Assembly (NCBI RefSeq): GCF_000482245.1
Contig: NZ_AWNH01000074.1
Span: 1 to 45,041, forward strand
Reading direction: 5' to 3'
DNA length: 45,041 bases
Source: Leptolyngbya sp. Heron Island J
Lineage (GTDB): Bacteria; Cyanobacteriota; Cyanobacteriia; Phormidesmidales; Phormidesmidaceae
Shown here: positions 1 through 45,041 of the stretch, one piece after another
How the letters are laid out: each line of letters starts with the position of its first letter
Position numbering within the stretch: position 1 is the first letter of the stretch
The notes under the pieces: generated by a model
The model's input: the letters and a program-made list of their open reading frames with translations, nothing else
The model's database searches: none
What the model was told of the DNA's origin: nothing
Made by a program: the position numbers and the translations under genes

Positions 1-107
1 GCACGCGATGTCTCCCTAAGCGCGAGTGGCTTGAGCCGTGTGCGGTGTAAGTCGCACGCACGGTTCTTAGGGGAGGGGGAGTCAGCGATGGCTCCTCCTT
101 ACCCGAC
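1..107 (+). ncRNA. Group II intron 3' end (domains V and VI)
   Basis: Bases 33-66 form a 34-nt domain V: GAGCCG pairs with CGGTTC, TGTGCG pairs with CGCACG(CA), and the catalytic AGC triad sits at the 5' side. After a short linker, bases 73-107 form a domain VI-like stem (GGGAG/CTCCT) with an unpaired A at 101, seven bases before the proposed intron end ...CCCGAC at 107. This arrangement is the known 3' end of bacterial group II introns. The intron-encoded reverse transcriptase and the 5' half would lie left of the window. The exact 3' splice site is inferred from the bulged-A distance. Confidence 0.85.
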
Positions 108-130
108 CGGACTGCTGTACTCAGTCGGGG

Positions 131-175
131 GTTAGCTGGCGGTGCGGTGGTGGAAACACCTGCCGCCAGTGCTAA
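131..175. repeat. Hairpin just downstream of the intron, possible degenerate recombination site
   Basis: TTAGC+TGGCGG (132-142) pairs with CCGCCA(GT)GCTAA (163-175), with an inner GGTG/CACC stem closing on GAAA. Its first ten bases GTTAGCTGGC (131-140) recur exactly at 1565-1574, the proposed attI core. It could be an attC/attI-like relic or part of the sequence into which the intron inserted. The polarity does not match a canonical attC, so this is only a candidate. Confidence 0.35.
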
Positions 176-261
176 ATATTGAGCTTTGTAGTCATGCCCA
201 TAAGGGCGTGAGAACTAAAGTACCGCTAAGACATTTCTCACGTCAAGCCATAGATATAGCT

Positions 262-356
262 TTGCGCACATAGTTCACAACAGAGGTGATCCCTAAACAC
301 CCTAGATAGCAACGGCTATGTGCGGCGCAATCTGCTGAATGTATTCAGCAGATTGC
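262..356. terminator. Strong palindromes downstream of intI, possible terminator
   Basis: GCAATCTGCTGAAT (327-340) and its perfect complement (343-356) are separated by only two bases. Just left of it, TTGCGCACATAG (262-273) pairs with CTATGTG and CGCAA (316-330). The palindrome lies 14 bases beyond the integrase stop codon and could end its transcript, but there is no clear T-run. A mobile-element end is an alternative. Confidence 0.4.
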
Positions 357-370
357 CATGTTGCAGTTGA

Positions 371-1345
371 TTAAGCATCCAATGGACTCCTCACTCCACG
401 TCCGCCCCGATTAAGTACATGGGTGTAAATCATTGTAGTCTTGACGTCTTTATGACCCAACAATTCTTGAATAGTGCGAATATCATAGCCATTCTGTAAC
501 AAATGAGTCGCAAAGCTATGGCGAAAGGTATGACAGCCAACACGCTTCTGCAAGCCTGCACTTCTAACAGCTCGCTTGATAGCTTTTTGTAAGCCACTTT
601 CATGGAGATGGTAACGAACAATGGCTCCACTACGCGGATCACGACAGCGTTTAGAGGATGGAAAAACAAATTGCCAGATCCATTGACGATTGGCATTGGG
701 ATATTTCTTGGCCATGGCAAAGGGGAGTATAACCGCTCCATAGCCCTGCTCTAAATCCTGATGGTAAAGGCGTTTAACCCCTTGCAAATGTTCTGTTAGT
801 GGCTCCACCAAACGTGTAGGCAACATAGTGACCCGACCATCGTTTCCTTTTGCATCCCTGACAATGATTTGTTGTTGTGAGAAGTCTAGATCTTTAATCC
901 GTAACTGCATTGCCTCTCGTAAGCGCAACCCACTGCCATAGAGTATTTGCACAATTAAACGATAAACTCCTGACATGGATTGAATCACTGCCCTTACCTC
1001 TTCCGGCGTTAACACCGTTGGTAATTTTCGTGATTTCTTAGCCCGGATGGCTCCAATTCTTTCATCCAAGGGCTGACACAAAACCTGACGATATAGAAAT
1101 AGCAAAGCACTGAGTGCTTGATTTTGGGTCGCGGCGGCAACGTGCTCATTAACTGCTAAGTGGGTTAGAAACCCTTCAATCTCCGCTACCCCCATGTCCT
1201 TTGGATGGCGCTTGTTATGAAAAAGGATGTAGCGACGAATCCACTGAACGTAGGTTTCCTCAGTTCGATAAGAATAATGCTTAAGCCGAATAGCATCACG
1301 TACCTGGTCGAGCAATTTCTTGGGGCGGGGCTCAGGCGGTGACAT
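371..1345 (-). CDS. intI: Integron integrase (IntI-type tyrosine recombinase)
   Basis: A 324-aa tyrosine recombinase that would cut and join attI and attC sites. An N-terminal SAM-like DNA-binding domain (about residues 10-95) precedes the catalytic domain. The catalytic residues are visible: Arg141 in GSGLRLRE, His272 and Arg275 in [12 protein letters not shown], His298 in LLGHKD and Tyr307 in MIYTHV. Between the first Arg and the HxxR motif there is an insertion around residues 205-228 ([20 protein letters not shown]) typical of IntI and absent from XerC/XerD, which is the main reason for this call. The ATG at 1345 gives the family's usual length; no clear ribosome-binding site precedes it. 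It is divergent from the cassettes, the standard integron layout, with a 41-bp repeat block between. It appears intact. A solitary phage-type recombinase is a less likely alternative. Confidence 0.9.
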
Positions 1346-1420
1346 GGAATCAAGATAGAGACCTGGACGATAAATAAATCCTAAGTAGCATTAGTCCGAT
1401 ATAGGAGGGATGATTATACT

Positions 1421-1541
1421 GAAACTTTCCACCTAATCACCTGTATAGGGATCTTAGGCTGACGTATTTCCACCTAATCACCTGTATAGGGATCTTAGGC
1501 AGAAATATTTCCACCTAATCACCCATATGGGGTAGATAGGT
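1421..1541. repeat. Three 41-bp direct repeats bounded by a 15-bp inverted repeat (attI/promoter region)
   Basis: Copies start at 1426, 1467 and 1508, each beginning TTTCCACCTAATCACC. The first two are identical over 34 bases and the third diverges after CACC. The block starts with GAAACTTTCCACCTA (1421-1435) and ends with its exact complement (1527-1541), so the third copy is itself a palindrome (1508-1536). It lies between the integrase start and the first cassette. Integron attI regions often carry direct repeats bound by IntI, so these are plausibly IntI or regulator binding sites. That role is inferred. Confidence 0.65.
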
Positions 1542-1574
1542 GGAAAGTTTCCCTCTAATAAAGAGTTAGCTGGC
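1542..1574 (+). other. Putative attI core site
   Basis: GTTAGCT at 1565-1571 loosely resembles an integron core (GTTRRRY) and sits between the 41-bp repeats and the first plus-strand gene, where attI is expected. Cassette 1 would begin at 1566. This is assigned from position and a short match only. Confidence 0.45.
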
Positions 1575-1588
1575 ATCCAAAGCGCACA

Positions 1589-1996
1589 ATGCGACACGTA
1601 GAACTAGCCAAGCAATTATGGCCGAAAGCGAAGTTTATCCTGCTGCCATGGGACGGATCAGCGACAGAGATGTTTATCACTTCACTTAACAATGACTCCC
1701 TACACCATTCCATAGAAGTAATTCAAAATTTTGTAAATAACCCTGAGATTATTTGTATTGCCAATGAGCACATTGAAACACCTGTGCCTCTAACTTCAGT
1801 TGCGCTGGAAAAGCTCAGTGTCGATCCAGATAACCTTATCCAACATGCAATACGCGGTTCATTTATGAAAGCAGGCGATATGTGCTTTTACATTTGGGTG
1901 GATGGACAAAACCAGTCACATGATGTCGAAATGGTGTTCTGGAATAACCTACATTTCCCGAAGACAGTATCCGATGAGCAACATATCACTACCTAG
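1589..1996 (+). CDS. Hypothetical protein, first cassette gene
   Basis: A 135-aa soluble, acidic protein whose family I do not recognise. It has no signal peptide, membrane segment or known motif; the N-terminus reads MRHVELAKQLWPKAKFILLPW. It starts 18 bases after the proposed attI core, which is normal for the first cassette of an array and would place it under an integron promoter. No ribosome-binding site precedes the ATG at 1589, also common in cassette genes. A small possible ORF follows nine bases after its stop codon. Confidence 0.6.
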   Translation: MRHVELAKQLWPKAKFILLPWDGSATEMFITSLNNDSLHHSIEVIQNFVNNPEIICIANEHIETPVPLTSVALEKLSVDPDNLIQHAIRGSFMKAGDMCFYIWVDGQNQSHDVEMVFWNNLHFPKTVSDEQHITT

Positions 1997-2005
1997 GAAA
2001 GGATC

Positions 2006-2122
2006 GTGGCTTTTACTGAACAGATTAGAGAGGGAACGTTAAATAGCAAATGTATTCTCACTCCGGAGCACAATGGGTCTGTAGAAGAGTTGTTTGACCA
2101 TAAATCTATTGTTGTTTGGTGA
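2006..2122 (+). CDS. Possible 38-aa small protein
   Basis: A GTG-started frame encoding 38 residues (begins VAFTEQIREGTLNSKCIL, ends HKSIVVW), preceded by AGGAAAGG four bases upstream, a better ribosome-binding site than its neighbours have. It could be a short cassette protein, a co-translated partner of the gene before it, or the tail of a decayed gene. No family is recognised. Confidence 0.3.
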   Translation: MAFTEQIREGTLNSKCILTPEHNGSVEELFDHKSIVVW

Positions 2123-2272
2123 AAACCATGCAGCAGCCCATTGAAGCTTGGGTATACAGTCTTTTTAAGGGAACATCGGTTCGTGTAGCTCCTAGAGTAT
2201 TTTTACTTATTTAAACAGTGAAAGCTCAGATCAGCTATGATCTTTACAGTTATGGTATCTAGATCTAACATC

Positions 2273-2515
2273 ATGCTGCGGGAAAACCTTAAGCAGGAAA
2301 TTGATAAGCTCAATGACAGCCAACTGAGGAAAATCGCTGACTTTATCAATTCCGTCAAAGCTCAGGCTCAGCAACTTGCACAGTCAATGCCATTTTGGCA
2401 ACGTGCAACGCCTGTCGAACGCGCCGATAATTTTCGTAGATGGGTAGCTCAATTACCTAAAACAAGCGTCACACTATCAGATAAAGCGTTTGACCGTGGC
2501 AATATTTACGAATAA
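2273..2515 (+). CDS. VapB-type antitoxin
   Basis: An 80-aa antitoxin-like protein (MLRENLKQEIDKLNDSQLRKIADF at the start, split here only by reading: helical N-terminus, then a flexible tail SMPFWQRATPVERADNFRRW). Small cyanobacterial antitoxins paired with PIN toxins share this pattern. I chose the ATG at 2273 because homologues start MLRE; an in-frame ATG at 2237 would add 12 residues. Its TAA stop overlaps the ATG of the downstream PIN gene (TAATG at 2513-2517), so the two are translationally coupled. The C-terminal tail should occupy the toxin active site. Confidence 0.65.
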   Translation: MLRENLKQEIDKLNDSQLRKIADFINSVKAQAQQLAQSMPFWQRATPVERADNFRRWVAQLPKTSVTLSDKAFDRGNIYE

Positions 2516-2979
2516 TGACTAAATATTTGCTAGACACCAATGTTGTTCTGCGGTTCAGTAATCCATCCGATTCTCAACATGATCTAGCCACTGAAGCTGT
2601 AGCTACTTTATTGTTCCAGGGCAACGAGTGCTATCTAACAGCACAAGTTTTGATTGAGCTGTGGGTTGTCGCAACACGTCCAGTAGATGTGAACGGATTG
2701 GGATGGTCGGTTGAACAAACGCATGATGTTATTGAGCAACTGTTGAACCGTTTTCCCATGGCAGATGAAACCTCTCAGATTTTCCCAAGTTGGTTCGCTC
2801 TTGTTACTGATAACCAAATCAAAGGTAAACGGACTCATGATGCCCGTGTTATGGCTGTAATGCTGACCTCTGGTATGAGTCACATCCTAACGCTAAACCC
2901 AAATGATTTTTCAGGAGTTCCAGGCATTTCGATTGTGCATCCCCAGCAAATACTTGAGGAAGCAACTAAAACTGAATAA
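2515..2979 (+). CDS. PIN-domain ribonuclease toxin (VapC family)
   Basis: A 154-aa PIN-domain protein, the RNA-cutting toxin of a VapBC pair. The Mg2+-binding acidic residues are visible: Asp7 in LLDTN near the start, Glu in VLIELWVV, and Asp in KRTHDARVMAVML, with a final acidic position near LNPNDF. The length is normal for VapC. It overlaps the antitoxin stop by one base. The pair is followed by a folded attC-like site at 2986-3061, so the module is probably a mobile cassette. Toxin-antitoxin cassettes are known in large chromosomal integrons, where they are thought to discourage loss of the array. Confidence 0.8.
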   Translation: MTKYLLDTNVVLRFSNPSDSQHDLATEAVATLLFQGNECYLTAQVLIELWVVATRPVDVNGLGWSVEQTHDVIEQLLNRFPMADETSQIFPSWFALVTDNQIKGKRTHDARVMAVMLTSGMSHILTLNPNDFSGVPGISIVHPQQILEEATKTE

Positions 2980-2985
2980 AGGCAA

Positions 2986-3061
2986 GCTAACACTGCGTTG
3001 CAACGGCGGAGCATAAGCAGTTGAGCAGAATTCAAAGTTACTCCGCCGTTGAACTCCAACG
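2986..3061 (+). other. attC-like site A after vapBC
   Basis: GCTAAC (2986-2991) opens the site. CGTTG+CAACGGCGGAG (2996-3011) pairs perfectly with CTCCGCCGTTG (3041-3051) and then CAACG (3057-3061), leaving AACTC bulged. Nested paired blocks around a variable centre match the folded-strand architecture of attC. The right end reads AACGATAT and not the usual GTTRRRY, so the core is non-canonical. Confidence 0.5.
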
Positions 3062-3160
3062 ATATATGGCCTGCTTTTAAGCTGATGTACATTCAAGTTG
3101 CAGGATTTGTGCGCTGAAACCCAGTCAGGCCATGAATCGGTCTGGAAATTTAAATGCTGA

Positions 3161-3340
3161 TTAGCTTATGAGACCCGTATTCAAAGTCCTACAGACAGGA
3201 AATAACTGAGCTTCTGGCACAAACCCTGTTTCAAAGGCTGCCCAGTGAGCTGTCTGGTCGGCTGACCAGTTCAAGCTAGCAAACTGTGAATTAATAAACG
3301 CTTGGATGGCAGATTTGTCATCTGGCTGAGTTGTCATCAT
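3161..3340 (-). pseudogene. Truncated NTF2/SnoaL-like gene
   Basis: The frame encodes 59 residues (MMTTQPDDKSAIQAFINSQF..., with WSADQTAHWAAFETGFVPEA) and then stops. Similar NTF2-like/DUF4440-type proteins run to about 120-150 residues with this N-terminus, so only the first 40-50% remains. It begins four bases after the azoreductase stop and was probably the second gene of that operon. The missing 3' part coincides with the border of the vapBC cassette at about 3.06-3.16 kb, so insertion or deletion at the cassette boundary probably broke it. Confidence 0.5.
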
Positions 3341-3344
3341 CGAT

Positions 3345-3998
3345 TTAATCTTTTATCTTTTGTGTGATCTGTTGCACCAAGTCTGGAATTGCCCCATAGG
3401 CCGATTGAATCGATTTCTGATGGCGATCGTCCCCAAATTCCTGGTATTCAATTCGAATAACGTGGTGTTTGCTAACTCCAAACAGTCTTGAGGCAACCAC
3501 AATGTGAGGATCAAGGTGGTTTATTGCCGCATTAGCACCGCCAAGTTTAAATCCACCTTCTCCTGATGCAGATAGAATCACTAAAGTCTTGCCAATCAAA
3601 ATAGGTTCGATTGGCTGTTCACCACGCGCCAAATCAAAGGAAAAGGTACGTCCAATCCGAATCACCTGGTCGATCCAGGCTTTCAGAGATGCTGGCATAC
3701 CGTAGTTGTACATCGGTGTACCGATCACAATGACAGCAGCAGCCTCCAGTTCATCAATCAGTTGATCAGAAATCTTAAGCACTTCTATTTGTTCAGGCGC
3801 ACGCTTCTCAGGTGCAGTGAAGGCGGCGGCGATCCAGGCTTCGCTCACGACTGGTGGGGGATTAAGTCCTACATCGCGTGTAATGACAGTATCATTAGGT
3901 CGAGACTTCAACCATTGTTGTGTAAAAGCCGTCGTTAATCCCCGGCTCAGGGAACGAGTGACACGCGCGCTGGCGTCAATTTTTAGAATAGTAGCCAT
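3345..3998 (-). CDS. azoR: FMN-dependent NADH:quinone oxidoreductase / azoreductase
   Basis: A 217-aa flavodoxin-like reductase of the AzoR family: two-electron reduction of quinones and azo compounds with NADH, FMN-bound and cytosolic. The FMN phosphate loop lies in the N-terminus (KIDASARVTRSLSRGL). The signature PMYNYGMPASLKAWIDQV sits around residues 95-112 and the second flavin loop SASGEGG around 145. The length is full. It is divergent from a LysR regulator about 590 bp away, a common arrangement for redox-stress reductases, so that regulator is its likely controller. A truncated NTF2-like gene follows directly. Confidence 0.85.
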   Translation of the reverse strand: MATILKIDASARVTRSLSRGLTTAFTQQWLKSRPNDTVITRDVGLNPPPVVSEAWIAAAFTAPEKRAPEQIEVLKISDQLIDELEAAAVIVIGTPMYNYGMPASLKAWIDQVIRIGRTFSFDLARGEQPIEPILIGKTLVILSASGEGGFKLGGANAAINHLDPHIVVASRLFGVSKHHVIRIEYQEFGDDRHQKSIQSAYGAIPDLVQQITQKIKD

Positions 3999-4124
3999 GA
4001 TTGTAAGTTTCTAAGAAGGGGGAGGGAACCAGGCTTCGGGTTCCGGTAGAAAGTGTTGGAGAGTGAGGATGCCGTAAGTGCTTGAATGGGGGCTAAGTTG
4101 GCTTCCATCATTGTTACGATCGAT

Positions 4125-4283
4125 TCAGTGATGGTGGTGCTTTTTGTCATCTGGAGAGTCAGTGGCTGAGGTAGTTTTGGCATAAACACCACCATCAAAA
4201 ACTCCAGTCATTGCAACAGAAAAATTCGTCGCATCGATCGCGCGAATATTGGCTGTTCCACCAATGGATAGAGTGTCAGACAT
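4125..4283 (-). CDS. Small protein with natural C-terminal His tetrad
   Basis: A 52-aa protein starting MSDTLSIGGTANIRAIDATN and ending DSPDDKKHHHH. I chose the ATG at 4283 over longer frames because AGAGGA lies seven bases upstream. The N-terminal two thirds is Ala/Thr/Gly-rich with beta-like alternation; the tail is acidic, then Lys-Lys-His4. There is no signal peptide. It sits between the azoreductase and the divergent LysR gene and is oriented with azoR (127 bp apart), so it may be the first gene of that operon. A metal-binding tail is a possible reading; no family is recognised. Confidence 0.5.
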   Translation of the reverse strand: MSDTLSIGGTANIRAIDATNFSVAMTGVFDGGVYAKTTSATDSPDDKKHHHH

Positions 4284-4584
4284 GATAGTCCTCTTGATAA
4301 GCTGTAAAAGTTCCTTGAAATAGGAAGAGTGACCTGTTTTCAATGCTCCAAAATCCAACAGACTTCGCTGAGCACAATGTTCACTGCACACACAAACGCG
4401 ATTGTTTAGTTGGGACACACCCAAGAAGTTTGCTTAGATACGTAGCTTTAGATGAGTTTTATGCAGGTCTTGAGCGATTGAAAACCTGTTTTATTCCCTT
4501 AATTTGAAGAATAACAAGGAATAGAGGAATATTGCAAATTCAATATATTCAGGCTTAGGATGAAAGAAATTCACCCACAAGCCG

Positions 4585-5487
4585 ATGCGATCGCTTCCCC
4601 CACTTAACGCTTTGCATACCTTTGAAGTGGCAGCGCGGCATCTGAGTTTTCAGCAAGCGGCTGAAGAACTGGATGTCACCTCAACGGCAGTTAGCCATCA
4701 AATCAAATTACTAGAAGATTACCTGGAAGTTTCTTTGTTTCGCCGTCGTCCTCGCCCTCTGTCGCTGACAGAAGCAGGTCAACTTTTATATCCGGTTGTA
4801 CGTGAAAGCTTGGATTCAATTGCTGAGGCGATTACCCAATTAAAGCAAGTTCCAATATCCACGACGTTAACGGTAAGCGTGACAACGGTGTTTGCAGCTA
4901 AGTGGCTAGTTCCTCGTTTAGCTGAGTTTCAACGGACGCATCCTGAAATTGATCTACGACTACAAACCTCAAACGATGTGGTAAATCTACAGCGGCAAAC
5001 AGTCGATTTAGCCATTCGCTATGGCAAAGGAAATTATCCAGGACTAGCAGTTCGCCCGCTGATGTCTGATAGGTTCGTGCCCATTTGTAGTCCACGTTTG
5101 TTGGAGAACAACCATCCAATTAGAAAACCGGATGATGTCGTGCATTATCCCCTGCTGCATTTTGAGTGGATTCACTTTGGAATCGATGCTCCTGATTGGA
5201 AAAACTGGTTTAGCGCTACGGGATTGAACACTGTTGCCCCCGACCACGGACTGAAATTTAACGAAGAAAGTTTAGCCATTCAAGCAGCGATCGCAGGTCA
5301 AGGTATAGCATTATGCAGCACTGTTCATGTTGCAGATGATGTAGCGTTAGGTTTTCTTGTGCAACCCCTCAATGTAACGCTAGACGGGTTTAACTATTCA
5401 GCGGTGTATCTAGAAAATCACCCGAAAGAAGTGCTGATTCTGAAGTTTATAGATTGGTTAGTGGAAATGGCTGGTCATGTCTCTTAA
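4585..5487 (+). CDS. LysR-family transcriptional regulator (GcvA-like)
   Basis: A 300-aa LTTR. The winged helix-turn-helix occupies residues 1-65 (LNALHTFEVAARHLSFQQAAEELDVT, with SAVSHQIK-type recognition helix STAVSHQIKLLE). The periplasmic-binding-like effector domain covers about 90-295, with GcvA-subfamily features TTVFAAKWLVPRL and DLAIRYGKGNYPGL. The start codon overlaps a HIP1 octamer (4587-4594) and a second HIP1 lies at 5287, so codon and word usage look native cyanobacterial, unlike the cassettes on either side. It is divergent from the small protein and azoR genes and probably regulates them and itself. Confidence 0.85.
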   Translation: MRSLPPLNALHTFEVAARHLSFQQAAEELDVTSTAVSHQIKLLEDYLEVSLFRRRPRPLSLTEAGQLLYPVVRESLDSIAEAITQLKQVPISTTLTVSVTTVFAAKWLVPRLAEFQRTHPEIDLRLQTSNDVVNLQRQTVDLAIRYGKGNYPGLAVRPLMSDRFVPICSPRLLENNHPIRKPDDVVHYPLLHFEWIHFGIDAPDWKNWFSATGLNTVAPDHGLKFNEESLAIQAAIAGQGIALCSTVHVADDVALGFLVQPLNVTLDGFNYSAVYLENHPKEVLILKFIDWLVEMAGHVS

Positions 5488-5525
5488 ACCAGAGTCTTAA
5501 GGTAAAATGGAGTTTTTCGATCGCC

Positions 5526-5610
5526 GTATAACTACTCAAATGCAGCGGACGGTTGAGAGTCGTTGGTGTGGAGTTTGAGGCTATCTACTGCCGCTGATTT
5601 GAAACGATAT
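5526..5610 (+). other. attC-like site B
   Basis: GTATAAC (5526-5532) forms the left core. CAAATGCAGCGG (5537-5548) pairs with CCGCTGATTTG (5591-5601) except for one unpaired G, exactly the kind of extrahelical base that directs IntI to the attC bottom strand. The centre is variable. The right core is AACGATAT, as in site A. The fit to attC is good apart from that core. Confidence 0.65.
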
Positions 5611-5649
5611 CTTGCTGCGCGCAGGTAAATTGGCGTAATACTCACACTC

Positions 5650-6558
5650 ATGGATAGAAATAGGATTGTTGATGAACTGAAACGCATCATTTATGCTGAT
5701 TTAGTGCGTGTGGAGCCCCACTGTTTTACAGACGTAGGAGCAGGAGCGGTTTTTACAGGAAGCTTTGATTGGCATTCGAGTGTTCACGCGCACTGGGCAC
5801 TTTTGTCAATGGCGCGTCTCACTGATGATGCGCTGCTTCAAAGTAAACTTCTGTCTCGCTTGACACCCGAAAATCTTGAAGCGGAGCGAACATTTCTCAA
5901 CAATGCAGAAAATGTTGAATTTGAGATGCCTTACGGCAGAGCCTGGTTGTTGCTTATGCTTGCTGAGTTGTCTAAACATGACGAGAATAATGACTTACTC
6001 CTAAATTCTTTTCGAAAAGAATTAGAACAGCAACTGACGTTTTGGCTGGAGCAAAACAGCGCATCGAATGAAGTTATTTTGAATGGCGGTTATCAACCCT
6101 GGCTTTTTATTTTTCTTTTACTCCAATTCAGTCAGCCTAACCTCGAAATTCTCCACAGGCTTGAGGCGTTACGCTCCCAAATTGAAAATACTAGGGCAAC
6201 TATCACGACCACACAACCAGAAGAATCTGACTTCTTCTATCTTCCAGCGATTTTATATTTAATTGATCAAACGAAGGAATCGAGGGAAAAAGGTTTTTGC
6301 TACTACGATGATATAACGCCACAATTCAATCAAAACCTTAGTTTTAAGAACTGTCACCAGGCGGGAATGAATGTCGTTCGATTGTGGCCTTACGCTCTTG
6401 AGAAGCCGGTTAATGGTTGCGACAGTATATTTTTTAAGGGTTTGGGAAGAATCTTGTCACAGCCTGACCAATGGAAAGGTAGTTTCGAGCTTATCTCCCA
6501 TTGGATTCCACAGTTTATTTGGTTGGGATTAATGCTCGAGCAAGGTGAACTGCTATAA
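5650..6558 (+). CDS. DUF2891 family protein
   Basis: A 302-aa soluble protein recognised as DUF2891 from FTGSFDWHSSVHAHWALLSMAR (about residues 36-57, split as GSFDWHSSVHAHWALL) and MPYGRAWLLLMLAEL (about 98-112). The family is mostly alpha-helical and resembles alpha/alpha-barrel proteins. Its function is not established, though the Asp-Trp-His-Ser-Ser-Val-His motif suggests a catalytic or metal site. It is a single plus-strand ORF immediately downstream of attC-like site B, so it fits a gene cassette. Local DNA is AT-rich and lacks HIP1, consistent with import. The ATG at 5650 has no strong ribosome-binding site. Confidence 0.75.
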   Translation: MDRNRIVDELKRIIYADLVRVEPHCFTDVGAGAVFTGSFDWHSSVHAHWALLSMARLTDDALLQSKLLSRLTPENLEAERTFLNNAENVEFEMPYGRAWLLLMLAELSKHDENNDLLLNSFRKELEQQLTFWLEQNSASNEVILNGGYQPWLFIFLLLQFSQPNLEILHRLEALRSQIENTRATITTTQPEESDFFYLPAILYLIDQTKESREKGFCYYDDITPQFNQNLSFKNCHQAGMNVVRLWPYALEKPVNGCDSIFFKGLGRILSQPDQWKGSFELISHWIPQFIWLGLMLEQGELL

Positions 6559-7004
6559 ATTGCCAAGGTGAATCATCTGCTATTGCGTAGACAACAGAAA
6601 TCAACTGCGTCACTCTAACAGCCAGATAACACAGTATCTGAGGCCAACAGGGTCAATAGGGACTATTTGTGTCTGATGAGCGGGAACGTTACACAGACGT
6701 ATCGCACAATATCCCCCTGGATGCTCCAGAGGCCCTCATAGTAGTCGTGGGAGATGTTGTTGCCGCTCAGCGTGAAGACACTCCTGTGCGGCATGTTGAA
6801 TTTTCCCAGGTCAATCGCTAAAATTTTCATAGCTTTTCTCCAAGTCTAAAAGGGGATAGTTTGGCTTCTTTACTCTCACACGGCTTGCATAGATTCTTTA
6901 GGTGTCTTGGAAAGCCGCTACGTACCAAGCGTGCATCTTACTGTGTCGCTTGCGGTGAACCAGCAGAATCAAACAATCAAACCAACCTGCTAAAACAAGA
7001 CGGC
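6559..7004. other. Cassette debris between DUF2891 and metallophosphoesterase genes
   Basis: This 446-bp stretch has no intact gene. It holds a small hairpin CAGATA/TATCTG (6622-6639), possibly the worn attC of the DUF2891 cassette, and the hydrolase tail described separately. About 180 bp after that tail show no coding signal I can support. Confidence 0.5.
6705..6821 (+). pseudogene. 3' remnant of a second alpha/beta hydrolase cassette
   Basis: The frame reads HNIPLDAPEALIVVVGDVVA, then AQREDTPVRHVEFSQVNR and TAA. Bases 6709-6794 align without gaps to 9758-9843 of the intact hydrolase gene downstream, with about nine differences in 86 by my count. The homology begins at the catalytic-His region and upstream coding sequence is gone, so this is the tail of a duplicated, then deleted, cassette gene. 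Confidence 0.75.
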
Positions 7005-7092
7005 GGATAACCAAAAAATGCACCGGAGTCGCGAAGCCGGATGGAATCAATGGACAATCACCTTCCGCGACAGGTGATTTTAGACGTTATGG
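7005..7092 (+). other. attC site C (best example)
   Basis: The left core GGATAAC (7005-7011) and right core GTTATGG (7086-7092) flank an imperfect inverted repeat. AAAATGCACC (7016-7025) pairs with GGTGATTTT (7073-7081) with one extra G, and GTCGCGA pairs with TCCGCGAC. The 88-bp length, paired cores and single extrahelical base together match attC. It precedes the metallophosphoesterase cassette. Confidence 0.8.
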
Positions 7093-7111
7093 GTCTTCCC
7101 ATTTAGCTGAG

Positions 7112-7864
7112 ATGAAGTTACATATCCTTAGTGACTTGCACAATGAGTTTGACTTATTTAATCCTCCTCAAATAGAGGCAGATTTAGTCATTCTTGCGGG
7201 AGATATTCATGTTGGTAAAAGAGGTATTGATTGGGCTAAAACTAGCTTTCCAGATAAGCCTGTAATTTATGTGCTTGGCAATCATGAATACTATGGCAGA
7301 GCATTCCCAAAGCATATTGACGACCTTAAGCAATTAGCAGAAGGCACAAATATTCATGTTTTGGAGAACGATAGCTTAGTCATTGATGGTATTACCTTTT
7401 TAGGTTGCACACTGTGGACGAACTTTGAATTGTTTGGTGATCCTCGGATTGCCGGTTATCAAGCGACACAAATAATGACAGACTATCGAAAAATTCGTGT
7501 CAGTCCACAATATCGCAAGCTTCGGTCACTAGATACTGCCATCATTCACAAGAAGTCATTGGAGTGGTTGCGTCAGCAAATAACTAATCTGAGAGATAAT
7601 CGAGAGAACGTTGTTGTGATCACACATCATGCACCGAGTAAGCGATCAGTATCAGAGTGTACTCAAGATGACATATTGAGTGCTGCTTATGCTTCACATC
7701 TTGATGATTTTGTAGAGGAGGCTGCTGTTGCTCTTTGGGTGCATGGTCATATACATTCACAGCAAGACTACATGATTGGTGATACTAGAGTAGTTTGTAA
7801 CCCTAGAGGCTACCCAGACGAGCCCAATGCAAATTTCATTCCCAATCTTACTGTTAACGTATGA
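7112..7864 (+). CDS. Calcineurin-like metallophosphoesterase
   Basis: A 250-aa cytosolic phosphoesterase with all motifs of a binuclear-metal site in order: SDLHNEF (residues 7-13), GDIH (about 31-34), GNHEYY (about 56-61), THHAPS (about 172-177) and GHIHSQ (about 213-218). It hydrolyses a phosphomono- or diester; the substrate cannot be told. It starts 20 bases after attC site C and its stop lies inside the next short attC-like site, so it is a compact one-gene cassette. AT-rich coding sequence without HIP1 supports foreign origin. Confidence 0.85.
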   Translation: MKLHILSDLHNEFDLFNPPQIEADLVILAGDIHVGKRGIDWAKTSFPDKPVIYVLGNHEYYGRAFPKHIDDLKQLAEGTNIHVLENDSLVIDGITFLGCTLWTNFELFGDPRIAGYQATQIMTDYRKIRVSPQYRKLRSLDTAIIHKKSLEWLRQQITNLRDNRENVVVITHHAPSKRSVSECTQDDILSAAYASHLDDFVEEAAVALWVHGHIHSQQDYMIGDTRVVCNPRGYPDEPNANFIPNLTVNV

Positions 7865-7883
7865 GCACCTTTGCACGTTAGGT
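7852..7883 (+). other. Very short attC-like site D
   Basis: TAACGT (7855-7860) and ACGTTA (7875-7880) face each other across 14 bases, with GTTAGGT (7877-7883) matching the canonical right core. The metallophosphoesterase stop codon lies inside. At about 32 bp it is well below the usual attC size, so it is probably an internally deleted site. Confidence 0.45.
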
Positions 7884-7902
7884 CTTCGAAAGATTGAAAA
7901 TT

Positions 7903-8658
7903 ATGGACACATGGAAGTTCTACCATATCACTCACCGCGAACATGTGGTGTGCAATCCCACGAGCGAGGAAAAACTGACGCGTCTCGTGGAACTTCTGCG
8001 TCTCCCGACTAACACGCAGGTGGTTGATATTGCCTGTGGTAAGGGCGAGTTCCTGATGCGGTTGACAGACACCTATGGCGCTCATGGTATAGGCGTCGAC
8101 ATTTCTCCTTTCTTCATTGCCGATGCAGAGAGACGACTCAAGGCGCGGGCATCGACTGCGGGCATCACCTTCACTCGGATGAATGGTGTGGATTTCAAGC
8201 CAGACGAGCCGCACAGCTTAGATCTGGCGTCATGTATCGGTGCCAGTTGGGTCTTCGGGGGGCATGCTAATACTCTCGAAGCGCTGCTCAGCATGGTGAA
8301 GCCCGGCGGCTGGGTGATCGTGGGAGAGCCATACTGGCAGCAGGAACCATCAGGGGATTACCTAGAGGCATCCGGGTGCCAGAGAGAGGATTTTGGGAGC
8401 CACTTCTCGAATGCAGAAGCCGGAGAGCCGCGAGGAGCAGAGCTCGTTCACACCATCGTGAGCAGCAAGGACGACTGGGACAGGTATGAGGGTCTCCAAT
8501 GGTTCGCGACAGCCGAGTACGCTCGCACCCATCCAGATGATCCGGACTTGGCAGAGATGGTTGATCGCGTGAGCAAGGCGAGGGCGGCATACCTACGTTG
8601 GGGGCGCGATACGCTTGGTTGGGCGATCTACATGTTCAGATCGCGTTCTGTGGCCTAA
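7903..8658 (+). CDS. Class I SAM-dependent methyltransferase
   Basis: A 251-aa Rossmann-fold methyltransferase. Motif I is VVDIACGKGEFL (about residues 37-48) and motif II is the acidic GIGVDIS end of strand 2 (about 63-69). A post-II helix and KPGGWVIVGEPYW (motif III region, about 128-140) follow. The substrate is unknown; a small-molecule methyltransferase is most likely because no RNA- or DNA-binding domain is present. I chose the ATG at 7903 over an upstream TTG. It is more GC-rich than the preceding cassette, a sharp change that suggests a different donor. It is flanked by attC-like sites D and E, consistent with a single cassette. Confidence 0.8.
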   Translation: MDTWKFYHITHREHVVCNPTSEEKLTRLVELLRLPTNTQVVDIACGKGEFLMRLTDTYGAHGIGVDISPFFIADAERRLKARASTAGITFTRMNGVDFKPDEPHSLDLASCIGASWVFGGHANTLEALLSMVKPGGWVIVGEPYWQQEPSGDYLEASGCQREDFGSHFSNAEAGEPRGAELVHTIVSSKDDWDRYEGLQWFATAEYARTHPDDPDLAEMVDRVSKARAAYLRWGRDTLGWAIYMFRSRSVA

Positions 8659-8735
8659 CCAACAGATGAATGTGAGCCGGAGTAGGCCGGCTGGCTCGCT
8701 TCGCTCGGTCACGTTTACTGCTGACCGCGTTATCC
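8653..8735 (+). other. attC site E
   Basis: GCCTAAC (8653-8659) matches the left core consensus RYYYAAC exactly, and GTTATCC (8729-8735) is the right core. Between them AGATGAATGTGAGCCG is imperfectly complementary to CGGTCACGTTTACTGCT, and an inner GGCTCGCTTCGCTCGG forms the tip. The 83-bp size is normal. The methyltransferase stop codon lies within the left core, the compact arrangement usual for cassettes. Confidence 0.75.
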
Positions 8736-8835
8736 GATCCGAAATCACGATACTCCGGCTTCAGCGATGATCCTGGTCGATAGCACTCTAACCGGCTATC
8801 TTTGTTGGCAGATACTTACGCATCAAGAGGTTCTC

Positions 8836-9879
8836 GTGCTCAAATGGATAAAGCGTCTCGCGCTGGTTGCTACTGCAATACTCCTTTTAGCTTTACTAAC
8901 GGGTTTTGTCTACGAACAGTGGGGCCGACGAAGCGTCGATCGAGCATTTCCGCCCCCTGGCATACTTGTTGAGGTTGACGACAAGCTATCTCACCTTTAT
9001 TGCAGCGGGGAAGGAAGTCCGACAGTAATCCTAGAGGCTGGCATTAACGAGGGGGGATCGCAGACTTGGGAAATGGTGCGCCCAGCCATTGCCCCCTTGA
9101 GCCGCGTGTGCGCATACGATCAGGCCGGAATCATGTGGAGCGAACGTCGAGAGCGACCAAGAGACGCAGAACACATTGTAGAAGACCTACATGCTCTATT
9201 GACTGCTGCGGGTGAGTCCCCACCCTATGTAATGGTGGGTCACTCGCTCGGTGGGTTAATGATCAGAGTCTTTGCCGATCATTTCAGTGACGAAGTCGTT
9301 GGTTTTGTTTTTGTCGATTCATCTCATCCAGAGCAGAATAAACGCTTTCCTGCAGACATACTAGACATCATGGCATTTCCATCGCCACTGCTGCTTAGGG
9401 CTATCTCTGCATTTGGTGTCCTTCGCCTTGAGTCTCCAGCATCCCCAGGTGGTCTTCCCCAAGAGGTTGGTGAGACAATTCGCGCTCATCTACCACAGAG
9501 CATGATAGGCATAACTGACGTAATCGAAGCAATGGACGACATTTTTTCTCAGGCACAACACACTGGGCCGTTTGGCGATCTACCCATAGTGGTTCTTACG
9601 GCTGGCCAATTTCTAGAACAGCACCCCTATCAGATTGATGCGGCAACAACAGCTAGATTACAAGATGTGTGGTCAGATATATGGCCTAGATTACAGGCCG
9701 AACTCACAGGGTTATCTACAAATACAGACTGGCGCGTCATTGAAGGAGCATCGCACTATATCCCCTTGGATGCTCCAGAGGCTATCGTAGCAGCAGTGAG
9801 AGATGTTGTTGCCGCTCAGCGTGAAGACACTCCTGTGAGGCATACCGATGGGCCTATTATTCGTCAAGTATGGTTTTGA
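8836..9879 (+). CDS. Membrane-anchored alpha/beta hydrolase
   Basis: A 347-aa hydrolase with one N-terminal membrane segment (about residues 7-25) followed by an extracytoplasmic alpha/beta-hydrolase domain. The nucleophile is Ser137 in VGHSLGGL and the catalytic His is near 307 in ASHYIPLDAPEA. The acid is probably in the VVLTAGQF region before it. The substrate is unknown; esterase or peptidase-like action is possible. I chose GTG at 8836 because GAGG lies five bases upstream; the frame is open back to 8767. It follows attC site E, so it is a cassette. A 3' fragment of a close copy lies at 6705-6821, evidence of duplication within the array. Confidence 0.8.
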   Translation: MLKWIKRLALVATAILLLALLTGFVYEQWGRRSVDRAFPPPGILVEVDDKLSHLYCSGEGSPTVILEAGINEGGSQTWEMVRPAIAPLSRVCAYDQAGIMWSERRERPRDAEHIVEDLHALLTAAGESPPYVMVGHSLGGLMIRVFADHFSDEVVGFVFVDSSHPEQNKRFPADILDIMAFPSPLLLRAISAFGVLRLESPASPGGLPQEVGETIRAHLPQSMIGITDVIEAMDDIFSQAQHTGPFGDLPIVVLTAGQFLEQHPYQIDAATTARLQDVWSDIWPRLQAELTGLSTNTDWRVIEGASHYIPLDAPEAIVAAVRDVVAAQREDTPVRHTDGPIIRQVWF

Positions 9880-10034
9880 ACAAGCAGTAGGGTATCACTT
9901 CTTTATCGATTTCGTTCGATTCGTCTTGGCTTTTCAGCAAGGCTAATCGAGAAATGCACGGCGGTTTGTTTGAGGCATCTTCTGTCAACGTCCAGTGAAA
10001 GCTCGAACATACATAGAACAATAGGCTCAGATTT

Positions 10035-10301
10035 ATGATGATCTTTGTAGCTACAGAATTGTTCTCTCCGGGTGAAGATAGTCTGAACTACAGAGGAGCT
10101 ACGGGTACTTATTTGGCTGAGATAGGTTATGACGATAGCCATGGCATCTTCTTCGAATATGACCTCAAGTCCTCTAAAACCTTTGATAAAGCTAGCAATT
10201 TACTTGTCGGTGAATTGGACGTTGGTGACCTTACAGGCTTTGGTTATAGCAACGTCGACAACTTCAGGTTAAAAGGTATTTACCTTTTATGCACAAAGTA
10301 A
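10035..10301 (+). CDS. Small hypothetical cassette protein
   Basis: An 88-aa soluble acidic protein (MMIFVATELFSPGEDSLNYR...). No family is recognised and no ribosome-binding site is visible. The Gly/Asp-rich, beta-like pattern (GTYLAEIGYDD, ELDVGDLTGFGYSN) suggests a small beta domain. It is in the cassette orientation between the hydrolase and the DUF1254 gene. No convincing attC precedes it; an imperfect hairpin CTCCT..CTGCG/CGCAGGAG at 10320-10357 follows it and may be a worn site. Confidence 0.45.
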   Translation: MMIFVATELFSPGEDSLNYRGATGTYLAEIGYDDSHGIFFEYDLKSSKTFDKASNLLVGELDVGDLTGFGYSNVDNFRLKGIYLLCTK

Positions 10302-10470
10302 TTGCTGGTGCATGCAAATCCTCCTAACTGCGTATTACGTCTGACACTTCGCAGGAGCGGACGATTTTAATAGTCTGGATATGAAATAGAGAACACTGGT
10401 GGCCGCTCAGCTTCACCATTAGTTTTCTGTGTTTATTGGGTAGCACATTATGTATGAAGGAAAATTGAGA

Positions 10471-11919
10471 ATGACTGATTCATCTACACTGACTCCACAA
10501 GCAGCCCGATTGATCGCGAAAGATGCGTTCATTTACGCGTATCCGATGGTAGACAGTTATCGGATTCTTTTTGCCTACTTTCTTTGGCCTAATAATGCTG
10601 AATACAAGGGCCCCTTGAATAAATTGCTTGGCGAAGCACGACTGTTCACGCCATCGGACAAAGCAATTCAGACACCGAACGCGGATACACCTTACTGTGT
10701 GGTTGGTGCAGATCTGCGTGCGGAACCTTTAGTTTTGACGGTCCCCACTATCGAGCCTCAACGATACTACTCTATCCAACTCATTGATGCTTATACTCAC
10801 AATTTTGAATACGTTGGCACTCGGACGACAGGCAATGGCACAGGCAAGTACTTGCTGGCTGGCCCTGACTGGACGGGGGAGACACCGGCTGAAATCACCG
10901 CCGTTATCCGTAGCGAAACCAGTCTTGCCCTAGCCTTGTACCGCACCCAGCTTTTTGACTCAGATGACTTAGAGAATGTCGCAGACATCATTGAGAACGG
11001 TTATAAGGTTGAGCCGCTGAGTAAGTTTACAAATATGGAGCCGCCAGTAGAAATGCCAACGGTGAAATACCCGAGACCCGTAAGACTGGACGAGGGTGAA
11101 ACTTCACCCAGAATATTTAGTCTGTTGAACTTCCTGCTCACGACGTTTTGTTCAACACATGCATCGGAAACAGAATTGATGGCGCGCTTCGCCAAGTTAA
11201 ACATCGGACCGGGCCTGACCTTTAACCCGACAGAACTCTCTGAGGAATTGAAACAGGCCATCGAGCAAGGCATAAAAGACGGTTGGGAGACTTATCTGGA
11301 GCTGAAGAAGAATAAACTTGTCACTCAAGAAGTCACCGCCGCCGACCTATTCGGCACACGTGAGCACTTGACGGAAACAGGTAACATTTACCTGTACCGT
11401 ATGGCTGGCGCGATTCTTGGCATCTGGGGCAATTCCATTGAGGAGGCTATGTATCCCTCCTACTATAACGATTCAGACGGTAACGAATTAAATGCATCAG
11501 GCGACGTCTGTTATACGCTACGCTTTGAGCCAGGTGGATTACCACCAGCTGATGCTTTCTGGTCGGCAACGATGTATAATCTCCCCGAGCAGCTCCTCGT
11601 CGAGAACAAAATCGAGCGCTATCTTATTAATTCAACGATGTTAGACAACAACGAACTCGTTCTTGACGAAGATGGGGGACTGACGCTTTATATCCAGCAT
11701 GCTCAACCAACTGAAGAAAAAAAGAAGAAGAATTGGCTCCCTGCACCGGATAAGGGCTTCTTCATATCCTTGCGGCTTTATTTGCCACAACAAGAGGCGA
11801 TTAATGGCACATGGCAAAATCCACCACTAAAGCAAGTAAAGCCCGCACCGCACTGGACAATCAGGCTTAAGCGTATCTTTTTAGCTCTCTTTCGTGCCGG
11901 TAATCACCCTCGTTTTTAG
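10471..11919 (+). CDS. DUF1254/DUF1214 domain protein
   Basis: A 482-aa protein with an N-terminal DUF1254 region (ARLIAKDAFIYAYPMVDSYR; TPNADTPYCVVGADLRAEPLVL; RYYSIQLIDAYTHNFEYVGT) and a C-terminal DUF1214 region (SGDVCYTLRFEPGGLPPADAFWSATMYN, read in parts). The family is usually exported; here no signal peptide is evident, so a cytosolic location is more likely. The biochemical role is unknown. The ATG at 10471 is preferred because AAGGA lies about nine bases upstream; a frame start at 10450 would add seven residues. It is the last plus-strand cassette-type gene and ends near a degenerate attC-like repeat. Confidence 0.75.
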   Translation: MTDSSTLTPQAARLIAKDAFIYAYPMVDSYRILFAYFLWPNNAEYKGPLNKLLGEARLFTPSDKAIQTPNADTPYCVVGADLRAEPLVLTVPTIEPQRYYSIQLIDAYTHNFEYVGTRTTGNGTGKYLLAGPDWTGETPAEITAVIRSETSLALALYRTQLFDSDDLENVADIIENGYKVEPLSKFTNMEPPVEMPTVKYPRPVRLDEGETSPRIFSLLNFLLTTFCSTHASETELMARFAKLNIGPGLTFNPTELSEELKQAIEQGIKDGWETYLELKKNKLVTQEVTAADLFGTREHLTETGNIYLYRMAGAILGIWGNSIEEAMYPSYYNDSDGNELNASGDVCYTLRFEPGGLPPADAFWSATMYNLPEQLLVENKIERYLINSTMLDNNELVLDEDGGLTLYIQHAQPTEEKKKKNWLPAPDKGFFISLRLYLPQQEAINGTWQNPPLKQVKPAPHWTIRLKRIFLALFRAGNHPRF

Positions 11920-11953
11920 CTCGTGCTCGCGCCGGTGATTGCAAGCGTTAATA
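11896..11953 (+). other. Degenerate attC-like site F
   Basis: GCCGGTAATCACC (about 11896-11908) is nearly complementary to GCCGGTGATTGC (11931-11942), and GTTAATA (11947-11953) could be the right core. No left core is visible, and the DUF1254 stop codon lies in the middle. Probably a decayed site marking the distal end of the array. Confidence 0.35.
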
Positions 11954-12020
11954 GGATTCGGTAGCTTTCGAGAGGGTTCGGCTGTAGGTGGTGCGGTGCA
12001 ACAACTCCTACATGGCTTCA

Positions 12021-12467
12021 CTATCGCCAATATGAACGACCTTTCACAAAAACACCTGCTGCAATTAGGACAAAAGGTGCTGTACATGCAGGTAGTGGGA
12101 AGGGTTTCTGAGTAGTCAAGGATATTCCTAACCAGCCGCTGAACGTCAGACAAGCCAGCATAGCCCATAGAATATTTTTAGTTAGCCTGGTTTTAGGATA
12201 AAGACACTCAAATAGATACACGCCTAGGGCACCGTACCCAACTAAGATAGAAATTCCTAACGTCCTGGCGAAAAACGGATATCTGTCAGAAAAGATACTG
12301 GGGTTCTCGAAAAGAATAGATGATAATGCATTTACTAGAAACACAAAGCTGATAACAATAACTATGGCCATAGTTATTGTCAAAAGAGAGGATAGGAAAA
12401 GTTGTCCCCAAGGTAATGCTTTAATACTAGGTCGAAGAAAATTTTTAGACGACACTTTTTTTCTCAT
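12021..12467 (-). CDS. Four-helix hypothetical membrane protein
   Basis: A 148-aa protein with a basic N-terminal tail (MRKKVSSKNFLRPSIKALPW) and about four hydrophobic segments (around residues 25-50, 68-90, 98-118 and 125-142). No family is recognised. AGGG lies eight bases before the ATG at 12467. It is opposite in direction to the cassette genes and convergent with the DUF1254 gene, so it marks the edge of, or lies just outside, the array. Confidence 0.55.
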   Translation of the reverse strand: MRKKVSSKNFLRPSIKALPWGQLFLSSLLTITMAIVIVISFVFLVNALSSILFENPSIFSDRYPFFARTLGISILVGYGALGVYLFECLYPKTRLTKNILWAMLACLTFSGWLGISLTTQKPFPLPACTAPFVLIAAGVFVKGRSYWR

Positions 12468-13038
12468 GAATCAAGACCCTATTTTGCTAGGTTAAATAAA
12501 TGTTTGCTTAGTTAGAACAGATTAATATTTCTTGGAAATTGCTAGGGGGATGCTGGCTGGGAGTGTTGGCTAACTCCGTTGGAGACGCTTCGCGAACGAC
12601 TTCGCTCAGCCAACGGTATCGGTGAGGCAGTTACCAATACACCTGATATTAAGTTATAGATATATATGACGTTTCATCCTTATGGCTTTTTCATAATTTC
12701 TTCATGAAAGTGTATCGAGCATTGTGAATTAATTTGCCTAGCTAATTAAATTAGAGGTCGGGTGTGCAGCTCACCTACTGTCTCTAGCTCCCTAACACAT
12801 GACCTACAACTATCTAGCCCAAGCATCATGAGGGATTACCGGATTCTGGTCTCGACCACAATAGGATGAATAAATTCCCTTGGCAAGAAACCGATGCACG
12901 CTTGAAAACAGCCAGCGAATCCAGATAATCAGTTGAATAACTGCTGGATTAAACAACCATGATGTGATGGAGTAGGCTGATTGCTTCAATACTCAACGTT
13001 CGGCTCCATGCAATTAATTCTATTGTTGATAATCTGTG
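12468..13038. other. Gene-poor boundary region
   Basis: These 571 bases carry a palindromic dispersed repeat (12555-12624) and AT-rich sequence. No reading frame I can support is present. The first HIP1 octamer after the cassette region occurs at 13220, so the switch to native chromosome probably falls in this gap. Confidence 0.5.
12555..12624 (-). repeat. Dispersed palindromic repeat, copy 1
   Basis: On the minus strand the element reads CACCGATACCGTTGGCT ... AGCCAACACTCCCAGCC with a GC-rich, CTTCGCTCAG-containing centre. The same outer sequences bound copy 2 at 21199-21244 on the plus strand. The centres differ. Confidence 0.7.
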
Positions 13039-13638
13039 ATGAGTAAAGTAGCTTGGACGCTAACCATTGAAACTGAGCGTCTTATCCTTCGACCTCAAAA
13101 TTCTAGCGATTATGAAGCCTGGTATGCTGGTTTTTCAAGTCGTTTGCCGCAACAATCTAAGTATGATGAAGGGCAAGTTAGCTTGAAGGGGTATGACTCT
13201 GCTTGGTTTGTCAATTTATGCGATCGCCATCAAGAACAAGCATTGAGTGATTATGCTTACATCTTTGGTGTTTTTTTGAAGCAAACTGCCCAACATCTTG
13301 GTTACGTTGATTTATCGACGATTTATCGTGCAGAAAAGCAGTGGGCAAATTTAGGCTACGGTATCCATAATCAGCATTGGAAGCAAGGATTTGGCAGTGA
13401 AGCAGTGAAAGCATTGCTGATTGCTGGGTTTGAGCATCTTGGATATCATCGCATCGAAGCGGCTATCAATCTTGATAACGCTCCTTCCATTGCGCTGGCT
13501 CAGAGTGTTGGCTTACGGAGAGAATGTGTGCGGCGAGGTTTTTACTACGAAAATGAGGAGTGGGTGGATCATGTTATCTATGTTGCGCTACCGTCTGATC
13601 TAGGTTTGGCTGACAAACCACCTGCGATCGCTATATAA
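13039..13638 (+). CDS. GNAT acetyltransferase (RimJ/RimL-like)
   Basis: A 199-aa N-acetyltransferase. The N-terminus ETERLILRPQNSSDYEAWYAGF is the usual opening of the RimJ/RimL branch, and the acetyl-CoA loop region LGYGIHNQHWKQGFGSEAV lies at about residues 105-123. NLDNAPSIALAQSVGLRRE follows near the C-terminus. It acetylates a protein N-terminus or small amine; the substrate is unknown. The ATG at 13039 is preferred to the adjoining GTG at 13036. It contains HIP1 sites at 13220 and 13624, so it looks native. A phosphodiesterase gene follows 56 bases downstream on the same strand. Confidence 0.8.
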   Translation: MSKVAWTLTIETERLILRPQNSSDYEAWYAGFSSRLPQQSKYDEGQVSLKGYDSAWFVNLCDRHQEQALSDYAYIFGVFLKQTAQHLGYVDLSTIYRAEKQWANLGYGIHNQHWKQGFGSEAVKALLIAGFEHLGYHRIEAAINLDNAPSIALAQSVGLRRECVRRGFYYENEEWVDHVIYVALPSDLGLADKPPAIAI

Positions 13639-13694
13639 CAAAACCAAACATACCGATCGCAATGGAAACATGATTGTTCAGAGGATAACAAGGT

Positions 13695-14687
13695 ATGAAG
13701 TATGCCAAAATTGTCAAACGGTCAATGCTTGTTATCCTCGGTATAGTACTCACCTTATATTTGAGTAACGCATCTTTTTTAGCCCCTCCGATTGGTTCTC
13801 AGCCTGTTTTAGTGGCGCATCGTGGGTTGGCGCAAGACTTTGATCCCACGGGCTTGACAAATGAAACCTGTACGGCTGCTCGTATGTTGCCAACGTCCCA
13901 TGACTATCTGGAAAATACGATTGCTTCGATGCAAGCAGCATTCGCCTACGGAGCAGATTTTGTCGAGTTCGATGTTCACCCGACGACCGATGGACACTTT
14001 GCTGTCTTCCATGACTGGACAGTAGATTGCCGCACCAACGGAACGGGTGTTACCCGAGAGCAAACACTTGCAAGTCTGCAATCTCTAGATATCGGTTACG
14101 GCTATACCGCTGATGGTGGCAAGACCTACCCATTTCGTGGCAAAGGAGTCGGTTTAATGCCATCTTTGGATGAGGTACTGACCATGTTTCCAACTCGCAA
14201 TCTAATCATTAATATCAAAAGTAACGATCCACAAGAAGGTGAGCTTTTGGCTGAACGATTAGCTCTACTTTCTCCAGAGCATCAAAAGAAAATCATGGTT
14301 TATGGCGGGGAACATCCTGTCAGCGTTATTCGAGAGCGTCTGCCCCTCATTCAAACACTCTGGATACGTCGACTTAAACAATGCTTTGTTCGATATGCTG
14401 CCTTTGGCTGGCTGGGATATGTTCCTGCTACCTGTAAGCAAAGCATGTTAATGATTCCAAGTAACTACACATCTTGGCTATGGGGATGGCCAAATCGATT
14501 CCTGCAGCGAATGGCCACAGTCGACACCAATGTATTTTTGCTGGCTAATTATCAGGGAGAAGGATTTTCGCAAGGACTTGATGATCTTAAACGCATTCGA
14601 GATCTCCCCGAGGACTATTCAGGGGGCATTTGGACTGATCGCATTGATTTGGTAGGACCAGCCGTAAAGGGGAGTAAGATTGAGTAG
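13695..14687 (+). CDS. Exported glycerophosphodiester phosphodiesterase
   Basis: A 330-aa GDPD with an N-terminal signal or anchor (residues 8-28, RSMLVILGIVLTLYLSNASF). It hydrolyses glycerophosphodiesters to glycerol 3-phosphate and an alcohol. Motifs of the TIM-barrel active site are visible: VAHRGLAQ (about 40-47), LENTIASM (about 72-79), FVEFDVHPTTDGHFAVFHD (about 92-110). AAGG upstream of the ATG gives a start. A Cys/Thr-rich insertion (GLTNETCTAARMLPTSHDY) between the HRG and ENT motifs is longer than in the small cytosolic enzymes. A role in phosphate scavenging from deacylated lipids is inferred. Confidence 0.85.
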   Translation: MKYAKIVKRSMLVILGIVLTLYLSNASFLAPPIGSQPVLVAHRGLAQDFDPTGLTNETCTAARMLPTSHDYLENTIASMQAAFAYGADFVEFDVHPTTDGHFAVFHDWTVDCRTNGTGVTREQTLASLQSLDIGYGYTADGGKTYPFRGKGVGLMPSLDEVLTMFPTRNLIINIKSNDPQEGELLAERLALLSPEHQKKIMVYGGEHPVSVIRERLPLIQTLWIRRLKQCFVRYAAFGWLGYVPATCKQSMLMIPSNYTSWLWGWPNRFLQRMATVDTNVFLLANYQGEGFSQGLDDLKRIRDLPEDYSGGIWTDRIDLVGPAVKGSKIE

Positions 14688-14768
14688 TGTTATGCAGGTC
14701 GCAAAAGGTTAATTTGGGCAATGGGGAGATTCATCTATTCAGTCTTGAATCAGGGCCTTCTCGCCAAT

Positions 14769-15830
14769 CTATTCCAGTGGCTGCACCCGCTCGGGTGGCC
14801 AGTAGATTTTGTAGGCTGCACCTAGAATGTTGGCGTCAGGAACAGCCCCCCAAATATGGGAATCATAGCTGTTGTTGCGGTTATCACCTAACACAAAATA
14901 ACTGTTTGCAGGCACTGTTTCAGGCCCCCACTCATAGGCAGGTGTTGCTTGAGTATAAGTTTCTGTAAGCGGACGATCGTCGACATAAACACGCCCCTCT
15001 CTAACGGTAATCTGTTGACCTGGCAAGCCGATTACACGCTTCACATATAACAGATCTTTGGTCTTCTCTTTTTCAGGCAGGTCACGCAGGGCTACAGCAG
15101 GCGGGGTAAATACGACAATGTCGCCAGTGCTCGGGCGATAGGTCTGATTACGCCGGACAAAGAGGCGATCGTCAACCTGTAACGTCGGGACCATCGAATC
15201 ACTGGGCACAATACATTGCTCAACGGCCTGCTGAATCCAACCGGGTGTTAAACTTAAGGACAGTCGAACCACCAAGAGACCGACAACAAGCAGTGCGATC
15301 GCATCCGATTTAGGTCTGATTCGATGGGGAAAACTGACGTACACGTGATAACAGCTCAGGGCCCAAATCAGCGGTGGAATAGGAATCAACTGGGGAATGG
15401 AATTCGCAAGCCAAGCTGTCAAGAGTCCTGTGCCAAGAAATATCCCACCAGCCAAGGCCTGCTGTAAATACAAATGTCCTAATCCAGGTAGCAGCTGCGA
15501 TAAAAAAACGGCATACCAGGGATCGAACCTGCCCTGAGGTACAGAAATCCGGGTTGCGTATCCCGGTTGGGTGCCGCGATAGGCATCCAAAATACTAAAG
15601 CTATACACAAGCAGGAAACATGCTATCGTCCAGAATCCCCACATAGTTTGGCCATTTGCCCCAAAAATGGACCAAGCAGCATAGCCAATCATCACCACTG
15701 TGATCAGGACCAGGCTAATGCCCTTGATCCAGAAAGCACTGTATAGCTGTCCTAGCCCTGGAAATACCAGCGAATAGTTTACCGCTAGCCAGGGGTCCAG
15801 GTGATTTATTGACCGAAAGGATAGTTTCAT
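14769..15830 (-). CDS. lepB: Signal peptidase I with membrane-bound N-terminal extension
   Basis: A 353-aa S26-family signal peptidase. The C-terminal half carries the catalytic Ser in IVPSDSMVPTL and Lys in LLYVKRVIGLPGQ, then the box E motif VLGDNRNNSYDSHIWG. It removes signal peptides at the membrane. Ahead of this lie about 190 residues with several hydrophobic segments and two related motifs (NYSLVFPGLGQLYSAF and LSQLLPGLGHLYLQQ), which is unusual compared with the standard single or double anchor. I chose the ATG at 15830; an upstream TTG frame (15884) has no support. It follows the AI-2E-family gene by about 66 bases and is likely co-transcribed with it. Confidence 0.85.
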   Translation of the reverse strand: MKLSFRSINHLDPWLAVNYSLVFPGLGQLYSAFWIKGISLVLITVVMIGYAAWSIFGANGQTMWGFWTIACFLLVYSFSILDAYRGTQPGYATRISVPQGRFDPWYAVFLSQLLPGLGHLYLQQALAGGIFLGTGLLTAWLANSIPQLIPIPPLIWALSCYHVYVSFPHRIRPKSDAIALLVVGLLVVRLSLSLTPGWIQQAVEQCIVPSDSMVPTLQVDDRLFVRRNQTYRPSTGDIVVFTPPAVALRDLPEKEKTKDLLYVKRVIGLPGQQITVREGRVYVDDRPLTETYTQATPAYEWGPETVPANSYFVLGDNRNNSYDSHIWGAVPDANILGAAYKIYWPPERVQPLE

Positions 15831-15896
15831 TAATGCAAATGCAGCGGACACTTGAAAATCACTGGTATCGCCAACAAGAATCAAGTAACAACAAAA

Positions 15897-16979
15897 TCAA
15901 GCCTTAGTCATCAGGCTAAGACTTAACGACTCAGTATCATCTGAGCTGCGCATCATGTCGCCAATGCGCTTAATAAAGCTAGCCGTGGGGACTGCCAACA
16001 GCAGCCCCAGAAAACCAGCTACTTTTGCGCCTACTAATACCGCAATCAGCACCACTGCTGGATTCACCCCCGTCATTCCGCCAATCAGACGAGGAGCCAC
16101 TACGTTCTCATTGATTTGCCCCAGAATAATAGCTGCAACCAACACCTTTAAACCTAACCACAGGCTTTGAAAGGCTAGTAATCCACTCACTAACACAATG
16201 CTGACCGTCCCCCCAAAGGGAATCACGCTAAAGAGGCCGATGACGACACCAAATAACAAACCAAAGGGAATCTGCAACAGGGTAAATGCCACCGACAGCA
16301 CAGTTCCTAACAATGATGCAATGATGGCCTGACCCGCAAAATAATTTTGTAAGCTGGGCTGCAATGCAGCCTGAATGCGATCGCGCCACACCGTCGGTAA
16401 CCAGCTCAGCAATCCCCGCCACAAATCAGGGCCAAAAATCACCAGCAAAATGCACAGAATTAGCGTAATCAGAAGGTTTACCGTACTGCTAATGGTTTCC
16501 ACGGTAAGACTAATTAACTGACTCGTTAAAGACTTTAATGCCGTGGACGTTTGTTGGATGAGCTGAGCAGAGAGATCGCTTAAATCCACTGGTAGATTCT
16601 GCATCACACCCTGATTGTCGAGAAACTGAATCTGCTCTTCAATCTTGTTGAGCCAAACCGGCAAGCGATTAGCAAACTCCACCAGCTGTTGAAAAATCAA
16701 TGGACCTAAAATCAAGCTAATGATACTGACGGCAACCAGCGCTGATACCAGCACTAGCGTAATTGCCCAGCCTCGGCCTAGTCCTTTATTTTCTAGAAAA
16801 ACAACAGGAAATTCCAGCAAAAAGGCAAGTAGACTGGCAAGGATCACAATGCTAGTAATCGGCTGGAAATATTCAAATAGCAGAACTATCAACCAACCAT
16901 CGATAAAAATCAGGGGTAAGATGAGCCCAAACTTAAGCCAGCCTGGTAGTTTCAGTTCCGACAGCATATGCAGAGCCAT
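15897..16979 (-). CDS. AI-2E family transporter (UPF0118 permease)
   Basis: A 360-aa polytopic membrane protein with about eight hydrophobic segments, recognised as the AI-2E/PerM family by the central amphipathic region after the fourth segment (residues about 100-165), FAGQAIIASLLGTVLS, and IPFGGTVSIV near the C-terminus, with GGMTGVNPAVVLIAVLVGAKVAGFLG (read in parts). Family members export small molecules or act as Na+/H+ antiporters; autoinducer export is not implied. It is upstream of lepB in a probable operon. Confidence 0.85.
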   Translation of the reverse strand: MALHMLSELKLPGWLKFGLILPLIFIDGWLIVLLFEYFQPITSIVILASLLAFLLEFPVVFLENKGLGRGWAITLVLVSALVAVSIISLILGPLIFQQLVEFANRLPVWLNKIEEQIQFLDNQGVMQNLPVDLSDLSAQLIQQTSTALKSLTSQLISLTVETISSTVNLLITLILCILLVIFGPDLWRGLLSWLPTVWRDRIQAALQPSLQNYFAGQAIIASLLGTVLSVAFTLLQIPFGLLFGVVIGLFSVIPFGGTVSIVLVSGLLAFQSLWLGLKVLVAAIILGQINENVVAPRLIGGMTGVNPAVVLIAVLVGAKVAGFLGLLLAVPTASFIKRIGDMMRSSDDTESLSLSLMTKA

Positions 16980-17460
16980 ACCTTAGGGTTACCATCAGCC
17001 ATCATAGCGAATGGTTAGTAGCCTTGAAATGACGCAGAAATCCATAGTTTTTTTAGCAATTGCTGATTTATTAAGTGAATAGACAAAACTATCCATTAAT
17101 CCGGGCTATTTCCATAGGAACCGCTCCGCGCACGACTCCGCGGTTCGGCTGAGCGTTCGACTGAGCGATTCGGCTGAGCTCACCGTCGAAGCCTCACCGC
17201 CGAAGCCTCAGCCCTCATTTCCCTAATACCGCTGGTTGAGCGGAGTCGGAACCAGCGTTCGGCTGTCTATTTAGGATGAGCCGATCTTCATTGCTATTTG
17301 ACAGCCCTTGACAGTCAAAGCCATCTTTAGAATCAGCAATGCCGTTTTCTAGTACCCAATGGCAGAAATTTGGCAGCTATTTCATCCACCCATCCACCCA
17401 TCAACATCAGGCTGTAAAATGCACTGGAACTATTCCGTTGAGGACTGCGATCAAAGCAAG
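16980..17460. repeat. Intergenic region with GC-rich palindromic repeats
   Basis: Bases 17107-17270 are built from short related units such as GGTTCGGCTGAGCG, GATTCGGCTGAG, CGAAGCCTCA and GGTTGAGCGGAGTCGGAACC, some inverted. They resemble the cores of the dispersed palindromes at 12555 and 21199. No gene is visible before the cyclic-nucleotide-binding protein. Confidence 0.55.
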
Positions 17461-17826
17461 ATGATGAAAACCATCAATCTCTTTAACCATCCCGCTGACT
17501 TCATTACAGTTGATGCTGGCACCACTATCTTTGAACAGGGTCAAGCCACTGACTCCATGTACGTTTTGATAGAAGGTAAAGTTGTTATCAAACGAGATCA
17601 CCAGGAACTGGTTATAGTCACGGCGGGTAATCTGATCGGTGAAATGGCAATTTTAGAAAATCGCCCTCACTTTGCCAGTGCTGTTGCCCAAACAACCTGC
17701 CAACTGTTACCAATTGAGCGCAAACGATTTCAATTTCTGGTGGAACAAACACCAAATTTTGCGTTTGACGTGATGGAAATGATGGCAGAACGGCTGCATC
17801 AGATGAATGTCAGAATGGCAAGCTAG
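17461..17826 (+). CDS. Single-domain cyclic nucleotide-binding protein
   Basis: A 121-aa protein consisting almost entirely of one CAP_ED domain: AGTTIFEQGQATDSMYVLIEGKV (first strands, read in parts), then NLIGEMAILENRPHFASAVAQTTC, which holds the phosphate-binding cassette. The canonical Arg that contacts the cyclic phosphate (RxA) is replaced by HFAS, so ligand binding may be lost or altered. There is no DNA-binding domain, so it is a sensor or partner protein. The start at 17461 (MMKTINLF) matches usual homologue starts; the frame is open to 17359. Confidence 0.75.
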   Translation: MMKTINLFNHPADFITVDAGTTIFEQGQATDSMYVLIEGKVVIKRDHQELVIVTAGNLIGEMAILENRPHFASAVAQTTCQLLPIERKRFQFLVEQTPNFAFDVMEMMAERLHQMNVRMAS

Positions 17827-17866
17827 GGGCGCGACAGCTCTCTCCTACCTAGGGAAAAGCTGACCA

Positions 17867-18571
17867 TTAATTCTGGTAGCTACTAGATAGGTCCAGGGAG
17901 CGCTGCTGCCTCAACATATTGCACATAGACCACCAGATAACGCTCACCCCTACCATTTCAAACCCTTCCTCAAAGGCCACTTCTATCAACCAGGCAGTCC
18001 CATATAAAAAATTAGATACACTCTCAAAACCAACGGCCCCTGTGAGCAAGATCCCCATGCCGACAGTCAGCAGTCTCAGATTGGCACGATAGTTGATCAG
18101 TTCTTTTCTCAATCTATAAATCCACAACAGAAAAAATATTATAAAAGGAATGCCGATAACAAACATCCATATACCTGTTTCATGAAAGGGGGTGTTGGCC
18201 CGATCGCCTCCCGGCAAGAACATATCAATGTATTTACTCATCTGCTCATGTAGCCGGGCTCCCTCATCAATGCCCATGGCTAGAAAAACAGTTGGCAATC
18301 CCAAAATAGCCAGGGAGATTTGACCTTTAGCCATTCTTCTGTAGACAAACAGCGCAGCCAACACAGCAACCCCTAGGTATTTGAAGACTGAATACCAGGA
18401 AGCAATACTGCCCTCAGAGTCAAGATTCCAAAGGTAATAGGGCTCAACAAATGAGGCGATGAGCAGATGAGTGACCACATACACAAAACAGAACAACAAG
18501 TCCAGTGACAGCAAAATAGTAACGGAACGCGGTACTTGCCTGTGGTTAAAAATTGTCTTGGATATTTGCAT
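17867..18571 (-). CDS. Six- to seven-helix membrane protein with acidic/His motifs
   Basis: A 234-aa integral membrane protein of unknown function. Conserved-looking polar motifs lie at helix ends: MGIDEGARLHEQM, then FHETGIW, then FEEGFEMVG. Repeated Glu/Asp and His at membrane faces recall metal-dependent membrane hydrolases, but this is inference. The start at 18571 (MQISKTIF) is preferred because AAGAGGG lies five bases upstream, whereas the frame extending to 18649 begins in non-membrane sequence. It is convergent with the cyclic-nucleotide-binding gene. Confidence 0.65.
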   Translation of the reverse strand: MQISKTIFNHRQVPRSVTILLSLDLLFCFVYVVTHLLIASFVEPYYLWNLDSEGSIASWYSVFKYLGVAVLAALFVYRRMAKGQISLAILGLPTVFLAMGIDEGARLHEQMSKYIDMFLPGGDRANTPFHETGIWMFVIGIPFIIFFLLWIYRLRKELINYRANLRLLTVGMGILLTGAVGFESVSNFLYGTAWLIEVAFEEGFEMVGVSVIWWSMCNMLRQQRSLDLSSSYQN

Positions 18572-18803
18572 AAAAGCCCTCTTGCCTGTGCCCGTCACTA
18601 ACGGTTTGGCGCGATTTGAGTCAAACAAGGTATGTATTTTAAAACACATTCTAGCTTAGTGTCTCGTCAATTCAAGCCTTGAAAGGGCGATCTCGCGTCA
18701 GCAGATATTCCTTCAGAAATGATTATTATCTTCTGGTTCAATCTGTGGTTAAAGCTACTATTGCGATGGCAAACCTCAGATATAGTTAAAAACTGTCGGT
18801 ACT

Positions 18804-19928
18804 ATGGCTACTGTTTTGCCTAATCTTGCATCCCATGATTTGGATGTCTCACGGCTTTTGTTTGATCTCAAGCGGTGTGGTGAGTTGGTGAGCAAATTTA
18901 CCGGCTGGTTGGACCCAGATGTAATCGCAACTTACGTTACCAACGGTCTGATCGAACAGTTTGGCTGTGCCTTTACCCGTATCTGGCTAGTGGAGCCTGA
19001 CCGCCGGGCTCTGCGGCTTGTGGCATCATCAGGGCTTTACACCAGATTAGACGGCGACTTTGCTAGGGTACCGATGGGGGCCTTTAAGGTGGGCAAAATC
19101 GCCCAGCACTGCATTCCATTTTTAAGCAACTGTCTACCCGATGAAGACTGGGTTAAGGATCGCGATTGGGCCATTGCTAATAATATTCAGGGGTTTGCCG
19201 GGTTACCGCTGATGGCCGATGACCAGGCAATTGGCGTGTTGGCCATCTTTAGCCATCGTCCTATGGCTCCTGAATTTTTAGAGGTGCTGCAAATTCTCAG
19301 TTTATCGGTGGCAGGGGCATTGGCCAGTGCGGTCAATCATCAGGCTGTCTTACAAACCCCAGAGCAGGCCCATTTGTCAGAACAGATGGCAGCTCTTTTG
19401 GGGAGACAGCGACTGAGTTTGCTAGGAACAGAACAGCCATTGGCGCTACCGGTCACTCAGCTCCTGCTACAGATGGCTAATCAGTTGGTCGAACTGTCTT
19501 GCCAATATTGTCGTCTAGTTTATGACACAGATACGGTTGTTTTAGAAGCCATGTTAGCCGCCGATCCGACTCAGCCTTGGGGTGAGCAGGCACTCACTGA
19601 AATTTTCCACGATATTTTAGTGAGTGGTCAGGTGTTAGATGCCGAATTTCAAACCCATACGGGTCCAGATATGGCCCAGGTACGGCTGCGTTTACCCCAA
19701 CAGGTGACTGCACCGCAGCCGCTGAAAACCGTCTCTCCGCTATCTGAACGTGAACAGGAGGTGATGCAATTGCTGGCTCAAGGTCATCGCGATCGCGACA
19801 TTGCAGAACAACTCTATATCAGCGAGAGAACCGTCAAATTTCACGCCAAGAATATGCTTGAAAAGCTAGGCGTTCGCACCCGGATTCAAGCCATATTCGA
19901 AGCCACCCAAAAGGGCTGGCTCAAGTAG
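18804..19928 (+). CDS. GAF-LuxR transcriptional regulator
   Basis: A 374-aa regulator. A GAF domain covers about residues 35-175 (YVTNGLIEQFGCAFTRIWLVE near the start, NIQGFAGLPLMADDQAIGVLAIFS near the end). A middle linker of about 120 residues follows, then a LuxR/FixJ helix-turn-helix (about 310-370: LSEREQEVMQLLAQGHRDRD, IAEQLYISERTVKFHAKNML). It should sense a small ligand or light/redox signal through GAF and bind DNA as a dimer. No receiver domain is present, so phosphorelay control is not suggested. It is convergent with a DICT-GAF sensor 28 bases away, which may be a partner. Confidence 0.85.
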   Translation: MATVLPNLASHDLDVSRLLFDLKRCGELVSKFTGWLDPDVIATYVTNGLIEQFGCAFTRIWLVEPDRRALRLVASSGLYTRLDGDFARVPMGAFKVGKIAQHCIPFLSNCLPDEDWVKDRDWAIANNIQGFAGLPLMADDQAIGVLAIFSHRPMAPEFLEVLQILSLSVAGALASAVNHQAVLQTPEQAHLSEQMAALLGRQRLSLLGTEQPLALPVTQLLLQMANQLVELSCQYCRLVYDTDTVVLEAMLAADPTQPWGEQALTEIFHDILVSGQVLDAEFQTHTGPDMAQVRLRLPQQVTAPQPLKTVSPLSEREQEVMQLLAQGHRDRDIAEQLYISERTVKFHAKNMLEKLGVRTRIQAIFEATQKGWLK

Positions 19929-19955
19929 TCCGGCTGGATATTATTCACAAACGCG

Positions 19956-21068
19956 CTAGACCATTTCCATTGCATCGGTGACCGTCCTACCGTTCATAGC
20001 CCCAGTATTTTTCTGGCTAGGCTTATGGGTTTTAATCAGAATCTGCTCAAATTGAACTGCAATGATTTTTGCAATGGCCATTAACGTCTTAGCATCCTCA
20101 TCATTCCACTGATTGGGCTCAGGGGCTCCCACCGCAACAGCACCTACAATTTTGCGGCATATAATCGGAGCCGCAATTAATGATTTGGCAGTTGGCATCA
20201 GCACATCCACCTCAGCTCGCTGATTCGTATCTCGAATCTGCACCAAACGACTCTGACACATGGCATATCCGCTGATGCCCTGGCCTAATGAAATCTTTCG
20301 GCCTTTACCATTGGCTTCTCCCACCAGTACTGGCACCGTGTAAGATTCGTTGTCGAGCTTAAATGAAATTGCCACACCCGCAGCTCCAAACATCGACTGT
20401 AAGGACACAGCAGCGCTTTGCAACAACTTAGACGGGCTGCTGGATGACATCTCTGCAATCGTGTAGAGTGTCCGCAACTGTTGCCAACGACGTTGACTCA
20501 CTTTATCAGTTTGCTCAATCAGCCCCAGCATGCGGCTGTTAATTTCAGCAATATGCATATACTGCTCACTGTAGCGACGTTCTGACACTGGTCGATACAT
20601 GGACTCCATCACCTGGGACATGAGTAACCCAATGCGATTAATCACAGCCTCGTCATAGGACCAGAGACCATCATAATTACGGACGCCACCAGCGGACTTC
20701 GCTTCCACTTCTTGGGCGACGAGGGTAGCCCAAAATTCAGGAGTATCAACAAACAAAAACCATTCTTGCGCCAGGGCGGACGTCGGGCTCAGTTCAATAA
20801 ACTCTACCCCTTGAATTGAAGGCGGCTCACAATCTGGAATCCCAAAGACATAAACACGCCGACAAATAGCTCCTAAGCGACTGTAGCGACGCATCTGCTC
20901 AGGAAAGTTTGAAAAGCGCTGAAAACCTGCATAAAAATCAACTGCTAGCTGGTGTTGCAGAATCTGATCTTCAATCTGCTGGCTGATAACGTTCATCATT
21001 TCAACCGAGCGCGTGAACCGCAGAGTATCGTATTGCCCCGCAATTGAGCGATAGAGAGAAATATCCAT
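19956..21068 (-). CDS. DICT-GAF sensor protein
   Basis: A 370-aa protein with an N-terminal DICT domain (about residues 1-150; ISLYRSIAGQYDTLRF start, RRVYVFGIPDCEPPSIQGVEFIEL in the centre) and a C-terminal GAF domain (about 195-345; LGQGISGYAMCQSRLVQIRDTNQR, LIAAPIICRKIVGAVAVGAPE). DICT domains are found beside signalling outputs in cyanobacteria and are thought to sense light-related signals. Here no kinase, GGDEF or DNA-binding output is attached, so it must act through partners. Confidence 0.8.
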   Translation of the reverse strand: MDISLYRSIAGQYDTLRFTRSVEMMNVISQQIEDQILQHQLAVDFYAGFQRFSNFPEQMRRYSRLGAICRRVYVFGIPDCEPPSIQGVEFIELSPTSALAQEWFLFVDTPEFWATLVAQEVEAKSAGGVRNYDGLWSYDEAVINRIGLLMSQVMESMYRPVSERRYSEQYMHIAEINSRMLGLIEQTDKVSQRRWQQLRTLYTIAEMSSSSPSKLLQSAAVSLQSMFGAAGVAISFKLDNESYTVPVLVGEANGKGRKISLGQGISGYAMCQSRLVQIRDTNQRAEVDVLMPTAKSLIAAPIICRKIVGAVAVGAPEPNQWNDEDAKTLMAIAKIIAVQFEQILIKTHKPSQKNTGAMNGRTVTDAMEMV

Positions 21069-21795
21069 TGATTAAAATGCAGGCTAGACCTACCGATAGA
21101 CAAACCTAATAATCCAACAAACGCTTTAGCATGGCTAGACTACTTTAAAGTGGTCAAAACCATTACAGAACAAGTCATCGACATCACCGTAACTGTCCCA
21201 CCGATACCGTTGGCTTCGACTTTGCTCAGCCAACACTCCCAGCCGACGTCCCCTGAGCGAAGTCGGTGGGGACGCTTACACATCACCAAAGTTTACCAAC
21301 TGCTGATATAGACAATGTCAATATCAACGTACACCCTGCTATCCAAACTATTTAAAGCCCTGGTCGCAAATCGAATTAAACCTGATTGATGTCCTTAAAG
21401 ACTGGCAAACCTACCATTCTTTAACAATCTAGATCTCGCCAGAATTGCTCTTAAAACAGAAGATTAATCACAGATATATTGCCCAGCTTTAGTGACTCAA
21501 ACTAAATGCAAGAAAATGCTCATACCAAAAATTCAGGTTTAACGAATAACGCTATTACTAATTATTACAATAATAGCGTGTTTGGACTGTTAAAGATACT
21601 TTTTTGCATATCTGCTGTGATTTGAACGTATTTCTTAGGCATCTATCAAAATTATGTAGCAACGAACACGCTTACACTGGAGCAAAGGGTCCATGCTGTC
21701 TCTGTGACAGACTGTAACAGAGACAAATCTTATCAACACCTAAACACGGTAGGATAGGCGCTAACTTGGGCTATCTCTACATTCCGCGACTTGCC
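21069..21795. other. 727-bp intergenic region with repeat and hairpin
   Basis: It contains dispersed palindrome copy 2 (21199-21244, continuing with a GACTTCG-type palindrome to about 21275) and a hairpin ACGCTATTA/TAATAGCGT (21549-21579). No supported reading frame is present. The unusually long leader before the SNF2 gene may contain its promoter. Confidence 0.5.
21199..21244 (+). repeat. Dispersed palindromic repeat, copy 2
   Basis: CACCGATACCGTTGGCT (21199-21215) and AGCCAACACTCCCAGCC (21228-21244) match the outer sequences of copy 1 (12555-12624, opposite strand). The centre is shorter here (12 bp against 36 bp). Confidence 0.7.
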
Positions 21796-24700
21796 ATGCA
21801 GATTCTTCACGGCACCTGGATTCCTGAATCTGGGACTGACTTTATTCAAGCGGGTTCATTTTACCTGTGGGTCGAGACCACCGAAACAAAACCATCGCAG
21901 CAAGACGAGCAACGCCACCCTCAACAGTTAGATGCGGCAGATTTGGCCAACTTGCTCTCCAATGAGTTTAAGCTGCAATCTACTGACCAATATCCGTTAG
22001 AAGACTGGATTGAGCCCTGTTATTTCCTATTGCCAACCGTTGATAATCAGCCCCTGCCATCCCTGGAACTATCGCGCTACCTGGAGATAGAGCTGCCTGA
22101 TGTCTTTAAGTTTGAGTACTGGCAAATCGATTGTTGTCCGATTCCAGGTGCAGCCACGGTTAAAAGCAAGGCAGGTCCCAATTCTGTTATCCCCCTACTA
22201 AACGAGCTTCATTTTCTGACGCTGCATAATTTGAGCGAGATCCAGCTGGGGGCAGACCTGTTGTTTTGGTTTCACTTTACCCAGACCTTAAAACGGACAA
22301 TCTTCAAAGATCAATATATTCCGGCTCTAAAATATCGAGCCCTGGAACCGGTTAAACCCAGAGGGACTGCTAAAAAGTCTTCAAAAGCGAAAGCAAAAGC
22401 GCAAGGAAACGAGCCGTCACCCAGCCAATTTGAGGTCTATGGAGGCTGGGAGTTTATTGGTGAAGAGTATGAGTCTATCTTGAAGCAATATGTGGAGTAT
22501 ATGCCCCTCATGTGTGCAGCAGGATTTGCTGAACCTGCCACAAAACCGGAGTTCTTTGATCGATTATCTCTCCTGCGGCACTTCTCTGAATGCTTGCTGA
22601 CTGAAGTTGTTGCCCATACTCAGTTTACAAAAGCATTTGAAAACACTATTACGGACTCGGTTCTCACTGACTGCCTATATCTGGATGTTTGGCCCCAGGC
22701 TGAAGGATTGGAACAGTATCAGCAATGGCAAGCCTGGCGCGATCGCATCGTCCGTACCCAAACTGAGCAGCCTTTTTACCTGTACTTTCATCTCCAGGAC
22801 CCGTTCAAACCACAAGATCCCTGGCAGCTACAGTTTCAAGTTGCTCCCAAAGATGATCCATCCCTCAAAGTCCCCCTGGATGCCTACTGGCAGATGCGAC
22901 CCAAGCAACAAAAACAGGTCAAAGAGCACCTGGGGGGAGAGTTTGAACAAAACCTATTGCTCAACCTGGGCTACGCCGCCCGGATTTATCCTGCCCTCTG
23001 GCAGGGAATGGAAACCGACCAGCCCGTTGGGATTCATCTCACTCTAGATGCGGCATTTGCCTTTCTCAAAGAGTCCGCCTGGGTACTAGAAAATGCAGGC
23101 TATAAGGTGATTGTGCCTGCCTGGTGGACCCCTAAAGGGCGACAGCGTACCAAGGTAAGGTTAAGGGCCAGGGGTAAGTCGCTGGCGGGGGGTGACGACA
23201 AATCTAAACGCTATTTCTCTCTGACTAGTCTGGTGGAGTATCAATATGAGCTGGCCATTGGCGAAGAAAAGGTAACAGAACAGGAATGGCACCAGTTGGT
23301 TAATGCGAAGACACCGCTGGTTAAGTTTCGTGGTCAGTGGATGGAGCTAGACCAGGACAAAATGCAGCAGATGCTGGAATTTTGGAAAACTCATCAGGAA
23401 GAGAATCCGGAGCTGTCGCTGCTGGACTTTATGAAACTGACAGCGGGAAATGAGGAAGTGGAGGTGGAGTGCGATCGCAAAGACACCCTGGCCGATATGC
23501 TGACTAAGCTGGGCGACAAAAGCCAGCTGCAGCCGGTGGACAACCCAGATACCTTCCAGGGACAGCTGCGGGAATACCAAAAACGAGGGGTTTCCTGGCT
23601 ACAGTATCTAGAACAGCTGGGTCTCAATGGCTGTCTGGCCGATGACATGGGTCTGGGTAAAACCGTTCAGGTGATTGCCCGCATGGTGCAGGAGCGAGAA
23701 CCCGCTCCAAAAAAAGGCCGCAAAAAGAAAACCACAAACGCAGTCAAACTGCCTCCAACGCTGCTGATTGCCCCCACCTCTGTGGTCGGCAACTGGCTCC
23801 ACGAGATTCACAAGTTTGCTCCCCAGATCAAGGCAACGGTACACCATGGCAGCAATCGTGCCAAGGACGCCAAAACCTTCAAAAAGGCCTGCCGGGAGCA
23901 TGACATCTTGATCACATCTTTTGCTCTGGCCCGTAAAGATGCCAAACTGTTTAACACCATTGAGTGGCATCGGATTGTGCTGGATGAAGCCCAGAATATC
24001 AAGAACCCCAAAGCCGCGCTGACTAAGGCCATTTGCAAGTTCTCTGCGCCCCATCGCCTGGCCCTCACTGGCACCCCCATTGAAAACCGCTTGCTAGATC
24101 TTTGGTCTATCTTTAACTTTTTAAATCCAGGCTATCTAGGTAATCAGGCCCAGTTTCGCAAGAGTTTTGAGGTACCCATTCAGAAAAGTAACAGCCTGCG
24201 GCAGTCGGCCACGCTGAAAAAGCTGGTGGAACCGTTCATTCTGCGCCGGGTAAAAACAGACCAATCAATTATTAAAGACCTGCCGGATAAGGTGGAGCAA
24301 AAACTGTTTTGTAATCTCACCAAGGAGCAGGCATCACTGTATGAAGCCGTGGTCAAAGATGTGGAAAATCAGCTGGAGGAAGCAGAAGGAATTCAGCGTA
24401 AGGGCCTGATCTTGGCCACCCTAACCAAGCTCAAGCAGGTGTGTAATCATCCCAGACAATTTTTACAGGATGATAGCGATTTTACAGCGGTGCGATCGCA
24501 CAAGCTGACTCGGCTCACAGAGATGATCGAAGAAGCCAGATCGGAACGAGACAGTCTCCTAGTGTTTACCCAATTTACTGAACTAGGAGCCGCCCTGGAA
24601 AAATATGTCCGTCACACATTTCACTGCAACACCTACTATCTCCACGGCGGCACATCGCGGAAAAAACGCGAGACCATGATCGCCGAGTTTCAAGACCCAG

Positions 24701-25038
24701 AAACTGAGCCATCAGTATTTATATTGTCCCTCAAAGCTGGCGGTGTCGGCATTACCCTGACCAAAGCCAACCATGTTTTCCACTTCGACCGCTGGTGGAA
24801 CCCATCCGTAGAAGATCAAGCAACCGATCGTGCCTTCCGGATTGGCCAGAAGAAAAATGTGTTTGTCCATAAGTTTGTAGCCATTGGCACCCTGGAAGAA
24901 CGCATTGACGAAATGATCGAGGATAAGAAAAAGCTAGCCGGGTCGATTGTTGGGTCAGATGAATCGTGGTTAACGGAGTTAGATAACAATGCATTTAAGC
25001 AGCTAATTTCATTGAATAAGAGCGCCATTATGGAGTGA
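21796..25038 (+). CDS. SNF2-family DEAD/DEAH helicase
   Basis: A 1080-aa Swi2/Snf2 ATPase. The N-terminal half (about 1-560) is the bacterial SNF2-associated region. The motor follows: Walker A DDMGLGKTVQ (about 615-624), DEAQ box LDEAQNIKNP (about 728), TGTPIENR (about 756), then helicase C with SLKAGGVGITLT and ATDRAFRIGQ (about 1010). It translocates on double-stranded DNA; a repair or transcription-recycling role is likely. I start it at the ATG at 21796 (MQILHGTWIP), as homologues do. The next gene begins 12 bases after its stop with a strong GGAGG, so they form an operon. Confidence 0.9.
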   Translation: MQILHGTWIPESGTDFIQAGSFYLWVETTETKPSQQDEQRHPQQLDAADLANLLSNEFKLQSTDQYPLEDWIEPCYFLLPTVDNQPLPSLELSRYLEIELPDVFKFEYWQIDCCPIPGAATVKSKAGPNSVIPLLNELHFLTLHNLSEIQLGADLLFWFHFTQTLKRTIFKDQYIPALKYRALEPVKPRGTAKKSSKAKAKAQGNEPSPSQFEVYGGWEFIGEEYESILKQYVEYMPLMCAAGFAEPATKPEFFDRLSLLRHFSECLLTEVVAHTQFTKAFENTITDSVLTDCLYLDVWPQAEGLEQYQQWQAWRDRIVRTQTEQPFYLYFHLQDPFKPQDPWQLQFQVAPKDDPSLKVPLDAYWQMRPKQQKQVKEHLGGEFEQNLLLNLGYAARIYPALWQGMETDQPVGIHLTLDAAFAFLKESAWVLENAGYKVIVPAWWTPKGRQRTKVRLRARGKSLAGGDDKSKRYFSLTSLVEYQYELAIGEEKVTEQEWHQLVNAKTPLVKFRGQWMELDQDKMQQMLEFWKTHQEENPELSLLDFMKLTAGNEEVEVECDRKDTLADMLTKLGDKSQLQPVDNPDTFQGQLREYQKRGVSWLQYLEQLGLNGCLADDMGLGKTVQVIARMVQEREPAPKKGRKKKTTNAVKLPPTLLIAPTSVVGNWLHEIHKFAPQIKATVHHGSNRAKDAKTFKKACREHDILITSFALARKDAKLFNTIEWHRIVLDEAQNIKNPKAALTKAICKFSAPHRLALTGTPIENRLLDLWSIFNFLNPGYLGNQAQFRKSFEVPIQKSNSLRQSATLKKLVEPFILRRVKTDQSIIKDLPDKVEQKLFCNLTKEQASLYEAVVKDVENQLEEAEGIQRKGLILATLTKLKQVCNHPRQFLQDDSDFTAVRSHKLTRLTEMIEEARSERDSLLVFTQFTELGAALEKYVRHTFHCNTYYLHGGTSRKKRETMIAEFQDPETEPSVFILSLKAGGVGITLTKANHVFHFDRWWNPSVEDQATDRAFRIGQKKNVFVHKFVAIGTLEERIDEMIEDKKKLAGSIVGSDESWLTELDNNAFKQLISLNKSAIME

Positions 25039-25050
25039 GGAGGTAGCATT

Positions 25051-25887
25051 ATGAGTCAATTTAGCCGCAGCTGGTGGGGCAAAAAATTTATTGAGGCCAT
25101 CGAGAAGCTCACCGATGCAGGGCGACTCAGCCGAGGACGCTCCTATGCCAGGGGTAATAAAGTCAAGAGCTTCGACATCGAAGGTAATCTGGTCACAGCC
25201 CAGGTTCGGGGTTCAGTGAATCCTTACTTTGGGGTATATAAGGAACCGCTCTACTTGACAACGATTGAGTTTAAGCCTCTGAGTAAAGCGAAGTGGTCAG
25301 AAGCCATTGCCCTAATTTCATCAAAGGCAAGTTTAATTTCTCGATTATTACTCAATGAAATTCCCGACAACATTGAAGATACCTTTCATCAACTTAATCT
25401 CAACTTGTTGCCAGGTAGTCGGAAAGACTTTATCACTAGCTGCTCCTGCCCAGACTACAGCAATCCTTGTAAGCATATTGCTGGGGTCTACTATCTAGTA
25501 GCAGCAGAGCTGGATCAAGACCCGTTTTTGTTATTTGAGCTACGAGGACTATCGCGGGAGGATCTGTTAAAAGAGCTGGCCAAATCTCCATTAGGGCAAG
25601 CACTGTCAGCCGAACTACAGTTAGAACAAGAACCTCCCCAACCAGTCGAGTCTTACTATGCACCGCTGGAGCTAGAAAGGATATCTGCTAAAACCACCAA
25701 ACTACGAGAGTTTTGGCAGGGGGCAAAACGGCTCCCTCAGACCATTGAAGCCCCACCAGATAATCCAGTATCAGCCATCCCTGTCAAGACACAAGGGGAC
25801 TTTCCAGCCTTCTGGGATAGAGATAACTCATTTATTGAGGCCATGGAGACCCTTTATGAGCAGGTTAAAACTAAGGGACAGTTTTGA
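25051..25887 (+). CDS. SWIM zinc-finger protein
   Basis: A 278-aa protein with a SWIM zinc finger: Cys131 and Cys133 (CSC), Cys140 and His142 (CKH). SWIM domains bind DNA or proteins and in bacteria frequently accompany SNF2 ATPases. The N-terminal region (SRSWWGKKFIEAIEKLTDAG) also fits this family. GAGGAGG lies seven bases before the ATG. It directly follows the SNF2 gene, so the two products probably act together. Confidence 0.85.
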   Translation: MSQFSRSWWGKKFIEAIEKLTDAGRLSRGRSYARGNKVKSFDIEGNLVTAQVRGSVNPYFGVYKEPLYLTTIEFKPLSKAKWSEAIALISSKASLISRLLLNEIPDNIEDTFHQLNLNLLPGSRKDFITSCSCPDYSNPCKHIAGVYYLVAAELDQDPFLLFELRGLSREDLLKELAKSPLGQALSAELQLEQEPPQPVESYYAPLELERISAKTTKLREFWQGAKRLPQTIEAPPDNPVSAIPVKTQGDFPAFWDRDNSFIEAMETLYEQVKTKGQF

Positions 25888-25976
25888 TAGAAACCAACAG
25901 TCTGCTGTGCCTAAACCCACCCATCATAGAGACGATGCATCTATTGCAGTGCTGAGACTATCCGCACCAGTCGTAT

Positions 25977-26420
25977 TCACCGACTCAGGGCCACCCCTGA
26001 CGACGAGTCGTATACCCTAGAACTATCTTCGAAGGATTTAAATTCTAAGGGATTGCCGCTAAAGTCGAGCACAAACATTGTTGCCTGCTGAGCCGGTTGG
26101 CCTGTATAGCGGTCTTGAGGCTTAACAATAAAATCCATCCCGGCTGCTTCTAGTTTCTGTTGTACATACTTAAACTGGGCTTTACTTAACAAACAGCCAA
26201 AGTGAGGCACAGGCACTGAGATACCGTCTACATCACCACAATAATCTACGTGGGTATCCACTTTGCCAACGTGGGCAGACAGCTGATTACCAAAAAAGTC
26301 AAAATCAATCCAGCTATCGGTTGAACGACCTTCTCGACAGCCTAAAATATCTCCATAAAATCTTCTGGTACTATCGAGATCTTTCACCTTAAATGCATAG
26401 TGAAAACTGTTGTTCATCAT
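25977..26420 (-). CDS. VOC-family (glyoxalase/dioxygenase-like) protein
   Basis: A 147-aa vicinal-oxygen-chelate protein. MNNSFHYAFKVKDLDSTRRFY is the usual opening beta-alpha unit with the first metal ligand His. GCREGRSTDSWIDFDFFGNQLSAH (read in parts) ends the first module, and the second has PHFGCLLSK and FVLDFSGNPLEFKSF with the Glu ligand. Full metal sets suggest an enzyme, such as a small dioxygenase or lyase; the substrate is unknown. It is the sole gene of its unit. Confidence 0.8.
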   Translation of the reverse strand: MMNNSFHYAFKVKDLDSTRRFYGDILGCREGRSTDSWIDFDFFGNQLSAHVGKVDTHVDYCGDVDGISVPVPHFGCLLSKAQFKYVQQKLEAAGMDFIVKPQDRYTGQPAQQATMFVLDFSGNPLEFKSFEDSSRVYDSSSGVALSR

Positions 26421-26533
26421 AAATGTCCCCAGTGATGGAGACTACATTTTATACCAAACAGTCCGGCTCCTTCTGCTTGCTCTTACCCCCAGGTGCGTCC
26501 TACTGACAAGTGCTTGCCAGCCGACACCTACTT

Positions 26534-26565
26534 AAAACCCCTCTATCCTTTACAGGACAAAGGGG
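26534..26565 (-). terminator. Rho-independent terminator after glutathione peroxidase gene
   Basis: On the minus strand CCCCTTTGTCCT...AGGATAGAGGGG forms a stem (outer CCCCT/AGGGG at 26538-26565) followed by TTTT. It lies about 80 bases past the gpx stop. Confidence 0.65.
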
Positions 26566-26646
26566 CTGACAATCTAATTCAAGATTTAAACACCTGGGCC
26601 ATCAAGCCTTGATAGGTTGAGATCAACGGGCGTCTGATGCCCAAAC

Positions 26647-27111
26647 TTAGCCCAGGGCTTTCTCAATGGCAGCCTTGAGTTCAGAGTCATCAGGAGGGGT
26701 CTGGGGCTCAAAGCGAGCCACAACTTCGCCATCACGACCGACTACAAACTTACCAAAGTTCCAGGCAATGTCTTCGCCGTCGCCAACTAGAAACTGATAG
26801 AGGGGGCTCCGGCTGGGACCGTTGACGTCCTGCTTTTCTAGCAGGGTAAAGTCAACATCGTACTTGGTCTTGGTGAAGTCCTTAATTTCATCGGGGGTGC
26901 CGGGCTCCTGGGAACCAAACTGGTTGCAGGGCACGCCGACAACGACCAGCCCTTTAGCGCCATATGCCTTATCCAGCTCTACCAAGCCGCCGTACTGAGG
27001 GGTCAAACCACAGGCGCTGGCAACGTTAACGAATAGTACAACTTTATTTGCGATCGCATCAGGAGACAGGGGGCTGCCATCCAGAGTCGCTAGATTAGTG
27101 GGTACAGGCAT
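26647..27111 (-). CDS. Glutathione peroxidase-like thiol peroxidase
   Basis: A 154-aa peroxidase reducing H2O2 or lipid hydroperoxides. The peroxidatic Cys34 lies in NVASACGLTPQY. The catalytic Gln is in NQFGSQEPG and the Trp-Asn pair in AWNFGKF. A second Cys in VPCNQFG is present in many bacterial and plant forms. As a Cys enzyme it probably uses thioredoxin rather than glutathione. It is a single gene with its own terminator. Confidence 0.9.
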   Translation of the reverse strand: MPVPTNLATLDGSPLSPDAIANKVVLFVNVASACGLTPQYGGLVELDKAYGAKGLVVVGVPCNQFGSQEPGTPDEIKDFTKTKYDVDFTLLEKQDVNGPSRSPLYQFLVGDGEDIAWNFGKFVVGRDGEVVARFEPQTPPDDSELKAAIEKALG

Positions 27112-27305
27112 AAGTATGGATTAACGTTTTTGACAACGCTTTCTATTATCAACCATCCTTGCTCTGAGGTGTACCCAGTCTGCTCATAAGCTAGGGCTCA
27201 GAATTTTATCAGATCCCAAAATGTAAGCTCCAAAAATGTTGTCTGCAGAGGCGTTCCATGGAATGGCTGTAGGGCAAAAGATAGAACCTCATTGCATCCT
27301 CATTC

Positions 27306-27518
27306 TTAGGAAGTTGGAAGAACAAAATCATCAGTACAGTTATCAAGGGTCATCCCCAAATCGTCTGCCGAACAGGATGCAGCCGCCCTCAAGATAGACA
27401 TTGAACAACTGGCCGCCTGCAAACAGCCGGTCCCGGTGCCATAGACAGAGCGGATCGAGAACAACCCGCCCACCAGGATAGCCATCAGCAACGAACGTAG
27501 CCAGAGAGATTTACACAT
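27306..27518 (-). CDS. Small secreted Cys-containing hypothetical protein
   Basis: A 70-aa protein with a signal peptide (MCKSLWLRSLLMAILVGGLF) and a mature region of about 40 residues carrying four cysteines (GCLQAASCSM, AASCSADD, LDNCTDD). The ATG at 27518 is preferred over an upstream TTG. It lacks a clear ribosome-binding site. The cysteines could form two disulfides outside the cytoplasm. No family is recognised. It stands alone between gpx and the DUF1400 hydrolase. Confidence 0.4.
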   Translation of the reverse strand: MCKSLWLRSLLMAILVGGLFSIRSVYGTGTGCLQAASCSMSILRAAASCSADDLGMTLDNCTDDFVLPTS

Positions 27519-27611
27519 AGGGATACGTGAGACACACAACTAATTTGTTTGATTTGTTTAAAATCTAGGTTGATTCACAAAAACTACCATCAGAGAAAAT
27601 GCGGAAATGAG

Positions 27612-27646
27612 GCTGAAGCTGGCTTGAGGCCCTAGTCAGCTTCAGC
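27612..27646 (-). terminator. Hairpin downstream of the DUF1400 hydrolase
   Basis: GCTGAAGCTG (27612-27621) and CAGCTTCAGC (27637-27646) form a perfect 10-bp stem 25 bases past the stop codon, followed on the minus strand by a moderately T-rich stretch. Confidence 0.5.
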
Positions 27647-27671
27647 ATAAGTACTTAAAACTGGAGATTGA

Positions 27672-29264
27672 TTATGGCTCGGCTTGGCCCTGGGGTGTCA
27701 AGTTTTGCATGACGCTTAACGGTAATGACGCTTGACTGAGATGTTGAGCGTATCCAGCTTGCAAAAATTGGCCATAGTCTGACTGTTGTCCCACATGGGT
27801 TTGCATAAACGCCAGGCCCAAAGCTTTTAGATACTGGCGGGCCAGGGTTGGATCTGGCCCCGATAGTTCATTGGCTAAGTCGGCAAACGCTGTGTAATTG
27901 TGGCTGCCTCCCTGGATCAGCCCTAGATACGTCTCCGCTGGGGTGAGCCAGGCAAAGGGCTGGATTTGTTCGGTCAGGGCCGGGGCAATCGGGTCGGCGC
28001 TACCGCTAATCATAAAGACCGGGGTGCGCACCTGACTGAGCCCAGTCTCACCGAATACCAGGCTAGTAAAGGGATTAAATACAAAGGCTGCTTTGATCCG
28101 CTCATCCTGCAGGGGCTGTTCAAACTGACTTTGTAGCGCCAGACACTGGAGTGGGATTGAAACGTTTACAGAATTGGTGAGCTCATTGGCGCAGCGGGTT
28201 TCTAACTGTTCGATGTTGAGTTGAGCCCCGGTCAGGGCCAGGGCCGTATATCCCCCAAAGGAATGCCCCATGACGCCGATCTTGTCGAGGTCCAATCGGC
28301 TGGCCAGCTGACCCTGATTATGGGTTTCCAGGTAGTCAAGCAGATAGGAAACATCCTGGGGACGATCTACAAATTCGTTGGCGGCCATAGATGCGGAGGC
28401 ATTACCGGCTACCAAATTTTTGAGTTGCTGCAGATTGCTGCCGGGATGTTCGATGGCGGCAACGGCGATGCCATGGCTGGCCAGGTGCTGGGCGATGTCC
28501 ACAAAGTTAGTGCGGCTGCCGCCAAATCCGTGGGAAATGACGACTAAAGGGTTTGGGCCGCTACTCTTGGGCAAATATAAATCTACGGGCAATGGGCGAT
28601 CGCGATCGGAGTCGTATAGCTCCAACTCCTGGGTCTGCCAGAATAGGGTGCCGGGCTGGGTGAGGTTAGGCAGCTGGCTAAAATCAATCGGCTCAGCAGC
28701 AGCGAGTTCAGTCTGTACCTGGGTTTGTAGGGTTGCGATCGCGGCCTCGGTTTCCTCCAGCAGGTCTACCACCGTATCCACCACATCTAAGATTTTGACT
28801 GAATTAATCCGTAGTGTCGGCGTTGGAAAGCGACGCATCACATTCAGCAACGTCAGACCTTCCTCATCAGCTGCCGCCAAAATCAGCGCCCCCCGCAGCC
28901 CTCGCGCCCCATTTTGTCGCGCCTGGGTTTGGATGACATCGCCCAATCTCTCCAGCCAGAGTTCTCCCAAAGGAGCATATAGCATTTGAGACAAGGTCAC
29001 AGAACTGACATCTAGGGGAGTGGTCAAGATCTCTCGAAAATCATCACGCTCATCATCATTGAGAAAATCAAGATAAAACGCTAACTCGTCATCAATCTGA
29101 TTCTCATAGGCGTAGTCTTCTAAAGACGACACCGAAACCGATAGCTCCAGTAATCCATAAGACAGAGTGACACTGTCTGCCGCTAGAACAGACGTTCCGA
29201 GTACAAAGGGAATAGCACTGCCTAAGCCCAGTACTACATTCCGAAACCAGCCAGGTGCTTTCAT
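27672..29264 (-). CDS. Exported alpha/beta hydrolase with DUF1400 N-terminus
   Basis: A 530-aa protein with a signal peptide (residues 1-28, VLGLGSAIPFVLGTSVLAAD). An N-terminal DUF1400 domain (about 30-150: VTLSYGLLELSVSVSSLEDYA) is followed by a PAF-acetylhydrolase/dienelactone-hydrolase-like domain. The oxyanion region is VVISHGFGGSRTNF, the nucleophile Ser is in GVMGHSFGGYTAL, an Asp is in SGSADPIAP, and His is in GGSHNYTAF. This architecture is common in cyanobacteria. It is an exported lipase or esterase whose substrate is unknown. Confidence 0.85.
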   Translation of the reverse strand: MKAPGWFRNVVLGLGSAIPFVLGTSVLAADSVTLSYGLLELSVSVSSLEDYAYENQIDDELAFYLDFLNDDERDDFREILTTPLDVSSVTLSQMLYAPLGELWLERLGDVIQTQARQNGARGLRGALILAAADEEGLTLLNVMRRFPTPTLRINSVKILDVVDTVVDLLEETEAAIATLQTQVQTELAAAEPIDFSQLPNLTQPGTLFWQTQELELYDSDRDRPLPVDLYLPKSSGPNPLVVISHGFGGSRTNFVDIAQHLASHGIAVAAIEHPGSNLQQLKNLVAGNASASMAANEFVDRPQDVSYLLDYLETHNQGQLASRLDLDKIGVMGHSFGGYTALALTGAQLNIEQLETRCANELTNSVNVSIPLQCLALQSQFEQPLQDERIKAAFVFNPFTSLVFGETGLSQVRTPVFMISGSADPIAPALTEQIQPFAWLTPAETYLGLIQGGSHNYTAFADLANELSGPDPTLARQYLKALGLAFMQTHVGQQSDYGQFLQAGYAQHLSQASLPLSVMQNLTPQGQAEP

Positions 29265-29416
29265 TTTTGCCGATATAACGTAACTGTAAAACTAAAAAAA
29301 TTGGGCCAGGGCACCCTTCGTTCAGTGGACAGATAAAAAAGCGGCCAGGTTGAGACCATCAGTCCCACAAAAATCTATAGCTCTTGAGTCAGTGAGGTTA
29401 TTTAGCCTAAATCCTC

Positions 29417-29454
29417 AAAAAAATACATAGGGCCAGCCGGACAGTGACCCTATG
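29417..29454 (-). terminator. Rho-independent terminator of the symporter-usp operon
   Basis: On the minus strand CATAGGG...CCCTATG (29426-29454) is followed by TA and seven T residues. It lies about 50 bases past the usp stop codon. Confidence 0.8.
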
Positions 29455-29502
29455 CATTAAGTTAATTGTGCTAAATTCTCCTAGTCAACCCGATGGCTGC
29501 AT

Positions 29503-29928
29503 TTACTTAAGAATCAGCACAGGGCAGTGAGACAAGCGTACTACTTGCTCAGCGACAGACCCCAATAGAAAGCGGCTGACACCTTTGCGGCCATGGGACG
29601 GCATAATAATTAAGTCGGCATCAATTGTCTGGGCATAGTCCACAATTTTTGATGTGGTATCCCCAATCACGACCTCAATGTGAATGGTGCCATAGCCTAG
29701 CTCGTTAAGCTTATGGCGGGTGAAAAGTCGCACCTTCTGTTTGCGATCGTCATCACTGACTGTATCCCACATAGCGGCTGGATCAGCCGGATGGAGTGGG
29801 GCCAGCACATGAATCAGTTTTAGGGATGAAATGTCTTCAACTAGTTCCTTAGCCGGTTCCAAAGCCTGATAAGAAAGGTCTGAAAAATCAATGGGGATAA
29901 GAACAGATTTTCGTTTAAGCCAGCTCAT
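29503..29928 (-). CDS. Universal stress protein (UspA family)
   Basis: A 141-aa single-domain Usp. VLIPIDFSD opens the fold and the ATP-binding-type loop GDTTSKIVDYAQ...MPSHGRKGVSRFLLGSVAEQ carries the G-x2-G-x9-G(S) pattern, so it may bind ATP. The start at 29928 (MSWLKRK) is set by GGAGG eight bases upstream. It follows the AGCS symporter by 25 bases in a probable operon closed by a terminator. Usp genes occur beside transporter genes in several taurine and isethionate clusters as far as I recall, which fits this context. Confidence 0.85.
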   Translation of the reverse strand: MSWLKRKSVLIPIDFSDLSYQALEPAKELVEDISSLKLIHVLAPLHPADPAAMWDTVSDDDRKQKVRLFTRHKLNELGYGTIHIEVVIGDTTSKIVDYAQTIDADLIIMPSHGRKGVSRFLLGSVAEQVVRLSHCPVLILK

Positions 29929-29953
29929 CGCAGTTACCTCCACTTTTTTTCAC

Positions 29954-31513
29954 TTACTTAAAGACAGTTTCTTGGAGCGCTTGAGGAGATGGCGTCATCT
30001 CTCCTGACTTCAGGCGAGTCATATAGCTAGTCAGTTCTCTAGCAATCAGCCCAGACATCAAAAAGCACCCGAGGAGATTAGGTAAGGACATCGCCAGGGC
30101 CATGATATCGCTAAAATCCAGGATCGGCCCCAGGTTCACTACCGCACCTACAAATACACAGAACAGAAAAATACCCTTATAGATGTTAACGGTGCGATCG
30201 CCAAACAAAAAGGCCCAGGATTGTTGTCCATAATAGCTCCAGGAAATCATAGTCGATAGAGCAAACAAAAATCCGGCAACAGCAATTACATAGGGAAACC
30301 AGCTAATCACAGTTTCAAAGGAGGCTGCCGATAGCTGGGCTCCGTTGAGGTCGGCGGCGGTGGGATCGGCATATACCCCAGTGAGAACAATCACCAGAGC
30401 CGTGAGATTACAAATGAACATTGTGTCAATAAAGGGCTCTAACAAGGCGACAATCCCTTCTCGAATCGGTTCATCTGTTTTGGCAGCAGAATGGGCAATG
30501 GCGGCTGACCCTAAACCCGCTTCGTTGGAGAAGGCGGCCCGCTGAAAGCCGATGACTAGCGCCCCCACCGCGCCTCCAGCGACAGCTTCTGGACTAAAAG
30601 CGGTAACAATGATGGTGCCAATTGCACTGGGCACCTCCGGCAGTTTTACTAGCATCACCCAGAAACAGGCAAGGGCATAAATGACAGCCATGGCGGGCAC
30701 CAGGACACCGGCAACAGCCCCAATCCGCTCAATGCCACCCAAAATCACCAGGCCCACAATCAAGGCGAGAACAATACCAAACAGCCAGCTAAAGCCATTT
30801 AAGACGGGCAAGACATTGGAGACCGCTGCAAATGCTTGATTGGCCTGGAACATGTTGCCAATCCCTAAGCTGCCGATGGCACAAAAGACCGCAAAAATGA
30901 CCGCCAAGGCTTTCCCCACAGGGGCCATGCCCATGGCCGATAGACCGCGCGAGAGATAATACATGGGACCACCACCCACGGTGCCATCCGGCTTGATCAC
31001 CCGATATTTTTGTCCCAGGGTACATTCGGCAAATTTACTGGACATGCCTAAGAAGCCAGCCATGGTCATCCAAAAGGCTGCCCCTGGCCCCCCTAAGCGG
31101 ATTGCGATCGCAACCCCGGCGATATTACCAATTCCCACCGTGCCCGACAGGGCTGCTGCCAGTGCCTGAAAGTGAGACACATCCCCCTCATCTTCTTCGC
31201 TGTCATATTTGCCCTGCACTACATCAATGGCATGTTTAAAGGCACGAATGTTGATAAAGTTAAGACGAAAGGTAAAAAAGATCGCCCCAATTACCAACCA
31301 AAGCACAATAAACGGCATGCCATTTTCGCCGCCAACTTTGAAGTAGAAGATCAAATTGAGCACATCTACTACGCTCTGTACACCAGCTTCAATGGCCCCT
31401 AGGAAACCTGTAGGAGCGGCGGCGTCCTGGGCAAAGGCAACCTGGGGTAGAAAAACCAGCAAAAAGGCTAGACCGTAAAGATAATATTTCAATCGAAACA
31501 GCGGTTTTTTCAT
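29954..31513 (-). CDS. Na+:alanine/glycine symporter (AGCS family)
   Basis: A 519-aa polytopic symporter with an N-terminal signal-like segment (FLLVFLPQVAFAQDA) and about 11 further hydrophobic segments. Family motifs are visible: QALAAALSGTVGIGNIAGVA, GGPGAAFWMTMAGFLGMSSKFAE (read in parts), and GAVGALVIGFQRAAFSNEAGLGSAA (read in parts). It imports small neutral amino acids with Na+. Lying beside a taurine-transaminase-type gene, it could carry taurine or the alanine formed from it; this is inference. AGGAG precedes the ATG. usp follows in the same operon. Confidence 0.88.
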   Translation of the reverse strand: MKKPLFRLKYYLYGLAFLLVFLPQVAFAQDAAAPTGFLGAIEAGVQSVVDVLNLIFYFKVGGENGMPFIVLWLVIGAIFFTFRLNFINIRAFKHAIDVVQGKYDSEEDEGDVSHFQALAAALSGTVGIGNIAGVAIAIRLGGPGAAFWMTMAGFLGMSSKFAECTLGQKYRVIKPDGTVGGGPMYYLSRGLSAMGMAPVGKALAVIFAVFCAIGSLGIGNMFQANQAFAAVSNVLPVLNGFSWLFGIVLALIVGLVILGGIERIGAVAGVLVPAMAVIYALACFWVMLVKLPEVPSAIGTIIVTAFSPEAVAGGAVGALVIGFQRAAFSNEAGLGSAAIAHSAAKTDEPIREGIVALLEPFIDTMFICNLTALVIVLTGVYADPTAADLNGAQLSAASFETVISWFPYVIAVAGFLFALSTMISWSYYGQQSWAFLFGDRTVNIYKGIFLFCVFVGAVVNLGPILDFSDIMALAMSLPNLLGCFLMSGLIARELTSYMTRLKSGEMTPSPQALQETVFK

Positions 31514-31954
31514 GGATATTGACTCCTAATAAGAGAGATAGTTGAGCAAACTGATGGTCATGTCCCCTGGGTTAAAAAAGGTTCAGTGAGAACTTTGACC
31601 GATTGCAGGTATAATGGAATTGCTGCAGATTTTTCTCTTTTTAAAAAAGAGAGTTCGATTTATTTGGGTAAAATCTTGCCCTAAAAATCAACTGGGTAGC
31701 TCAAGCTGACGTTGGGTTTGGCACCCAGCGCTGTCGAGAACTATTTGCTAAAGCGAAAATTTAACTATGAAGCCCTAAATATAGGACTTTTGCAAATCTC
31801 TCACCCACCTTGAGGTGGGTTTGTTTCGATTAGTCTTGTGATTTGAGTCCAAGGCGAGATAGTGCTACCTCGCCTTGGATAAGTTACGAGCTAAATGGAT
31901 AAGGTTAGGGACAAAAATCTGACCATAGAGACTTCAGAGACTTTCTAGACAACT
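31514..31954. other. Intergenic region with hairpins
   Basis: Two strong stems occur: CCCACC/GGTGGG (31804-31819) followed by TTTGTTT on the plus strand, and CCAAGGCGAG/CTCGCCTTGG (31849-31878). The second lies 77 bases beyond the transaminase stop and may end that transcript. No gene and no glycine-riboswitch core was found before the symporter. Confidence 0.55.
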
Positions 31955-33340
31955 TCAGGAACTCGGTAAGGCCAACACGGCATCGCAGAGTGTGTCGGCC
32001 AGGCCATCGGCCTCCTCACGACTCATCACCAACGGTGGGGCCAGAATCAGCACATTAGTAAACCCAGGAATCGTATTGGTGTTGCGGCCAATGATCACCT
32101 GCTTATCCATGCAGTAGCGAGGGATTGAAGCAACCGCATCGCTCTCCAGGGGAACTTTGCTGAGCTTGTCTTTTACCAGCTCCACACCCAGCAACAGACC
32201 TTTGCCTCGGACATCCCCCACGTTAGGATGGTCCAGCAATCGCTGCAGCTTGCCCAGCAGATACTCACCCATCTCAGCGGCTCGCTCACACAGATTTTCT
32301 CGTTCTAAAATTTCGATACTTCTCAGACCGACAGCAGTGCAGACAGGGCTACCGCCGTAGGTAGTAATATGACGAAAATGGCTGTCGCTGCCAGGCTCAT
32401 CTAAAAAGGCTTCGAAGATGGACTGTTTTACAACTGTGGCGGAGAGGGGCATATAGCCACTGGTCAGCCCTTTGGCAAAGGTGATAATGTCGGGCTCCAC
32501 ACCCCAGTGCTGATGGCCAAACATCTGCCCGGTGCGGCCAAAGCCATTGACGACTTCATCGTAGATTAAGAGAATGCCAGTGCGATCGCAAATCTCTCGA
32601 ACGCCGCGCAAATACCCCTCCGGTGGCACAATCACCCCACCGCCTGAGATAATCGGCTCCACAATTACAGCAGCCACAGACTCAGCCCCTTCATAGAGAA
32701 TGGTCTGTTCTAGTTCTCTTAGACAGGCGGCATTGTAGACATCCTCCGGCTGACCATCGCCAAACCGATAATAGTAAGGCGGGCTCACATGGAAAAATCC
32801 CGGTACCAAAGGCTCATACTTAAGTTTGCGTTCAGCCTGTGCCGTGGCACTTAAGGCCCCCATGGTATGACCATGATACCCCCGATAGCGAGAGATAATT
32901 TTATAGCGTGGACCGGAGCCCGCTGGTGCTGTTTGAGCATGGTACTGACGGGCAATCTTAAAGGCTGTTTCATTCGCCTCTGAACCACTGGTAGAGAAAA
33001 ACACTTTCCCCTCATAGCCCAGTAGTTCTAAAAGTTTATGGGCCAGACGAATCCCCGGCTCATGACTCATGGTCAGCGGGAAGTAGGCCAGATCAACCAT
33101 CTGTTCATAGGCGACTTCTGCCAGCTCCTGACGACCATAGCCAATATTGACACACCATAACCCCGAGATACCATCAAAGTACTCGACTCCGTCGGCATCA
33201 GTCACATGACAGCCCACCCCTCGGGTCATACACTTGGGGGGCTTTTGGGAAAATGGTTTGTGCTGGACTAACGGATGCCACAGTGATTCAGCATCCATCT
33301 TTCCTAAATTAGTTTCTTCTGGACTCAAACTAGCAAACAT
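31955..33340 (-). CDS. tpa: Class III aminotransferase, probable taurine:pyruvate aminotransferase
   Basis: A 461-aa PLP enzyme. The PLP-phosphate site STSGSEANETAFKIAR and the YRGYHGHTMGALSATAQ segment, the Asp that contacts the ring nitrogen in LLIYDEVVNGFGRTG, and the Schiff-base Lys in ITFAKGLTSGYMPL are all present. RKLKYEPLVPGFFHVSPPYYYR resembles taurine:pyruvate aminotransferases. Substrates proposed: taurine + pyruvate to sulfoacetaldehyde + alanine. The ATG at 33340 is preferred (AGGA ten bases upstream) to a TTG at 33346. Neighbouring exporter, reductase and alanine dehydrogenase support it. A beta-alanine or other omega-amine transaminase is the main alternative. Confidence 0.72.
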   Translation of the reverse strand: MFASLSPEETNLGKMDAESLWHPLVQHKPFSQKPPKCMTRGVGCHVTDADGVEYFDGISGLWCVNIGYGRQELAEVAYEQMVDLAYFPLTMSHEPGIRLAHKLLELLGYEGKVFFSTSGSEANETAFKIARQYHAQTAPAGSGPRYKIISRYRGYHGHTMGALSATAQAERKLKYEPLVPGFFHVSPPYYYRFGDGQPEDVYNAACLRELEQTILYEGAESVAAVIVEPIISGGGVIVPPEGYLRGVREICDRTGILLIYDEVVNGFGRTGQMFGHQHWGVEPDIITFAKGLTSGYMPLSATVVKQSIFEAFLDEPGSDSHFRHITTYGGSPVCTAVGLRSIEILERENLCERAAEMGEYLLGKLQRLLDHPNVGDVRGKGLLLGVELVKDKLSKVPLESDAVASIPRYCMDKQVIIGRNTNTIPGFTNVLILAPPLVMSREEADGLADTLCDAVLALPSS

Positions 33341-33632
33341 CAACAATGATTCCTAAAGCGAACGAGGATTTTGCAAGAGGCCAATTAATCTGTTTATCGT
33401 GAAGCGAATTTATCCAATGCTGCCAACACAATAAAAGCAATCAAAAGCTCTCTTCTGTATATTTACGCACGATTCAATAAAATCTTGTTATTAAAGTTAT
33501 TAAGAAAAGCCAAGTCTAACCCAGACTAAATTATGCAGGAGTATGAATATTTTATGACACCAAAAATGAACAGCAAAACTGAAAGCCTCTTGGCAAAACC
33601 TTTGCTGTCTTTGAGTAAGAATAGTTATCTAC

Positions 33633-34355
33633 TTACAGATAAATTCCAGAAATAATCAGCCGTACTCCAATTATCGACAATAAAACAGTGATGATTTTTC
33701 TAAAAATATTTGGATCAAACCGCTTTGCTAAAACAACTCCCCCATACAGGCCCAAGAGCAACCCCGGTACTGTCATCATGAATTGGTGGATAATATCCGG
33801 CGAGATTCGATTCTGAAAACCATGTCCCAAAACAACAATGGCCACACTCATGCCAAAAAAACTGGTGAGGTTACCCTTAAAGGTTTCCTGAGACCAGCGT
33901 TGACTACTACCATATAGAATGACAGGGGGACCGGGAAGATTGAAGCTACCCAGCAAAATACCCGAGAGAAAGCCTGCACCATAGATCCATCGTCTGGACT
34001 TCAAAACAGGTATCACCGGACTGACTAAAGAATATAGGCCATAGGCAACGATGATGGCCCCCAAGGTAATCAGCATCAGGGCCGTAGGCAAATAATCCAG
34101 GGCAAGAAAACCGATGGGAATGCCTAAAACTGCCCCTAGCAACAAACTAGTGACAACTTTACGGTCAAACGCCTTTCGGTAGTAAATAGACAGGATCAGG
34201 TTGTTAGTAAATGTAGTTAACGCTACCAGAGGTGCTGCCGTCTGAATACTGGTTAACCCAGACAAAATTGGCATTGCCACCAGGGCAAATCCAAACCCTG
34301 TAGCCCCCTGGACAAATGCGGCTGCAAACGTAGTAACAACAATGATCAATATCAT
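33633..34355 (-). CDS. TauE/SafE-family exporter, possible isethionate exporter
   Basis: A 240-aa membrane protein with about seven to eight helices and the TauE/SafE repeated pattern (AAAFVQGATGFGFALVAMPIL near the N-terminus, LSGILLGSFNLPGPPVILYGSS in the middle, read in parts). The family exports sulfite or organosulfonates. Its ATG overlaps the dehydrogenase stop (ATGA at 34352-34355), so the two are translationally coupled. In Chromohalobacter-type taurine metabolism a member of this family (IsfE) accompanies sulfoacetaldehyde reductase and is proposed to export isethionate; that role is inferred here. A 292-bp gap separates it from tpa. Confidence 0.75.
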   Translation of the reverse strand: MILIIVVTTFAAAFVQGATGFGFALVAMPILSGLTSIQTAAPLVALTTFTNNLILSIYYRKAFDRKVVTSLLLGAVLGIPIGFLALDYLPTALMLITLGAIIVAYGLYSLVSPVIPVLKSRRWIYGAGFLSGILLGSFNLPGPPVILYGSSQRWSQETFKGNLTSFFGMSVAIVVLGHGFQNRISPDIIHQFMMTVPGLLLGLYGGVVLAKRFDPNIFRKIITVLLSIIGVRLIISGIYL

Positions 34356-35131
34356 ACCGATCCCCGATGCACATGGGCGACAGACGACTGATCGGTGGGC
34401 ATGACAAAAATTTCACTAATATTGACGTGGGCGGGTCGAGTTACCGCAAACAAAATGGTGTCGGCAATGTCATCAGGGGTGAGCGGCGTCATGCCTGTGT
34501 AGACAGATTTGGCCTTGGTGTCATCCCCTCTAAATCGCACATTACTAAACTCGGTTTCCACTAAACCCGGTTCGATATTCGTGACTCTCACCGGGGTGCC
34601 GAGGAGGTCTATTTTTAACCCTTCAGACAATGCTTTGACAGCCGCTTTAGTGGCACAGTAGACGCTGCCACCGGCGTAGGTCTGTCGGGCAGCAATTGAG
34701 CCAATATTCACCACATGGCCGTGGCCTTGCGCTACCATACCGGGAACCACGGCACGGGTGACATACAACAGTCCTTTAATATTCGTATCAATCATTTCCT
34801 CCCAATCTTGAACAGAAGATTCATACTGCTTTTCTAACCCTCGACTGAGTCCAGCATTGTTAATCAGCACATCAATTGCTTTCCAGGCAGCAGGTAGCCC
34901 TGCAATGGCGGTCATCACAGCCTGGCGATCTTGCACATCTACACACAGCAGCAAGGTCCGGGTCTGATAGTTGGTTTGCAATTCGTCGGCTAGGGCTTGC
35001 AGCTTCTCTTTACGTCGGGCGGCCAGAATCAGTCGAGCACCAGCCTGGGCCAAAAATCGGGCACAGGAGGTACCAATACCACTGCTAGCACCAGTAATGA
35101 GAATGCATTTATCGGTTAACGATGTTGCCAT
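34352..35131 (-). CDS. Short-chain dehydrogenase, possible sulfoacetaldehyde reductase (IsfD-like)
   Basis: A 259-aa classical SDR. TGASSGIG (13-20) binds the cofactor; NNAG (91-94), Ser145, Tyr158 and Lys162 (YCATK) form the catalytic set. Arg39 and Arg40 (AARRKEK) after the second strand indicate NADPH preference. The serine-dehydrogenase/YdfG branch, which contains IsfD, shares this length and the MTPLTPDDIADTILFAVTRP segment (about 215-234). GGAGT precedes the ATG. Coupled to the TauE-type exporter and close to tpa, it is best explained as reducing sulfoacetaldehyde to isethionate. A general 3-hydroxyacid dehydrogenase is the alternative. Confidence 0.7.
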   Translation of the reverse strand: MATSLTDKCILITGASSGIGTSCARFLAQAGARLILAARRKEKLQALADELQTNYQTRTLLLCVDVQDRQAVMTAIAGLPAAWKAIDVLINNAGLSRGLEKQYESSVQDWEEMIDTNIKGLLYVTRAVVPGMVAQGHGHVVNIGSIAARQTYAGGSVYCATKAAVKALSEGLKIDLLGTPVRVTNIEPGLVETEFSNVRFRGDDTKAKSVYTGMTPLTPDDIADTILFAVTRPAHVNISEIFVMPTDQSSVAHVHRGSV

Positions 35132-35307
35132 AGAAAAACACTCCTAATGTTGGACTAAATTTCACACCTAATCTCACACCTACGACGGGCTTTCAAGCCT
35201 TGTCTGATCAAATGGAGGATTGTCGACTCAAAAAGACGAGAAAACTGATGGTCTTGGGATCGGTCTGCACCCACCAGCTCTAGCCAGTGGGTTTAAGCAG
35301 CTGAAAC

Positions 35308-35398
35308 GCCGTTGCTGATTTGGAGGATGCACCGATCGGGCAGAAAGGCCATTCACCTGCATCTTGTAGATGAAATCATCCCGAGGATCAGCAACGGC
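35308..35398. repeat. 91-bp inverted-repeat (MITE-like) element
   Basis: GCCGTTGCTGAT (35308-35319) and ATCAGCAACGGC (35387-35398) are perfect 12-bp arms; GGATG/CATCC extends the pairing inward. GCTGATTTGGAGGATG (35314-35329) recurs with one change at 40588-40603. Confidence 0.5.
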
Positions 35399-36031
35399 CA
35401 GCGACATGCAATCCCTTGCAGACAGTCTCTCAGCCCGGCACTCCTGGGAATAAACCCTGTCCGGGATGATTCAAATTGTTCTATAGCCTGGTCTAAGCAA
35501 TGCTCCCCAGGCTAACCCCAAGCATTTCCCCATCCAGGCATACTTGGCATTAGCCGAACTTAACCGATTAATCCGCCCCACACGTTCGGACTTGATCAGC
35601 TTAAGCCCCAGACAAATCATCCAGGCATAGGAACACTATCAACCAATGAGAACAGGTAACCTTTAAGGCACTGACTTTAAGTCAGCTCTCCTTCGGTAAA
35701 ATTTACTGTCTAAAGCTACCTCAAACTTTTCGCAGTTCTGGTCAGGAATACCCTTAGCTCAAAATTGCAGGTGGCCCATTATCCACCAGCGGCCTTGACG
35801 CTAAGGCTATCTCAGGTCATGTCGGCTTACACAAGCACCCCGGCATAGGGCGAACCAACGCCGTTCCATTTGAGCAAATGCTTATGGAGCCGCCCCTCTT
35901 TGATGTTCAAATTAGAGGGCTCATGACTCGGACTTAGAAAGGAAAAGTAGATAGGTAGCACCGACATCTTTTGGGGCCTATGTAGCGAGTCTTTAATGTA
36001 GCAACCCTAGCAAGGGGTCACTGTGATTTTT

Positions 36032-36066
36032 GTATCATAGTCTACTGACTTGATGTTTTTTACCAT
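36032..36066 (+). promoter_or_regulatory. NtcA-like site upstream of alanine dehydrogenase
   Basis: GTA(N8)TAC occurs at 36032-36045, the consensus for the cyanobacterial nitrogen regulator NtcA, with TACCAT (a TAN3T -10-like box) at 36061. The 15-base spacing is shorter than the usual 20-24, and such a motif arises by chance about once per 4 kb, so support is modest. Confidence 0.35.
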
Positions 36067-36242
36067 TTGTTACCAACAGCCTACAAAAGCTATTGATTAA
36101 TCATCAGAATTAGTGCTAACGTTCATTTCATCAATATTGAATGAGAACAGGTGGCTTTCCCCACACACCCATCTTGTTCCTCAGAAAACATGGCGACAAC
36201 AACAACAGAACACTGTCTTAACTGATAGGAGATTATTTTTTT

Positions 36243-37334
36243 ATGAGAATTGGACTGCCTCAGGAGATTAAGGATCAAGAGTTTCGAGTGGGCTTAACCC
36301 CTGCCAGTGTGCAAGCCCTTGCTCAAAGAGGGCATCAGGTGGTAGTTGAGGAAAATGCAGGGCGCGGGGCTGGGTTTACCAATGGGGATTATGCCACCGC
36401 CGGGGCAACGCTGGTGTCAGATCCTGCGATCGCATGGTCCCAGGACATGGTGGTCAAGGTAAAAGAACCCCAGTCCTCTGAGTATGGCTATTTCCGCGAT
36501 GACTTACTGCTGTTTACCTACCTGCACTTAGCCGCAGAACCAGCATTGACCGAGGCGTTGATGGCCAGTGGAGTCAGTGCGATCGCCTATGAGACGGTCA
36601 TGAGTGCCGATGGCAAACTGCCACTGCTCACCCCCATGAGCATTATTGCCGGTCGCTTAGCCGTACAGTTTGGCGCTCGCTATCTAGAAAAGCAGCAAGG
36701 CGGACGCGGTGTTCTTCTCGGCGGCGTTCCGGGTGTACAACCAGGCCGTGTGGTGATTTTAGGCGGCGGCATTGTCGGGACAGAAGCGGCACGAATTGCC
36801 GTCGGCCTGGGGGCTCAGGTTCAAATCTTAGATATCAATCTCGATCGTCTCTCCTACTTAGAAACTCTGTTTGGCTCTCGCGTTGAGCTGCTCTACAGCA
36901 CATCCGCTCAAATCGAGCGGGTTGTTCCCGAGGCTGATTTACTGATTGGGGCCGTCCTCATCCCCGGTCGCAAAGCACCGACGCTAGTCAACAAAGCCCT
37001 GGTCGCCCAAATGCGTCCCGGTTCAGTCATCATTGATGTGGCCGTAGACCAGGGTGGCTGTATTGAAACCTTACGTCCCACCTCCCACACCCAGCCCACC
37101 TATATGGAATCAGGGGTTGTTCACTTTGGTGTGCCCAATATGCCGGGGGCCGCTCCCTGGACAGCGACCCAGGCACTCAACAACAGCACCCTACCCTATG
37201 TCCTAAAGCTGGCGGATCAGGGAGAGGACGCCTTGAACAAAGATGCCGCTTTGGCCCAGGGGTTAAATGTGGCCAGGGGCAAAATTGTTCATCCCGCTGT
37301 GCAGGAGGCTTTTCCCGTGATGGTGCCCGCCTGA
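36243..37334 (+). CDS. ald: Alanine dehydrogenase
   Basis: A 363-aa NAD-dependent alanine dehydrogenase: alanine + NAD+ + H2O to pyruvate + NH4+ + [24 protein letters not shown] is the family start; catalytic Lys74 (VKVKEP) and His95 (YLHLAAE) are at the expected positions, and the Rossmann loop is [12 protein letters not shown] (about 172-183). [20 protein letters not shown] closes the family signature. AGGAG lies ten bases before the ATG. It is divergent from the taurine genes and completes the cycle that regenerates pyruvate and frees ammonium. Confidence 0.92.
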
Positions 37335-37349
37335 GCACAGCCCTATCCC

Positions 37350-38609
37350 TTAACGCTTGAGCCAGTTCAACCCAAAGGGTAGTGGGTTTTCCGTTTCTGG
37401 CTCACGCTCTGGCGAAAACTCCACCGGATTTTGATCATAGCGGTTACGTGTCGGTATCGCTGGACCCTGGGCATCATCGACTAAAGCCGCCGTTGCTTCC
37501 AGGGCGGCTCGCAATCGCTTACCAGCATAGATCGACATGTCGCGAGGAACATTAACCCGGTCTCGCAAATAGCGCAGACCGTTATCACTACCCTGCGGGG
37601 GGGAACAGGTTTCGCCAGTGATCAAATGGGTGAGCGCGCAGCGCAATGCTTGGTCAAAGACAGCATCTTCTGTGGGATTGACTCGAATAATGTTGTTGCG
37701 ATGCTTTAAAACCCGATGCAGGGCTTCCACCCGAGAGGTTTCAGGTTCAGGATAGCCAACATCCGGTAACCCTAGCCAGGGGCCCTGGTCTACTCGTTGT
37801 TGGTTGGCTCTGGCCTGGGGTTCACCATTTTCCCAACAGCCTCCCATCTGCGGCGGCAGATCGTGCACATGGGTATGAAAATCACTCTGGGTACCGCGAT
37901 AGGTGGGGCGAGTTTCCATTCCATCAAACCAGGCGGCAAACCCAGGATTCTCCTCTCGCATGGAATAGCCCTTGTAGTAGAAGAGGCTGGCATTCATGCG
38001 CTCAACATAGGGCGTAAACACCAGGTCCACCACACTAAATTCTTCCAGGAAGTAAGGACCGGGGGTGGCGGCCAGGGCAGCTTCCACTTTGGCTACCACC
38101 TCAACAAACTGCTCGCGGTTAAACTGCTCCTGGCGAGCAGAGCGCACCGGCTGACACAGCCAGCTACACCAGGCTCGGAATAGCAGCCGTTCTAGCTGTC
38201 GTAGGGGAATTGCTGTGGGAGCAAGCATGCTGACCGTTAATGGGCCAAAGGCCTGCTCTAGGGCAATCAGAATATCATCACTTTCGGTAATGAGCTGACC
38301 ATCTAGCTCCACCGCAGGCAGCATGCCTGAAGGGACTCGCTGCTTATACCATTTTTCCTTGGTGCCATAACAAAACATGGTCACCTTTTCGATGCGGTAG
38401 GGAATTTGCTTTTCCTCTAACCACAGCCATACCTTTTGGCAGTAAGGACACCAGGCGTGATTATCGCGAAATAGGGTTACCCGCACATCGGCTTCGGTTT
38501 TCCCGAACAGCCGCAGTCGTGCCTGGGCATTGGTGGGGCCATTTACCCGGTCGGTTCGGATAGTATCGAGGGCTTCTAACTCAGGCCAGGTAAGAGCAGC
38601 AGTGGTCAT
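37350..38609 (-). CDS. Glutathione S-transferase family protein
   Basis: A 419-aa protein. The N-terminal thioredoxin-like domain has CPYC in [16 protein letters not shown], then [23 protein letters not shown], which supplies the cis-Pro and the Glu-Ser-Asp glutathione-binding turn. An all-helical GST C-domain (about 145-250) follows, then an extension of about 160 residues without a recognised fold ([20 protein letters not shown] and beyond). The ATG at 38609 is preferred over the 38639 frame start. CPYC suggests glutaredoxin-like or dehydroascorbate-type thiol chemistry. Convergent with ald, 15 bases apart. Confidence 0.8.
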
Positions 38610-38770
38610 GGTTGGAACAAGCAAGCAGATCAAACTCACTATAGCGAAGGACGGAGGTATGAGGACGGAGGTATGAGAAAGAGGTATGAGAAAGAGGCCT
38701 GGGATTTCAAGGCTCTAACTGTCCTGTCACACTAACTAAATGTCGGTGAACACACCCCGTGGAACGCTCA

Positions 38771-39799
38771 TCAGGCCATTTGCCAGGTCATCTCCTCTCC
38801 GGCTCGTAACGGCACCAGGCCAGATTCCATTAATGGCATTTCATCTGGAATCCGCCAGGTTGTTTTGACCAGGGTGATTTGCTCCGTATTGCGGGGCAGC
38901 TGATAAAAGTCGGGTCCATAAAAGCTGGCAAACGCTTCTAGTTTGTCGAGGGCACCCACGCTCTCAAAGGCTTCTGCATACAGCTCCAGGGCGTGTAAGG
39001 CTGAATAACAGCCCGCACAGCCACAGGAGGTTTCTTTGCGATCGCGGGCATGGGGAGCACTATCAGTCCCTAGGAAAAACTGAGGACTCCCCGATGTGGC
39101 GGCGTGCAAAATTGCCCGACGATGCTCCTCATGTTTTAAAATTGGCAGGCAGTAAAAATGGGGTCGAATCCCTCCTTGAAATAGAGCGTTGCGGTTAAAC
39201 AGTAGATGTTGTGGGGTGATCGTTGCCGCAACCTTGTTATTAGCTAGAACAAACTGGACAGCGTCTGCGGTAGTAATGTGCTCAAGCACTATGCGTAGAG
39301 CGGGAAATCGCTGTTTTAGGGGAATTAAATGTTTCTCGATAAATTCTTTCTCGCGATCAAAGACATCAATCGCTTGATCGGTTACTTCCCCATGGAGCAA
39401 CAGAGGCATGTCCACCTGCTGCATCGCGGCAAAGACGCGATCGCACTTACGAATATCCGTTACCCCCGAGTCTGAGTTGGTGGTGGCCCCGGCTGGGTAG
39501 TACTTGACCGCTTTGACAAATTGAGAGGCTTTGGCCGCGATAATTTCGTCAGGGTCAGTGTTGTCAGTGAGGTAGAGCGTCATCAGTGGCTCAAACTGCT
39601 GGCCCGCTGGAATAGCCGCCAGGATGCGATCGCGATAGGCCGCCGCCGCCGCCACCGACCGTACCGGAGGCTTCAAATTCGGCATAATGATAGCGCGGGC
39701 AAACTGACGCACCGTATGGGGCAAAACCGCTTTTAGCACTGCACCGTCACGAACATGCAGATGCCAATCGTCGGGTCGAGTGATAGTAAGCTTTTGCAT
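38771..39799 (-). CDS. pyrC: Dihydroorotase
   Basis: A 342-aa type II dihydroorotase; pyrimidine biosynthesis, N-carbamoyl-aspartate to dihydroorotate. Metal ligands: His13 and His15 ([10 protein letters not shown]), the carbamylated Lys in [15 protein letters not shown], His in LLLHGEVT and in VLEHITT, and Asp in LGTDSAPHA. The length and start [13 protein letters not shown] are standard. It is a housekeeping gene, separately transcribed. Confidence 0.95.
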
Positions 39800-40007
39800 T
39801 TTTAGTCAACAAGCAACTGGCAATATAACAAAGGTGTAGATTATACCGATGAAATCCTGCTTCCAGCCGAATCAATTCATCACAATAGATGAAGATCTGG
39901 CAATAGATGCAGACGGCTAGAGCGCAATTACCATGAACTATTTGAACAAATAGCTAAAGTGAAATTGGTCCCCACCGACAACTACCATAGCGCCCCCACA
40001 AAATAAT

Positions 40008-40592
40008 ATGCGAGAACTAACTTATTACGTTGCCTGCAGCGTTGATGGATTTATTGCCCATACAGATGGCTCCCATGATGGGTTTTCTCAGGACGGTGAT
40101 TATTTTGCAGATTTATTTGCCACTTTCCCTGAGACTATGCCGTCCCATCTGCGGGATGCCATGGGTGTTCACGGTGAAAACAGATGGTTTGACACCGTGC
40201 TGATGGGGCGTAAGACCTATGAAATTGGCCTAAATGAAGGAGTGACCAGTCCCTATTCCCATCTGAAACAGTATCTCTTTTCTCGCAGCATAAAGGAAAG
40301 CCCAGACCAAAATGTGGAACTTGTTTCAGAAAATGTGATCGAGTTGGTTAATAACCTCAAACAAAAACCAGGCAAGGGCATTTGGCTCTGCGGTGGTGCC
40401 AATTTAGCCACAACACTTTTTACCCATCGTTTAATTGATCAACTGATCTTGAAGCTCAATCCATTTTTAATGGGTGCAGGTATTCCACTCTTTGCTGGCG
40501 TGATTCAACAAACCGCCCTAGAGCTGACCGACAAAAAAGTTTATGATAATGGAGTTTTGTTGCTTTACTACAAACTAAACTGCGATCGCTGA
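40008..40592 (+). CDS. RibD C-terminal/DHFR-like reductase
   Basis: A 194-aa dihydrofolate-reductase-fold protein of the RibD_C family. MRELTYYVACSVDGFIA begins the fold; TVLMGRKTYEIGL (about 64-76) and GIWLCGGANLATTLF (about 124-138) are the cofactor-binding segments. It probably reduces a pterin-, flavin- or other carbonyl-containing substrate with NADPH; the substrate is unknown. The start at 40008 is the natural ATG. Confidence 0.82.
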   Translation: MRELTYYVACSVDGFIAHTDGSHDGFSQDGDYFADLFATFPETMPSHLRDAMGVHGENRWFDTVLMGRKTYEIGLNEGVTSPYSHLKQYLFSRSIKESPDQNVELVSENVIELVNNLKQKPGKGIWLCGGANLATTLFTHRLIDQLILKLNPFLMGAGIPLFAGVIQQTALELTDKKVYDNGVLLLYYKLNCDR

Positions 40593-40699
40593 TTTAGAGG
40601 ATGAGTTGATCGATATCTTTTTCTATTGGACTGTCTCTTACAGCTCAGGGGATTGCCCAAAGATGAAGTCCTAGGTTGAGGCTGAGATGGGTGGGTGAG

Positions 40700-41024
40700 C
40701 TACGGTGTACACACAAGTACTGAAACCTAGCGTTTGCGGTTGCCTCACCCCCTCTAACTCCCCCTTACCAAGGCTACCGTGTATACATATCTAGAAGATT
40801 AGACTGAAAAGTCGCTCTAGGTACTGCATTGGCCCTCTCCCTAAATCCCTCTCCCGCAGGGAGAGGAACTTTGACCTGACTCCCCTTCTCCCCGCGGGAG
40901 AAGGGGCTGGGGGATGAGGGCCTCCGACAATGAGGCAACTCTCCGACTTATGTATACACGGTAGCTTACCAAGGGGGGTAATGCAGGATTTTGAGCTCAC
41001 TTCCGAGATATGTGTAAACGGTAG
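40700..41024. mobile_element. Outer MITE-like element
   Basis: Left end CTACGGTGTACACACA (40700-40715) and the complement of the right end (41009-41024; CTACCGTTTACACATA) agree at 13 of 16 positions. The flanks GGGTGGGTGAG (40689-40699) and GGGTGGATGAG (41025-41035) form an 11-bp target duplication with one mismatch. It encodes nothing and is interrupted by the inner copy. The changes in its ends indicate it is older. Confidence 0.7.
40774..40964. mobile_element. Inner MITE-like element inserted in the outer one
   Basis: Perfect 16-bp terminal inverted repeats CTACCGTGTATACATA (40774-40789) and complement (40949-40964) are flanked by identical 10-bp duplications CTTACCAAGG (40764-40773, 40965-40974). 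The 191-bp element carries a GC-rich palindromic core (about 40830-40923; GGCCCTC/GAGGGCC ends with CCTCTCCC/GGGAGAGG stems) of a type common in cyanobacterial genomes. It needs a transposase from elsewhere. Confidence 0.8.
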
Positions 41025-41115
41025 GGGTGGATGAGTGATAGGGTAACGGGAAATTATGTAAGCGCGGGAGCCTAAAGCCATCCTGATGATCAGCAATGCT
41101 ACTAAACCTTGGGCT

Positions 41116-42249
41116 CTACTCTTCGATCAGCTCAAAACTCAGTGAGCCAAACGCTTGGCCATTTATCTGTAAAACAATTTCGTGCTCTCCAAGGAGCAGA
41201 CGTCTTGTCGTCATGAGACGCATAGGATGTTTCTTTTTCAGGGTAACAACCTCCCCTGCAGCAAGTTCCAGCTGCTTGATCTTAAAAACTTTTTGGGTCT
41301 TCTTGGTACCATTGCTAGCAAAGTGCATCAAATAGTCCACTAAAAGCTTTTGCGGTTTATTTGAACGAATATCCAACGAAAATTCAAATGCTTCACCGAC
41401 TCTGACTTTAGGCGTGTTGGTCGAGAATTCTTTAATAGTAATATCTGGTTTGACGCCAAATCCGATTAACTGCAGAGCGTCTTGATTACCTTGTTTTATC
41501 AGCGTTCGCAGAGCATGCTTGGTAATAAAAGCCATCTCCTGTTCCGTTTGTCTTTGGCTTTTGCTCCATTCTTGTAGCATCTCAAGCACCAAACTCGGAT
41601 CAACTTTGCTGATATCGTTAAGATGATTGGCAACTGAGCGTGTCACATAGCGAGTCTTATCAGCATAAAGCATCTCTAAGATAGGCAGAGGTTTTCTATA
41701 ATCACTGCTTAGCTTTTGTGCCCAGGGCAGCTTTGACCTTGTTCCCTCACTGGCCCAGCGACGCACATGATAGTTATCATCACTTGCACAGTCCAATAAA
41801 AACACAAACGTTTCGTCAGGAAATGTATTTATAAAATAACGAATGGCATATTCAGCAGAAAATCGTTTGGTGATTTCCTTTAATGCACCAAGAGAAATAT
41901 TCAGATATTCTGGCTCACAGCCATGGAGAGCAACAAATAGAGAGAATGGTGCAAAAATAAAGTCTCCAAAATCATCATCTGTTTTATGAGGGTCCAGTTC
42001 AGGAGGAAGCGATTGTAGAATTATCGTCAAGGCTTCCTGATAGTCATCTGGCAAATGTTGATGTAAGCAGGCTGTGATATGGGCAATACGTTCTTTGAGC
42101 TCAAGCTTGGGAAAGGCGGCAATCACATCCTGATAAAATGACTGTTGGGCAAAATCAGGAAATGCCTGGGAAATCAACGTCACCAGATAATTGACTTTGT
42201 CTGAGTTAAAAAGCTGATCTTTAAGCGAAAAGGACGATTTTGCTTTCAC
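41116..42249 (-). CDS. DNA alkylation repair protein, AlkC-like with Ig-like tail
   Basis: A 377-aa HEAT-repeat DNA glycosylase. The helical-repeat region covers residues about 1-275 (KERIAHITACLHQHLPDDYQ; NYHVRRWASEGTRSKLPWA; YVTRSVANHLNDISKVDPSL). The C-terminal 100 residues form a beta-rich, Ig-like domain (KVRVGEAFEFSLDIRSNKPQ), as in AlkC proteins, which remove 3-methyladenine and 3-methylcytosine. GTG start at 42249, GGAG 11 bases upstream. Confidence 0.82.
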   Translation of the reverse strand: MKAKSSFSLKDQLFNSDKVNYLVTLISQAFPDFAQQSFYQDVIAAFPKLELKERIAHITACLHQHLPDDYQEALTIILQSLPPELDPHKTDDDFGDFIFAPFSLFVALHGCEPEYLNISLGALKEITKRFSAEYAIRYFINTFPDETFVFLLDCASDDNYHVRRWASEGTRSKLPWAQKLSSDYRKPLPILEMLYADKTRYVTRSVANHLNDISKVDPSLVLEMLQEWSKSQRQTEQEMAFITKHALRTLIKQGNQDALQLIGFGVKPDITIKEFSTNTPKVRVGEAFEFSLDIRSNKPQKLLVDYLMHFASNGTKKTQKVFKIKQLELAAGEVVTLKKKHPMRLMTTRRLLLGEHEIVLQINGQAFGSLSFELIEE

Positions 42250-42339
42250 GAATGTAGCATCTCCTCAGTCATCTTTATGTTCAAATAATGCTGTATGCAT
42301 TTTACTGCGCCTATACTGTATTTAAGCTGGTGCAGCGAT

Positions 42340-42639
42340 ATGACTTTCCTTTTATTTGTCCCTTGGCTACTGGCCCTGATCATCGGCATTATCTTCGGCT
42401 GGCTGATTCGCCATCGGCCATTGTATCTTCAGCTGATATGCGCTGGACTCAATAGCATCATTCAAGGGATGTTCTCTATTGTTTTTTATACTCAGTTTCC
42501 CCATAGCGTTTTTGGTTGTGCGGGATGGGGCTGTACAGTGATGGGGCCTGTAGTCATGTGGGTGACGATAGTCAGTATGATTTTAGCTGTACTACCTGGC
42601 TTGATTATTGGCTTAGTTTTTTACTTTAAGAAAAATTGA
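42340..42639 (+). CDS. Small membrane protein
   Basis: A 99-aa hydrophobic protein with about three helices (MTFLLFVPWLLALIIGIIFG; LQLICAGLNSIIQGMFSIVF; VVMWVTIVSMILAVLPGLII) and a short basic tail. Two cysteines lie in the loop FGCAGWGCTVMG. Function unknown. The start at 42340 is chosen on the hydrophobic onset; the frame is open to 42295. It lies between the AlkC-like and Roco genes with neither on its strand. Confidence 0.55.
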   Translation: MTFLLFVPWLLALIIGIIFGWLIRHRPLYLQLICAGLNSIIQGMFSIVFYTQFPHSVFGCAGWGCTVMGPVVMWVTIVSMILAVLPGLIIGLVFYFKKN

Positions 42640-42706
42640 TTGAGCATGTTTAGGGATAAACATAATCTGTTGGGAGGGGGCTCCAGGGTGGGTTTCCCGA
42701 ATGTTT

Positions 42707-45041
42707 CTAACCACCAGCAACGGCCTGTTTAATCGCCTCACAAATTGCAACCAAGGCTTTGTTTTGTTCAGGAGAACTAAGACTGTCAAGCGGATGCTGC
42801 GGTTCGTGGGCAGCCTGATACTTTTCAATTGGGCTATCCTTATAGGTGCTATAGCTCACAGGCACCCAGATAATTGTTAGTCCCTCATTCTCAGCAGCCT
42901 CTAAAAGCGGTGGTAGTTCGTTCTCATGGATAAAATCTGACGCTAAGAAGGGTTGACTGACTAACAATACAGCCACTTTTGCAGAGGCTAACGCATTATC
43001 TATTTCCTTGCGCCATTCAACACCGGGTTGGATGTGGGTGTCATCCCATGGAATAATTAATTCCTGACGAACCGAGGGTTTCAGAAATTCTTGCAGCTTA
43101 GTTAGCCACTCACTATTCTGGTGGCTATAGCTGATAAAAACCTTATCTCTTATTGCTTTTTGTGGCTTATTAGCATCTGGGTGATACTCAACGTGTTGCT
43201 GCTTCATCTGCTCATATTTATCTTGTTCAGATTTCTTATCTAGCTCATCAAAGCGATCGTAATCTGATAGTACTGCCGTCAGTCTGCGAACATTCACATC
43301 AATACAGCTTTTATCACAGGTGATTTCATAACGTCTTTTCTCCAAATAGCGGTCCAGCGTTGGCATCCGAAAGAAGTGGGGTTGTTTGTCTGCCTGGCAT
43401 TCCTCACAAATACAGGGAACCATCTTCGCTACTCTAATCTTTTCAAATGAGCCATTAATTTCATCAATTTCGTTGGCCACAATACTCAGTAGCTCTTTAT
43501 TGTGAACACCTGAAACCCGAATACTGATTTCCCCTTTGTAGGGGCGATAGTTCTCAATAACTTCTGTCCGAGCACGACCATTATTAAGTACTACCCCACT
43601 ACGCCAGACAATCTGCTGTTGCTCAATCCAGCGATAGAGTCTAACAATTAGCTGAGTGGCAATACCCTTGGGCATAAACTCATACTCATAACGGAGCATC
43701 AGATTATTGCTGACATCCCAATCGTAGTCAGGCGGATCGAAATCTAGAAGCTGTGGGAAAATGTAGTTATCTTTTAAGCCAGGAATCGGGTAACAGAGCT
43801 TAAAATTCTCCATCAGCTGGAGTAATTCATCCCCCATATTAACATATTGATCTTCACTCCAAATATCATCCAGCTGATCGCGAGTGAACCGTCCTTTAGC
43901 CTTGGCTACCTCTTTGTGAGTGGTAACAGCATAAACAGCATTAGTTGCCCATTCAGGCCGCAAGATGACAATATTTTTTAGTACTCGATCTCTTTGAAAG
44001 TGCAAGCAAATACCTAGGTTATGAAGAAAGTTGCTAATGCGCAACATTTCGGTACGCTCAATGATGTCACTACGTTCACATAGTGCAAAGTAATCACGTT
44101 GATCAATGTAATTTCGAGCATCGTTTTCCAGAGCATAGCGGACACGTGCCCACTTTTTAGGCAGTGGGGTACCCACAAAATCCAACTTGGTAATGTGGTA
44201 ACGAATAGCTTCCTTGATATCTTCTAACCCACGGCCATCCCTTAAATTCGTGGCGATGCATTCTTTAATATATTGAAAATCTCCCTTTAATTGTCGTTCA
44301 TTAACATTACAAGGTCTATCATCCTTTTCATTTTTGATTAGAATTACGGGACTATCACCACCAAATAGCTCAATAGATTTCAGCCAATACGGGAAATCAG
44401 TATTTTCCTTACGGGTATCGGCAACCAGGGCATAGAGGGAACGCTCAGTCAGGAAAAACTGATGGGTTTGATGATAGATTTCCTGACCACCAAAGTCCCA
44501 GAGGTTGACACGAAATTCTTGAACGTCATCGACAGAAAACTTCCACTGGATAACCTTAATGCCATGGGTAGATTCTTCCTTAGGATCTAACTTGTAATTA
44601 GGGTCTTGAATCTTTTTGGCAAGAGAGGTTTTACCTGCACCACCCTCACCAACAATCAGCAATTTTGCCTCTTGAAGAAAGAAATCTCCAGTTTCATCAG
44701 ATGATGCTTCATAGAATTGAAATATAGCTTCTAAATCTTCCTGATTTCTCCAAGAATTAGGACTTCCTAAAATCTCTGGGGGGATTGGTAATGGATTCCC
44801 ACTGAGATCGATTTGTGTAAGAGGTAAATGCTTCAACTCTAAAGGTAAGTCAGAAATCTTGTTTTGATAGAGGTCAAGCGACGTCAGACTCGTGAGCTGG
44901 ACAATCTCTGGCGGCAACTCACTCAACTGGTTAGAGCGGAGGTCAAGCGACGTCAGACTCGTGAGCTGGCCAATCTCCGGCGGCAACTCACTCAACTGGT
45001 TAGAGCTGAGGGAAAGCGACGTCAGACTCGTGAGCTGGACA
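42707..45041 (-). CDS. LRR-Roc-COR-TIR (Roco) protein, N-terminus outside window
   Basis: The visible part encodes 777 residues; more LRRs lie beyond the right edge. Order: at least three leucine-rich repeats (LTSLTSLDLRSNQLSELPPE type, 23 residues each), a Roc GTPase (P-loop VGEGGAGKTSLAKK; WDFGGQEIYHQT switch; KNEKD as the base-specificity motif), a COR domain (LRISNFLHNLGICLHFQRD; VILRPEWATNAVYAVTTH), a linker with CxxC pair CICEECQADK, and a C-terminal TIR domain (VFISYSHQNSEWLTKLQEF). The Glu in FIHENELPPLLE is a candidate NADase residue. Roco proteins act as GTP-gated dimers; with a TIR effector an NAD+-depleting or signalling role is possible, by inference. Confidence 0.88.
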   Translation of the reverse strand, partial: VQLTSLTSLSLSSNQLSELPPEIGQLTSLTSLDLRSNQLSELPPEIVQLTSLTSLDLYQNKISDLPLELKHLPLTQIDLSGNPLPIPPEILGSPNSWRNQEDLEAIFQFYEASSDETGDFFLQEAKLLIVGEGGAGKTSLAKKIQDPNYKLDPKEESTHGIKVIQWKFSVDDVQEFRVNLWDFGGQEIYHQTHQFFLTERSLYALVADTRKENTDFPYWLKSIELFGGDSPVILIKNEKDDRPCNVNERQLKGDFQYIKECIATNLRDGRGLEDIKEAIRYHITKLDFVGTPLPKKWARVRYALENDARNYIDQRDYFALCERSDIIERTEMLRISNFLHNLGICLHFQRDRVLKNIVILRPEWATNAVYAVTTHKEVAKAKGRFTRDQLDDIWSEDQYVNMGDELLQLMENFKLCYPIPGLKDNYIFPQLLDFDPPDYDWDVSNNLMLRYEYEFMPKGIATQLIVRLYRWIEQQQIVWRSGVVLNNGRARTEVIENYRPYKGEISIRVSGVHNKELLSIVANEIDEINGSFEKIRVAKMVPCICEECQADKQPHFFRMPTLDRYLEKRRYEITCDKSCIDVNVRRLTAVLSDYDRFDELDKKSEQDKYEQMKQQHVEYHPDANKPQKAIRDKVFISYSHQNSEWLTKLQEFLKPSVRQELIIPWDDTHIQPGVEWRKEIDNALASAKVAVLLVSQPFLASDFIHENELPPLLEAAENEGLTIIWVPVSYSTYKDSPIEKYQAAHEPQHPLDSLSSPEQNKALVAICEAIKQAVAGG
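44872..45041 (-). repeat. 69-bp tandem repeats encoding leucine-rich repeats
   Basis: Near-identical 69-bp units start at 44872, 44941 and 45010 (the last cut by the window edge), differing at only a few bases. Each encodes one 23-residue LRR. Nucleotide-level identity points to recent duplication or gene conversion. Confidence 0.85.

Follow-up and report, generated by a model that had tools for sequence, protein, structure and literature searches.

It is probable that the block of 41-bp repeats found beside an integron integrase gene of the cyanobacterium Leptolyngbya sp. Heron Island J forms the accessory part of an integron attI site, and that dispersed copies of this site without an adjoining integrase gene (solo attI) are loaded with cassettes in trans by the integrase IntI. 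Comparison of sequences documents the position of the site, its architecture, its crossover point, the differing cassettes found at homologous solo sites and the recurrence of a single cassette at four places in the genome of Leptolyngbya sp. PCC 7375. With somewhat more reserve, we lean towards a broader proposition, in which a dispersed integron consists of one integrase and several stand-alone attI built as half-site arrays, and in which a dyad array with a period of about 41 bp is the general plan of cyanobacterial attI.

Architecture of the attI-like array beside intI

The window, that is, the whole stretch of 45,041 nucleotides analyzed (contig NZ_AWNH01000074.1), carries on its minus strand an intI gene (positions 371-1345) for an integron integrase of 324 aa, which scores 471 bits against TIGR02249 (cut-off 265) and contains the Pfam domains Phage_integrase and Phage_int_SAM_4. 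The sequence-only reading had described, between this gene and the cassettes, three near-identical 41-bp repeats, the last of them a palindrome, closed by a 15-bp inverted repeat with matching ends and terminating at 1541. The three-copy period is real: a repeat search places the units at 1426-1466, 1467-1507 and 1508-1548, at a spacing of exactly 41 + 41, and TRF reports a period of 41 over 1426-1523 (score 175). The inverted repeat was likewise recovered as an exact 15-base match between GAAACTTTCCACCTA (1421-1435) and TAGGTGGAAAGTTTC (1537-1551); since its right arm occupies 1537-1551, the block ends at 1551 and not at 1541. Near identity holds for unit 2 (93%) and fails for unit 3 (68%), which is palindromic, as claimed, and has an altered right arm. 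The position of the block between intI and the first plus-strand ORF (1589-1996) was also confirmed.

Each 41-bp unit resolves into two half-sites of opposite orientation, TCCACCTAA and TTAGGCTGA, recognized from the half-site word and its spacing: these lie at 1428-1436 and 1454-1462 in unit 1, at 1469-1477 and 1495-1503 in unit 2, and at 1510-1518 and 1536-1544 in unit 3, all three units being written on the plus strand. A further accessory half-site, rev0 (TTATACTGA, 1414-1422, minus strand), precedes the next one by 14 bases, which is the commonest spacing of this kind. Beyond the units, the plus-strand sequence and the alignment of relatives reveal a left core box, TCCCTCTAA (1550-1558), which shares 7 of 9 bases with the unit word TCCACCTAA and misses the general half-site word TYNRNNTAW at base 4. 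The start-to-start distances of the half-sites alternate between 26 and 14-15, and the core partner is at a distance of 16. The right core box GTTAGCT (1565-1571, plus strand) contains the crossover G1565^T1566, as judged from conservation and from the shared and unshared flanks of relatives, which end at the G; the crossover core of the window is thus CTCTAATAAAGAG^TTAGC. The whole attI, comprising seven accessory half-sites and the left core box and ending at the crossover G, accordingly spans 1414-1565 on the plus strand, in keeping with the matches of relatives (approximately 1403-1570) and with the right end at GTT in an alignment of 65 copies. As the left core box is a variant of the half-site word, we read the array as a set of accessory integrase sites, to which IntI would bind.

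The outermost half-site, rev0, overlaps a TATAAT on the minus (intI) strand, which is a possible -10 box of intI and might serve in its promoter; a scan of 1300-1700 for sigma-70 promoters and terminators found nothing, and no full promoter.

Among the features of an integron, the integrase gene is thus evident from its TIGR02249 score, and an attI with a G^TT crossover lies beside it, both the conserved block and the breaks in flank similarity ending at the equivalent of G1565. Cassettes ending in attC are clear in relatives; the window offers one doubtful candidate, no better than background. The first cassette ORF (1589-1996, plus strand, 135 aa) belongs to no family found in family searches. 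It is followed by a two-gene module (2237-2979, plus strand), in which the ORF list and family searches distinguish a 92-aa ORF, for which no family was found, and a 154-aa ORF with a PIN domain. The candidate attC (2985-3067, plus strand) has good L'' and L' arms and a degenerate R' (GATATAT), and scores 36 under relaxed rules; it is weak by itself, as scores of 36-37 are reached at three more places on the plus strand of the window.

The margins of the contig show features of their own. At its start lies the only Rfam hit, a group II intron domain (RF00029, 31-107, plus strand, 62.3 bits); a hairpin that follows at approximately 131-175, beginning with GTTAGCTGGCGG, resembles the start of a cassette. 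At its end, positions 44870-45041 form a tandem repeat of period 69 (score 309).

The array plan upstream of other integron integrases

The comparison of intI-attI regions in related cyanobacteria, which the sequence-only reading had proposed as a check, showed a period of 40-42 bases to be common. In a search that used no motif, applied to the 73 of 83 stretches upstream of intI genes that had the required 250 bp, a 6-mer is repeated at a lag of 40-42 in 55 stretches, against 5-23 stretches for each of 17 other lag triplets and 39 for lags 41-43. Lag 41 alone accounts for 414 matches, versus a mean of about 5 per lag in shuffled sequences, and harmonics appear at 80-82 and 123-124. With harmonics excluded, lags 38-44 surpass all other lags in 46 of the 73 stretches (2 ties), and the 10 stretches labelled non-cyanobacterial all fall outside these 46. 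As the named intI loci were the 80 best among 566, they favor cyanobacteria, and the upstream stretches used in this and the following analysis are related to each other.

The half-site word TYNRNNTAW occurs in 63 cyanobacterial stretches 239 times in forward and 251 times in reverse orientation, versus 77 and 71 times in shuffled sequences; the word was composed after some of the same sequences had been viewed, a bias from which the lag analysis is free. The commonest spacings in these stretches are 26 from forward to reverse (n=79) and 14 from reverse to forward (n=87), and few of the 12 non-cyanobacterial stretches included in the half-site analysis have this spacing. Judged by these comparisons, the 41-bp layout is not peculiar to the window locus.

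Two further integrase genes of the same genome, on contigs C6 and C71, adjoin like arrays with other words, those of C6 being TTTCTGGATAA/TTATCCAGAAA; for C6 the best lag is 39 and for C71 it is 42, each with 9 matches. A frameshift seems to interrupt the C71 gene, whose tblastn pieces fall in three frames. The tendency of the left core box to vary with the repeats from one intI lineage to another is weak, with much noise (29 loci; reached by 173 of 5000 permutations), and the left-core-box pattern used in this test missed the window and chose a wrong place for C6.

These arrays bear on a functional alternative that we judge decidedly improbable, in which the 41-bp units would not be integrase sites but would drive the cassettes or intI, either as a promoter array or as operators for a regulator of the host. 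While the overlap of the outermost half-site with TATAAT on the intI strand and the persistence of elements without intI, documented below, would suit such a role, the unit word recurs, as a variant, in the left core box at the crossover, and the other integrase genes of the genome have like arrays of their own with other words, both of which argue for accessory integrase sites. A folded-DNA, attC-like role of the units was also considered and rejected: the complementarity of paired positions in 131 units is about that expected from the make-up of the columns, with small excesses at two positions (51 vs 39.5 and 37 vs 29.9). The conserved part of the units is one word at each end, in opposite orientation.

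Conservation of the element and its occurrence apart from intI

The repeat block is, on this comparative evidence, beyond chance, since a 201-bp query (1400-1600) finds matches in 37 of the 59 genomes searched, one of them its own, and frequently several in a single genome. Where they are full-length, the matches end near query positions 5 and 169-171 (approximately 1403-1570), the right end coinciding with G^TT, and in an alignment of 65 copies, namely the high-scoring places of this search and the copies of the genome itself, conservation of the element stops at G^TT. The consensus of the 65 copies consists of TTATACTGAA, three units of the form TTCCACCTAATCACCC..GGG..TTAGGCTGA, and then TTTCCCTCTAATAAATAG^TTA. 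A model was built from 58 of the 65, with the omission of L011, L085, L086, L088, L099, L103 and L109, which are cut, short or out of register. Addition of 20 elements chosen from later searches brought the total to 85, another 20 loci being kept out of the counts; these 85 copies have three units (n=55), two (n=18), one (n=8) or an extra partial unit (n=4).

In its own genome the element occurs, besides the window, on contigs C62, C95, C86, C53 and C17. The C53 copy keeps a fragment of intI, and the other four have none within the flanks examined. By tblastn, 21 of the 85 copies have intI or a piece of it and 64 are without, the left flank being at least 2 kb long in 60 of these 64. Part of the intI leader is kept in 22 of the 64, with many different break points, and at L054 a leader remnant is detached from the element; altogether the left side runs into intI, an intI fragment or the leader in 43 of the 85 copies. 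Copies of the attI thus exist apart from intI, as far as these flanks reveal, and many solo attI descend from complete integrons that lost intI.

The sequence-only reading had placed the block at the attI position, where IntI or a regulator should bind, and had taken the same repeat elsewhere in the genome without intI as a sign against this; such copies do stand at C62, C95, C86 and C17. Because these copies still look like attI, their occurrence does not overturn the attI reading, and this reading, with binding of the repeats by IntI, gains support from the comparison. Multiple dispersed copies with an inverted repeat at their ends would also suit a small transposon (MITE) delimited by the 15-bp arms, yet such an origin is hardly credible: the continuation of the left side into intI, its fragments or its leader in 43 of 85 copies leaves no fixed ends, copies contain anything from one unit to three or more, the left and right ends of solo copies share words no more than chance allows (11 of 64 at k=6, against a mean of 8.8 after shuffling), and no target-site duplication exceeds chance.

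Seven genomes taken together contain at least 37 loci with E <= 1e-6; an intact intI stands beside three of these and an intI fragment beside a fourth. Solo sites with no intact intI found occur in five of the genomes checked, G008, G012, G013, G014 and G023, two of which are incomplete assemblies (G012 90%, G023 87% complete). G013 has two N-terminal fragments of an intI like that of the window, and G008, G013, G014 and G023 each have several conserved solo attI. In view of these genomes, part of the solo sites may be relics or have another use. A stronger version of this idea holds that the site is an ordinary attI and that the dispersed copies are dead remains of integrons which, after the loss of intI, capture no more cassettes. 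The 21 of 85 copies that keep intI or a fragment, the varied break points of the leader in 22 of the other 64 and the genomes lacking a detectable intact intI are all in line with it; we nevertheless judge it unlikely as a general account, on the evidence given in the next section.

Some solo sites have conspicuous surroundings. Four solo attI of G020 (L093, L251, L254, L255) have approximately 570 bp of upstream DNA in common (82-90% identity), which includes a short ORF on the minus strand (92 aa in L251) and a hairpin that resembles a terminator when inspected by eye. Here the attI was duplicated together with its upstream DNA, which gives no general mechanism of dispersal. On C17 (L250, region 1905-6000) the solo attI lies approximately 100 bp downstream of a long ORF whose translation, by eye, is like that of a conjugative relaxase/helicase; the ORF behind it reads, again by eye, as a TIR-domain protein. 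The surroundings suggest a plasmid that carries a solo attI.

Signs that solo copies function as attI

A scan of the 65 elements for attC-like sites at a score of at least 38 found 15 to the right (140 kb), none to the left (181 kb) and none in shuffled sequences; 13 of the 15 are at solo loci, distributed over 12 such loci with one or two each. The threshold was chosen after the score table had been seen, the rules being looser than before and the left flank serving as control; the right/left/shuffled counts are 34/6/6 at score 34, 20/0/1 at score 36 and 15/0/0 at score 38. An earlier, stricter scan gave 9 sites in forward, 10 in reverse and 0 in shuffled sequences, strand being no control here because attC is palindromic.

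Homologous solo sites have different right flanks, contrary to what dead relics would lead one to expect. Identities of the left flank, the attI and the right flank are 82, 81 and 46% for L072/L076, 83, 92 and 47% for L056/L063, and 88, 90 and 44% for L081/L094, against a background median of 49%; the first and the last of these pairs are between genomes and L056/L063 is within one, and the breaks fall at G^TT. L009/L101 (own genome versus G028) is a further solo pair with unlike right flanks, whose left flank from -290 to -170 is only 59% identical because the flank lengths differ by approximately 0.7 kb. The half-sites, moreover, stay conserved in solo copies, which again disfavors relics: ten solo pairs, chosen by hand, non-independent and with an element in common, show differences at 67 of 719 half-site positions and 176 of 782 spacer positions, the corresponding figures for five intI-linked pairs being 39 of 360 and 136 of 395.

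The right flanks of L055 and L065, in two genomes, begin with the same 759-bp stretch (86% identity) from the first base after the G; within it, GCGCGACTCGAAGTCGTTCGGGGGAG looks like the start of what we take to be a group II intron. At L238 the attI is followed by a similar stretch.

A single cassette at several sites is found in PCC 7375 (G004). Here a 185-bp cassette with attC is present in six copies, 100% identical, which are confined within that genome to the four attI loci that reach E <= 1e-6 and stand in tandem at two of them. One of the four loci adjoins the sole intact intI found there. In five of six pairs, leftward identity ends at the G or one base before it; between L097 and L106, whose attI are 93% alike, it runs for 24 bases, the attI of the other pairs measured being 68-70% alike. 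Rightward, identity extends for 188 bases, or for 376 between the two tandem loci. These limits, the G to the left and the end of the attC to the right, are not what one would expect of homologous recombination. That three solo sites have the very cassette, base for base, that follows the intI-linked attI is difficult to reconcile with solo sites that have ceased to capture cassettes. Three weaker attI-like loci of PCC 7375 do not have the cassette and lead into other sequence: two are degenerate (27.8 and 24.1 bits), and the third, at C5:4647319, is short, with about one unit. These would suit relics; the one-unit copy (L290, approximately 3030-3106) ends at G^TT and then leads into a different gene start. 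Relatives of the cassette start directly after the attI at the solo site of C17 (88%), and also at L064, L086 and L269; one identical cassette at several sites is confined to PCC 7375.

A model of the dispersed integron

The reading that we prefer, accessory integrase sites in an attI that also acts away from intI, can be put as a sequence of steps. IntI most likely binds the whole array and thereby promotes attI x attC insertion, as DR1 and DR2 do in attI1. The variant of the half-site word, together with its partner 16 bases away, would form the crossover core. IntI may in addition silence its own promoter, given that rev0, at the outer end of the array, overlaps the minus-strand TATAAT. In the most economical account, IntI from one intact gene would insert cassettes at solo attI in trans.

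If a dispersed integron of this kind exists, one cassette could be placed at several loci, with different neighbors and promoters, and if the dyad plan of about 41 bp is general, attI could be found by sequence. A regular, findable attI, and one that works away from its integrase, would change the way integrons are counted and the views held of cassette expression. Furthermore, the co-evolution of integrase and attI would become testable in one genome, which has three kinds of integrase and three half-site words (the C71 gene looking frameshifted).

Relationship to known integron systems

The available part of PMC3607928 describes integrons as one integrase with one adjacent attI, and calls attI less conserved and harder to predict than attC. 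Neither the 41-bp dyad plan nor a stand-alone attI is described among the matches listed in a literature search that included few subscription papers. The window site is an attI, and we file it as a new form of attI.

According to the accessible portions of PMC12901181 and PMC8946536, the core of attI1 has a left box CCCTAAA and a right box GTTRRRY, with extra integrase sites, DR1 and DR2, upstream; the latter source presents these as supplementary sites that favor attI1 x attC, and attIA as being without them. The window core CTCTAATAAAGAG^TTAGC fits this plan of left and right boxes with extra sites upstream, its right box GTTAGCT departing from GTTRRRY at the sixth base. In contrast to the two direct-repeat extra sites given for attI1 in those portions, the window has seven half-sites of alternating orientation in 41-bp units. 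The attIA of the chromosomal integron of Vibrio cholerae likewise lies beside intI and undergoes the same reaction, but is said, in the part of PMC8946536 available, to be without such repeats.

Cassettes away from intI are also the mark of CALINs, which in the accessible text of PMC9668308 are defined by attC sites alone, whereas the cyanobacterial loci that have no intI still have the attI at their head. Delta-attI-type gene cassettes, as described in the available part of PMC12901181, similarly have pieces of attI apart from intI that are recombined by IntI1; there, however, the piece forms the end of a cassette within an integron, whereas in the cyanobacterial loci a whole attI leads the cassettes at separate loci.
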